Position numbers and translations under genes: made by a program. A stretch of DNA of 44,471 nt from Geobacteraceae bacterium (GTDB lineage Bacteria; Desulfobacterota; Desulfuromonadia; Desulfuromonadales; BM103), in NCBI GenBank assembly GCA_024640545.1, contig JAHEEU010000003.1:1-44471 (forward strand), read 5' to 3'. Every line of letters begins with the position of its first letter. Position 1 is the stretch's first letter. The notes beneath the pieces were generated by a model, which worked only from the letters and a program-made list of their open reading frames with translations, was not told where the DNA came from and did not search any database. Shown here piece by piece: positions 1 through 44,471 of this stretch.

Positions 1-2
1 GC

Positions 3-626
3 GCCGAGCTGTTTGACATCACCGGCCTGACGGAACTCTACGGCCCCGGAACCGGCATCGAATGCCGGCAGCATGACTGCATCCACTACTGGGGCGACTA
101 TTACCTGTTGGAGATTCTCGACCCGGCCACCCTGGAACCGGTCGCCGAGGGGGAATGGGGCGAGATGGTGGTCACCACGCTCTGCAAGGAGGGGGCGCCG
201 CTGATCCGCTACCGGACCCGCGACATCACCCGGCTGATCCCCGGGCGCTGCACCTGCGGCAGCGTCCTGCCGCGGCACTCGCGCATCAAGGGACGCACCG
301 ATGACACCATCAAGTTCCGCGGGGTCAATATCTACCCGAGCAGCATCGACACCATCCTGTCCGCGGTCCCCGGCCTCGGCTCCGAGTACCAGATTCACCT
401 GACCCGTGACCCGGCCGGCCGTGACCACATGCGCCTGTTGGTGGAGCGGGCCGCCGGAGTTCAACCCGAGCGCAATGCCGAGCTGATCCATGAGGCGGAG
501 CACCAGATCAAAAAACAACTGCTGGTCTCCGCTGAACTCGAGCTGATGGGCTACGGTGTTCTGCCCCGCTCGGAACGCAAGAGTCAGCGGGTGTTCGACT
601 CGCGGATCACCGACGACATCGTCTGA
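3..626 (+). CDS. paaK: Phenylacetate-CoA ligase (PaaK-like), C-terminal part, truncated by window start
   Basis: Open frame from base 3 (AELFDITGLTELYGPGTGIECRQHDCIHYWGDYYLLEIL...) runs into the 108-626 ORF. TELYGPG, YRTRDIT and KFRGVNIYPSSID are typical of the PaaK adenylate-forming family. Confidence 0.9.
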   Translation, partial: AELFDITGLTELYGPGTGIECRQHDCIHYWGDYYLLEILDPATLEPVAEGEWGEMVVTTLCKEGAPLIRYRTRDITRLIPGRCTCGSVLPRHSRIKGRTDDTIKFRGVNIYPSSIDTILSAVPGLGSEYQIHLTRDPAGRDHMRLLVERAAGVQPERNAELIHEAEHQIKKQLLVSAELELMGYGVLPRSERKSQRVFDSRITDDIV

Positions 627-754
627 CCGCCGGCCAGACCTTTGCCGAGGGGAATTTCCTTCCAAATGGAAGAGTCATCGCTTAATATTCTTGAAATGCA
701 ATGACCTGATCGACAGAACGGCCACTGGCCACTTTCATGTAAAGGAGACCTGCC

Positions 755-1909
755 ATGCGAAAGATCCTTGTAAGCCTGCTCGGACTACTGCTGACCGCTG
801 CCCCGGCACTGGCAGCCGACACGATCAAACTGGGGGCGTTCTTCGACCTCTCCGGGCGCGCCGCCTTCATCGGCACCCCGACCAAGCTGGTGGCGGAGAT
901 GGTGGTCGCCAAGATCAACGCCGAGGGGGGCATAAACGGCAAGATGCTCGAGCTCGAGGTCGGCGACACGGAAGCGAATCCGGCCAAAGCCGCCTCCATT
1001 GCCAAGAAATTCATCTACAAGGACAAGGTTGTCGCCATCATCGGTCCGACCCTGACCGATACCGGCATGAACGTGAAGAAAATTGCCCATGAAGGGAAGG
1101 TGCCGATTTTCATGACCGTCGGCGGCGACCCGGTCATCATGGGAGGCGAGAAGTTCGGGCCGTTCGACTGGGTCTTCAAATCCCCGCAGCGCTCGAGCAC
1201 GGCCGTTGAACGGCTCTTCATCTATCTCAAGGAGAAAGGGCTGACCAGGGTCGCGCTGCTGACCGCCGCTGATGGCTTCGGCAAGGACGGCGCCCGCTGG
1301 ATGAAGAAGCTGGCGCCCGATTACGGCATAGAGATTCTCGGTGAAGAGTCGTTCGGCACCAGAGATACCGACATGACCGCCCAGTTGACCAAGGCCAAGA
1401 ACCTTAAGCCCCAGGCGCTGATCGCCTGGACGATCGGTCCGGCCGGATCCATCGTCGCCAAAAACAAGGTGCAGCTGGGCATCGACCTGCCGCTGTTCCA
1501 GTGTCACGGGCTGCCCGATCCCAAGTACATCGAACTGGCTGGTGCGGCCAGCGAGGGGGACCGGATGCCGGCCACCAAGCTGATGGTCGCCGACGCCCTG
1601 TCGGACAGCGACCCGCAGAAACCGGTGATCGAGGAGTTCATCAAGCTCTACAAGGCGAACGGCTATGACAAGCAGTTCCCGATCAACACCCACTCCGGCT
1701 ACGCCTGGGACGCCATCATGATCGTCGCCAACGCCATCAAGCAGGCCGGCACTGAGCCGGAAGCCCTACGCAAGGCGATCGAGGACACGAAAAACTACGT
1801 CGGAATTTCCGGGACTTACAACATCACCCCGGAAGACCACAACGGCCTCGGGGTCGATTCGATGGTCATGGTCGAAGTCAAGGACGGTAAATTCGTCATG
1901 GCCGAATAG
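755..1909 (+). CDS. ABC transporter periplasmic substrate-binding protein (branched-chain amino acid / LivK type)
   Basis: Signal peptide MRKILVSLLGLLLTAAPALAAD, then IKLGAFFDLSGRAAFIGTPTKLVAEMVV... with periplasmic-binding (Peripla_BP_6) architecture. Confidence 0.9.
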   Translation: MRKILVSLLGLLLTAAPALAADTIKLGAFFDLSGRAAFIGTPTKLVAEMVVAKINAEGGINGKMLELEVGDTEANPAKAASIAKKFIYKDKVVAIIGPTLTDTGMNVKKIAHEGKVPIFMTVGGDPVIMGGEKFGPFDWVFKSPQRSSTAVERLFIYLKEKGLTRVALLTAADGFGKDGARWMKKLAPDYGIEILGEESFGTRDTDMTAQLTKAKNLKPQALIAWTIGPAGSIVAKNKVQLGIDLPLFQCHGLPDPKYIELAGAASEGDRMPATKLMVADALSDSDPQKPVIEEFIKLYKANGYDKQFPINTHSGYAWDAIMIVANAIKQAGTEPEALRKAIEDTKNYVGISGTYNITPEDHNGLGVDSMVMVEVKDGKFVMAE

Positions 1910-1930
1910 CCAGACGGTTCAGGTTCAGAC

Positions 1931-1971
1931 GCAAGGGCCCGGAGAGATTTCTCCGGGCCCTTGCTTTTTTT
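1931..1971 (+). terminator. Rho-independent terminator
   Basis: gcaagggcccggag-agattt-ctccgggcccttgc followed by ttttttt; 14-bp perfect stem just after the 755-1909 CDS. Confidence 0.9.
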
Positions 1972-2045
1972 GTCATTGTCCCGGGCCTTGAGCAACTTGA
2001 GAGGACGCTCGAGCAGGGGCTCGCGGACCGAGCCGCTCGGCAGGG

Positions 2046-2618
2046 CTACTTCCTGATGCGCAGCGCCCGGAAAGGCACCATCCCCCGGCCGGTCACGGGC
2101 GGAACGAAAGCTTCCTTGACGAAGCGCACGTCCTCGATCGTGTAGAAGGCCTGCGGGTTGAAGCGCTTGATGACGCCGATGATGGTTTCGAGCTTGCGCC
2201 GCCTGGCGACGGTGAAGAGCAGCTTGACCGGACCGTCATCGCCTTCGGCGTCGATACTGGTCACCCCGTGGCCGCTCTCCCTGAGGAAATCGACCAGCTC
2301 GGTGGCATCGTGACGGGTAATGATGCGGATGATCTGGTTACCGATGGCAATGCGCTCCTCGAGCAGCATTCCCACGTAGTTGCCGACCGCGAAACCGAGC
2401 GCGAAGGAGGCATAGGTCACCCAGTTGTCCATGTGCTTCATCACCTGGCTGACCGCCAGGATCCAGACTAGCGACTCGAAGAAGCCGAGCAGGGCCGCGT
2501 AATTCTTGAAGCCCTTCGAGACAAAGATGATGCGCAGCGTGCCGACGCTCACATCGAGGATCCGGGCGAGAAAGACCAGGATCGGAATCGAGATCAGGGC
2601 CAGGGTATCTGCAGACAT
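2046..2618 (-). CDS. DUF2179/DUF5698 (UPF0316) membrane protein
   Basis: Internal start MSADTLALISIPILVFLARILDVSVGTLRIIFVSKGFK... matches the UPF0316 family; the longer ORF upstream overlaps the neighbouring gene. Confidence 0.8.
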   Translation of the reverse strand: MSADTLALISIPILVFLARILDVSVGTLRIIFVSKGFKNYAALLGFFESLVWILAVSQVMKHMDNWVTYASFALGFAVGNYVGMLLEERIAIGNQIIRIITRHDATELVDFLRESGHGVTSIDAEGDDGPVKLLFTVARRRKLETIIGVIKRFNPQAFYTIEDVRFVKEAFVPPVTGRGMVPFRALRIRK

Positions 2619-2793
2619 CGCGAACTTCTCCTTGAATGAGGCCTGAAACAGACGAAGGACCGCCGCGACAGCTTTGGGCTGCGACAGCTCAACAAATCTG
2701 TTGTTTAAGGTAACCGAGACCGGGGCCGGGCGGGAAAAGGCCGCCTGGCCGCAAACGAGCGATTTTTTCTGAGCAGGCCCCTCGCCGCGGGGG

Positions 2794-3330
2794 CTATTTC
2801 TTCCTGGAAGGCCGCTTGATGGTTTCGCCGGCCACCATGAACGCTCCTTTGCCGCGATGATGCAGCGTCCGCGGATCGCTGACCGCCGGGTCGATCCATG
2901 CCTTGCATCCTTCGAGGACAAAGAGGTTGTATACGTCGACCATCCCGGTGTCAACGACTTTACATTCGATGCTGGCGTAGCACTCCTCGATGAGCGGCGC
3001 CCCCACCCGGGCGGCGGGCGTGGCCGTGAGCGCAAAAATCTTGAACTTGTCGGTGGTGCGTCCGCTGCTGTTGCCGCAGCCGACGACCTGGTCGGCCAGG
3101 TCCACGGTCGGGATGTTGAGCACGCACTCCAGGGTGTCTGTCAGGATATCGAAAGTATGATTCTGATCGCTGATCACGCAGGCCAGGGTGGGTGGTTCGA
3201 ACTCCAGCATCGTCTGCCATGACATGGTCATGACGTTCTTCCGATCACCCTTGGCGGTGGTGAGCAGCAAAACCGGCCCCGGTTCGAGCAGGCCGTACAC
3301 CTTGGACAGGGGAAGCGGTTTTTTTGCCAT
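2794..3330 (-). CDS. Flavin reductase family protein
   Basis: MAKKPLPLSKVYGLLEPGPVLLLTTAKGDRKNVMTMSWQTMLEFEPPTLACVIS... flavin-reductase-like (FMN-binding split-barrel) fold. Confidence 0.85.
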   Translation of the reverse strand: MAKKPLPLSKVYGLLEPGPVLLLTTAKGDRKNVMTMSWQTMLEFEPPTLACVISDQNHTFDILTDTLECVLNIPTVDLADQVVGCGNSSGRTTDKFKIFALTATPAARVGAPLIEECYASIECKVVDTGMVDVYNLFVLEGCKAWIDPAVSDPRTLHHRGKGAFMVAGETIKRPSRKK

Positions 3331-3552
3331 GAAGTACACCTCCAGGAGTCGGCCGCGGACCGGAAGGCCTGATGGGTGAAAGGAAGTTCCCCGCAGCAGG
3401 GTGCAGCGCATTGCCCCGCTCGTCGACTAAACTCTTAGCACGGGCGCGGGGAAACGCAAGTCAACCCTGCCCTTCCAAAAACCCGGCACTTGAGGTACAA
3501 CAGTCTCTGAACGCTGCACATGAGGGCCCTGTCTGCTTGACGGCCATCCGCT

Positions 3553-4050
3553 ATGCCTGAAACCATGACCATTCAATACCGGCTCACCAGGGAGCTCTGG
3601 CGAAGCTTCTTCGAAGCTCACTACAGCGGTCAGCGCACCCTGCGGCAGCGCTACTTCTGGGGCGTGGTATGCATCATCATCGGCTGCCTCGGATTCGGCG
3701 GCTACTACTCATCGCCGCTGCTCGCGGCCCTGCTGCTGGCAACCGGGTTTTTCGCGGTCCTGTCGAAACCGCTCCTGATCATCAAGTCGCTGCGCAGCGC
3801 CTGCCGGCATCCCTTCTTCGACAAGGAGTTGACCGTGACGGCCGGGCCCAAGGAGATCGCGGTGCGCAGCGGCACCGCCGGTTATAGCCAGCCATGGAAC
3901 AATTTTTTCGGCTATCGCAGGCTCAAGCCTGGCCTGCTCCTCTACCACGACCGCAACGCCTTCTTTTTCATACCCGCGGCGGCCATGACGGGGGAGCAGG
4001 CGGAAGACCTGGAACGGTTGCTCGTCGCTGCCGGCGTGACAAAACTCTGA
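3553..4050 (+). CDS. YcxB-like membrane-associated hypothetical protein
   Basis: 165-aa ORF with two hydrophobic helices followed by a soluble domain, resembling the YcxB-like family. Confidence 0.55.
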   Translation: MPETMTIQYRLTRELWRSFFEAHYSGQRTLRQRYFWGVVCIIIGCLGFGGYYSSPLLAALLLATGFFAVLSKPLLIIKSLRSACRHPFFDKELTVTAGPKEIAVRSGTAGYSQPWNNFFGYRRLKPGLLLYHDRNAFFFIPAAAMTGEQAEDLERLLVAAGVTKL

Positions 4051-4154
4051 GGGCACCTTACTCGCGCCAGCAATGGACCGCAGCACCTCACAGGAGTATT
4101 GAAGTACGGCCCCCGAAACCAGGTGTGTCAACCATCCAAAACGGCAAGACGATC

Positions 4155-4481
4155 ATGAAAAAGTGCCCCTTCTGCGCGGAAGATATTCAGGACCTAGCGA
4201 TCAAGTGCAAGCACTGCGGGGAATTTCTCGAGGGCTCCCCGCACCGGCATACTGTCGGGGCCAAGCGCCCCTGGTACTTCAGCACGACCTTCATCGTCGT
4301 GGCACTCTTGAGCGTCGGCCCCCTGGCCCTGCCCCTGATCTGGTGGCGGCCGCAGACATCGCCTGCCTGGAAGCTCGGCCTCACCGTCGTCATCCTGGCG
4401 CTCAGCTGGTTCCTGTACCAGGTCACGCTGGAGTCTTTGCGCAGCATCCAGGAATATTACAAGCTGCTTGAAACCCTCTAA
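4155..4481 (+). CDS. Zinc-ribbon domain membrane protein
   Basis: MKKCPFCAEDIQDLAIKCKHCGEFL: CxxC...CxxC zinc ribbon plus two TM helices; start chosen at the internal ATG. Confidence 0.75.
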   Translation: MKKCPFCAEDIQDLAIKCKHCGEFLEGSPHRHTVGAKRPWYFSTTFIVVALLSVGPLALPLIWWRPQTSPAWKLGLTVVILALSWFLYQVTLESLRSIQEYYKLLETL

Positions 4482-4609
4482 CTACACCCTGTTCCTGTTC
4501 TAATTTCGACCAGTCGAACCTGCTTCCGCCTGCCACCGTGCCATAGGCGGCCGGAGCCTTATTCTCCGCCCCCTATGGTGTGAGCCGGTTGCGGTGCTAT
4601 AGTTAGTCC

Positions 4610-5599
4610 ATGGAAAACTTCACTCGGTTCATGCTGATGCTCGTCTGTCTCTGGGGACTGGCCGTGCCCACGGCCCTGGCGCAGAACACGCCCCCGGATT
4701 TCGCCCAATGGCTCGAACAGCTGCGCGCGGAGGCCCGTGCCGCGGGGATTTCTCAGTCCACCCTGGATAAGGCCCTGGCCGGTATCGAAGCGCCGCAAAA
4801 GGGGGTGCTCGACAGTGACCGGGCGCAGCCCGAGAAGGTCCAGTCGCTGGCCGACTACGTCGCCGCCCGGGTCACCCCGGAACGCATCGCCGAGGGGCGG
4901 CAGGTGCTGCTCCGCTACCCGACCTGGCTCGGCCGCGTCGAGCGAAAGTACGGGGTGCAGCGTCGCTTCATCGTCGCCCTGTGGGGGATCGAGAGCGGCT
5001 ACGGCCGGCACACGGGCAAAATCCCGGTCGTCCCGGCACTGGTCACCCTGGCCTTCGACACCCGCCGCAGCGACTACTTCCGCAAGGAACTGCTCGATGC
5101 GCTGCGCATCCTTGATGCCGGGCGGATCGCCTTGCCGCAGATGCAGGGCTCCTGGGCTGGGGCCATGGGGCATTTTCAGTTCATGCCCTCCTCCTACCGC
5201 CAATTTGCGGTCGACGGCGACGGCGACGGCCGTATCGATCTCTGGAATTCGATCCCCGACGCGCTGGCCTCGGCGGCCAATTATCTGGCCCAAGCCGGCT
5301 GGCAGGACGACCAGACCTGGGGCCGTCCGGTCAGGCTGCCGAAACAATTCGATCGGTCCCTGGCCGGGCTCAAGACCCGGCTTACCCTGGCTCGCTGGCA
5401 GTCACTCGGCGTGCGCACCAGCAGCGGCCACGCCCTACCCCGTCGCAACCTGCAGGCCTCGCTGATCATCCCCGAAGACGCTGGCGAACCTGCCTATCTG
5501 GTCTACGACAATTTCCGGGTGCTGCTCAGGTGGAACCGCGCCAATTCGTTTGCGGTCGCTGTGGGCAGCCTCGCTGACAGCTATACCAAAGGGAAATGA
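4610..5599 (+). CDS. Lytic murein transglycosylase (MltB family)
   Basis: Signal peptide; motifs VALWGIESGYGRHTGK, AGAMGHFQFMPSSYRQFAVDGDGDGRIDLWNS and ANYLAQAGW. Confidence 0.92.
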   Translation: MENFTRFMLMLVCLWGLAVPTALAQNTPPDFAQWLEQLRAEARAAGISQSTLDKALAGIEAPQKGVLDSDRAQPEKVQSLADYVAARVTPERIAEGRQVLLRYPTWLGRVERKYGVQRRFIVALWGIESGYGRHTGKIPVVPALVTLAFDTRRSDYFRKELLDALRILDAGRIALPQMQGSWAGAMGHFQFMPSSYRQFAVDGDGDGRIDLWNSIPDALASAANYLAQAGWQDDQTWGRPVRLPKQFDRSLAGLKTRLTLARWQSLGVRTSSGHALPRRNLQASLIIPEDAGEPAYLVYDNFRVLLRWNRANSFAVAVGSLADSYTKGK

Positions 5600-5646
5600 T
5601 CAAACAGGCTCCTGCCCTGGTGCCCTGCGGGCAGCCCATCGCACGA

Positions 5647-5675
5647 TTGACAGCCCCCGGGCAATCCGTTAAGGT
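5647..5675 (+). promoter_or_regulatory. Candidate sigma70 promoter upstream of the helicase
   Basis: TTGACA, 17-nt spacer, TAAGGT. The -35 and following GCCCCCGG are shared with a second site at 8329. Confidence 0.4.
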
Positions 5676-5776
5676 GCCCCGCTCATCCTTTTCTCTCCGT
5701 CAGCTTTGCAGCATGACGTTATCCCCTCCAGCTTGGTCCGGTATCAACGGACCGACTCTAGCCAGGATTCTGATCG

Positions 5777-7156
<1,380 letters not shown>

Positions 7157-7264
7157 ACCCAGGCAGGGCGGGGTGGCAGAATATGCAGACGCGAACTCGC
7201 AGCATGAGCGGCGCGTGGCAGGGTTAGTGGTGACCGCTTTCCCATGCCGCGCGCCGTTTGCTGT

Positions 7265-8275
7265 TTACAGCTCCTTGAAGCTGAACCGGTAGATGAAGCT
7301 CTTCGGTTCGTAGAAGTCGAGGGGCTTGCCGCCGACCTCGGCATAGGGGTAGCCGAAGGTGTTGAGCGGTTCGCCGGACTGGGCAGGATTGAGCACCAGG
7401 TCGCGGCCGCTGGCCAGCTTGAAGCGGTAGGCATCGATGCCTCCCCAGAAGTAGTCGCGCAGCGTGACGATGCCCGGGCTGGTGAGTTGAAGTTTCTCTA
7501 CCAGCATCGCCTTGAGCACATCGGCCGGATCGGCGGGGACCCAGCCTGCGCCGGGGAGGAAGAACTCGGCCCAGCAGTGCTGCCAGGAAGTGATGTCCTG
7601 TTCGGCCTGTTTGCCGAGGCGCAGGCCGAAGACCTCACGGGCCGGGACCCCCGCCGCGCGGCAGAGGGCGACGAACACCGAGGAGATGTCAGTGCACTTG
7701 CCGCCCGGCCTGATCAGCAGGTAGCAGACGTCCCCCTTGCCGCAGCCGCGGGTCTCGGGATCGCGGTACATATTCTCCACGGTCCAGTCGTAAATTGCTC
7801 TGGCCCGTTCCAAAACGGTCGTTTTGCCGGCGGTGATCTTGTCCGCCAGTTCCTTGACGGCTCCATCGGTCGGCCCGATACGGGTGGGACCCAGGTAGGC
7901 GGCGTAGTCGGCCGGGTTCCAGACCGGCTCCCGGTCCGGGTGCTCGCCGCGGCGCAGCTCGTTGCGCGTCACTGTGAAGGCGAGGGTCAGTTTGCGGCTT
8001 TTGCTGCTTTGGGGCCATTCGGCGTACAGCAGCGGCGTGCCGTTGTCGGGGACGGTGTAGACGCCCGCTGCAGCATAGTCTCCAGCGAACCGGATGCTGC
8101 CGATCAGCTGATCATGGTCGGAGACCGGGTAGGGGATCCAGAGCCGGGCCGTTTCACCCGCCGGTTGAGAGCTCAGGTCGAACTCCATGGTCACCTGCCC
8201 GGAGCGGGTTTGGGCCCAGGCGGGCAGGGCACACAACACAGTTACGGCAACAAGTGCCAGCAGCAGTCTCTTCAT
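7265..8275 (-). CDS. Transglutaminase-like domain protein, exported
   Basis: Signal peptide MKRLLLALVAVTVLCALPAWAQ; GKCTDISSVFVALCRAAGVPARE...HCWAEFFLPGAGWVPADPAD is the transglutaminase core (Cys-His-Asp). Confidence 0.9.
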   Translation of the reverse strand: MKRLLLALVAVTVLCALPAWAQTRSGQVTMEFDLSSQPAGETARLWIPYPVSDHDQLIGSIRFAGDYAAAGVYTVPDNGTPLLYAEWPQSSKSRKLTLAFTVTRNELRRGEHPDREPVWNPADYAAYLGPTRIGPTDGAVKELADKITAGKTTVLERARAIYDWTVENMYRDPETRGCGKGDVCYLLIRPGGKCTDISSVFVALCRAAGVPAREVFGLRLGKQAEQDITSWQHCWAEFFLPGAGWVPADPADVLKAMLVEKLQLTSPGIVTLRDYFWGGIDAYRFKLASGRDLVLNPAQSGEPLNTFGYPYAEVGGKPLDFYEPKSFIYRFSFKEL

Positions 8276-8328
8276 GGACGGGGGCCCCCTTGAATTTCAG
8301 TTTGGCAAAGCGGTTGAATTGTCAACGA

Positions 8329-8357
8329 TTGACAGCCCCCGGTCAAATTGATAATTT
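8329..8357 (+). promoter_or_regulatory. Candidate sigma70 promoter for the LysR gene
   Basis: TTGACA, 17-nt spacer, TAATTT, about 45 nt upstream of the LysR ATG. Confidence 0.45.
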
Positions 8358-8401
8358 CCATAAAAGCGATTAATGATATCGGTAACACCAATAGGGGTGC
8401 C

Positions 8402-9313
8402 ATGAACTTGCGTCAACTTGAAGTGTTCGTCGCCGTAGTCGAGACGGGCAGCTTTTCACGCGGGGCCGAGGCCGCTTCCTTGACCCAGTCGACTGTAAGC
8501 CAGCATATGGCCGCGCTCGAAGGCGAAGTCGGGCTTCGCCTGATGGACCGCACCGGGCAGGGAGTTCTGCTGACCGGGGCCGGCAAGCTGTTCCTGCGGC
8601 ATGCCCGCCAGGTGTTGGCCGAATGCGACTCCCTGCGCCAGGCCATGAACGGCTTTCGCGGGTTACAAAAAGCGGAGCTGATCGTGGGCGCCAGCAACAT
8701 CCCCGCCAACTACCTGGTTCCGGCCATTCTGCCACGACTGGCCGCCGAACACCCGGGGATCGCCTTGACGCTGCAGACCGGGGACAGCAGGGCGGTACTC
8801 GACCAACTGCTGGCCGAAAGTATCGAGCTGGCAGTGGTCGGCAGCCGTGGCAACGACCGGGACCTCGACTTCACCCCCTTGACTCATGACCTGCTGGTCC
8901 TGGCGGTCAACCCCCGACATCCCTGGGGTCGCTGCTCGGCGCTCACACTCGACGACCTGGTGGCGAGCCCCCTCGTCGTACGGGAAAACGGCTCCGGGAG
9001 CGACCAAGCCCTGCGCCAGGCCCTGCACCTGGCCGGGTTCGATCCGGCCCGCCTGCAGGTTGCCGTGCGCCTCGGCAGCAACGAAGCCGTTCGCCAGGCC
9101 GTCATCAGCGGGTTCGGAGCGGCGTTCCTCTCGGAGATCTCGATCCGGCAGGAGTTGCAACGCGGCGAGTTGGTCAAGGTCCCGGTTGCCGGTTTCAGCG
9201 TTCCGCGGCAGTTCTGGCTGGCGACCAGGAGCCGGCGGACAGCGTCGCCGGCAGCCCGGATTTTTACTGCCCTGATGCAGGAATGCTTTCCCGCAGCCGC
9301 AACCGGCTCATGA
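8402..9313 (+). CDS. LysR-family transcriptional regulator
   Basis: MNLRQLEVFVAVVETGSFSRGAEAASLTQSTVSQHMAALEGEVGLRLMDRTGQGVLLTGAGK: N-terminal HTH plus substrate-binding domain. Confidence 0.92.
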   Translation: MNLRQLEVFVAVVETGSFSRGAEAASLTQSTVSQHMAALEGEVGLRLMDRTGQGVLLTGAGKLFLRHARQVLAECDSLRQAMNGFRGLQKAELIVGASNIPANYLVPAILPRLAAEHPGIALTLQTGDSRAVLDQLLAESIELAVVGSRGNDRDLDFTPLTHDLLVLAVNPRHPWGRCSALTLDDLVASPLVVRENGSGSDQALRQALHLAGFDPARLQVAVRLGSNEAVRQAVISGFGAAFLSEISIRQELQRGELVKVPVAGFSVPRQFWLATRSRRTASPAARIFTALMQECFPAAATGS

Positions 9314-9332
9314 CCTTTCACGGAGGATGACA

Positions 9333-9548
9333 ATGTACGTCGACCTGGACCAACTGAGAACCCTGATCACCAAGCACAGCGATGCAATTGACCAGAGCGT
9401 TGCCGGAACCGGCTACCTGGCCAGAACTGTCATCGGTGTCGCCACCTACCTGCTCGACAACGAAGGCGACCTCGAGCTGCTGACCGCCAGGCAGAGAGCC
9501 ACGTTTGACAGATTTCTGGCACCGCTGATGCAGGAAACACCGAGATGA
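9333..9548 (+). CDS. Small hypothetical protein
   Basis: ATG with ggagg upstream (acggaggatgacaatg); 71 aa MYVDLDQLRTLITKHSDAIDQSVAGTGYLARTVIGVATYLL..., immediately after the LysR gene. Confidence 0.55.
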   Translation: MYVDLDQLRTLITKHSDAIDQSVAGTGYLARTVIGVATYLLDNEGDLELLTARQRATFDRFLAPLMQETPR

Positions 9549-9674
9549 TGACATTCTTTTTACAAATTACTGACCTCCTCGTGACGACATGAGTGTGAGC
9601 GGGTGATTTACTGGGCTCCACAGCAAACAGCCCATGTGATGCACCCGTCACGTCAACCCAGAGGAGGAAAGACC

Positions 9675-11015
9675 ATGCAAACCACAGCCAAGCTTTACAC
9701 CATGATGCTGACCCTGGCCGTCCTGTTTGGTGCCGTACCGGCACCTGCCGCGCCCCTGGTCGGATGCGACCTCACCCTCGATCGCACCATCCTGCCTGCC
9801 GGCCAGGCACAAAAAACCGTCATAAAGATCAACCTCGATGTGCCGGCGATTCCGGTCGAAACGGCCCGCCCGCCCGTCAACCTGGCCCTGGTCCTGGACC
9901 GCTCCGGTTCGATGTCGGGAGACAAGATCGCCAAGGCACGCGAAGCGGCAATTGCCGCCCTGCGCCGCCTCGGGCCGCAGGACCTTTTCTCGCTGGTCAT
10001 TTACGACCACAACGTGCAAACCCTGGTCCCACCGCAGAGTGCCGCTAACAGCGAATGGATCGAATCGCGCATCAACAGCATCCGCACCGGAGGCAACACC
10101 GCCCTGTATGGCGCAGTCAGCCAGGGTGCGGCCGAAGTGCGCAAGAATCTCTACGACCGCTATGTGCACCGGGTCGTCCTGCTCTCCGACGGCCTTGCCA
10201 ATGTCGGGCCGAGTTCCCCGGCCGACCTGGCCCGCCTCGGAGCGGCACTGATCAAGGAGGGGATCTCGGTCTCCACCATCGGCATCGGCACTGATTTCAA
10301 CGAGGACCTGATGACCCAACTGGCCGACCGCAGTGACGGCAACCATTACTTCGTTGAATCCAGCCTTGACCTGCCGCGCATCTTTGCCGCCGAACTCGGC
10401 GACATCCTCTCGGTCGCAGCCCGCAAGGTGATGATCGAAATCGACTGCCCGAACGGCGTCCGTCCGTTGCGGATCATCGGCCGCGAGGGGCGCATCCGCG
10501 GCAACCGGGTCGAGATTCACCTCAACCAGCTCTACGGCGGCCAGGAGAAGTATGCCCTGGTCGAAGTGCTGGTCGAACCGGGGCGCGAAGACGAGCTGAA
10601 GAAGGTCGCCGATGCCCGCTGCTCCTATGAAAATGCCCTCACCAATGCGCAGGAGAGTTCAGTGGCCGTTGCCCAGGTGCGCTTCTCGCAGCGCCAGGAG
10701 GAGGTTCGCCGCTCTGCCAGCAAGGCGGTGCAGAAGGCAGTGGTGGACAACGAGATGGCGGAGGTCCGCGACAAGGCGCTCGACCTCTACAATGCCGGCC
10801 GCAAGGATGAGGCGGTGCAGCAGCTGAAAGCAAAGAGCAGCGAGATCTCCTCGCGCAGCCAGGCCCTCGGTTTCGGCGACATCGCCCAGGAAGCGGAAGG
10901 CGCCCTGCAGCAGGATGCAGACACCTTTGCTGCCCCGGCACCGATGGCACCGGCGGAGAAGAAGCTGCTGCGCTCGGAAAGCTACAAGGTGCGCAAGCAG
11001 CAAAAGGAATATTGA
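9675..11015 (+). CDS. VWA-domain protein, exported
   Basis: RBS gaggaggaaag; signal peptide; LALVLDRSGSMSGDKI (MIDAS DxSxS) and VVLLSDGLANVG. Confidence 0.9.
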   Translation: MQTTAKLYTMMLTLAVLFGAVPAPAAPLVGCDLTLDRTILPAGQAQKTVIKINLDVPAIPVETARPPVNLALVLDRSGSMSGDKIAKAREAAIAALRRLGPQDLFSLVIYDHNVQTLVPPQSAANSEWIESRINSIRTGGNTALYGAVSQGAAEVRKNLYDRYVHRVVLLSDGLANVGPSSPADLARLGAALIKEGISVSTIGIGTDFNEDLMTQLADRSDGNHYFVESSLDLPRIFAAELGDILSVAARKVMIEIDCPNGVRPLRIIGREGRIRGNRVEIHLNQLYGGQEKYALVEVLVEPGREDELKKVADARCSYENALTNAQESSVAVAQVRFSQRQEEVRRSASKAVQKAVVDNEMAEVRDKALDLYNAGRKDEAVQQLKAKSSEISSRSQALGFGDIAQEAEGALQQDADTFAAPAPMAPAEKKLLRSESYKVRKQQKEY

Positions 11016-11027
11016 TCCTTATGGTGA

Positions 11028-11054
11028 CCGGGGCGGGAAGTTTTCCCGCCCCGG
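11028..11054 (+). terminator. Strong hairpin after the VWA gene, possible terminator without an adjacent T-tract
   Basis: ccggggcgggaa-gtt-ttcccgccccgg, 12-bp perfect stem directly after the stop codon. Confidence 0.45.
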
Positions 11055-11104
11055 ACTAAAACAGGAGTGGCAGCGGGCTGAATATGGAATCCCCGAGCCT
11101 TCTC

Positions 11105-11146
11105 CTGTATTCTGTGTTCTGTATTCTGTTTTCTGTGTTCTTTTTT
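11105..11146. repeat. Heptanucleotide tandem repeat CTGTNTT, five units plus one degenerate
   Basis: ctgtatt ctgtgtt ctgtatt ctgtttt ctgtgtt ctttttt. Confidence 0.85.
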
Positions 11147-11166
11147 CTTAGTCCGATTGTTTACCT

Positions 11167-12836
11167 ATGACCCGACTGCGACTCATCACAACTTGGCTGC
11201 TCCTGCTGATCCCAACGCTGTTGTTGGGCCTGGGTGCGCTTTACCTGCTCAAGGGTGAGGAGACCCGCCTGGCCAGCAGCGCCAAGGCGGCGGCCGGCGA
11301 CCGCAGCACGGCGATCGCCGGCAATATCGATTTGGCCGTTGCCGAGGTCAAGGACGGCCTGCTCGAAACGCTGCGCACCCTGCCACGGGCAAGTCTGGCC
11401 AGGGAAGCTGACCAGCTTGAAGAGTGGAAGCGCGGCAACCCGCTGGTCCGCAATGTCTTTATCTGGGAGACCGGGCACGGTCTGCGCTACCCCGATCCGG
11501 AGATGCCGTCGAGCGACGAGGAGGCCGATTTCATCCGCCGCTACCGCGCCCTGTTCGCCAGCCAGACCCCCTGGCAGGGCCCGCCTGGCGACAGCGCCGT
11601 AAACAACAGCCCCGGCCAGGCGAGCAACATCCTGCTGGAACGCAGGGAACTACGCGAACTCGCCAAACAGGCCCCGGCAATGGCAGACGTCAGCGGAGCT
11701 CCGGCCTCGGACGCAGCCCCAGCCGTTACCAACGGCTGGCGGCCGTGGTTCGCCGACAACAGCCTGCACTTGATCGGTTGGTACGAGTGGACCGGCCGGC
11801 CGCTGCGGATCGGTGTCGAGGTCGAAATGATGGCTTTGCTGAGCCGCCTGCTCGGCAACTTCCCGGCCGAGCCTCCATACACGGAAACCTATGCGCTGCT
11901 CGATGGCAACGGCGCGGTATTCCACCAGGTCGGGCGCCTGGAAATCACTCCAAGCAGCCAGCCGCTGGCCACAGCCGCCATCGCCGGCCTGCCGCACTGG
12001 CGGGTTGCCGTCTATGCAAACAGCACGGACGGTGCCACTGGCGGCAGTTTCCTGCTGCTCGGCTCGCTGCTGGTCGGCATTTTCGTGGTCGCCATCCTGT
12101 TCGGTGGCTCGCTGCTGCTCTGGCAGGCCCACCGCAACCAGGTGGACGCCTGGCAGAAGACCTCTTTCGTCTCAAGCGTTTCTCACGAGCTGAAGACGCC
12201 GCTCACCACGATCCGCATGTATGCCGAGCTGCTTGGTGAAAAGCGCATAGAGGATCCCGACAAGCAGAGACGTTACCTGCAGGTGATCATCCGCGAGAGC
12301 CAGCGCCTGACCCGGCTGGTCAACAACGTGCTCGACTTCAGCCGGCTCGAACAGGGGCGTCGTAAGTTTACCAGGGAGGAGGTAGACCTGGCCGCCCTGT
12401 TGCACGGGCTGCTCGACAACCAGCTGGTACGCATCGAGGAGGCCGGCATGCAACTGGCGCGGCAGATTGAAGCTTCACCGGCTGTGGTTGAAAGCGACCG
12501 TGACGCGCTCGAGCAGATCGTGCTCAACCTGATCGACAACGCCATCAAGTATGCCGCGGCCGGCAAACTTTTGCGGGTTGAATTACAGCCGCAGCAAGGC
12601 TGTTGGCTGGTGCGCATCAGCGATCAGGGACCCGGCATCCCCAGCGCTCACCGCCAGCAGGTTTTTGACAAGTTTCACAGGGTCGACACGTCGCTGACCG
12701 CCCGCCAGCAAGGGAGCGGGCTCGGTCTGAGCATCGCCCGCCAGCTCGCCGAAGGGCTCGGCGGGGCCCTGGTCTTCTGTCCAGGCAGCAACGGCGGGGC
12801 CTGTTTCGAACTCACTGTGCCGATGGGAGGTGAAGC

Positions 12837-12840
<4 letters not shown>
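11167..12840 (+). CDS. Sensor histidine kinase, membrane-bound
   Basis: Two TM segments; H-box SSVSHELKTPLTTIRMYAELL, N-box NLIDNAIKYA, G-box DQGPGIP...GSGLGLSIARQ. Confidence 0.93.
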
Positions 12841-13541
<701 letters not shown>

Positions 13542-13550
13542 ACAGCCCCC

Positions 13551-16055
13551 TCACTGGCGGTTGAGCGTAGCATCTGTTTCGGGCCCGAAAGGTTTCAGCA
13601 GAACAATCAACTGCGGCAGCAGGGTCAGCGCCGCCAACAGGGCGATAACCATCGCCAGAACGGTGAGCACTCCGAAGTAGATGCTCGGGATGAAATTGGA
13701 GAGCACGAGGATCGAAAAGCCGATGATGATGCTCACCGAAGTATAGTACATGGCATAGCCGATGCTGCCGTGGCAGCGATGCATTGTCGCCAGGTAATGG
13801 CCGTCCCTGGCAAACTCCCGCCGGAAACGATGGATGTAGTGAATCGTGTCATCGACGGCGATACCAACGCTGATCGCCGCGATGGTGATGGTCATCATGT
13901 CGAGGGGAATCCCCACCCAGCCCATGAAGCCCAGCACGGTCACCACCGAAAGGAGGTTGGGGAAGATGGCAATGAGGGAGATCTTCAGCGAGCGGAAGAG
14001 GACCATGAACATCAGCATCAGCGCGACCACCACCGCGCCCATGGTCAGAATCTGCGAAGAGAACAGGCTCTGCAGCATGTTGTTGTACAGCAGCAGCAGC
14101 CCGGCCAGCTGCACGTCCTCCGCCGGCAAACCGAGGTCCCGGGTCAGCCCCAGCCGGATGGTCCGAAGCAGCTCGTTGCGCCGCAGCTTCTTGTCCGAAT
14201 CCTTGACGCGCATGGCGAAGCGCGCCTGGTTGTGCTCTACGGAGACGTAGGGGCTCAGGATGATCCGACGGTAGGTTTCCGGCAGTTCGTTGTAGACCAG
14301 GGCCAGTTGGAAGTTGTCCAGGTCCTGGCCCCGGTTGATGCGGCGCCCGACCTGGAGCATCGTGCCCAGGGAGAGGACCTTGCCCGTCTCCGGCAGGGCA
14401 TCGAGATAGTCGTGCACCGCTTCGACCTTGGCCATCTTACGGGCCGTGAACCAGTACTGGGCCTGGCCCTTGTCCGCCTCGAACTCCGCCTCGAGCTCTG
14501 CAAAAACCCCTGTCGGCACGCCGCCTGCCGACTCTTTCGGCGCAGCCTCGTCCGCGGGGAAGCTGACCAGGACATCCAGGGGCGTCGTCCCGCCCAGTTT
14601 CTCGTCGATCACTTTCATTCCCTGGTAAATCTCCGTCGACTCCTTGAAATAATCGATGAAACTGTTTTCCACCACCAGCCGCGAAGCGCCCAGGATACTG
14701 CCGATCAGCAGCAGAAGGCTGAGCGCTATGATCAGTCGGCCATGACTTTCGGTAAAACGCCCCAGGGTTTTGCTGATGGAAAAAGACAGCTGACAGGAGG
14801 TGGGGATGCTTGTGGGGATCAACATCATCAGTGCGGGGAAGAGGACGAAGGTCAAGAGCAGCGAGATGCCGATTCCGGCACTCATCATCCAGCCGAAGTT
14901 GATCACTGGCAGGATATCGCACAAGATCAGGGAGCTGAAGCCGGCCACCGTGGTGAGCACTGCGAAGCAACAGGGCTTGGCCATGGAATGGACGGTCTCC
15001 AGGACCAGCCGCCGCTGGTCCGCCCCCGGGTCCATGCAGATGAGCTCGCGGTAGCGGACGATCAGGTGGATAACCACCGACATGGTGATAATCAACTGCA
15101 GGGAGATGAAGTTGGAGGAGATGACCGTGACCTCCCAGCCGAACATACCCAGCAGGCCGCAGGTGGCGACCACCGAAAGAACGCTGCAGAGCAGGGGGAG
15201 GACAACCCAGTGCAGCTGCCTGAAGATCAACCACAGGGTCAATGCCAGCAGGGAAAGGACGCATAAGCCGAAGACCTCAAGGTCGCTCTTGATGAAGGAG
15301 ATCAGGTCGTCGGCAATCATGCTGACACCGCCGAGGAAGAGTTCGGCCGTTCCCCGATGCCTGGCCATGACGGCCCGAACTTCCTCGATATTGTGATGCT
15401 GGCTGAGCCGCATCGCGTCGCGGTGGACCTTGAAGCGCTCCTGGACGTCGTCCAGCTCGGTGCGCTCCGCCGCCGACAGGCCACTGGCGTCCGCCTTCTG
15501 GCGCAGCTGATTGCGCCGCTCGAGCAGTTGTTTGAAGAGCGGGTCGTCAGGCAGAATCACCTGCAGAGCGGTGGTGCGCAGGTCGGGGCTGACCAGAAGA
15601 TTGCGGTAAATGGGGCTTTTCTGGAACTCCCTGCGGGCCAACTCCCGGTCGACTCCCGCAGACTCGAGGGTCCTGACATCATAAACCAGCTCCTTGACCG
15701 GCCGCGGCGGACTTTCCAGCAGGGGGACATCGAGGATGGACGTGACCGACTCGACCCCGTCGAGGGCCTTGAGCTCGTCGCGCAACAGCGCCAGGTCGGC
15801 CAGGACCGCAGCCGAGAAGAGATCGTCGTGCGGAATGTAGGAGACGATCAGGAAATCCGAGCCGCCGTAGCGGTCGTTGACCAGGCGTGTGAATTGCAGG
15901 TCCTGGTCGTCCTCGAGGACCAGGGTCTCGGCCGAGGCGTCAATCTCGAGCTTGCGGGCCTGATTCGCCAGTGCGATCAACAGCAGCAGCATCACCAGCA
16001 GAACGGTTTTCGGATAGACCAGGATGAGCCGGTCGTAAAAGGCTTTCAACATCAC
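13551..16055 (-). CDS. RND superfamily (MMPL/HpnN-like) transporter
   Basis: 834 aa, about 12 TM helices in two RND repeats; SVGIAVDDTIHYIHRFRRE and VVIHLIVRYRE are MMPL-type motifs. Confidence 0.88.
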   Translation of the reverse strand: MMLKAFYDRLILVYPKTVLLVMLLLLIALANQARKLEIDASAETLVLEDDQDLQFTRLVNDRYGGSDFLIVSYIPHDDLFSAAVLADLALLRDELKALDGVESVTSILDVPLLESPPRPVKELVYDVRTLESAGVDRELARREFQKSPIYRNLLVSPDLRTTALQVILPDDPLFKQLLERRNQLRQKADASGLSAAERTELDDVQERFKVHRDAMRLSQHHNIEEVRAVMARHRGTAELFLGGVSMIADDLISFIKSDLEVFGLCVLSLLALTLWLIFRQLHWVVLPLLCSVLSVVATCGLLGMFGWEVTVISSNFISLQLIITMSVVIHLIVRYRELICMDPGADQRRLVLETVHSMAKPCCFAVLTTVAGFSSLILCDILPVINFGWMMSAGIGISLLLTFVLFPALMMLIPTSIPTSCQLSFSISKTLGRFTESHGRLIIALSLLLLIGSILGASRLVVENSFIDYFKESTEIYQGMKVIDEKLGGTTPLDVLVSFPADEAAPKESAGGVPTGVFAELEAEFEADKGQAQYWFTARKMAKVEAVHDYLDALPETGKVLSLGTMLQVGRRINRGQDLDNFQLALVYNELPETYRRIILSPYVSVEHNQARFAMRVKDSDKKLRRNELLRTIRLGLTRDLGLPAEDVQLAGLLLLYNNMLQSLFSSQILTMGAVVVALMLMFMVLFRSLKISLIAIFPNLLSVVTVLGFMGWVGIPLDMMTITIAAISVGIAVDDTIHYIHRFRREFARDGHYLATMHRCHGSIGYAMYYTSVSIIIGFSILVLSNFIPSIYFGVLTVLAMVIALLAALTLLPQLIVLLKPFGPETDATLNRQ

Positions 16056-16678
16056 TGCGCCCCCGGACGGCTCCCCGTGTCGACCGGAGCAGGGAGGGCA
16101 AAGCTGCCTTCGCTCTTGAGCTTGCCAAGCAGGTCGTCGATGGTGCCCTCGCTCAGGACCCCGTCAAACTGGGAGCGATAGGTCTGGATGACGCTCACCC
16201 CGCCGATCTCCACGTCGTAGATTTTCCATCCCTGGGCGGCGCGGTAGAACTTGTAGAGCATGCCGATACGGCTGTCCCTGGAAACCATGGTCGTCGGCAT
16301 ATGCACCGTTTTCCCTTGCGCCTGCGGTTCACCATAGAGGATTTCTTCGTCGGTGTAGAGGTCGAGCTTGTCGAGGTAGGAAGCCTGCAGACGCTTGATA
16401 AAGAGCTCGGAGAATTCCAGCTGCTTCGCCTGGCCGAGGCCGGGCCAGTACTTCGAGCCCAGGCTCAGTTTGGCCATGGTCTGGTAGTCGAAGATCGGTG
16501 AGACGATATCGAGAATCCGTTCGTTTCTGTGGACCTTGTCCAGCGTCTTGTCCTGCAGCAGCACCACCACTTTATCGACCTTCCCCTTGAGTAAATCGCG
16601 CACCTCGTCCAGGTCGCCGGCCAGGGCCGGCGTAACAGCAAGGCAGAGACAGAGAATGCCGGTTAACAGGAATTGCAT
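16052..16678 (-). CDS. mlaC: MlaC/Ttg2D-family phospholipid-binding periplasmic protein
   Basis: Signal peptide; FDYQTMAKLSLGSKYWPGLGQAKQLEFSELFIKRLQASYLDKLDLY and YKFYRAAQGWKIYDVEIGGVSVIQTYRSQF. Confidence 0.9.
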   Translation of the reverse strand: MQFLLTGILCLCLAVTPALAGDLDEVRDLLKGKVDKVVVLLQDKTLDKVHRNERILDIVSPIFDYQTMAKLSLGSKYWPGLGQAKQLEFSELFIKRLQASYLDKLDLYTDEEILYGEPQAQGKTVHMPTTMVSRDSRIGMLYKFYRAAQGWKIYDVEIGGVSVIQTYRSQFDGVLSEGTIDDLLGKLKSEGSFALPAPVDTGSRPGAQ

Positions 16679-16687
16679 GAGTACTCC

Positions 16688-17491
16688 TTACTCCTCGATT
16701 TGCTTATTCCGTCGCTGTTCGTAGCCGTCCCTGAGGAAGGTATAGAGGTCGACAGCATCCTTTTTCAAGCTCTCGTACTCGCCGATATGCAGGGACGTGT
16801 AGTTCACCCGGTCATAGGCGCGTACGGCCAGCTGCACGTCGGTCTCTTCGATATAGCTGACCGGGTCAAGGAAATAATCAGGGATGAGGCCGAGAGTGTC
16901 GCGCAGGTTGGAGGGCCCCAACAGCGGCAGCACGAGGTGAAAACCGCTGCCGACGCCGTAGTGGCCAAGGGTCTGGCCAAAGTCCTCCGGGTAGGCCTGC
17001 AGCCCGAAGCGGTTGGCCGCCGGGTCGCCGAAACCGAGCACGCCAACCGTCGTGTTGACCAGGAAACGCGCCAGTTCGGTACCGGCCCGTTTCGGCTTGA
17101 GCTGCAGCAGGTTGTTGGCAAAGCGCACCGGCATCAGCAGGTTGCGGAAGAAGCGCCCCACCGCCAGCCTGGCCCCCTCCGGCACCACCGCACGATAGCC
17201 CTGGGCGACCGGCTTGAGCAGCCAGAAGTAGATCTTGTCATTGACCTGGGTCATCAGCCGGTTGTAGCCGATCAACGGATCACTGACCGGTTCGGTGGCG
17301 CCCGCCGTAAATTCTTCTTCAAGGGCGAAGGGATCCCCCCCGACCGCGGCAAGAGAACTCACCTCAGGCCCGGTGGCAGAAACAGGTTCGTGAACGGCAG
17401 CGGGATGAGCTGCACATCCTCCGGAAAGGAGCACCAGAATGGCCAGGAAAACCGGCAGCCTGGCGGGGGTTGTCCGGGGAAGGCTTGTCAT
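16688..17491 (-). CDS. mlaA: MlaA/VacJ-family outer-membrane lipoprotein
   Basis: Lipobox LLSGGC; DPLIGYNRLMTQVNDKIYFWLLKPVAQGYRAVVPEGARLAVGRFFRNLLMPVRFANNLLQLK, FGQTLGHYGVGSGFHLVLPLLGPSNLRD. Confidence 0.93.
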   Translation of the reverse strand: MTSLPRTTPARLPVFLAILVLLSGGCAAHPAAVHEPVSATGPEVSSLAAVGGDPFALEEEFTAGATEPVSDPLIGYNRLMTQVNDKIYFWLLKPVAQGYRAVVPEGARLAVGRFFRNLLMPVRFANNLLQLKPKRAGTELARFLVNTTVGVLGFGDPAANRFGLQAYPEDFGQTLGHYGVGSGFHLVLPLLGPSNLRDTLGLIPDYFLDPVSYIEETDVQLAVRAYDRVNYTSLHIGEYESLKKDAVDLYTFLRDGYEQRRNKQIEE

Positions 17492-17742
17492 GAGGCCTCC
17501 TGGTTGCGGACAGGGCTTGCCGGCGGCAAACGAATTATGCCGCATGTCCGGCACCGACATGATACAGCAAGCCCGGGTTGTCTGTAATTTTACCATGCGG
17601 CAGGCAAATCTTCTCGCCAACGGCGAATGCAGCCCCCTGCCTGCACAGGTCAGGGGAACACCCGCGCCGGCAGGCGGGAAGGAAACGGCGCCGTCAAGGC
17701 CGGTCGGCCGCACTGTTTCGAGGCGGTGAACAGAAGGAGGGG

Positions 17743-18648
17743 TTAGAGGATGACCATGATCAGGGTCAGGGTCACCAGGCTGGCCAGGGTTGAGACAAGC
17801 ACCACGGAGGTGACAAACTCCGGGACGATATTTTTCTCCTTGGAGATGATGGCAACCAGGATGGCCGTGGGCATGCCGGCCTGCAGGACCCCGGCAGCAT
17901 AGTCGATATGGGCCAGTCCGAAGGGAATCGCCACCAGGCATGCCAGGACCGGGGCCAGCAGCAGACGGATTGAGGAGGCGACCACGATATCGGCGGAGAG
18001 GTGGACCCGTTTCTGCTCGAGCAGCTGCAGCCCCAGGGCAAAGAGCATCACCGGGATCATGCCATCGGCCAGGAGGCCGATCAAGCGCGACAGCATCAGC
18101 GGGACCTCCAGGCCACCATTGGAGACGATCAACCCGGGCACCGCCGCCCACAGGGCAGGCGTTCTGAGCAGGCCGCTCAAGGCCCCGCGGCTGCCGCCGT
18201 GGGCCCATCCGGCGACGCCGACACAGACCGCGAACGCCGTGATGCTGATGGCGACGAAGTAAATGGTGGCCGGCGCGACGGCCGCGTCGCCAAGCCGAAA
18301 GCGGATCATGGCCAGCCCGTAATTTCCGACGTTGCCGAACACGGCGATCATCACGAAGGCGGCGATCGTCTCCCTGGAGCGCCCCAGCAGCCTGGCCACC
18401 CCGCCCGCGCACAGTGCGGTCAGCAGGTGGGTCGCCGCGATGAAGCAGATCATCTTGGCGGCGTTCTCCAGCGGTATGGCAGAACGGCCGATCGCCTGGA
18501 AGATAAATGCCGGCACGAACACGTAATAGGCCAGGCGAGTCAGGGTTTGGGCCTGCAGGGCCAGGCGGCCGCCCAGCAGGTAGCCGAGCAGGACGATGCC
18601 GAAAACCGGCATGATGACATTGAGAAAGACGTTGAAAAGTTCTGTCAT
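17743..18648 (-). CDS. AEC (auxin efflux carrier) family transporter
   Basis: 301 aa polytopic; LFNVFLNVIMPVFGIVLLGYLLGGRLALQAQTLTRLAYYVFVPAFIFQAI and PTAILVAIISKEKN. Confidence 0.88.
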   Translation of the reverse strand: MTELFNVFLNVIMPVFGIVLLGYLLGGRLALQAQTLTRLAYYVFVPAFIFQAIGRSAIPLENAAKMICFIAATHLLTALCAGGVARLLGRSRETIAAFVMIAVFGNVGNYGLAMIRFRLGDAAVAPATIYFVAISITAFAVCVGVAGWAHGGSRGALSGLLRTPALWAAVPGLIVSNGGLEVPLMLSRLIGLLADGMIPVMLFALGLQLLEQKRVHLSADIVVASSIRLLLAPVLACLVAIPFGLAHIDYAAGVLQAGMPTAILVAIISKEKNIVPEFVTSVVLVSTLASLVTLTLIMVIL

Positions 18649-18686
18649 GGCACGCTAACGAAGAGGGGTCTCAGTTCCACGAGCCT

Positions 18687-19634
18687 CTAAATGAGGTTGC
18701 AAACGCGCAGCAGGAAAATCCCCAGCGTCGAGGAGACGATCGACCCCAGGGAGGTCGCAGCGATAATTGCCGCCGCCAGGTAATGGTTGGCGCCAAACGC
18801 CTGGGCCATGGGATAGCTGGCCGCTGCGGTGGGTGCCGAGGCCATCAGGAACAGGACACCCAGGCTTTCGCCGCGCAGGCCGATGGCGATGCCGCCAACA
18901 GTGATCAACAGCGGCACCAGGAGCAGTTTTCCCGCCGTGCCCCAATAGAGCGGCGGCGACGTCTGGAATTCCCTGAGACGGATGGCGGCCCCGGCACAGA
19001 GCAGGGCCAGCGGCAAAGTCATCTGGGCAAAATAGCTGCCCGTATTGAGGATAATCCGGGGGACCGCTATCCCGCTCAACGAAATGCCGACGCCGGCGGC
19101 GATTGCCAGGATCAGGGGGTTTTTGACAATCCCGTTGATGATGACCTGGACCCTTTTCCCGTTGGTTTCCTGTCCCTGGTGCCGGGTCAGGGTCATCACG
19201 GCCAGGACATTGTAGAGCGTGGTCACGAACGCCAGGTAGATCGAGGCAACCGGCAAGACCTTCTCACCGAAAGCGCTCAGGCAGTAGGCCAGTCCGATAA
19301 TCCCCATGTTGCTACGAAAGGCGCCCTGGACAAAAACACCCCGATCACGGTGATCGGCGATACGCGAACTGGCCAGTCTTTCCAGGAGGAAGTACACGGC
19401 CAGGGTGGCAACAACCGCATAAAGAAACAGCTGCGTATCTACAAGGTGCCTGAAATCGGTCTCGACCAGGTTGACGAACAGCAGGCAGGGCAGCGTTACC
19501 TTGAAGACGAGTTCCGAACCGGTCTTGGCAAATTCATCGGTGATCAAACCACGCCGCTTGAAGTAAATCCCCAGACCCAGGATGCAGAAGATCGGTGCGG
19601 TGATGTGAATGGCAAAGGATAAATCAGTTAGCAT
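18687..19634 (-). CDS. AEC family transporter (second tandem copy)
   Basis: Internal ATG MLTDLSFAIHITAPIFCILGLGIYFKRRGLITDEFAKTGSELVFKVTLPCLLFVNLV. Start +/-1 nt from manual counting. Confidence 0.85.
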   Translation of the reverse strand: MLTDLSFAIHITAPIFCILGLGIYFKRRGLITDEFAKTGSELVFKVTLPCLLFVNLVETDFRHLVDTQLFLYAVVATLAVYFLLERLASSRIADHRDRGVFVQGAFRSNMGIIGLAYCLSAFGEKVLPVASIYLAFVTTLYNVLAVMTLTRHQGQETNGKRVQVIINGIVKNPLILAIAAGVGISLSGIAVPRIILNTGSYFAQMTLPLALLCAGAAIRLREFQTSPPLYWGTAGKLLLVPLLITVGGIAIGLRGESLGVLFLMASAPTAAASYPMAQAFGANHYLAAAIIAATSLGSIVSSTLGIFLLRVCNLI

Positions 19635-19935
19635 ATTGTATTCTGGGTGAAAGGATTGGGGTTGAATTCTAGTAAACTTATGTTTTGACTTGTGGCATAA
19701 AAGGGTGACGGATGCTTCAGCACGAGTGTGGGTATTTGTCTGCCGCAAAGGCTGAAATGGCCAGGGTCAAAATGATCACGGACCCGACATCAAAGTGGTG
19801 AGGCCGCCAGCATGCGTCACCATCATGGCCCAAGACGGCAATCGTGTAAACAGTTTAGATCATGTATTATTCACCCGTTCGACTTGGGCGCCGAAACCGT
19901 CCGGCACCGGCAGATTCAACCAGGGCACGGTTGTT

Positions 19936-20463
19936 ATGCAGAAGAGACATGTCTATGCCTTGCTGTTCGGCGTCCCGGGGCTGTTCCTTGCCCTGATCGC
20001 GACCCTGCTGGTCATCGGGACAGTCAGCGGCTTTATGTGGCTGTATCTGTTTGGCGACCGACCGTGGCCGGCCGTAAGTGGAGATTTCCTGACTCTGTTG
20101 GCGGCCGCCACCTTCCTGCTGTTGTGGACGGCGACGGTCATCGTCGGCTATCGTACCGGCAAGCGGCTGGAAGCCTCCCCGGGGCTGAACCGACGGCATA
20201 TCCTGGCCTCTGCAGCACTGACGGTCGCCCCGTTGCTGCTCCTGGTCCTGCACCAGTGGAGCATCGGCAACCTCGGGAAGCGCTCGGACTCCCTGGTCTG
20301 CCGTGACCTCTGCCTTGCAAAGGGCTATTCGGCCAGCGGCATGCCGCCGGAAAACACCGGCGAGAAGGACTGCATCTGCTATGATTCAGGCTGGGAGGTT
20401 CTGCGCATGCCGCTGAACGCCAGTGTCTCCGACCAAGCAACTGACCAACAAGCCAAACAATAG
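19936..20463 (+). CDS. Hypothetical membrane protein with a Cys-rich C-terminal segment
   Basis: Likely start MQKRHVYALLFGVPGLFLALIATLL; three to four TM helices, then CRDLCLAKGYSASG...KDCICYDSGWEV. Confidence 0.6.
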   Translation: MQKRHVYALLFGVPGLFLALIATLLVIGTVSGFMWLYLFGDRPWPAVSGDFLTLLAAATFLLLWTATVIVGYRTGKRLEASPGLNRRHILASAALTVAPLLLLVLHQWSIGNLGKRSDSLVCRDLCLAKGYSASGMPPENTGEKDCICYDSGWEVLRMPLNASVSDQATDQQAKQ

Positions 20464-20706
20464 GCCCGCCACGGAGACACTCAGGCGCCAAGGAGAATCA
20501 ATCGGTTTTGTCGGGTTGTAGAAATGCTTCCCGCTCAGGGCTGGGTTTTTCCCAAGAGAGTCTTTGCTTGGGGTCTTTGCGCCTTAGTGGCTGAATAACC
20601 TTTTTATTGGCGATAGGGCTGCCAGGAAAAGGGCTGGCCTCCTTTTCCCGGGCAAAAGCCATGTTATGATTTACGGAAGACACCCCCGGACAGAAAGGAG
20701 CCTGTT

Positions 20707-21045
20707 ATGAAAGTCGATTGGGCCTACCTGCGTAAAGGTTGAACCTCCTGTAAAAATGCTCAAGAGTTTCTTGAGTCCAAGCAGGTCAGTGTCAAGGAAG
20801 TCGTCGATGCCAAGCAAACCCGTTTTGACGAGGATGCCGCCTGGGCACTGCTGAAAACGGCAAAGACCGTGACCGTTGCCAAGGGCAAGAAGGTCCAGAA
20901 CTTCACCACCGCGACCGACGATAAACAGGCGATCCTGCAGCAGGCGATGGGGCCGAGCGGCAACCTGCGCGCGCCAGCCTACCGTGCCAAGGACCGCTTC
21001 ATCATCGGCTTCAACGCCGAGCTGTATGAAGACTGGGTGAAGTGA
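20707..21045 (+). CDS. ArsC/thioredoxin-like selenoprotein; in-frame UGA read as Sec: MKVDWAYLRKGUTSCKNAQEFLESKQVSVKEVVDAKQTRFDEDAAWALLKTAKTVTVAKGKKVQNFTTATDDKQAILQQAMGPSGNLRAPAYRAKDRFIIGFNAELYEDWVK
   Basis: RBS aaaggag 6 nt before ATG. One in-frame TGA (20740-20742) sits in a UxxC motif. The downstream frame stays open for 100 codons with ArsC-like features (CKNAQEFL, NLRAPAY cis-Pro loop, IIGFN). Hairpin follows the TGA. Confidence 0.88.
20756..20778 (+). promoter_or_regulatory. Bacterial SECIS-like hairpin
   Basis: CUCAAG-AGUUU-CUUGAG (20759-20775), 6 bp perfect, or 7 bp with GUU loop. Stem begins 16 nt after the UGA; loop about 22 nt after. Confidence 0.7.
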
Positions 21046-21159
21046 GCCGTCCATCAAAAAGACCTTCGGCATAATCCTGATCTGCGTCATCGGCGGCTGC
21101 GTCGTCCTGGTGACGCTCGTCCTGGTGCTGCAGGTGGCCCTCTCCCTGATCGCTGCGGA

Positions 21160-22281
21160 ATGAGATCGAGCCCTGAAATGATGAAACTCCTGCTCCAACT
21201 GGCGGCGGTCCCACTGCTGGCCTTAGTGACCCTCGCCCCGGCGGCGGCCGAAGACCGGCAGCTGATCGCATTCGGTGACAACTTCCCGGAGTTGGAACTG
21301 ACGCTTGCCGGACCGGACCATGATCGCAGCTACCTCGGTCTCGGGGCCAGGTCCAGCTTCACGGCCAGCCAGGTCAGGGCTGATCTGCTCCTGGTGGAGC
21401 TGCTCAACGTGCATTGCTCCCACTGCCAGGAGCAGGCACCGGCCTACAACGAGCTGTTCAAGCTCATCGAGAAGACTCCGGCGACCCGCGGCCGCATCAA
21501 GCTGCTCGGCATTGCCGTAGGCAACCTGGCAGAGGAGGTCGAGGCGTTTCGCCGGGCCTACCAGGTGCCGTTTCCGATCGTCGCCGATCCGCGTTTTGCC
21601 GCCCATCGCGCGTTGGGCGGCAGTGCCACGCCCTTCTCCATTTATGTCCGCCAGGACAGCTCCGGTCGACCCGGCGTCGTAGCCGAGGCCCGCCTGGGTC
21701 TGAACACTGATGTCCAAAAGCTGTTTGCTGAACTGCAGCAACTCGCCAGCGCCGATGCCGCGGCCCTGCGGCGCCAGGGGGCAGCGGCCACACGTCAACG
21801 CACGGCGATCACGCCCCTCTACAGCGAGGAGCAACTGGCGGAACGGGTACGGCAGGCCTTTATCAAGACGGGGGGCCAGCTGGCCGGGTTCGGACCGGTC
21901 GAGCTGCGCAGCGGCCGGCGGATCTATACTGCGGTATTGCGCCGAGGGGAACAGAGTGGCCGGCTCTTTGCCGAAGTCGCCAGCCGCCAGACGGTCTGCG
22001 ACATCTGTCACGACGTACATTTCATCTACGTCTTCGATACGGCCACACGGATTGTCGGTTTTGAACCGCTGCAGGTCACCAAGTACGGCAACCTGGCGTG
22101 GAGCGACCAGGAGGTGGAGTGGATGCGCCGGCGGGTGGTGGGGCAGTACCTCACCGCGCCGCGCTCCTTCGACCCCAAAGTGGACGCGGTGACCTCGGCG
22201 ACGATCAGCTCGGCAATCATCTTCGACAGCCTCGCCCAGGGGGAGTCGCTGATCGAGGAGCTGCGCGCCAGGGGCTACTAG
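21160..22281 (+). CDS. Exported redoxin (TlpA-like) fused to an FMN-binding-like C-terminal domain, with a CxxCH motif
   Basis: Signal peptide MMKLLLQLAAVPLLALVTLAPAAA (start may be 21178 or 21181); VELLNVHCSHCQEQAPAYNELF redoxin site; CDICH; C-terminal VDAVTSATISSAIIFDSL resembles the FMN-binding domain SGAT flavinylation motif. Confidence 0.78.
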   Translation: MRSSPEMMKLLLQLAAVPLLALVTLAPAAAEDRQLIAFGDNFPELELTLAGPDHDRSYLGLGARSSFTASQVRADLLLVELLNVHCSHCQEQAPAYNELFKLIEKTPATRGRIKLLGIAVGNLAEEVEAFRRAYQVPFPIVADPRFAAHRALGGSATPFSIYVRQDSSGRPGVVAEARLGLNTDVQKLFAELQQLASADAAALRRQGAAATRQRTAITPLYSEEQLAERVRQAFIKTGGQLAGFGPVELRSGRRIYTAVLRRGEQSGRLFAEVASRQTVCDICHDVHFIYVFDTATRIVGFEPLQVTKYGNLAWSDQEVEWMRRRVVGQYLTAPRSFDPKVDAVTSATISSAIIFDSLAQGESLIEELRARGY

Positions 22282-22336
22282 CCTCCGTTACAGGCCGCCT
22301 GCCGTTACCGGCAGCAGCAGTCCGTGCCCGGCTTCT

Positions 22337-24439
22337 TCATCTCACCAGCACGACCACGGAACGACCCCGCACCCGATAACTGGCCTGCTCAGGCAGTGGC
22401 GGCTCTTCCCCCGGGTGGCAGCTGGCCTGCCCGGCAGCGAGCGCCGTGTCGACGAAACGCCGCCAGGGCCGCTGTGCGGCGGCTAAAGGCAGGGAAAAAT
22501 CCGCATCTTCCACGGCCGCGTTGGCGACCAGGTAGATCTCGGTCTCCTCCGGCTTGCCCTGCAGGTACATGCCCAGCGCCTGGGAGGCCTCCGACCAGTC
22601 CGGCTCATGCAATCTGCGCCCGTGCCAGGTCAGGCGCCGCTCGCCTCTCTCCTCCCCCTCGAAGTGACGCGGCCGCAACAAGGTGTACCTTTGCCGGAAG
22701 GCAATCAGGTTGCGGAAGAACTCAAACAGGTCGCGGTTGGCATCGAGCCTGGTCCAGTCGAGCCAGCTGGTGGCATTGTCCTGACACCAGGCGTTGTTGT
22801 TGCCCCCCTGGCTGCGGCCCATTTCGTCACCGGCCAGGAGCATCGGCACGCCGTGGGCGAGAATCAACAGGGCGGCAAAATTGCGCACCTGCCGGGCACG
22901 CAGCGCTTTGACGTCCGGGTCGTCCGTCGCTCCTTCGATGCCATGGTTGGCGCTGAAATTATGGTCGTCACCATCGGAGCCGTATTCGCCGTTGGCCTCA
23001 TTGTGCTTTTTCTCGTAGCTGACCAGGTCGGCCAGCGTGAAGCCGTCATGGCTGGTGACGAAGTTGATGCTGTGGTAGGGGGCGCGCCCGTCATCCTGGT
23101 ACAGGTCGGCACTTCCGGCCAGACGGGTTGCCAGCACCTGCACCATCCCGCGGTCGCCGCGAACGAAGCGGCGGAGGTCATCGCGGAATTTGCCGTTCCA
23201 TTCCGCCCAGCGGCCGAAGTTGGGAAAAGTGCCGACCTGGTAGAGACCGGCGGCGTCCCAGGCCTCGGCGATCAGCTTGGTGTCAGCCAGCACCGGAGTG
23301 CCGGCAATTCGCTCCAAAAGCGGCGGGTTGGTCAGCACTGTACCGTCGGAACCACGGCCGAGGATCGAGGCCAGGTCGAAGCGGAAGCCGTCGACGTGCA
23401 TCTCGGTGACCCAGTAGCACAGCGCATCGATGATCAGGTCGCGCACCACGGGGTGATTGCAGTTGACGGTGTTGCCGCAGCCGGAATAGTTGGCGTAATC
23501 GCCGCTTTGGGGGTTGACCATATAGTAGACGCTGTTGTCGAGTCCGCGCAGGGAGATAGTTCGCCCCTGCTCGTTGCCTTCACCGGTATGATTGAAGACC
23601 ATGTCGAGGATGACCTCGATGCCGGCGGCGTGCAGCGCCTTGACCATTTCCCGGAACTCGCGCACCTGGCTGCCGGGGAACATATCAACCGCGTAGGCCG
23701 CCTTCGGAGCGAAAAAGCTCAAGGGATGATAACCCCAGAAGTTATGCAGGGGGCTCCCGTCCTGGGGGTTTTTGCGGTAATTGTCCGCTTCGTCGAACTC
23801 GGTGACCGGCAGGAGCTCCACGGCGGTGATGCCCAGTTCCTGCAGGTAAGGGATCTTTTCGACCACGCCGCGATAAGTGCCCGGGTGGGCGACGTCCGAG
23901 GAAGCGGCTCGGGTAAAGCCGCGCACGTGCAGCTCGTAGATCACCGAGTCGGCCAGGTGACGGTTCAGCGGCCAGTCATGCTCCCAGTCGAAGTCGCTGT
24001 CCACCAGCAGGCCGCGCCAGTTGCCCTGGCGGGACGCGCACCGGCTGGACGTCCGCCACAGCGACGGCCCGGAAACCGCCCTGGCATAGGGATCAAGCAG
24101 TACCCGCCCAGCATCGAAACGGTGCACCGGCGAGCCATCTGCAATCTCCCGGCCCGCCCGGTAGCCGTACTCGAACCCGGGCTGCAGCCCCTGCAGGGCG
24201 ACATGCCAGACATCCCCGGTGCGGTTGATTTTCGGATCAAGGGGGATTTCGAGCAACGGTTCGGGATCGCCGGGGCGAAACAGGACCAGGGCGAGCACCG
24301 TGGCATGGCGGGAGAAGACGGCAAAGTTGACCCCTCCGACCAGGGGATTGACGCCAAAGGGCTGAGGATGGCCGCGCAATACGGAGAAATCCACGGCTAC
24401 GGCATCCAGCAGGCGGTTGTGATGTTCGGAGTGGGTCAT
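22337..24439 (-). CDS. glgX: Glycogen debranching enzyme GlgX (GH13)
   Basis: YELHVRGFTR, GYHPLSFFAP, VILDMVFNHTGEGNE, DGFRFDLASILGR, INFVTSHDGFTLADLVSYEKKHNEANGE, MLLAGDEMGRSQGGNNNAWCQDN. Confidence 0.95.
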   Translation of the reverse strand: MTHSEHHNRLLDAVAVDFSVLRGHPQPFGVNPLVGGVNFAVFSRHATVLALVLFRPGDPEPLLEIPLDPKINRTGDVWHVALQGLQPGFEYGYRAGREIADGSPVHRFDAGRVLLDPYARAVSGPSLWRTSSRCASRQGNWRGLLVDSDFDWEHDWPLNRHLADSVIYELHVRGFTRAASSDVAHPGTYRGVVEKIPYLQELGITAVELLPVTEFDEADNYRKNPQDGSPLHNFWGYHPLSFFAPKAAYAVDMFPGSQVREFREMVKALHAAGIEVILDMVFNHTGEGNEQGRTISLRGLDNSVYYMVNPQSGDYANYSGCGNTVNCNHPVVRDLIIDALCYWVTEMHVDGFRFDLASILGRGSDGTVLTNPPLLERIAGTPVLADTKLIAEAWDAAGLYQVGTFPNFGRWAEWNGKFRDDLRRFVRGDRGMVQVLATRLAGSADLYQDDGRAPYHSINFVTSHDGFTLADLVSYEKKHNEANGEYGSDGDDHNFSANHGIEGATDDPDVKALRARQVRNFAALLILAHGVPMLLAGDEMGRSQGGNNNAWCQDNATSWLDWTRLDANRDLFEFFRNLIAFRQRYTLLRPRHFEGEERGERRLTWHGRRLHEPDWSEASQALGMYLQGKPEETEIYLVANAAVEDADFSLPLAAAQRPWRRFVDTALAAGQASCHPGEEPPLPEQASYRVRGRSVVVLVR

Positions 24440-24680
24440 GGGGCACTTTCGTCATACAGTCAGGAACGGTCGACAAGACTCAGTTTACCAGAGTCTCTGG
24501 CGTGAGCCATGTTGTTTTATCATCGCCCCGGCGCCACGGAGACCTTAGCCGGTGGACAGCGATGGTCAAGCGAAGGCCAAAGCAGACCGATTCGATTATG
24601 GTGGACTGGAGGGTTGTTTGCTATGATATACAGTAAGAAAGGTTAATAAATTACCACTTACGCGGATGTGAGGATCTGAC

Positions 24681-25382
24681 ATGTTTTTTGAGACTACCTT
24701 GCTTGGCAGCGTCGAGCTGGATGTGGCCGTCAAGCTGTTTCTCGCCGCCCTGGCCGGCGGCCTGGTCGGACTGGAGCGCGAGAAACACGGCCGTCCTGCC
24801 GGTTTGCGAACCAACCTGCTGGTTGCCGTCGGTTCCTGCGTCATGGTGATCGTCTCGGAAGCCTTCTACATCAAGTACGGAGGGTTCGATGCGCAATCGA
24901 CACTGCGTATCGACCCTTCACGGGTGGCGGCCCAGATCGTGACCGGCGTCGGCTTTCTCGGGGCCGGGGTCATTCTCAAGGAAGGCCCGTCGGTGCGCGG
25001 CCTGACGACCGCGGCCAGCCTCTGGACCGTCGCCGGGCTCGGTATGGCTTTCGGTATGGGCTTCTACAGTCTTGGCGCCATTGCGACCCTGCTGGTGCTG
25101 GTCAGCCTGACCTTTCTGAAAAAACTCGATCCGATCATCAGAAAGGATCGCTTCCTCACCCTGACGGTGACTGCGACCAATCGGGACGGGCTGCTTGAGG
25201 AGTTGCAGAAAGTCTTTGCCGAGCGCAACCTCGTGGTGACCGATATCAGTTCCAATCTGGACCTGGTCAACGACGAACTCTTTTACCAGCTAGTGATCAC
25301 CCAGCAGCAGAAGCGCATCGGCCACGAGTTGACCGCCAAGATCAGACAAATCGAGGGGATCAGGAAGATTCATTACCACTGA
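24681..25382 (+). CDS. MgtC/SapB family membrane protein
   Basis: AALAGGLVGLEREKHGRPAGLRTNLLVAVGSCVMVIVSE and DPSRVAAQIVTGVGFLGAGVILKEG...RGLTTAASLW are MgtC signatures; ACT-like C-terminus. Confidence 0.93.
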   Translation: MFFETTLLGSVELDVAVKLFLAALAGGLVGLEREKHGRPAGLRTNLLVAVGSCVMVIVSEAFYIKYGGFDAQSTLRIDPSRVAAQIVTGVGFLGAGVILKEGPSVRGLTTAASLWTVAGLGMAFGMGFYSLGAIATLLVLVSLTFLKKLDPIIRKDRFLTLTVTATNRDGLLEELQKVFAERNLVVTDISSNLDLVNDELFYQLVITQQQKRIGHELTAKIRQIEGIRKIHYH

Positions 25383-25451
25383 GGAACGGCGGTTCATGGT
25401 TAAAGGGCATGGGGGCCGCCCTTTTCCCGGCAAAAACTACGTGGAGGCCGA

Positions 25452-25769
25452 TTGAACGAGGAGAAGACCGACCTGCATCCCGGGCTGACCAAGGTGCGCC
25501 AGCGGCGCTGGATTCTCTGGGCCACCATTCTGATCTACGTGCCGGGGCTCTTGCTTGCCTTTCAGATGGACGTTGCAGGCGGAACCAAGGCAAAACTGTT
25601 TGTCGGCTGGGTCGGCCTGCTCTGTGTCGCGGTCGGCCTGGCCACGGTCGTCAAATGCCCCCGTTGCGGCCAGCAGTTCCATACCAACGGGCCGACCTTC
25701 CTGCCGCTGCGCAGATGCGTGCACTGCGGCCTGCCCCTCAATGCGGACCGACAATCCCGAGCAGGCTAG
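25452..25769 (+). CDS. Small zinc-ribbon membrane protein
   Basis: TTG start; two TM helices, then CPRCGQQFHTNGPTFLPLRRCVHCGLPL (CxxC...CxxC). Confidence 0.65.
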   Translation: MNEEKTDLHPGLTKVRQRRWILWATILIYVPGLLLAFQMDVAGGTKAKLFVGWVGLLCVAVGLATVVKCPRCGQQFHTNGPTFLPLRRCVHCGLPLNADRQSRAG

Positions 25770-25930
25770 TTTTAGCCAAGCAATGCCGGCACAGAAGAGT
25801 CCTGTGCACGATTTCACCAAGCTTTCTGGGTGAGCGCAGCAAACGTTCGTACCGCTTGTCGGGCGCAGCTTGAGGGCCATGCCCTCTCTTTTAATGGGTG
25901 TGCCGGTATGGTTCCCATGTGCAAGGCAAC

Positions 25931-26320
25931 TTAATTTGCTCTGAGTTCCGACTCGATAAGCACCTGCTTCAGCCTTTCCAGGGTCATTTCCAGAATTCTG
26001 TTGTCCTGTGCGAGCAGGTTTTTCTCAGCTAGGCATTTGCTAAGGCCCTGATTTTCCTGTCGCTCCTTGGCATGCTGTTGTAATTTTTGTTCGGCCATAT
26101 CGATGATGCCCTCAGCCCTGTTTCGCCATTCTCCTTGCGGATATTGCTGCGGCAAGAGGTTCAACGTGGTCAGATCGCCGTTCGCAAGGTATTGGTCAAG
26201 CCCCTGCGCGAATAATTCTGCTTCATGCGCAGCGGGCTTGGACATAGGCAGGCCGCTGCACCCGATCAACGACAGGCAAACGAAGAGCCACAGGGACCAG
26301 CGGGTGATTGCCGTTGTCAT
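25931..26320 (-). CDS. Hypothetical lipoprotein
   Basis: Lipobox LSLIGC; coiled-coil C-terminus. Start overlaps the stop of the upstream GGDEF gene by 4 nt. Confidence 0.7.
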   Translation of the reverse strand: MTTAITRWSLWLFVCLSLIGCSGLPMSKPAAHEAELFAQGLDQYLANGDLTTLNLLPQQYPQGEWRNRAEGIIDMAEQKLQQHAKERQENQGLSKCLAEKNLLAQDNRILEMTLERLKQVLIESELRAN

Positions 26321-27645
26321 GATAGTTGCTTTCTGCGATCAATGAGGTAGTTGCTGTTCTTGAGCTGCTTGAGGTGCTCTTTCATCCTAGCACAATTGTG
26401 ACTGATGCTTAAAGGCGAGGGCTGTTCCATATTTTCGGAGAGGGTGATGGCAATGGAAATGCTCAGCAGCGGAAAGGAGCGTTTGATGCCGTACCTGTCA
26501 TAGCCGATGATAAAACCGGCGGCTAAATCTTTCTGATCGTAAAGCTCGGGGACTTGGCTGTCGAAGTTTTTGATGATGTCCTTGGCAAGCATTTCGGCCG
26601 ACTCAGGGTCCGACAAGATGACATAATCATCCCCACCTATGTGACCGACCAAATCGTTATCGCCGCCGTGCCGTGCAACAGCCTCGCGGAGCAGGTTGCC
26701 GACCCGGTTGATGACATCACTACCGGCTTTGTAACCATAGTGGTCACCGTAAGCCTTGAAATTGTCCAGATCGATGTAAAGATGAGCGAACGGCCTTTTT
26801 TCTGCAATGCGCTGTTCCAGTTCGCGGTCAATCGCCAGGTTCCCCGGCAGCCGGGTCAGGGGGTTGGCGTCCAGGCTCAGCTGTTCCAATTCTAAAAGCT
26901 TCCTCGCCATACTGGCAAAATCCTGGGCCAGCTGACCGAACTCGTCATTGCTGCGGATATCAATCGGAGTTTCGAATTTCCCAACCGCAATGTCCTGCGT
27001 GGCTTTTTGCAGGGCTTTGACCGAACCGTGGATACTGGCGATCACAGTGAGGGCGACGGGAGCCGAGAGAGCGATGCCGAAGAGCGTGATCAGCAGAGTC
27101 AAGCGGTAGGCTTTGCTGCTCTGCAGCGACAGTTCTTGTAAATCCTTATCCAGGGCGACCTGGTGCTGCGTCCAGAGATCGGAGAGTAATACAAGCAACT
27201 GGCTGCGGAGGGGCGTTGTCGTCGTCTCGGCAAGGTTCTCTGCTCGATCCCAGTCGCCCTTGGCAAGGAACTGCATGAGGAGACGGGCCTGTGAAGTATA
27301 GTTTTCGACTGCGGTAGGAAGTGCTGAGAAATAGACAGGTTGAAAAGAATCCTTCGTGCCAATGAGCAGGTTGTCGAGTTCTGCAGCGCGCCGTTCAAGT
27401 AACCCAAATAGCGTTGTGTCGCGCAGAATGAGGAGCTGTTTTTCAAGGTTCTCCTGGCCCAACAGGTTCTGCCGGAGATCTTGCAACAGGATAAAGGCAT
27501 GAAACTGACCGCCCACAAGCTGTTCAGTGCGGCGGTTATGGTCATGCAGGCTGACCAGGGCGTAGCCCAGTGCCAGCAGGCTGAAAGCTATGATGACCAG
27601 GTAGCCGAGGGCGACTTTTCTGGTTACCGTGAAATAAGAGCTCAT
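26317..27645 (-). CDS. HAMP-GGDEF protein, candidate Hypr-type (cyclic GMP-AMP) nucleotidyl cyclase
   Basis: N-terminal TM, periplasmic region, TM, HAMP-like VKALQKATQDIAVGKFETPIDIRSNDEFGQLAQDFASMA; catalytic YIDLDNFKAYGDHYGYKAGSDVINRVG...GHIGGDDYVIL. Confidence 0.88.
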   Translation of the reverse strand: MSSYFTVTRKVALGYLVIIAFSLLALGYALVSLHDHNRRTEQLVGGQFHAFILLQDLRQNLLGQENLEKQLLILRDTTLFGLLERRAAELDNLLIGTKDSFQPVYFSALPTAVENYTSQARLLMQFLAKGDWDRAENLAETTTTPLRSQLLVLLSDLWTQHQVALDKDLQELSLQSSKAYRLTLLITLFGIALSAPVALTVIASIHGSVKALQKATQDIAVGKFETPIDIRSNDEFGQLAQDFASMARKLLELEQLSLDANPLTRLPGNLAIDRELEQRIAEKRPFAHLYIDLDNFKAYGDHYGYKAGSDVINRVGNLLREAVARHGGDNDLVGHIGGDDYVILSDPESAEMLAKDIIKNFDSQVPELYDQKDLAAGFIIGYDRYGIKRSFPLLSISIAITLSENMEQPSPLSISHNCARMKEHLKQLKNSNYLIDRRKQLS

Positions 27646-28160
27646 CGCTGCTCCTGTTCGGTGGACCAGAGCTTCATCTGGAATGGTTTATCTCTACCAT
27701 ATCCTGCCCCAGATATTCGTCTCCACTTCCACGCATATTCACATTTTTATGCCCTTTATCTTGAGCAGACAAGCGTTTTCGGCATGGGTTGAAGAACAGC
27801 AGGGTGGAAAGAATTGTTTGTAAGTATTGTCTCAAGGGGGATGAGCCAACGAGTATGACCCGTTTCCCGAAAACCTTAAAAAATAGTGCAACGCCTCCCG
27901 CTGTTCAAATCACCCTGCACATCCCCCCACATGCCTTGCAGCGTTCAATGAAAACAACTCTCAAGACCTCTGCAATTCAAGGCTCTGGATGCCGGCTTTA
28001 ATCCTGCCCTGCCGTGGTGACTATTTGGAACTGAGCATAGGCAACCATAATTATGTCCAGTTTGGTTCATCGTCAATGGAACCGTCATAAAAGGTCAAGG
28101 CTGGATTCCCCTCGCAGGCTTTTAAAGCTTTTCACGCTTCAGTTTCTTTAAATGAAGCGG

Positions 28161-28913
28161 TCAGATGCATCTATGCAGCAGCAAGCTCTGGGTCTCGTAG
28201 TACAAGGCAGGGTTATTTTTTTGGAGAGAGCGTTCGATACTTTCTAAGCTGATCAGATAAGGCGCCCGAATACCGTGGTAATCACGGGCTGGTCCAATTT
28301 GTTCGAAACTGATGCCCCAGCGCTTGAGAATCACATATAGCCCTTTGGCCATGACACTGAACCAGTGAGTCAGACCCATGCGCTTGCTCTCCCGGTACAA
28401 AGAGAGATACAAGCCACGCACCAGTTGTTGTTCGAACTTTCGGCTAAAAGCGCGAATATTTTCCTTTATGGGGTGAATATAATTGGCCAGAGCCTGTTCC
28501 GTGGCGAAAATTGCCCGTTCGATGGCACGACATCGAAACTCCTTGGACACGGCCAGGCGGGAAATTTCAGCAACCTGCTCACAGCGAACCCCCGGCGGGT
28601 ATTGATTGATGTCGAAATGCCGTTCGATCGGCAATGGCCGCTCGGAACCCAGGATAATCCTGGCGGCGCCGATCACTTCGTCAGAATGCTTCGGGATGGC
28701 ACAGAAGTGAATTGAATCTTGATCATATTCATCCTGTTCCAAGCCGTCCGGATGGTCATCCGGTCGTTCGAACCCCCATTCGTTCACATAAACCTGATAT
28801 CTCAACCGGCAAATATCCTTGAGAGTAGGAGTAAAGCCCTCCCTGCCGTCGATGACACTGTAAGTAAAAAGCTCACCGGTCATAAAGGTTGCCTCCCTGA
28901 TTTCTTCCGACAA
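28161..28913 (-). CDS. PEP-CTERM/exosortase-associated acyltransferase-like (FeeM/LuxI-related GNAT) protein
   Basis: LRYQVYVNEWGFERPDDHPDGLEQDEYDQDSIHF, VIGAARIILGSERPLPIERHF, EISRLAVSKEFRCR, GLTHWFSVMAKGLYVILKRWGISFEQIGPARDYHGIRAPYLI. Confidence 0.8.
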   Translation of the reverse strand: MSEEIREATFMTGELFTYSVIDGREGFTPTLKDICRLRYQVYVNEWGFERPDDHPDGLEQDEYDQDSIHFCAIPKHSDEVIGAARIILGSERPLPIERHFDINQYPPGVRCEQVAEISRLAVSKEFRCRAIERAIFATEQALANYIHPIKENIRAFSRKFEQQLVRGLYLSLYRESKRMGLTHWFSVMAKGLYVILKRWGISFEQIGPARDYHGIRAPYLISLESIERSLQKNNPALYYETQSLLLHRCI

Positions 28914-29618
28914 CTGGGACGCCGCATGACTGGCCCAAAAACGGGGAGAGGGCCGGGAGGGGTTGGGTCAGCAAGCGTCCTATAAAGAATTTCAGATTCA
29001 CCATGATTATGTCTCTTCTGGTAGCTTCGTTACTTTAATTGTTTAGGTTGTGGTATGCATCCATGATGCCATTTTGGCGATGAATCGTCTGGCCAAATAG
29101 TGCCTTTAATAATCTAAAAATCCGGAATTAATAAAAAAATGACCTGTGGGAAAAAATTCTTATGGTGAGAGAAACCTGCACATGCGCTGTTTATGACTGT
29201 ATTGATGCACAGTGTCGGGTCGCCGCATCAAGAGTTTTGCCATCAATGGACAGCCTGGGCGTGGTTTTTTCGACACAGTGATCGTTATTTCACTTGGCGG
29301 TCGAAGGAACCGGCCGGTTTGGTTGTCGCCCTACTTTGACCGGTTGAGAGCAATCAGTATTGAGTTTATAGAAGACAGAAAATTTGCGGCTCACCTTGGG
29401 CACCGGAACTTATTCCGGATCTGGGGACTGGATTCACTTAATTGGACACGAATCAGGCCGCAGTCATTGCATGGCGCAGGAAACTGCGGGGAATCAACCC
29501 TTTCGGCGACTAAAAAATCGGCCCCGAGAACACTCCACCCCGACCGGGGATGGCCATTGTTATGTGGCCGCACTCAGAATCCTCCGATGCAATCTGAGGG
29601 CCTGCATGACATTGGTGG

Positions 29619-30806
29619 TCATTCCACCACAGGAAGTTTGAAGATGAAGAGGCTTCCTTCATCAAGCTCGCACTCAACATCCACGGAGCCATTGAGTTTC
29701 TCCACGATACGCTTGACAATCGAAAGCCCGAGGCCGCTGCCTCCCGAAGGGTTCGCTCGCGATGAGAAAGGAATGAAAAGCTGCGACTTGTCGGCCTGCG
29801 ATAACCCCGGGCCGTTGTCTTTGACCCAGAACCTGGCATAACCATCTTCGGTCAATTCACCCCCCAGGGTAATTTTCGGGGAAGTCCCGCCATACTTGAC
29901 AGCATTGCTGATGTAATTGTACCAGACCTCCTCCACCCAGGGAGCGTAACCGAGGGCCGCAGGAAAATCCCTGCTCAAGGTGATTTCCGCCTCGCGTTCC
30001 TCGATCTTGTGCTTCAGGCGGAATAGCGCTTCGTGAATAAGGGGGACCATATCAAGGGGGGCGGCAACGACATCCTCTTTTCTTACGCTGGAGAGCAGCA
30101 GCAATTCATTGAGAACGTCAGACATCTTCCGGCCGATCCGACCAATCATATCGAGGGACTCCCGGACCTGTTCTTCACTGAGCGTCACCCCGCGATCATT
30201 CAGCAGTTCGCTGTAGCCGATCAGCGCTGCAAGAGAACCTCTCAGGTCGTGGGCGACCGTATGGGCAAAAGCGTCGAGTTCCTCGTTCCTGGACTCAAGG
30301 CTCTTCATGGCCTCCTTACGCAGAGTGATGTCCGTAATGAAGGCCATGGCCAGGTTGCCGCTGGACGTTTCCAGGTGGCTGAGGCTAATTTCAACGGGGA
30401 AGTCGCGACCGCTCTTGTGGCGCGCGGCAAGTTCCTTCTCCAGCCCCATGGGCCTGATCTTGGGTTTGTCAAAAAAACCGGTCACGTGCTTTGGATGAGC
30501 GGATTGAAATCTTTGCGGGAGCAGGATGTTCAGGGGGCGGCCAACGACTTCTTCCTTCGTGTACCCGAACAGCCTCTCCACTTGCCTGTTGACCAAAACT
30601 ATGGTCGCAGTGCTATCGATGATCACGACTCCTTCGGCAAGAGATTCCAGCAAGGTCCGAATGGTGACGTCACCCTGGAAGAGGTCTGCGGCAAAGGCGA
30701 CCCGTCGCTGAACATTGAGATCGCCATTGAGGCCGGTGATCTCCTTACAATGCTTCGGCGCCTCTGCTTTGTCGTGTCCAGACTTGTCAGGTCTATCCCA
30801 TTTCAT
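29619..30806 (-). CDS. PAS-domain sensor histidine kinase, soluble
   Basis: PAS domain (GVVIIDSTATIVLVNRQVERLFGYTKEEVVGRPLNILLP), H-box AFAHTVAHDLRGSLAALIGYSELL, G-box DNGPGLS...GGSGLGLSIVKRIVEKL. Alternative start 30842. Confidence 0.92.
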   Translation of the reverse strand: MKWDRPDKSGHDKAEAPKHCKEITGLNGDLNVQRRVAFAADLFQGDVTIRTLLESLAEGVVIIDSTATIVLVNRQVERLFGYTKEEVVGRPLNILLPQRFQSAHPKHVTGFFDKPKIRPMGLEKELAARHKSGRDFPVEISLSHLETSSGNLAMAFITDITLRKEAMKSLESRNEELDAFAHTVAHDLRGSLAALIGYSELLNDRGVTLSEEQVRESLDMIGRIGRKMSDVLNELLLLSSVRKEDVVAAPLDMVPLIHEALFRLKHKIEEREAEITLSRDFPAALGYAPWVEEVWYNYISNAVKYGGTSPKITLGGELTEDGYARFWVKDNGPGLSQADKSQLFIPFSSRANPSGGSGLGLSIVKRIVEKLNGSVDVECELDEGSLFIFKLPVVE

Positions 30807-30950
30807 ACTCAGCAGTCTCCATAAGGGGAAAATTGAACTCAAACGATGTCTATTTATAACAAATTTGGTGTGGATTCTAGCAGAAGTTTGCGCTTGAGGC
30901 TCCCCCTTTTTTTAGTCTGGCCCGAAATTGTGGCCGGTTTGTCGACCGGC

Positions 30951-30992
30951 AATAAAAACTACGGCCACCTGGCGGGACCGCCAGGTGGCCGT
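30951..30992 (-). terminator. Rho-independent terminator on the minus strand
   Basis: Perfect 15-bp inverted repeat acggccacctggcgg-ga-ccgccaggtggccgt; on the minus strand followed by agtttttatt. Confidence 0.85.
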
Positions 30993-31136
30993 GGACTGTT
31001 TTCCTGCAATGCCCTGATCATCCGTTGATAAGGCGAGGAAACCCGCAGCTGACTGCGCAGAGGAGACGCCCTCCCCTGTGTTCGGCAGCAGCCTCAAGCC
31101 GGCCTCTGGTTGACGAGCAGCTCATGACTTGACCAA

Positions 31137-32279
31137 TTATACTCCAGGGTTGGCGACCACCACGAAGAGGTCTCCCTGCTTCTGGTAAAATATCCGGTCG
31201 AAGCGGTAGTAGGTCTGCCCCTGATGTTCAATCGCGACCGCATACTGTGGGATGGTCGGCACATGTGCCCCCGGGGGCGGGTCCACCGTGACGTACAGGG
31301 ACTGGCCGTTGCGGACGATCTTCTGGTAGAAGACGTGGTTGCTGATGTAGTAGTCCTGGCCGTTGACGACGATCCTGTGAGGCTCGGCGAGCGAGCTCAG
31401 TTCGCCGCCCGCCGGCGGCGAAGACACCACATATTTGACCTCCCCGGAGGTATAGGCCGGCTGGTACCACATCGAGTCGCAGTAGTAGTAGGTGGTGGTG
31501 CCGGCCGCCTGGTTGATCACCACCGTCTTCTGGCAGGGCGGGGTATCGTCGATATAGAAGGAGAAGGAGACCGTGCTCACCGGGTAGCCATACCACCAGC
31601 TCGAATGCCAGCGGTCATCCCAGTAGTCATGGTACTCATCCTCGTACCAGTCCTGCCAGTCCTCGCGGTTCTGGTCGCGCCAGTCCTGCCAGTCCTCGCG
31701 GTTCTCGTCACTGATGTCGCCAGGGAGCTGTTCTGGCTTGAGCCCTGAGTTTTCGTACTTCTGCCGCAGCTGATCCTTCTGCTCGGGGGTGAGATTGGCC
31801 ATCCGCTCCTGCAGCTGCTGTTTCTGTTCGGGAGTCCTGTTCACCGCCCGGTCCTGGACCTTTTGCTTCTGTTCAGGCGACAGGTTGGCCGCCTGGTCCC
31901 TGGCCTGCTGCTTCTGCTCCGGAGTCCTGTCCGCATTCCAGTCCTGAATCCGTTGTTTCTGTGCTGGGCTCATCTCTGCCGTCCGGTCCTGGACATTCTG
32001 CCTCTGCCCTGAGGACGTACGCCCCTGGTTGGGGAGACTGCCCCCCTGAGACGGCCTGGGGACATCACGCGGCGCCGCTCGGGAGAGGTCTCGCGTCGAG
32101 GGGCCGCCGCTGTTGCGAATCGAGCCGTAGCTGCCGCCCCCGCCACGGGAGGGCCCACCACCGCCACGGGAGAACCCGCCACCACCGCGACCGCCGCCGC
32201 GGGCATCAACGAGATCAGGCAGGGTCCAGGCCGCCAGGCAAATGGTTAGGGACAGGATCGTGAGGCTTCTCAGGTTCAT
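31137..32279 (-). CDS. DUF6515-family exported protein with Gly-rich, LTPEQK-repeat and Trp/Asp-rich segments
   Basis: Signal peptide; RGGGRGGGGFSRGGGGPSRGGGG; five about 15-aa repeats; YYYCDSMWYQPAY...YYISNHVFYQKI...YYRFDRIFYQKQGDLFVVV C-terminal domain. Confidence 0.78.
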   Translation of the reverse strand: MNLRSLTILSLTICLAAWTLPDLVDARGGGRGGGGFSRGGGGPSRGGGGSYGSIRNSGGPSTRDLSRAAPRDVPRPSQGGSLPNQGRTSSGQRQNVQDRTAEMSPAQKQRIQDWNADRTPEQKQQARDQAANLSPEQKQKVQDRAVNRTPEQKQQLQERMANLTPEQKDQLRQKYENSGLKPEQLPGDISDENREDWQDWRDQNREDWQDWYEDEYHDYWDDRWHSSWWYGYPVSTVSFSFYIDDTPPCQKTVVINQAAGTTTYYYCDSMWYQPAYTSGEVKYVVSSPPAGGELSSLAEPHRIVVNGQDYYISNHVFYQKIVRNGQSLYVTVDPPPGAHVPTIPQYAVAIEHQGQTYYRFDRIFYQKQGDLFVVVANPGV

Positions 32280-33103
32280 TGCCCACCTCCCTTCCCGCTC
32301 CGCATCGAAACCGGCATCAGTATCTCGATGAACTCGGACCCGGCTGGGGCAGTAAATTGGAACTGCCCCTCGCTGAAGCGCTGCGGGGTCTGCCAGTCAT
32401 CGATCCAGGCGACGTACTGTGGCGCACCGGGCAGTTCACGATACCTGATCGCCAGCTTGCGGATGAAAGGTGTCCTGCCCTTCTCGACCCAAATCTGCCA
32501 GTCGACCGTCGCGCCGCGGAAAGCCAGATGGCGGCACGGCTGGCCATGAACCTGGCCGTCGCCAACGATATCGGCTTCCAAGGCCCGCTGCTCGAGGGGA
32601 CCGAGGTCGTTGTAAAGCAGGTCGGCCAGGGGCATCGGGTCATTGAGCAGGATCTCGAGCATGTCCAGCAACGCGTCGATGGTCGGGGGTGCCTTGATCT
32701 GGGTGTGCAGGTTGCGCGCGCGCTCGGCGATGCTGAGAGTCTTGCCGTCGAACCAGAACTGGCGGTGGCGGCCGTCATCGAGGAACACATCGGCAAAGAG
32801 ATGGTCGGGGCGCTGCAGGAAGATTTCACCGTGCTTCTCGAATTGCAGGGGCCGGCCATCTTCCTGGATCACATCATACGAGATGGTTGCCTTGAACTGA
32901 AAACGCGGCAAACCCGCGAGGAAATCCGTCGCTTGCTGCAAACTCTCCAGAGCCTCAGGGTTCCGTAGATTTTCCGCCGGCGGCACCCCTTGTTCGGCTA
33001 GGTTCGGAACGGGTTCAGCAGGAGCTGCAGCAGCCTGCATGGCTGGCCCCGGCCAGGACAGCACGCTGCAAAGGGACAATACCAGCCAAACTGTCCTTTT
33101 CAT
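32276..33103 (-). CDS. DUF2092 family exported protein
   Basis: Signal peptide; LAGLPRFQFKATISYDVIQEDGRPLQFEKHGEIFLQRPDHLFADVFLDDGRHRQFWFDGKTLSI. Overlaps the DUF6515 start by 4 nt. Confidence 0.82.
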   Translation of the reverse strand: MKRTVWLVLSLCSVLSWPGPAMQAAAAPAEPVPNLAEQGVPPAENLRNPEALESLQQATDFLAGLPRFQFKATISYDVIQEDGRPLQFEKHGEIFLQRPDHLFADVFLDDGRHRQFWFDGKTLSIAERARNLHTQIKAPPTIDALLDMLEILLNDPMPLADLLYNDLGPLEQRALEADIVGDGQVHGQPCRHLAFRGATVDWQIWVEKGRTPFIRKLAIRYRELPGAPQYVAWIDDWQTPQRFSEGQFQFTAPAGSEFIEILMPVSMRSGKGGGQ

Positions 33104-33470
33104 GGTTCACCCTTTCGCCGATAACTGTTCAACTCGTGCAAACGACTTGCCTGGCATTTCAGAAAGTAAAGAGGCCGTCAAATATTACTTGTGAATGCCG
33201 GTTAAGCCACTACAAATTGCGTTTGTGAGTAAAAACCCAGGGCGGGTCAGCCTTGCCCGGCCGCGCAACCATCTGCTCACAAGTTTAGCAAATTGCGCAA
33301 TAAATATAAGCTCGTCAATTGATTTCTGCCCCTCAGGTCACCAGAACGCCGAAACCCCCACCGCAAGTCGACCCGAATCCTACCGGTCGATTCCTGGGTG
33401 AGGGTCCCGATGTAGGCAAACGTGACTGTCAAGTGACGATTGACCGGGGATCCAAAGCGATTTTGATCTG

Positions 33471-35000
33471 CTAGGCCTGGTGGGTCGGGCGCAACAGATC
33501 AAAAACCGTTTTCACCGGGTTGAACGTTTCCGGCGGCATCTCGACAAACAGGGTGTGCCAGCCGGCCATGCTGCCGTTCCACAGCCCGGGTCGCTCGAGG
33601 ACCCTGACCTCCCGGCCGGCCTGCATCTTGGTGGTGATGATCACGGCTTCTTTGTCCACGAAACGAGTCAGGTCGTAGGGCCTGCCACGCCAGTCGCTGA
33701 CTCCGCAGACCATGTCGACCGGATTGAAGTGGGTAGAACGTGCCAGGATGGCGGCTTGCTCCGGGTCGTGCCGATCGATCTGGGCCCCCTCGACGATCTG
33801 CCGCGTGACCCTGCCGTGGGCGTCACGTACCCAGAAAGGGCCGCCACCCGGCTCGCCGCTGTTGGGGACCATGCCGCAGACCCGCAGAGGACGGTCAAGC
33901 CGGTCGATCAGCATCTGAACGTCATCCCCGGCAGAGACGTCCTCCTGCAGCCGGCCGGCCAGGAACCCCGCTGCCAGCTCACGCAACAGCGGGTCGTCCG
34001 GCTGTTCATGCAGCGCCTTGAGCAAGGCATGCTGCTCCTCCTGCACAATCAGCAGCTGGCCGGCGAGCAGCCTGGTCCAGACCAGGTTGGCCTGTTTGAG
34101 TACATCGGGGACGACATTATCGATATTGCGCACCAGGATGATATCCCCGGCCAGGTCGTTGAGGTTTTCCAGCAGGGCGCCGTGCCCGCCGGGACGCAGC
34201 ACCAGGCGGCCAGCCACGTCGCGCAGCGGCTGGCCATCCGTGGTCAGAGCCAGGGTGTCGGTCGAAGGCTTCTGCATCGAGTAGCTCACCGTGAAGCGGC
34301 AGCCGTAAGTTTCTTCGAGAGTGCCGCGCCAGGCGGCAAACTGCGCCTTGAAGAGCGGCAGATGTTCTGCCGAGACCGTGAAGTGCAGGGCGACAGTGCC
34401 GTCCAGGCCATTGAGGAGCGCTGCTTCGGCCAGGTGTTCGATAAAAGGGGTGCGGGCACCGTCGGCTGCGGCATGAAAGGCCAGCAGCCCTTTGGGCAGG
34501 CAGGCATAGCCGAGGCCGCAGGGTTCGAGCAGGTAGCGGATGATCAGCCCCAGGTCGCGACCGGCAAGCGTCCGCTGCAGGTCGTGCCCTGCATCGGCCA
34601 TGGCATTCACCAGGTCGGGGTAAAAGGCGAAGGACTCCAGCTCGTCGAAGAAGTGGCGCAGTTCGCGTTCCGCCGCACCAGGCTGGAGTGCGGGGGAGAC
34701 GCTGCGACAGGCGGCCAGGACCGTGGCGTCGACCTGGAGCGGGCTGAACATGCGCGAGGCCGCTCCCGAAGCAGGGATGAAACGCTGCAGCCTGCTTGCC
34801 TCAACAGCGGCCGCAAAGGCCTTGTTCAGGTCAGCTTGATCGTCATGCTGAAGCTGCACGATGCCGTCTCCGGGAGTACAGGGCCGCTCCAGCCTGAGCG
34901 CGGCCTGCCCGCTGCGCAGCTGGGCCAGCTGATGAGCGGCAGCGTGAGGCTCGATGCATCGTTCACCGAGCAGTTTCAAATCGTCAGGAGAAAAGTTCAT
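33471..35000 (-). CDS. DUF4301 family protein
   Basis: 509 aa; RFIPASGAASRMF, LPKGLLAFH, FTVSAEHLPLFKAQF, VLRPGGHGALLENLNDL, LVRNIDNVVPD, PNSGEPGGGPFWV. Confidence 0.85.
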   Translation of the reverse strand: MNFSPDDLKLLGERCIEPHAAAHQLAQLRSGQAALRLERPCTPGDGIVQLQHDDQADLNKAFAAAVEASRLQRFIPASGAASRMFSPLQVDATVLAACRSVSPALQPGAAERELRHFFDELESFAFYPDLVNAMADAGHDLQRTLAGRDLGLIIRYLLEPCGLGYACLPKGLLAFHAAADGARTPFIEHLAEAALLNGLDGTVALHFTVSAEHLPLFKAQFAAWRGTLEETYGCRFTVSYSMQKPSTDTLALTTDGQPLRDVAGRLVLRPGGHGALLENLNDLAGDIILVRNIDNVVPDVLKQANLVWTRLLAGQLLIVQEEQHALLKALHEQPDDPLLRELAAGFLAGRLQEDVSAGDDVQMLIDRLDRPLRVCGMVPNSGEPGGGPFWVRDAHGRVTRQIVEGAQIDRHDPEQAAILARSTHFNPVDMVCGVSDWRGRPYDLTRFVDKEAVIITTKMQAGREVRVLERPGLWNGSMAGWHTLFVEMPPETFNPVKTVFDLLRPTHQA

Positions 35001-35026
35001 AGGCCTTCTCGTGTTTCTCTGGTCGG

Positions 35027-35455
35027 TCAGAAGAGCAGGACCGAACAGGCAACGTTGTGCAGGACATAGTTGGCCACCGAGCCGAACAGCACGTCCCTGA
35101 TCTCACCGGTGCTCTCACGCCGGCCAAGGATCACCAGATCAAACCCGTCGCCGTTGGCCACCCGACAGATGATCTGGCGCGGCACGCCGAATTCCAGGCG
35201 GGACTCGACGCTGAAGCCGGCCTGCGCGAGCAGCGCGGCCTTGCCGTCGAGGAGCTGCTGCCCGGCCTGCCGGGCATTCTCGCGGATCATCTTGAGTTGA
35301 AAATCCGGGATCATGCGATAGGCGAGCTTATCGAGATCGACCACGTGCAGCAGAGTCAGCGCATGCGGAAAACGTTTTTTTTGAGCGATGATTTTATCGA
35401 GGGTGCGTTCTGCCGTAATCGAGCCATCAACTGGAACCAGGGTTTTCGTTGCCAT
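35027..35455 (-). CDS. Universal stress protein (UspA family)
   Basis: KTLVPVDGSITAERTLDKII ... LVILGRRESTGEIRDVLFGSVANYVLHNVACSVLLF. Confidence 0.92.
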   Translation of the reverse strand: MATKTLVPVDGSITAERTLDKIIAQKKRFPHALTLLHVVDLDKLAYRMIPDFQLKMIRENARQAGQQLLDGKAALLAQAGFSVESRLEFGVPRQIICRVANGDGFDLVILGRRESTGEIRDVLFGSVANYVLHNVACSVLLF

Positions 35456-35516
35456 AGCAACCTCCATCAGAACCAATGCAAAGTGCGACTATGTCCCATG
35501 CAGGACCGTTTGGCGA

Positions 35517-36809
35517 TCACGGTGACGGGTAGACCCATCTCGGCAGGAACAGCACCAGGTCGGGCCAGAACGTCAGCAACAGGAGGATCGCGACCTGGAT
35601 CAGCAGAAAGGGTATGACCGCTTTGGAAACGTAGATCAGGTCCCGATCGGCCACGGCTCCCGAGATATACAGGCTGACCCCAAGGGGCGGCGTACAGTAG
35701 CCGATCCCCAGGTTGAGGGTCATGAGCAGCCCGAAATGCATGGTGTCGATGCCGAAGCGGCTTAACAGGGGGAGGAAGATCGGCGTCAGGATCAGGGTGG
35801 CGGAAATGATGTCCATGAACATGCCGATGATCAACAACAGGATGTTCACCGCCAGCAGGAAAACCCAGGGGGTCCGGATGTTGTCGACCACCGCATTGGC
35901 AATCTGGCCGGGGATCTGTTCAAAGGTCAGGTATTCGCCGAAGACCGAGGCGCCGGCGACAATGACCAGCAGCGTGGCCGAGGTGATGGCCGAGGAGACG
36001 ACGACCTCCTTGACATCCCGCAGCTTGAGGTCGCGGTGAATGCAGATTTCTACGACGAACGCGTAAAAGCAGGCGACCACCGCCGCTTCGTTGGCCGTGA
36101 AGTAGCCGGAGTAGATGCCGCCGAAGATCAGCACCGGCAGCATCAGGGCCCAGAAGCTTTCGCGCAGGGTGGACAACAATTCGCCCAGGCTCGGCCGTTG
36201 CATGGTTTTGGTGCCCAGGCGTTTGCAGAAGAAATAGGCGTACAGGGACATGAAGATGATGATCAGCAGGCCGGGGACGAAGCCGGTCAAAAAGAGCGCC
36301 TCGAGGGGGTCGTTGCTGACCATGGCATAGAGGATCATGGAAATCGACGGCGGGATGATGATGCCGAGGATCGGTGCGGTCGTCATGATGCCGACGGAAA
36401 ACTGCTCGTCGTACTGCTCCTTGAGCAGGGCCGGGATCATGAAACCGCCGATGGCGACCACCGTGGCCACCGTCGACCCGGAAATGGCCCCGAAGAAACC
36501 GCAGGCCAGCACACCGGCTATCGCCAGCCCGCCGGGGAGGAAGCCGACCAGGGCATTGGCGGTCTTGATCAGCTTCGCGACGATGCTGCCGGTGGTCATG
36601 ATATTACCGCAGAGAACGAAGAACAGGACAACGATCAGGGCGAACTTGTCCATGCTGCGGTAGAGCACTTCCATGCAGATCTGTGCGTCGATGCCGGCAA
36701 TCCACACCAGGCCCACCAGGCCGGTGAAGAACAGGGCCATGAAGACCGGGATGGTCGAGGCCAGGCAGCCGACCAGCAAAGCGACGATTATCAGGTAGTT
36801 GGTGTCCAT
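35517..36809 (-). CDS. dctM: TRAP transporter large permease (DctM)
   Basis: 430 aa polytopic; AGVLACGFFGAISGSTVATVVAIG, GIIIPPSISMILYAMVS, NLGIGYCTPPLGVSLYI. Confidence 0.95.
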   Translation of the reverse strand: MDTNYLIIVALLVGCLASTIPVFMALFFTGLVGLVWIAGIDAQICMEVLYRSMDKFALIVVLFFVLCGNIMTTGSIVAKLIKTANALVGFLPGGLAIAGVLACGFFGAISGSTVATVVAIGGFMIPALLKEQYDEQFSVGIMTTAPILGIIIPPSISMILYAMVSNDPLEALFLTGFVPGLLIIIFMSLYAYFFCKRLGTKTMQRPSLGELLSTLRESFWALMLPVLIFGGIYSGYFTANEAAVVACFYAFVVEICIHRDLKLRDVKEVVVSSAITSATLLVIVAGASVFGEYLTFEQIPGQIANAVVDNIRTPWVFLLAVNILLLIIGMFMDIISATLILTPIFLPLLSRFGIDTMHFGLLMTLNLGIGYCTPPLGVSLYISGAVADRDLIYVSKAVIPFLLIQVAILLLLTFWPDLVLFLPRWVYPSP

Positions 36810-36811
36810 GG

Positions 36812-37333
36812 TCAGGGCACCTCGTCTTTAGCCGGAGGATCGGTCAGGGTGATGCCGGACCAGTCCTCCACCATGACGATTAGGGTGCGGATGAACATCA
36901 TGGCGCCCATGACCGGCAGAACGGCATAAAAATACCACTCCGGAATCTGCAATGAGGCGGTTTTGGCATACTGGTCCTGGTAGACCAGCGCAGTCAGCTG
37001 GTAGCCGAGCTTGACCATGATGCCGGCAAACACCAGCACTCCCAGGTGGCTGAGCAGCGTCAGTGGCTTCTTGATGATCGGGAAGAGCTGCGGCAGGGCA
37101 TCGATGCGGATCAGGGAGCGATTGCGGATCGCCGCGATGCAGCCGACGTAAGTGGTGAAAAAGATCGTCTTGCGCACCACTTCGTCGGACCAGTAGAGGT
37201 TGACGTCACTGGTCAACTTGCGCAGAGCGACATTGGCAATGGCCACGGCCAGGGCGACCATGACCGTGACGAAAAGGCTCCAGTCTTCGACAAAGGAGAA
37301 GATGCGGTGAATGTAGTAAATCAGCTTTTTCAT
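36812..37333 (-). CDS. dctQ: TRAP transporter small permease (DctQ)
   Basis: Four TM helices; W-S-D-E-V motif, IRNRSLIRIDALPQLFP; 2 nt from dctM. Confidence 0.9.
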   Translation of the reverse strand: MKKLIYYIHRIFSFVEDWSLFVTVMVALAVAIANVALRKLTSDVNLYWSDEVVRKTIFFTTYVGCIAAIRNRSLIRIDALPQLFPIIKKPLTLLSHLGVLVFAGIMVKLGYQLTALVYQDQYAKTASLQIPEWYFYAVLPVMGAMMFIRTLIVMVEDWSGITLTDPPAKDEVP

Positions 37334-37389
37334 CGGAGCCTGTGGTTGTTCAGAGGCGCTGGATCCTTCGACGTTTGCGGCGGCACGGC

Positions 37390-37426
37390 AAAAAAACGAC
37401 CGGGGAGAGTTTCTCTCCCCGGTCGC
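37390..37426 (-). terminator. Rho-independent terminator between dctP and dctQ (minus strand)
   Basis: cgaccggggagag-ttt-ctctccccggtcg, 13-bp stem; on the minus strand followed by a run of six T. Confidence 0.88.
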
Positions 37427-37457
37427 AAAGCATAACGGGTTTCGCCTAAGGAATCAA

Positions 37458-38513
37458 TTATTTGAGAGCAGCCTGGACCTTTTTAAAGTAATCCAGGCCG
37501 ATCTTTTCGCCCCAGGCCTGGTAAACCGGTGCGGCCTCGTCGACCAATTTCTGCTGATCAGCTGCCGACAGCTTGAAGAAGGCGACGCCGGCCTCCTTGG
37601 CCTTGGCGACCTGATCGTCATGTTGCTTGCGGGTCAGTTCACGGGTCTTGGCGCTCTCTTCGACGATCGCCGTGATCAGGATCTTCTGCAGGTCGGCGGG
37701 CAGCTTGTCGTACCATTTCTTGTTCATCAGGTGGATGAAGAGCCCCTGGGCGTAGTCGAGTTCGGTGAAGTTCTTGGCGATGGTGAATTTCTTGGTGATG
37801 TTGCAGACGATTGCCGTGTGGTCGAGGCCGCTGATCACGCCGGTCTGCAGAGCCTGGGGGACGTCCGGCCAGGGCATGATGGTGAACTTGAGGCCCCAGG
37901 CCTTGTAGAAATCGGCATTGACAGGCGCCTCGGCGATGCGGAAGTTGACGGTCTTGGCATCTTCGAGATTTTTGACCGGGGTCGTGGTGGCCCAGCCGTA
38001 GGGGCCGTAACCGGTGACATCGACCGTCATGATCCCGCTGGGCAGGGCGCTGTCGGCAAAAGGCTTCCACAGTTCCGTGGTGTTGCGAAACTTGTCGAGC
38101 TTGTCGAAGGTATCAACGACGTACGGCAGGTTGACGATCCCGAGGGTGTCGGCCACGTTGGCCGCCGCCACCGAGGAGCTCAGCATGCCGTGGACGGCGC
38201 CGAGCTTGAGCTTGTTGATGACGTCCTTTTCACCGCCCAGCTGGGCGAGGGGGCGGAAGTCGACATAGAGACGGCCTTTCGAATCTGCCCAGACGCGGTC
38301 ACGCAGGCGGTAGCCGAAACCGACACCTTCGATGACTGGGTGGGAGATATTCGACAGGATGTAGGTGTACTCGGCGCCGCTCGGGTCGAAATTCGCTTTC
38401 CAGGCCGCGAGAGGGTCTTTTTTCTCCTCTGCCGCGAAACTCAGGCCAACCGTGGCGGCCAGGGCCACACAAACAACCAGAAACAACAGAACAGATCTTC
38501 TCATTGTTACCAC
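37458..38513 (-). CDS. dctP: TRAP transporter substrate-binding protein (DctP)
   Basis: Signal peptide; VWADSKGRLYVDFRPLAQLGGEKDVINKLKLGAVHG; NFRIAEAPVNADFYKAWGLKFTIMPWPDVPQALQTGVISGLDH. Confidence 0.93.
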   Translation of the reverse strand: MVTMRRSVLLFLVVCVALAATVGLSFAAEEKKDPLAAWKANFDPSGAEYTYILSNISHPVIEGVGFGYRLRDRVWADSKGRLYVDFRPLAQLGGEKDVINKLKLGAVHGMLSSSVAAANVADTLGIVNLPYVVDTFDKLDKFRNTTELWKPFADSALPSGIMTVDVTGYGPYGWATTTPVKNLEDAKTVNFRIAEAPVNADFYKAWGLKFTIMPWPDVPQALQTGVISGLDHTAIVCNITKKFTIAKNFTELDYAQGLFIHLMNKKWYDKLPADLQKILITAIVEESAKTRELTRKQHDDQVAKAKEAGVAFFKLSAADQQKLVDEAAPVYQAWGEKIGLDYFKKVQAALK

Positions 38514-38763
38514 TCCTTTTTTAGATTAAAAGTCCATAATCGCGGGTGAATTCCCAGTTTGCAGCATATTGGAGAATTTGCATTTTAGACAAACAGCGTT
38601 TTATTTGCAACCCTTTTCCGAGACGAATGTCCGCAGACCGCCCGTGGCCACTATTTGCTTGGAGGGCCTTAACTTTTGGCCAGAATATGTTAAATGTTAA
38701 AGACCTTGAAGAAACCAGAAATTAGGCTTGTATTTAATCATCTATATATCTATATTATTTAAC

Positions 38764-40110
38764 ATGATGAGACCTCTTCGTTATCTGATAATGGCCCTGA
38801 TGCTGCTCGGCTCAACGACCCCGGCCCGGGCCGTTGAGCAGGTGACTCTTACCGAGGCCCTGGCCGCGACCCTGAGCGAGCGCCCCATGCTGCAGGCCAG
38901 CGCTGCCGAGGTGGCCGCCGCGGAGGCCGCCGCAAAGGCGCAGACGAGCCGATACCTGCCTCGCCTGAGCCTGAGCGAACGCTTCGTGCGCACCAATGAA
39001 CCGGCCGGCAGCCTCTTTGCCAACCTGAACCAGAAGCGTTTTGAGTTGAGTCAGGATGCCGACGCATACAACGATCCGCCGGCACGCAGCAACTTCGAAA
39101 CCCGCCTGACCATCAGTCAGCCACTCTTTGATCCAGACCTCAAGTTTGACCGGGAGCGTGCGGCACTCGACCGGGATGCGACCAGCGCCCTGCACGGCCG
39201 GCACCGCGAGGAGGCGGTGCTGGCAACCCTGGTGGCCTACCTAGCCGTGCAGCAGGGCCACGCCCGGCAAGGGTGGGCCGAGCAGTCGCTGGCCGAAGCC
39301 GAAGAGTTGCTGTCCATGGCCCGTGAACGCGAGATGGCCGGGACGGGGCTGCATGCCGACACCCTGCGCAGCGAGGTCCTGCGCAACGACGGCCGCAGGC
39401 AGCTGCTGGCCGCACGCAACAGCGTGCAAAGCGCGCAGCGCCGTCTGGCTCTGACGATCGGCCGGGCCGGCGGGCTGGTCGATATCGCCGCAGCGGCACC
39501 AAACGACCTCATTCCTAGTCCCGATGCTGTGGCCGTCATGCAGCGTGGTGATCTTGCCGCCATGGCCAAGACCGTCGCCGGGGCCGAACTTGCGGCCCAA
39601 CAACAGAAGGCCACCTACCTGCCGCGCATCGGGCTGCAGGCGTCCTACTTCTGGAACGAGAACGACCTGAGCTTCTCCGACGAAGCCGACGCCTGGAGCG
39701 TCAGCGCCGGCCTGGAGTGGTTGATCTTCGATGCCGGTGAACGCTCCAGCGCCCTGGCCGGCGCCCGCGCCCGACAACTCGCCCTCGAGCACCGGCAGCG
39801 CGAACAGGATCGCCAGGCCCGGCTCGCCGTCGCCGAGGCCGTTCAACTGGCAGATGAAGCCGTGGCCCAGCTGGAGTTGGCGCAAAGCTCTCTGGCCGCC
39901 GCCGAGGCCAGCCGCGAGCTCGTCGCCCAGCGCTACGCCGCCGGCCTGGCCACGATGTCGGACCTGCTCGCCGTGCAGACCGAACTGGCCCGGGTACGCA
40001 GTGAACTGGCTGCGGCCGAAACCGGCCTGATCGCAGCGCGCGCGAATATTTACTATGAGCAGGGCACCCTGTTGCAGGCCCTGCTCCCCGAAAGCGAGGC
40101 CCGTCCATGA
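38764..40110 (+). CDS. TolC-family outer membrane efflux protein
   Basis: Signal peptide MMRPLRYLIMALMLLGSTTPARA; coiled-coil repeats; YLPRLSLSERF, ARSNFETRLTISQPLFD. Confidence 0.9.
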   Translation: MMRPLRYLIMALMLLGSTTPARAVEQVTLTEALAATLSERPMLQASAAEVAAAEAAAKAQTSRYLPRLSLSERFVRTNEPAGSLFANLNQKRFELSQDADAYNDPPARSNFETRLTISQPLFDPDLKFDRERAALDRDATSALHGRHREEAVLATLVAYLAVQQGHARQGWAEQSLAEAEELLSMAREREMAGTGLHADTLRSEVLRNDGRRQLLAARNSVQSAQRRLALTIGRAGGLVDIAAAAPNDLIPSPDAVAVMQRGDLAAMAKTVAGAELAAQQQKATYLPRIGLQASYFWNENDLSFSDEADAWSVSAGLEWLIFDAGERSSALAGARARQLALEHRQREQDRQARLAVAEAVQLADEAVAQLELAQSSLAAAEASRELVAQRYAAGLATMSDLLAVQTELARVRSELAAAETGLIAARANIYYEQGTLLQALLPESEARP

Positions 40111-41213
40111 TTCGACTGCTTCTCACACTGACCGCCCTGCTGACCATGACTGGCTGCGGAGAGCGCATCGAACCGGGGCAGACGACCGATCAGCCTGCGA
40201 CGGTGAGCGGGCTGACCACCACGGTGGTCGAGCCGGTTGCCGTGCCGGCGCGCTATGCTCTGCCGGGGACCCTCGAGAGCACCGACCGCGGACTGCTGAC
40301 GGCCAGGATTCCCGGTCAGGTAGACCAGATCTTGGTGAGCAAGGGGCAGGTCGTCAAGTCAGGCGACACCCTGCTGACCCTGAGCGGCGAAACGGCAAGC
40401 AGCGAGCTGCAATCCGCCGCATCCGCAGCAACGGCCGCCGAACGACGCCTGGCGGAAGCCGAAACCAATCACAAGCTGGCCGCAGCGACTTATGCGCGCT
40501 TCGTCAAGCTGCGCGACGCCCGTGCGGTCACCCCCCATGAGTTCGACCAGGTCGAGGCCGAGCGCGATGCCGCCGCAGAGCGGCTCGGTGCGGCCAAAGC
40601 CGCCCTGGCGGCCAGCCGGGCCCAGCGCGACAGCGCCCGGACCCTGGCCGAGCAGGCCAGGATCAGGGCTCCCTACGCCGCCACGGTCGCCGAAATCGTG
40701 GTCGACGCCGGCAGCACCGTGCTGCCGGGCTCGCCCCTGCTGCAGCTTGACCGCAGCGGGCCACTGCTGGTCCGGGTCGCGCTTCCCGAAAGCCTAGCCA
40801 CCCGCCATAAGCTCGGCGACCGTTTCCGGGTCGCGCTCCCGACCCTGAACAAGGAGTTGACCGGAACCCTCTCGGAACTGCTGCCGAGCGCCGACCCCGG
40901 CTCGCGCACCATCACGGCGTGGCTCGCCCTGCCCGAAGATCCCACCCTGAAAAACGGGCTGTTCGCCCGGGTGCTCATGCCCGAAGACACCGGCATGACG
41001 ACCCTCATGATCCCCATGCCGGCGGTCGTCACCCGCGGTCAGTTGACCGGGGTCTACGTGGTCGAGAGCGACATCCTGCATTACCGCCTGGTGCGGACCG
41101 GAACCGTGCACGGCGACCAGGTTGAAATTCTCTCGGGGCTTGAGGCCGGTGAAGAGATCGTCACCGGGGATTCGGCCAGGGCCCGTCACGGGGCACGCCT
41201 GGAGCGCAACTGA
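40107..41213 (+). CDS. RND efflux periplasmic adaptor (membrane fusion protein)
   Basis: Lipobox LLTMTGC; GLLTARIPGQVDQILVSKGQVVKSGDTLLTLS; RIRAPYAATVAEIVVDAGSTVLPGSPLLQLDRSGPLLVRV; ATGA overlap with tolC. Confidence 0.93.
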   Translation: MIRLLLTLTALLTMTGCGERIEPGQTTDQPATVSGLTTTVVEPVAVPARYALPGTLESTDRGLLTARIPGQVDQILVSKGQVVKSGDTLLTLSGETASSELQSAASAATAAERRLAEAETNHKLAAATYARFVKLRDARAVTPHEFDQVEAERDAAAERLGAAKAALAASRAQRDSARTLAEQARIRAPYAATVAEIVVDAGSTVLPGSPLLQLDRSGPLLVRVALPESLATRHKLGDRFRVALPTLNKELTGTLSELLPSADPGSRTITAWLALPEDPTLKNGLFARVLMPEDTGMTTLMIPMPAVVTRGQLTGVYVVESDILHYRLVRTGTVHGDQVEILSGLEAGEEIVTGDSARARHGARLERN

Positions 41214-44200
41214 TGAGCAGTCAGAAGCACTCGCTGCCATCCCGAATCGTCGCCCGTTTCCTCGAAGGCAACCTGTCGACCATCCTGATCATCCTCTCGG
41301 TGATCGCGGGGGTTGTCGCCCTGGCCCTGACCCCCCGCGAAGAAGAACCGCAGATCGTCGTGCCGCTGGCCGACGTCTACGTGCATATGCCGGGCGCCAG
41401 CGCTGCCGAAGTGGAGAAGCAGGTCGCCACCCGCCTGGAGAAGCTGCTCTGGCAGGTCGACGGCGTCGAGTACGTCTATTCCATGTCCCGCCCCGACCTG
41501 GCGATCGTCACCGCCCGCTTCTATGTCGGCGAGGACCGCATCCAGTCTCTGGTCAAGCTGCACAACAAGATTTCCACGCACACCGACATCGTCCCCCCCG
41601 GGGTAGACGGCTGGGTCATCAAGCCGGTGGAAGTCGACGACGTGCCGATCGTCAACCTGACCCTCTTTTCCGACCAGGCCTCCGACCACGAGCTGCGCCG
41701 GGTTGCCGAAGAAGTCGTCGACCGGCTGCAGGCGGTCAAGAACACCTCGGTGACGACGATGATCGGCGGCCGGCCGCGCATGCTGCGGGTGGCCTTCGAT
41801 CCGGCGGCAGCCGCAGCCCGCCACCTCGACCTGTTGAGCGTCCACCAGGCCCTGGCCGGAGCCAATCTCGAGCTCCCCGCGGGGAGCTTTCAGCAGAACA
41901 ATGCCGAACTGCTCGTCCGGGGTGGAAGCTTCTTCAGCAACGCCGATGAGGTCGCCGACCTAGTGGTCGGCGTCCACGGCGACCGTCCGGTCTTCCTGCG
42001 CGATATCGCCAAAATCGAAGACTCCGCCGCCGAGACCACCAGTTATACGCGCATGCGCTTCGGCCCGGCCGCCGGCGTCAGCGAAGCGGCGGCTGATGGC
42101 TACAACGCGGTGCATATCGCCGTCGCCAAGCAGAAGGGCACCAATGCTGTGGTGGTGGCCGAAGATGTCATCACCGCGGTCGACAGCCTCAAGGGAGTGG
42201 TCATCCCGCCGGAGATCCAGGTCCGGGTGACGCGCAACTACGGCGAGACCGCCAACCACAAGGTCAACGAGCTGATGATGCACCTGACCATCGCCGTGGT
42301 GACCGTGCTGGCCCTGGTGCTGTTCGCCCTCGGCTGGCGCGAGGCGCTGGTGGTGGCCGTCTCGATCCCGATCATCTACTCCCTGACCCTGCTGGTGAAC
42401 TTCTGGTTCGGCTATACCATCAACCGGGTGACCCTGTTCGCCCTGGTGCTGGCCCTGGGCCTGCTGGTCGACGACCCGATCGTCGACGTGGAGAACATCT
42501 ACCGCCATTTCAAAATGAAGAAGGAGCCGCCGCGCGATGCGGTGCTGACTGCGATCGACGAGGTGCGGCCGCCGGTGATCCTGGCCACCCTGGCGGTCAT
42601 CCTGTCGTTTTTGCCGATGCTCTTCATCACCGGCATGATGGGGCCCTACATGCGGCCGATGGCGATCAACCTGCCGCTGACCATGCTCATGTCGCTGCTG
42701 GTCGCCTTCACCATCACCCCCTGGATGAGCTACCACGTCCTGAAAGGGGAGTACGGCAAAGGCGATCACGGCGAGTTCGTCCTCGAGGAGAGCCGCACCT
42801 ACCGGGTCTACCGAAAGCTGCTCGACCCCTTTCTGGCCAGCCGCGGCAAAGCCTGGCTGCTGGTCGGCACGGTGATCGTCCTGCTCTTCGCCTCGATGGC
42901 GCTCCCCGCCCTCGGTCTGGTGCCGATGAAGATGCTTCCCTTCGACAACAAGAACGAGTTCCAGCTGGTGGTCGATCTTGACGAGGGCCGCACGCTGGAG
43001 GAGACCGACCGTACGGTACGGGCCCTCGAGGACTACCTGGTGACGGTCAACGAGGTCACGGACGTGTCCTCCTACGTCGGCACCGCCAGCGCCATGGACT
43101 TCAACGGCATGGTCCGCCACTACTACCTGCGCCAGGCGCCCAACCTGGCAGACCTGCGCATCAACCTGGTCGGCAAGGGAGCGCGCTCCCAGCAGAGCCA
43201 TGACATCACCCTGCGCCTGCGCAACGATCTGACCCGGATCGCCGAAGCGCACGGGGCCCGCCTGAAGATCGTCGAAGTCCCCCCCGGTCCGCCGGTCATC
43301 GCCACCCTGGTCGGCGAAGTCTACGGCGATCCCGGCACCCCTTACAGCCGGCAGGTGGATGCCGCCGGGTTGATTGCCGCGCGCATGGCCGCCGAAGACA
43401 AGGTGGTCGACGTGGACGACACGGTAGAGTACCCGCAGCCCCGCTATCGCTTCGTGCCCGACCGCAGCAAGGCGGCCCTGGCCGGGGTCACGGACGCCGA
43501 GATTGCCCGGACCCTGCGCCTGGCCTTGAGCGGCGAGCAGGTGGGGACGCTGCACGTGCCGACCGAACGCAACCCCCTGCACATCGAGCTGCGCATGGAC
43601 CGGGCCGCTCGCTCCTCGCTGGAAGCACTGAACAGCCTGCAGGTGCGCGGCACCGACGGCAACCTGGTGCCGCTCGGCGAACTGGGCGTGTTCCAGGCGG
43701 AAACGCTGGAGCCGACCATCTACCACAAGAACCTCGAGCGGGTGGTCTACGTGTTCGGCGAGATGGCCGGGCGCAGCCCGGTCAACGCGATCCTGAACAT
43801 CGGCGGCCATTTCGACGACCATCCCCTGCCGGAGGGGACCCGGGTGGTCTGGAGCGGCGAAGGCGAGTGGAAGATCACCCTCGACGTCTTCCGCGACCTG
43901 GGGCTGGCATTCGGCGCCGCCCTGGTGCTGATTTACATCCTGCTGATCCTGGAAACCGGTTCCTACGCCATGCCGCTGATCATCATGGGTGCCATACCTT
44001 TGACCATGATCGGCATCATGCCCGGCTTCTGGCTGCTCAACCTGCTGCTCGACCACCCGGTGGGCGGCTACCAGACGCCGGTCTTCTTCACGGCGACCGC
44101 GATGATCGGCATGATCGCCCTGGCCGGCATCGTGGTGCGCAACTCGATCATCCTGATCGACTTCATCCACCATGCCCTCAAGCGCGGCGTGCCGCTGCGT

Positions 44201-44434
44201 GAAGCGCTGGTGGAAAGCGGCGCCGTCCGCCTGCGGCCGATCCTGCTGACTGCCGGAGCCGCCCTGCTCGGCAACTGGGTCATCACCCTCGACCCGATCT
44301 TCTCCGGACTGGCCTGGTCGATCATCTTCGGCGTCTTCGCCTCCACCGCGTTCACCCTGATCGTCATCCCCGTGGTCTACTGGCTGATCTACGGCCGCGA
44401 CCCGGAAACCCATGCAAGGAGATTCCAGTCATGA
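41213..44434 (+). CDS. RND efflux permease (AcrB/HAE1-like)
   Basis: 1073 aa; FALVLALGLLVDDPIVDVENIYRHF, PPVILATLAVILSFLPMLFITGMMGPYMRPMA, GIVVRNSIILIDFIHHALKRG; overlaps the adaptor stop. Confidence 0.95.
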   Translation: MSSQKHSLPSRIVARFLEGNLSTILIILSVIAGVVALALTPREEEPQIVVPLADVYVHMPGASAAEVEKQVATRLEKLLWQVDGVEYVYSMSRPDLAIVTARFYVGEDRIQSLVKLHNKISTHTDIVPPGVDGWVIKPVEVDDVPIVNLTLFSDQASDHELRRVAEEVVDRLQAVKNTSVTTMIGGRPRMLRVAFDPAAAAARHLDLLSVHQALAGANLELPAGSFQQNNAELLVRGGSFFSNADEVADLVVGVHGDRPVFLRDIAKIEDSAAETTSYTRMRFGPAAGVSEAAADGYNAVHIAVAKQKGTNAVVVAEDVITAVDSLKGVVIPPEIQVRVTRNYGETANHKVNELMMHLTIAVVTVLALVLFALGWREALVVAVSIPIIYSLTLLVNFWFGYTINRVTLFALVLALGLLVDDPIVDVENIYRHFKMKKEPPRDAVLTAIDEVRPPVILATLAVILSFLPMLFITGMMGPYMRPMAINLPLTMLMSLLVAFTITPWMSYHVLKGEYGKGDHGEFVLEESRTYRVYRKLLDPFLASRGKAWLLVGTVIVLLFASMALPALGLVPMKMLPFDNKNEFQLVVDLDEGRTLEETDRTVRALEDYLVTVNEVTDVSSYVGTASAMDFNGMVRHYYLRQAPNLADLRINLVGKGARSQQSHDITLRLRNDLTRIAEAHGARLKIVEVPPGPPVIATLVGEVYGDPGTPYSRQVDAAGLIAARMAAEDKVVDVDDTVEYPQPRYRFVPDRSKAALAGVTDAEIARTLRLALSGEQVGTLHVPTERNPLHIELRMDRAARSSLEALNSLQVRGTDGNLVPLGELGVFQAETLEPTIYHKNLERVVYVFGEMAGRSPVNAILNIGGHFDDHPLPEGTRVVWSGEGEWKITLDVFRDLGLAFGAALVLIYILLILETGSYAMPLIIMGAIPLTMIGIMPGFWLLNLLLDHPVGGYQTPVFFTATAMIGMIALAGIVVRNSIILIDFIHHALKRGVPLREALVESGAVRLRPILLTAGAALLGNWVITLDPIFSGLAWSIIFGVFASTAFTLIVIPVVYWLIYGRDPETHARRFQS

Positions 44435-44471
44435 CCGTCAACCGTTACCTGCGCCTGATCGCCGGCTTCTT
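44431..44471 (+). CDS. Start of a small membrane protein, possibly DUF2892 (truncated by window end)
   Basis: ATGA overlap with the RND permease; MTVNRYLRLIAGFF is typical of DUF2892 N-termini. Confidence 0.5.
   Translation, partial: MTVNRYLRLIAGF

Follow-up and report, generated by a model that had tools for sequence, protein, structure and literature searches.

A pair of overlapping minus-strand genes in the window (the whole 44 471-nucleotide stretch that was analysed, from a Geobacteraceae bacterium) was interpreted, with a probability of about 60%, as a two-gene envelope-sensing cyclic-dinucleotide module in which a GSU1937-family Hypr cyclase with a QseE-type sensor is combined with a QseG-like lipoprotein. 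The anatomy of the locus, its conservation, the homology of the sensor and the conserved gene pair were observed; the published cGAMP synthesis is that of a family member, GSU1937 of Geobacter sulfurreducens. What is new is that a cyclase family is coupled, in a conserved manner, to a QseE-type sensor and a QseG-like lipoprotein, and among publications of the searched library joining QseG and diguanylate, judged by titles and abstract openings, none had QseG/QseE–cyclase coupling as its subject. GSU1937 is the second cGAMP synthase of Geobacter and is most important during Fe(III) respiration. The resemblance to QseE/QseG suggests how enzymes of its class are switched on; the conserved lipoprotein and QseE-type sensor offer a directly testable switch for these synthases, one that would tie cGAMP to cell-surface conditions.

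Anatomy of the cyclase gene

The product of the first gene of the pair is a membrane protein in which a helical sensor in the periplasm is combined with HAMP and a catalytic domain of the GGDEF type (Table 1). Pfam matched GGDEF at residues 262–359 (51.3 bits) and HAMP at residues 203–251 (39.4 bits), and the periplasmic part gave a weak, sub-threshold match to 4HB_MCP_1. In an AlphaFold model (20 family sequences, mean pLDDT 78) a membrane helix leads into a long periplasmic helix; the periplasmic domain is helical and the C-terminal domain mixed. The best structural matches of the C-terminal domain in Foldseek were GGDEF proteins; the matches listed for the cyclase model were all of this kind and give no information on the sensor. 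The preliminary description had recognized the HAMP domain and the periplasmic sensor regions, both of which were recovered here; the lipoprotein gene that overlaps the cyclase gene, and the kinship of the sensor with QseE, had escaped it.

Table 1. Features of the cyclase–lipoprotein gene pair, in window coordinates
Feature	Position	Strand	Remarks
Cyclase gene, very probably GSU1937-type Hypr (GGDDY)	26317–27645	minus	442 aa, ATG start
Periplasmic helical sensor domain, residues ~30–180, homologue of the QseE/GlrK sensor	27106–27558	minus	
Segment GQENLEKQLLILRDTT, residues 63–78, counterpart of QseG-contacting residues 67–82 of QseE	27412–27459	minus	
HAMP domain, residues 203–251	26893–27039	minus	Pfam
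GGDEF-type catalytic domain, residues 262–438	26332–26862	minus	
Gly300 codon, at the guanine-contacting Asn (PleD N335/GacA N339)	26746–26748	minus	Alignment
Ser309 codon, at the guanine-recognising Asp (PleD D344/GacA S348)	26719–26721	minus	Alignment
GGDDY signature motif, residues 337–341	26623–26637	minus	
Small lipoprotein gene, 129 aa, putative QseG-like partner	25931–26320	minus	ATGA overlap with cyclase stop, 26317–26320
Lipobox Cys21 (..SLIGC-S..)	26258–26260	minus	Ser at +2 fits outer-membrane sorting
Long C-terminal helix of lipoprotein, conserved end LERLKQVLIESELR	25937–26131	minus	

The best NCBIfam match of the cyclase, to YfiN/DgcN, lay below the cut-off. YfiN/DgcN, too, is a membrane cyclase of HAMP-GGDEF build, and its partner in the envelope is the lipoprotein YfiB; it differs from the window pair in its sensor and lipoprotein families, in being controlled through YfiR and in being a canonical diguanylate cyclase. 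Upstream of the cyclase gene, a PEP-CTERM/exosortase-associated acyltransferase (TIGR03694, 173.7 bits) is encoded on the minus strand at 28161–28913.

Active site, family and probable product

Within the segment YIDLDNFKAYGDHYGYKAGSDVI, Ser309 stands opposite PleD D344 and GacA S348 and Gly300 opposite PleD N335 and GacA N339. This region was ungapped in an alignment of 134 sequences that included canonical GGDEF proteins from the same genome, so that neither reading frame nor register is in doubt and a register shift bringing Asp to the specificity position is excluded. Both substitutions and the GGDDY motif had been proposed in the preliminary description at the codons and residues of Table 1, where the alignment with PleD and GacA placed them as well. 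In a family alignment of 31 members Ser309, the catalytic residues D292, K297, D339, D340 and K426 and the flanking D301, Y303, G304 and Y305 (in addition to D292 and K297) were invariant. Ser309 is thus the Ser/Thr replacement of the guanine-recognising Asp by which Hypr enzymes are defined, and the earlier Hypr call is supported both by this residue and by membership of the GSU1937 family. The motif GGDE[F/Y], with Asp in third place, has been reported to be exclusive among Hypr enzymes (PMC6456294); the third-place Asp is present in the cyclase and the fourth residue is Asp. The published activity of GSU1937 with its GGDDF is an exception to that motif. The second, sugar-face base contact made by GacA Asn339 (PMC6456294) is absent, Gly300 taking its place; Asn339, present in the GacA structure yet common to canonical GGDEF domains, is not a Hypr-distinguishing residue. 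At the cross-dimer position (Tyr304 in GacA, Arg in canonical enzymes) an alignment by eye placed Asn269. The cyclase therefore appears to lack the Arg that favours c-di-GMP, and other cGAMP-biased Hypr enzymes likewise have no Arg there (PMC6456294). No equivalent of the phosphate contact PleD R446 was found, and the RxxD I-site is absent (..GGDNDLVGHIGGDDY..), so that the c-di-GMP feedback known for GacA would not be expected.

The family was searched for among 98 relatives first and then in 277 genomes of the class Desulfuromonadia, of which 239 gave matches (protein search, E ≤ 1e-30). Ser occupied the position of Ser309 in ∼118 of the 134 aligned sequences; Asn was seen in a single sequence (L069), and Asp was confined to GGEEF/GGDDF domains of canonical or outgroup proteins and to L129, a nested paralogue. 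The position of Gly300 was held by Asn in most sequences, by Gly in 21 and by Ser in 12, and the motif was nearly always GGDDY in the clade of the window protein and GGDDF in the Geobacterales clade. The loss of Asn and the GGDDY motif, taken in the preliminary description as marks of an atypical protein, are accordingly family traits: GGDDF/Y is near-universal and changes of Asn to Gly or Ser recur. In a quick tree, built without the columns just described and carrying a warning of long branches, the Ser-bearing GGDDF/Y sequences formed one group (115 rows, SH-aLRT 80), apart from the genome's two Ser-type proteins with a canonical motif, and the loss of Asn at position 300 required at least five changes. 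The dN/dS ratio of the catalytic domain was 0.08–0.17 (window gene versus three orthologues), similar to that of the rest of the protein; together with the conservation, this indicates that the GGDDY domain is maintained rather than decaying and excludes an isolated mutation or a pseudogene. These natural variants (Asn, Gly or Ser at 339; Ser, Asn or Asp at 348) provide a ready series for the study of base choice in GGDEF domains. Two members stand out: the paralogue L129 (G117:C40), within the Ser clade, carries Asp at the specificity position with its lipoprotein gene kept and appears to have reverted naturally to a site like that of diguanylate cyclases, and L077 (G051:C80) has GGDYY in place of GGDDY and is possibly a catalytically dead copy.

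GacA (GSU1658), named earlier as the example of the class, holds as a functional analogue. It was rejected as a direct relative since it falls in a separate clade; Ser arose separately in the clade of the cyclase, and the relative is GSU1937. The founding Hypr enzymes GacA and Gmet_1914 (PMC6456294) share with the window protein the Ser at 348 and the missing cross-dimer Arg, and differ in their separate clade, canonical GGDEF motif, Asn339, cytoplasmic REC input and RxxD I-site. GSU1937, which has HAMP, Ser348 and GGDDF, has been described as a second cGAMP synthase (PMC8835794). Its published deletion primers (PMC8835794) were translated by eye; the peptides obtained, VQKLIAS and TPGSNY, are the signatures by which the two ends of the family's proteins, N-terminal and C-terminal, are recognized. 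The primers match an orthologous locus of Geobacter sp. AOG1 (L110) with few mismatches, the outer primer falling in an adjacent nadC-like gene; in 48 related genomes, probably without G. sulfurreducens among them, no exact match was found, only matches with 2–3 mismatches. These coincidences argue strongly that the published GSU1937 belongs to the family of the cyclase, and very probably the window protein is a Hypr enzyme of the GSU1937 type. It is 32–37% identical over its full length to the Geobacterales orthologues, with which it clades and shares its domain order. GSU1937 resembles it in family, in membrane attachment and HAMP, in Ser at the specificity position and in the GGDD motif, and GSU1937 orthologues are likewise followed by a lipoprotein gene; most Geobacterales orthologues carry GGDDF and Asn339, whereas the window protein, at ∼35% identity, carries GGDDY and Gly300.

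GSU1937 contributes to cGAMP in vivo, most strongly on Fe(III) citrate, and its deletion lowers a cGAMP-selective reporter; when its GGDDF domain was fused to GacA, one of four fusions made cGAMP in E. coli, together with c-di-GMP (PMC8835794). The window protein, in its Gly300 form, is likely to make cGAMP. Exclusive production of cGAMP is not supported, the active GSU1937 fusion having made both dinucleotides. The full-length GSU1937 protein and the other three fusions were inactive in E. coli (PMC8835794), and the silence of the full-length protein favours a degenerate GGDEF domain that has lost catalysis and is kept for nucleotide-binding signalling or as a scaffold, as do the usual view of GGDDF domains as inactive (PA3258, for example; PMC8835794), the lost Asn and the absence of the R446 contact and the I-site. 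Such a domain is nevertheless unlikely: neither its metal ligands nor the acidic residue of the motif vary, purifying selection on it is strong, no EAL or HD-GYP domain is attached to the cyclase, and GSU1937 affects cGAMP in vivo with the same GGDD core and with orthologues that also lack an R446 equivalent. A G-to-A mutation of the motif (GADDF) moreover killed the GSU1937 fusion (PMC8835794).

A further reading takes the protein as mainly a diguanylate cyclase in which Ser309 is tolerated. The conservation of Ser would have no obvious reason if GTP were the only substrate, both guanine-specific contacts are altered, the cross-dimer Arg is missing and the GSU1937 deletion lowered a reporter selective for cGAMP (PMC8835794); we regard this reading as improbable, even though the active GSU1937 fusion gave a c-di-GMP level comparable to that of GacA in E. 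coli (PMC8835794) and the canonical GSU3350 remained a pure diguanylate cyclase after an engineered D-to-S change (PMC6456294). Highly improbable, finally, is a broadened purine cyclase in which Ser309 without Asn300 accepts enough ATP to make c-di-AMP the main product. The Hypr enzyme GacA already makes c-di-AMP in vitro, and the residue that serves as its second base contact (PMC6456294) has given way to Gly or Ser on at least five occasions within the family, but position 300 is Asn in most members and the lost contact may merely weaken binding.

The lipoprotein and the QseE-type sensor

The lipoprotein gene was directly downstream in 88 of 100 full-length Ser-type loci (A1 profile match), a count made over loci with at least 240 bp downstream; a few of these loci occur in more than one collection, and truncated loci are among the 12 negatives. 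It was found next to none of 15 short L010-type paralogues and in one of 12 Asp-classed loci, namely L129, nested in the Ser clade. The lipobox has no Asp at +2. The protein has a single long C-terminal helix, the end of which is among its most conserved parts, and a short stretch that resembles BamD/TPR proteins, with weak matches to TIGR03302 in 21 of 28 members. BamD itself was rejected as an identity, the likeness being confined to the N-terminal part and the scores lying far below the cut-off. A Foldseek search with the lipoprotein model gave no match at E < 1. Compared by hhalign with a QseG-like set (mostly from Desulfuromonadales, with E. coli QseG), the lipoprotein profile scored 90.8%, against 2.4% when reversed; a direct comparison with E. 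coli QseG alone gave 4%, and the C-terminal parts alone did not score. The similarity rests partly on the signal peptide and coiled coil. The QseG-type architecture was found (a lipobox, a helical N-terminal part, a long C-terminal helix and a gene adjoining a sensor gene), and what is claimed is a QseG-like role and architecture, membership in QseG being unproven.

When the profile of the periplasmic domain was searched against 177 635 PDB sequences, QseE sensor chains ranked first and second (E = 0.06 and 0.12). The same profile, in a search of 117 genomes, also matched proteins of ∼480–500 aa (E = 1e-9 to 1e-4). Those inspected (L156 and L158–L161) were histidine kinases followed by a lipoprotein gene, with an ATGA overlap in four of the five; at the three loci where the full gene order was seen (L156, L158 and L159) a gene for an NtrC-type regulator came after the lipoprotein gene, giving qseEGF operons. 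Several of these qseEGF-type operons of Desulfuromonadales (L156–L161) adjoin a radical-SAM-like gene that is conserved; in the genome of the window no such operon was found. By hhalign the sensor matched the QseE sensor sets at 97.2%, with an E value of 4e-11 that is flattering because the QseE set was collected with the same sensor profile, and at 95.6% with the membrane helices trimmed; column shuffles gave 0.1%, the reversed profile 6% and E. coli GlrK alone 31%. Taken together, the profile comparisons indicate that the periplasmic domain of the cyclase is homologous to the QseE/GlrK sensor.

In the QseG–QseE structure the C-terminus of QseG touches QseE mainly at residues 67–82 (PMC12691602). 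The corresponding residues 63–78 of the cyclase ranked third in conservation among 136 placements in the periplasmic part, with Glu in 76 of 98 and Leu in 85 of 98 sequences at their positions and Gln in 59 of 61 in the GGDDY clade. The QseE(GlrK)–QseG–QseF system (PMC12691602) is thus like the window locus in its homologous four-helix periplasmic sensor with HAMP, in the lipoprotein gene directly downstream and in the conserved QseG-contact positions. Its output is a histidine kinase, whereas that of the window locus is a cyclic-dinucleotide cyclase without a response-regulator gene; the window lipoprotein is also shorter than QseG and only weakly alignable with that of E. coli.

Proposed mechanism and genomic context

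The likeliest mechanism is that the QseG-like lipoprotein acts on a QseE-type sensor whose output is a cGAMP cyclase in place of a histidine kinase. The first gene would supply the inner-membrane Hypr cyclase, in which the QseE/GlrK-type periplasmic domain is linked through HAMP to the GGDDY domain with Ser309; the second, probably translated by ATGA coupling, would supply the lipoprotein of QseG-like build, with its small BamD/TPR-like part and long C-terminal helix. The lipoprotein, probably located in the outer membrane, would bind the dimeric sensor in its membrane-distal part by way of the C-terminal helix and report the envelope or cell-surface state to it. HAMP would then alter the GGDDY dimer, which would join ATP and GTP to 3′,3′-cGAMP, possibly with some c-di-GMP, because, as we propose, Ser309 reads either purine and Gly300 drops the second base contact. 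The contact between the two proteins, the signal and the product of the window protein are what we infer here. Effectors of this cGAMP would include the single A20-type GEMM riboswitch of the genome. More tentatively, at a little under even odds, a QseG/QseE-type module may have been recombined onto a cGAMP cyclase across the whole class, an outer-membrane lipoprotein gating synthesis without a phosphorelay, and the Gly/Ser-300 subclades, lacking both guanine-specific contacts, may be the most base-promiscuous GGDEF domains known.

Four of the ten GGDEF proteins of the genome carry Ser at the specificity position and are Hypr-like: the window protein and those at L008, L007 and L010 (contigs C96, C170 and C91). 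L008 is a REC-GGDEF protein close to GacA and looks like its counterpart, L007 is a GAF-GGDEF protein that is also GacA-like, and L010 is a short GGDDF paralogue.

A search of the genome for cGAMP-type GEMM riboswitches, as suggested in the preliminary description, returned nine GEMM-I aptamers, eight with G at the Vc2 G20 position, a proportion that favours c-di-GMP as the main product of the cyclase, and one with A, which is read in the literature as the cGAMP-type letter (PMC6274999). This sole A20-type aptamer (L011:1500–1590, minus strand; C237:4099–4189 of the same genome) precedes a hairpin resembling a terminator and a gene for a REC-PilZ protein, and its type recurs in the sister genome G001 (L175) and in G026 (L174). 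No riboswitch in the window reached the Rfam thresholds. In the sister genome a GEMM-I aptamer (G001:C5:80526–80611) shares the strand of the cyclase orthologue and lies ∼3.6 kb from it, and on contig C168 of the genome of the window three c-di-GMP-I aptamers, all G20-type, are arranged in tandem (L014:1502–1955).
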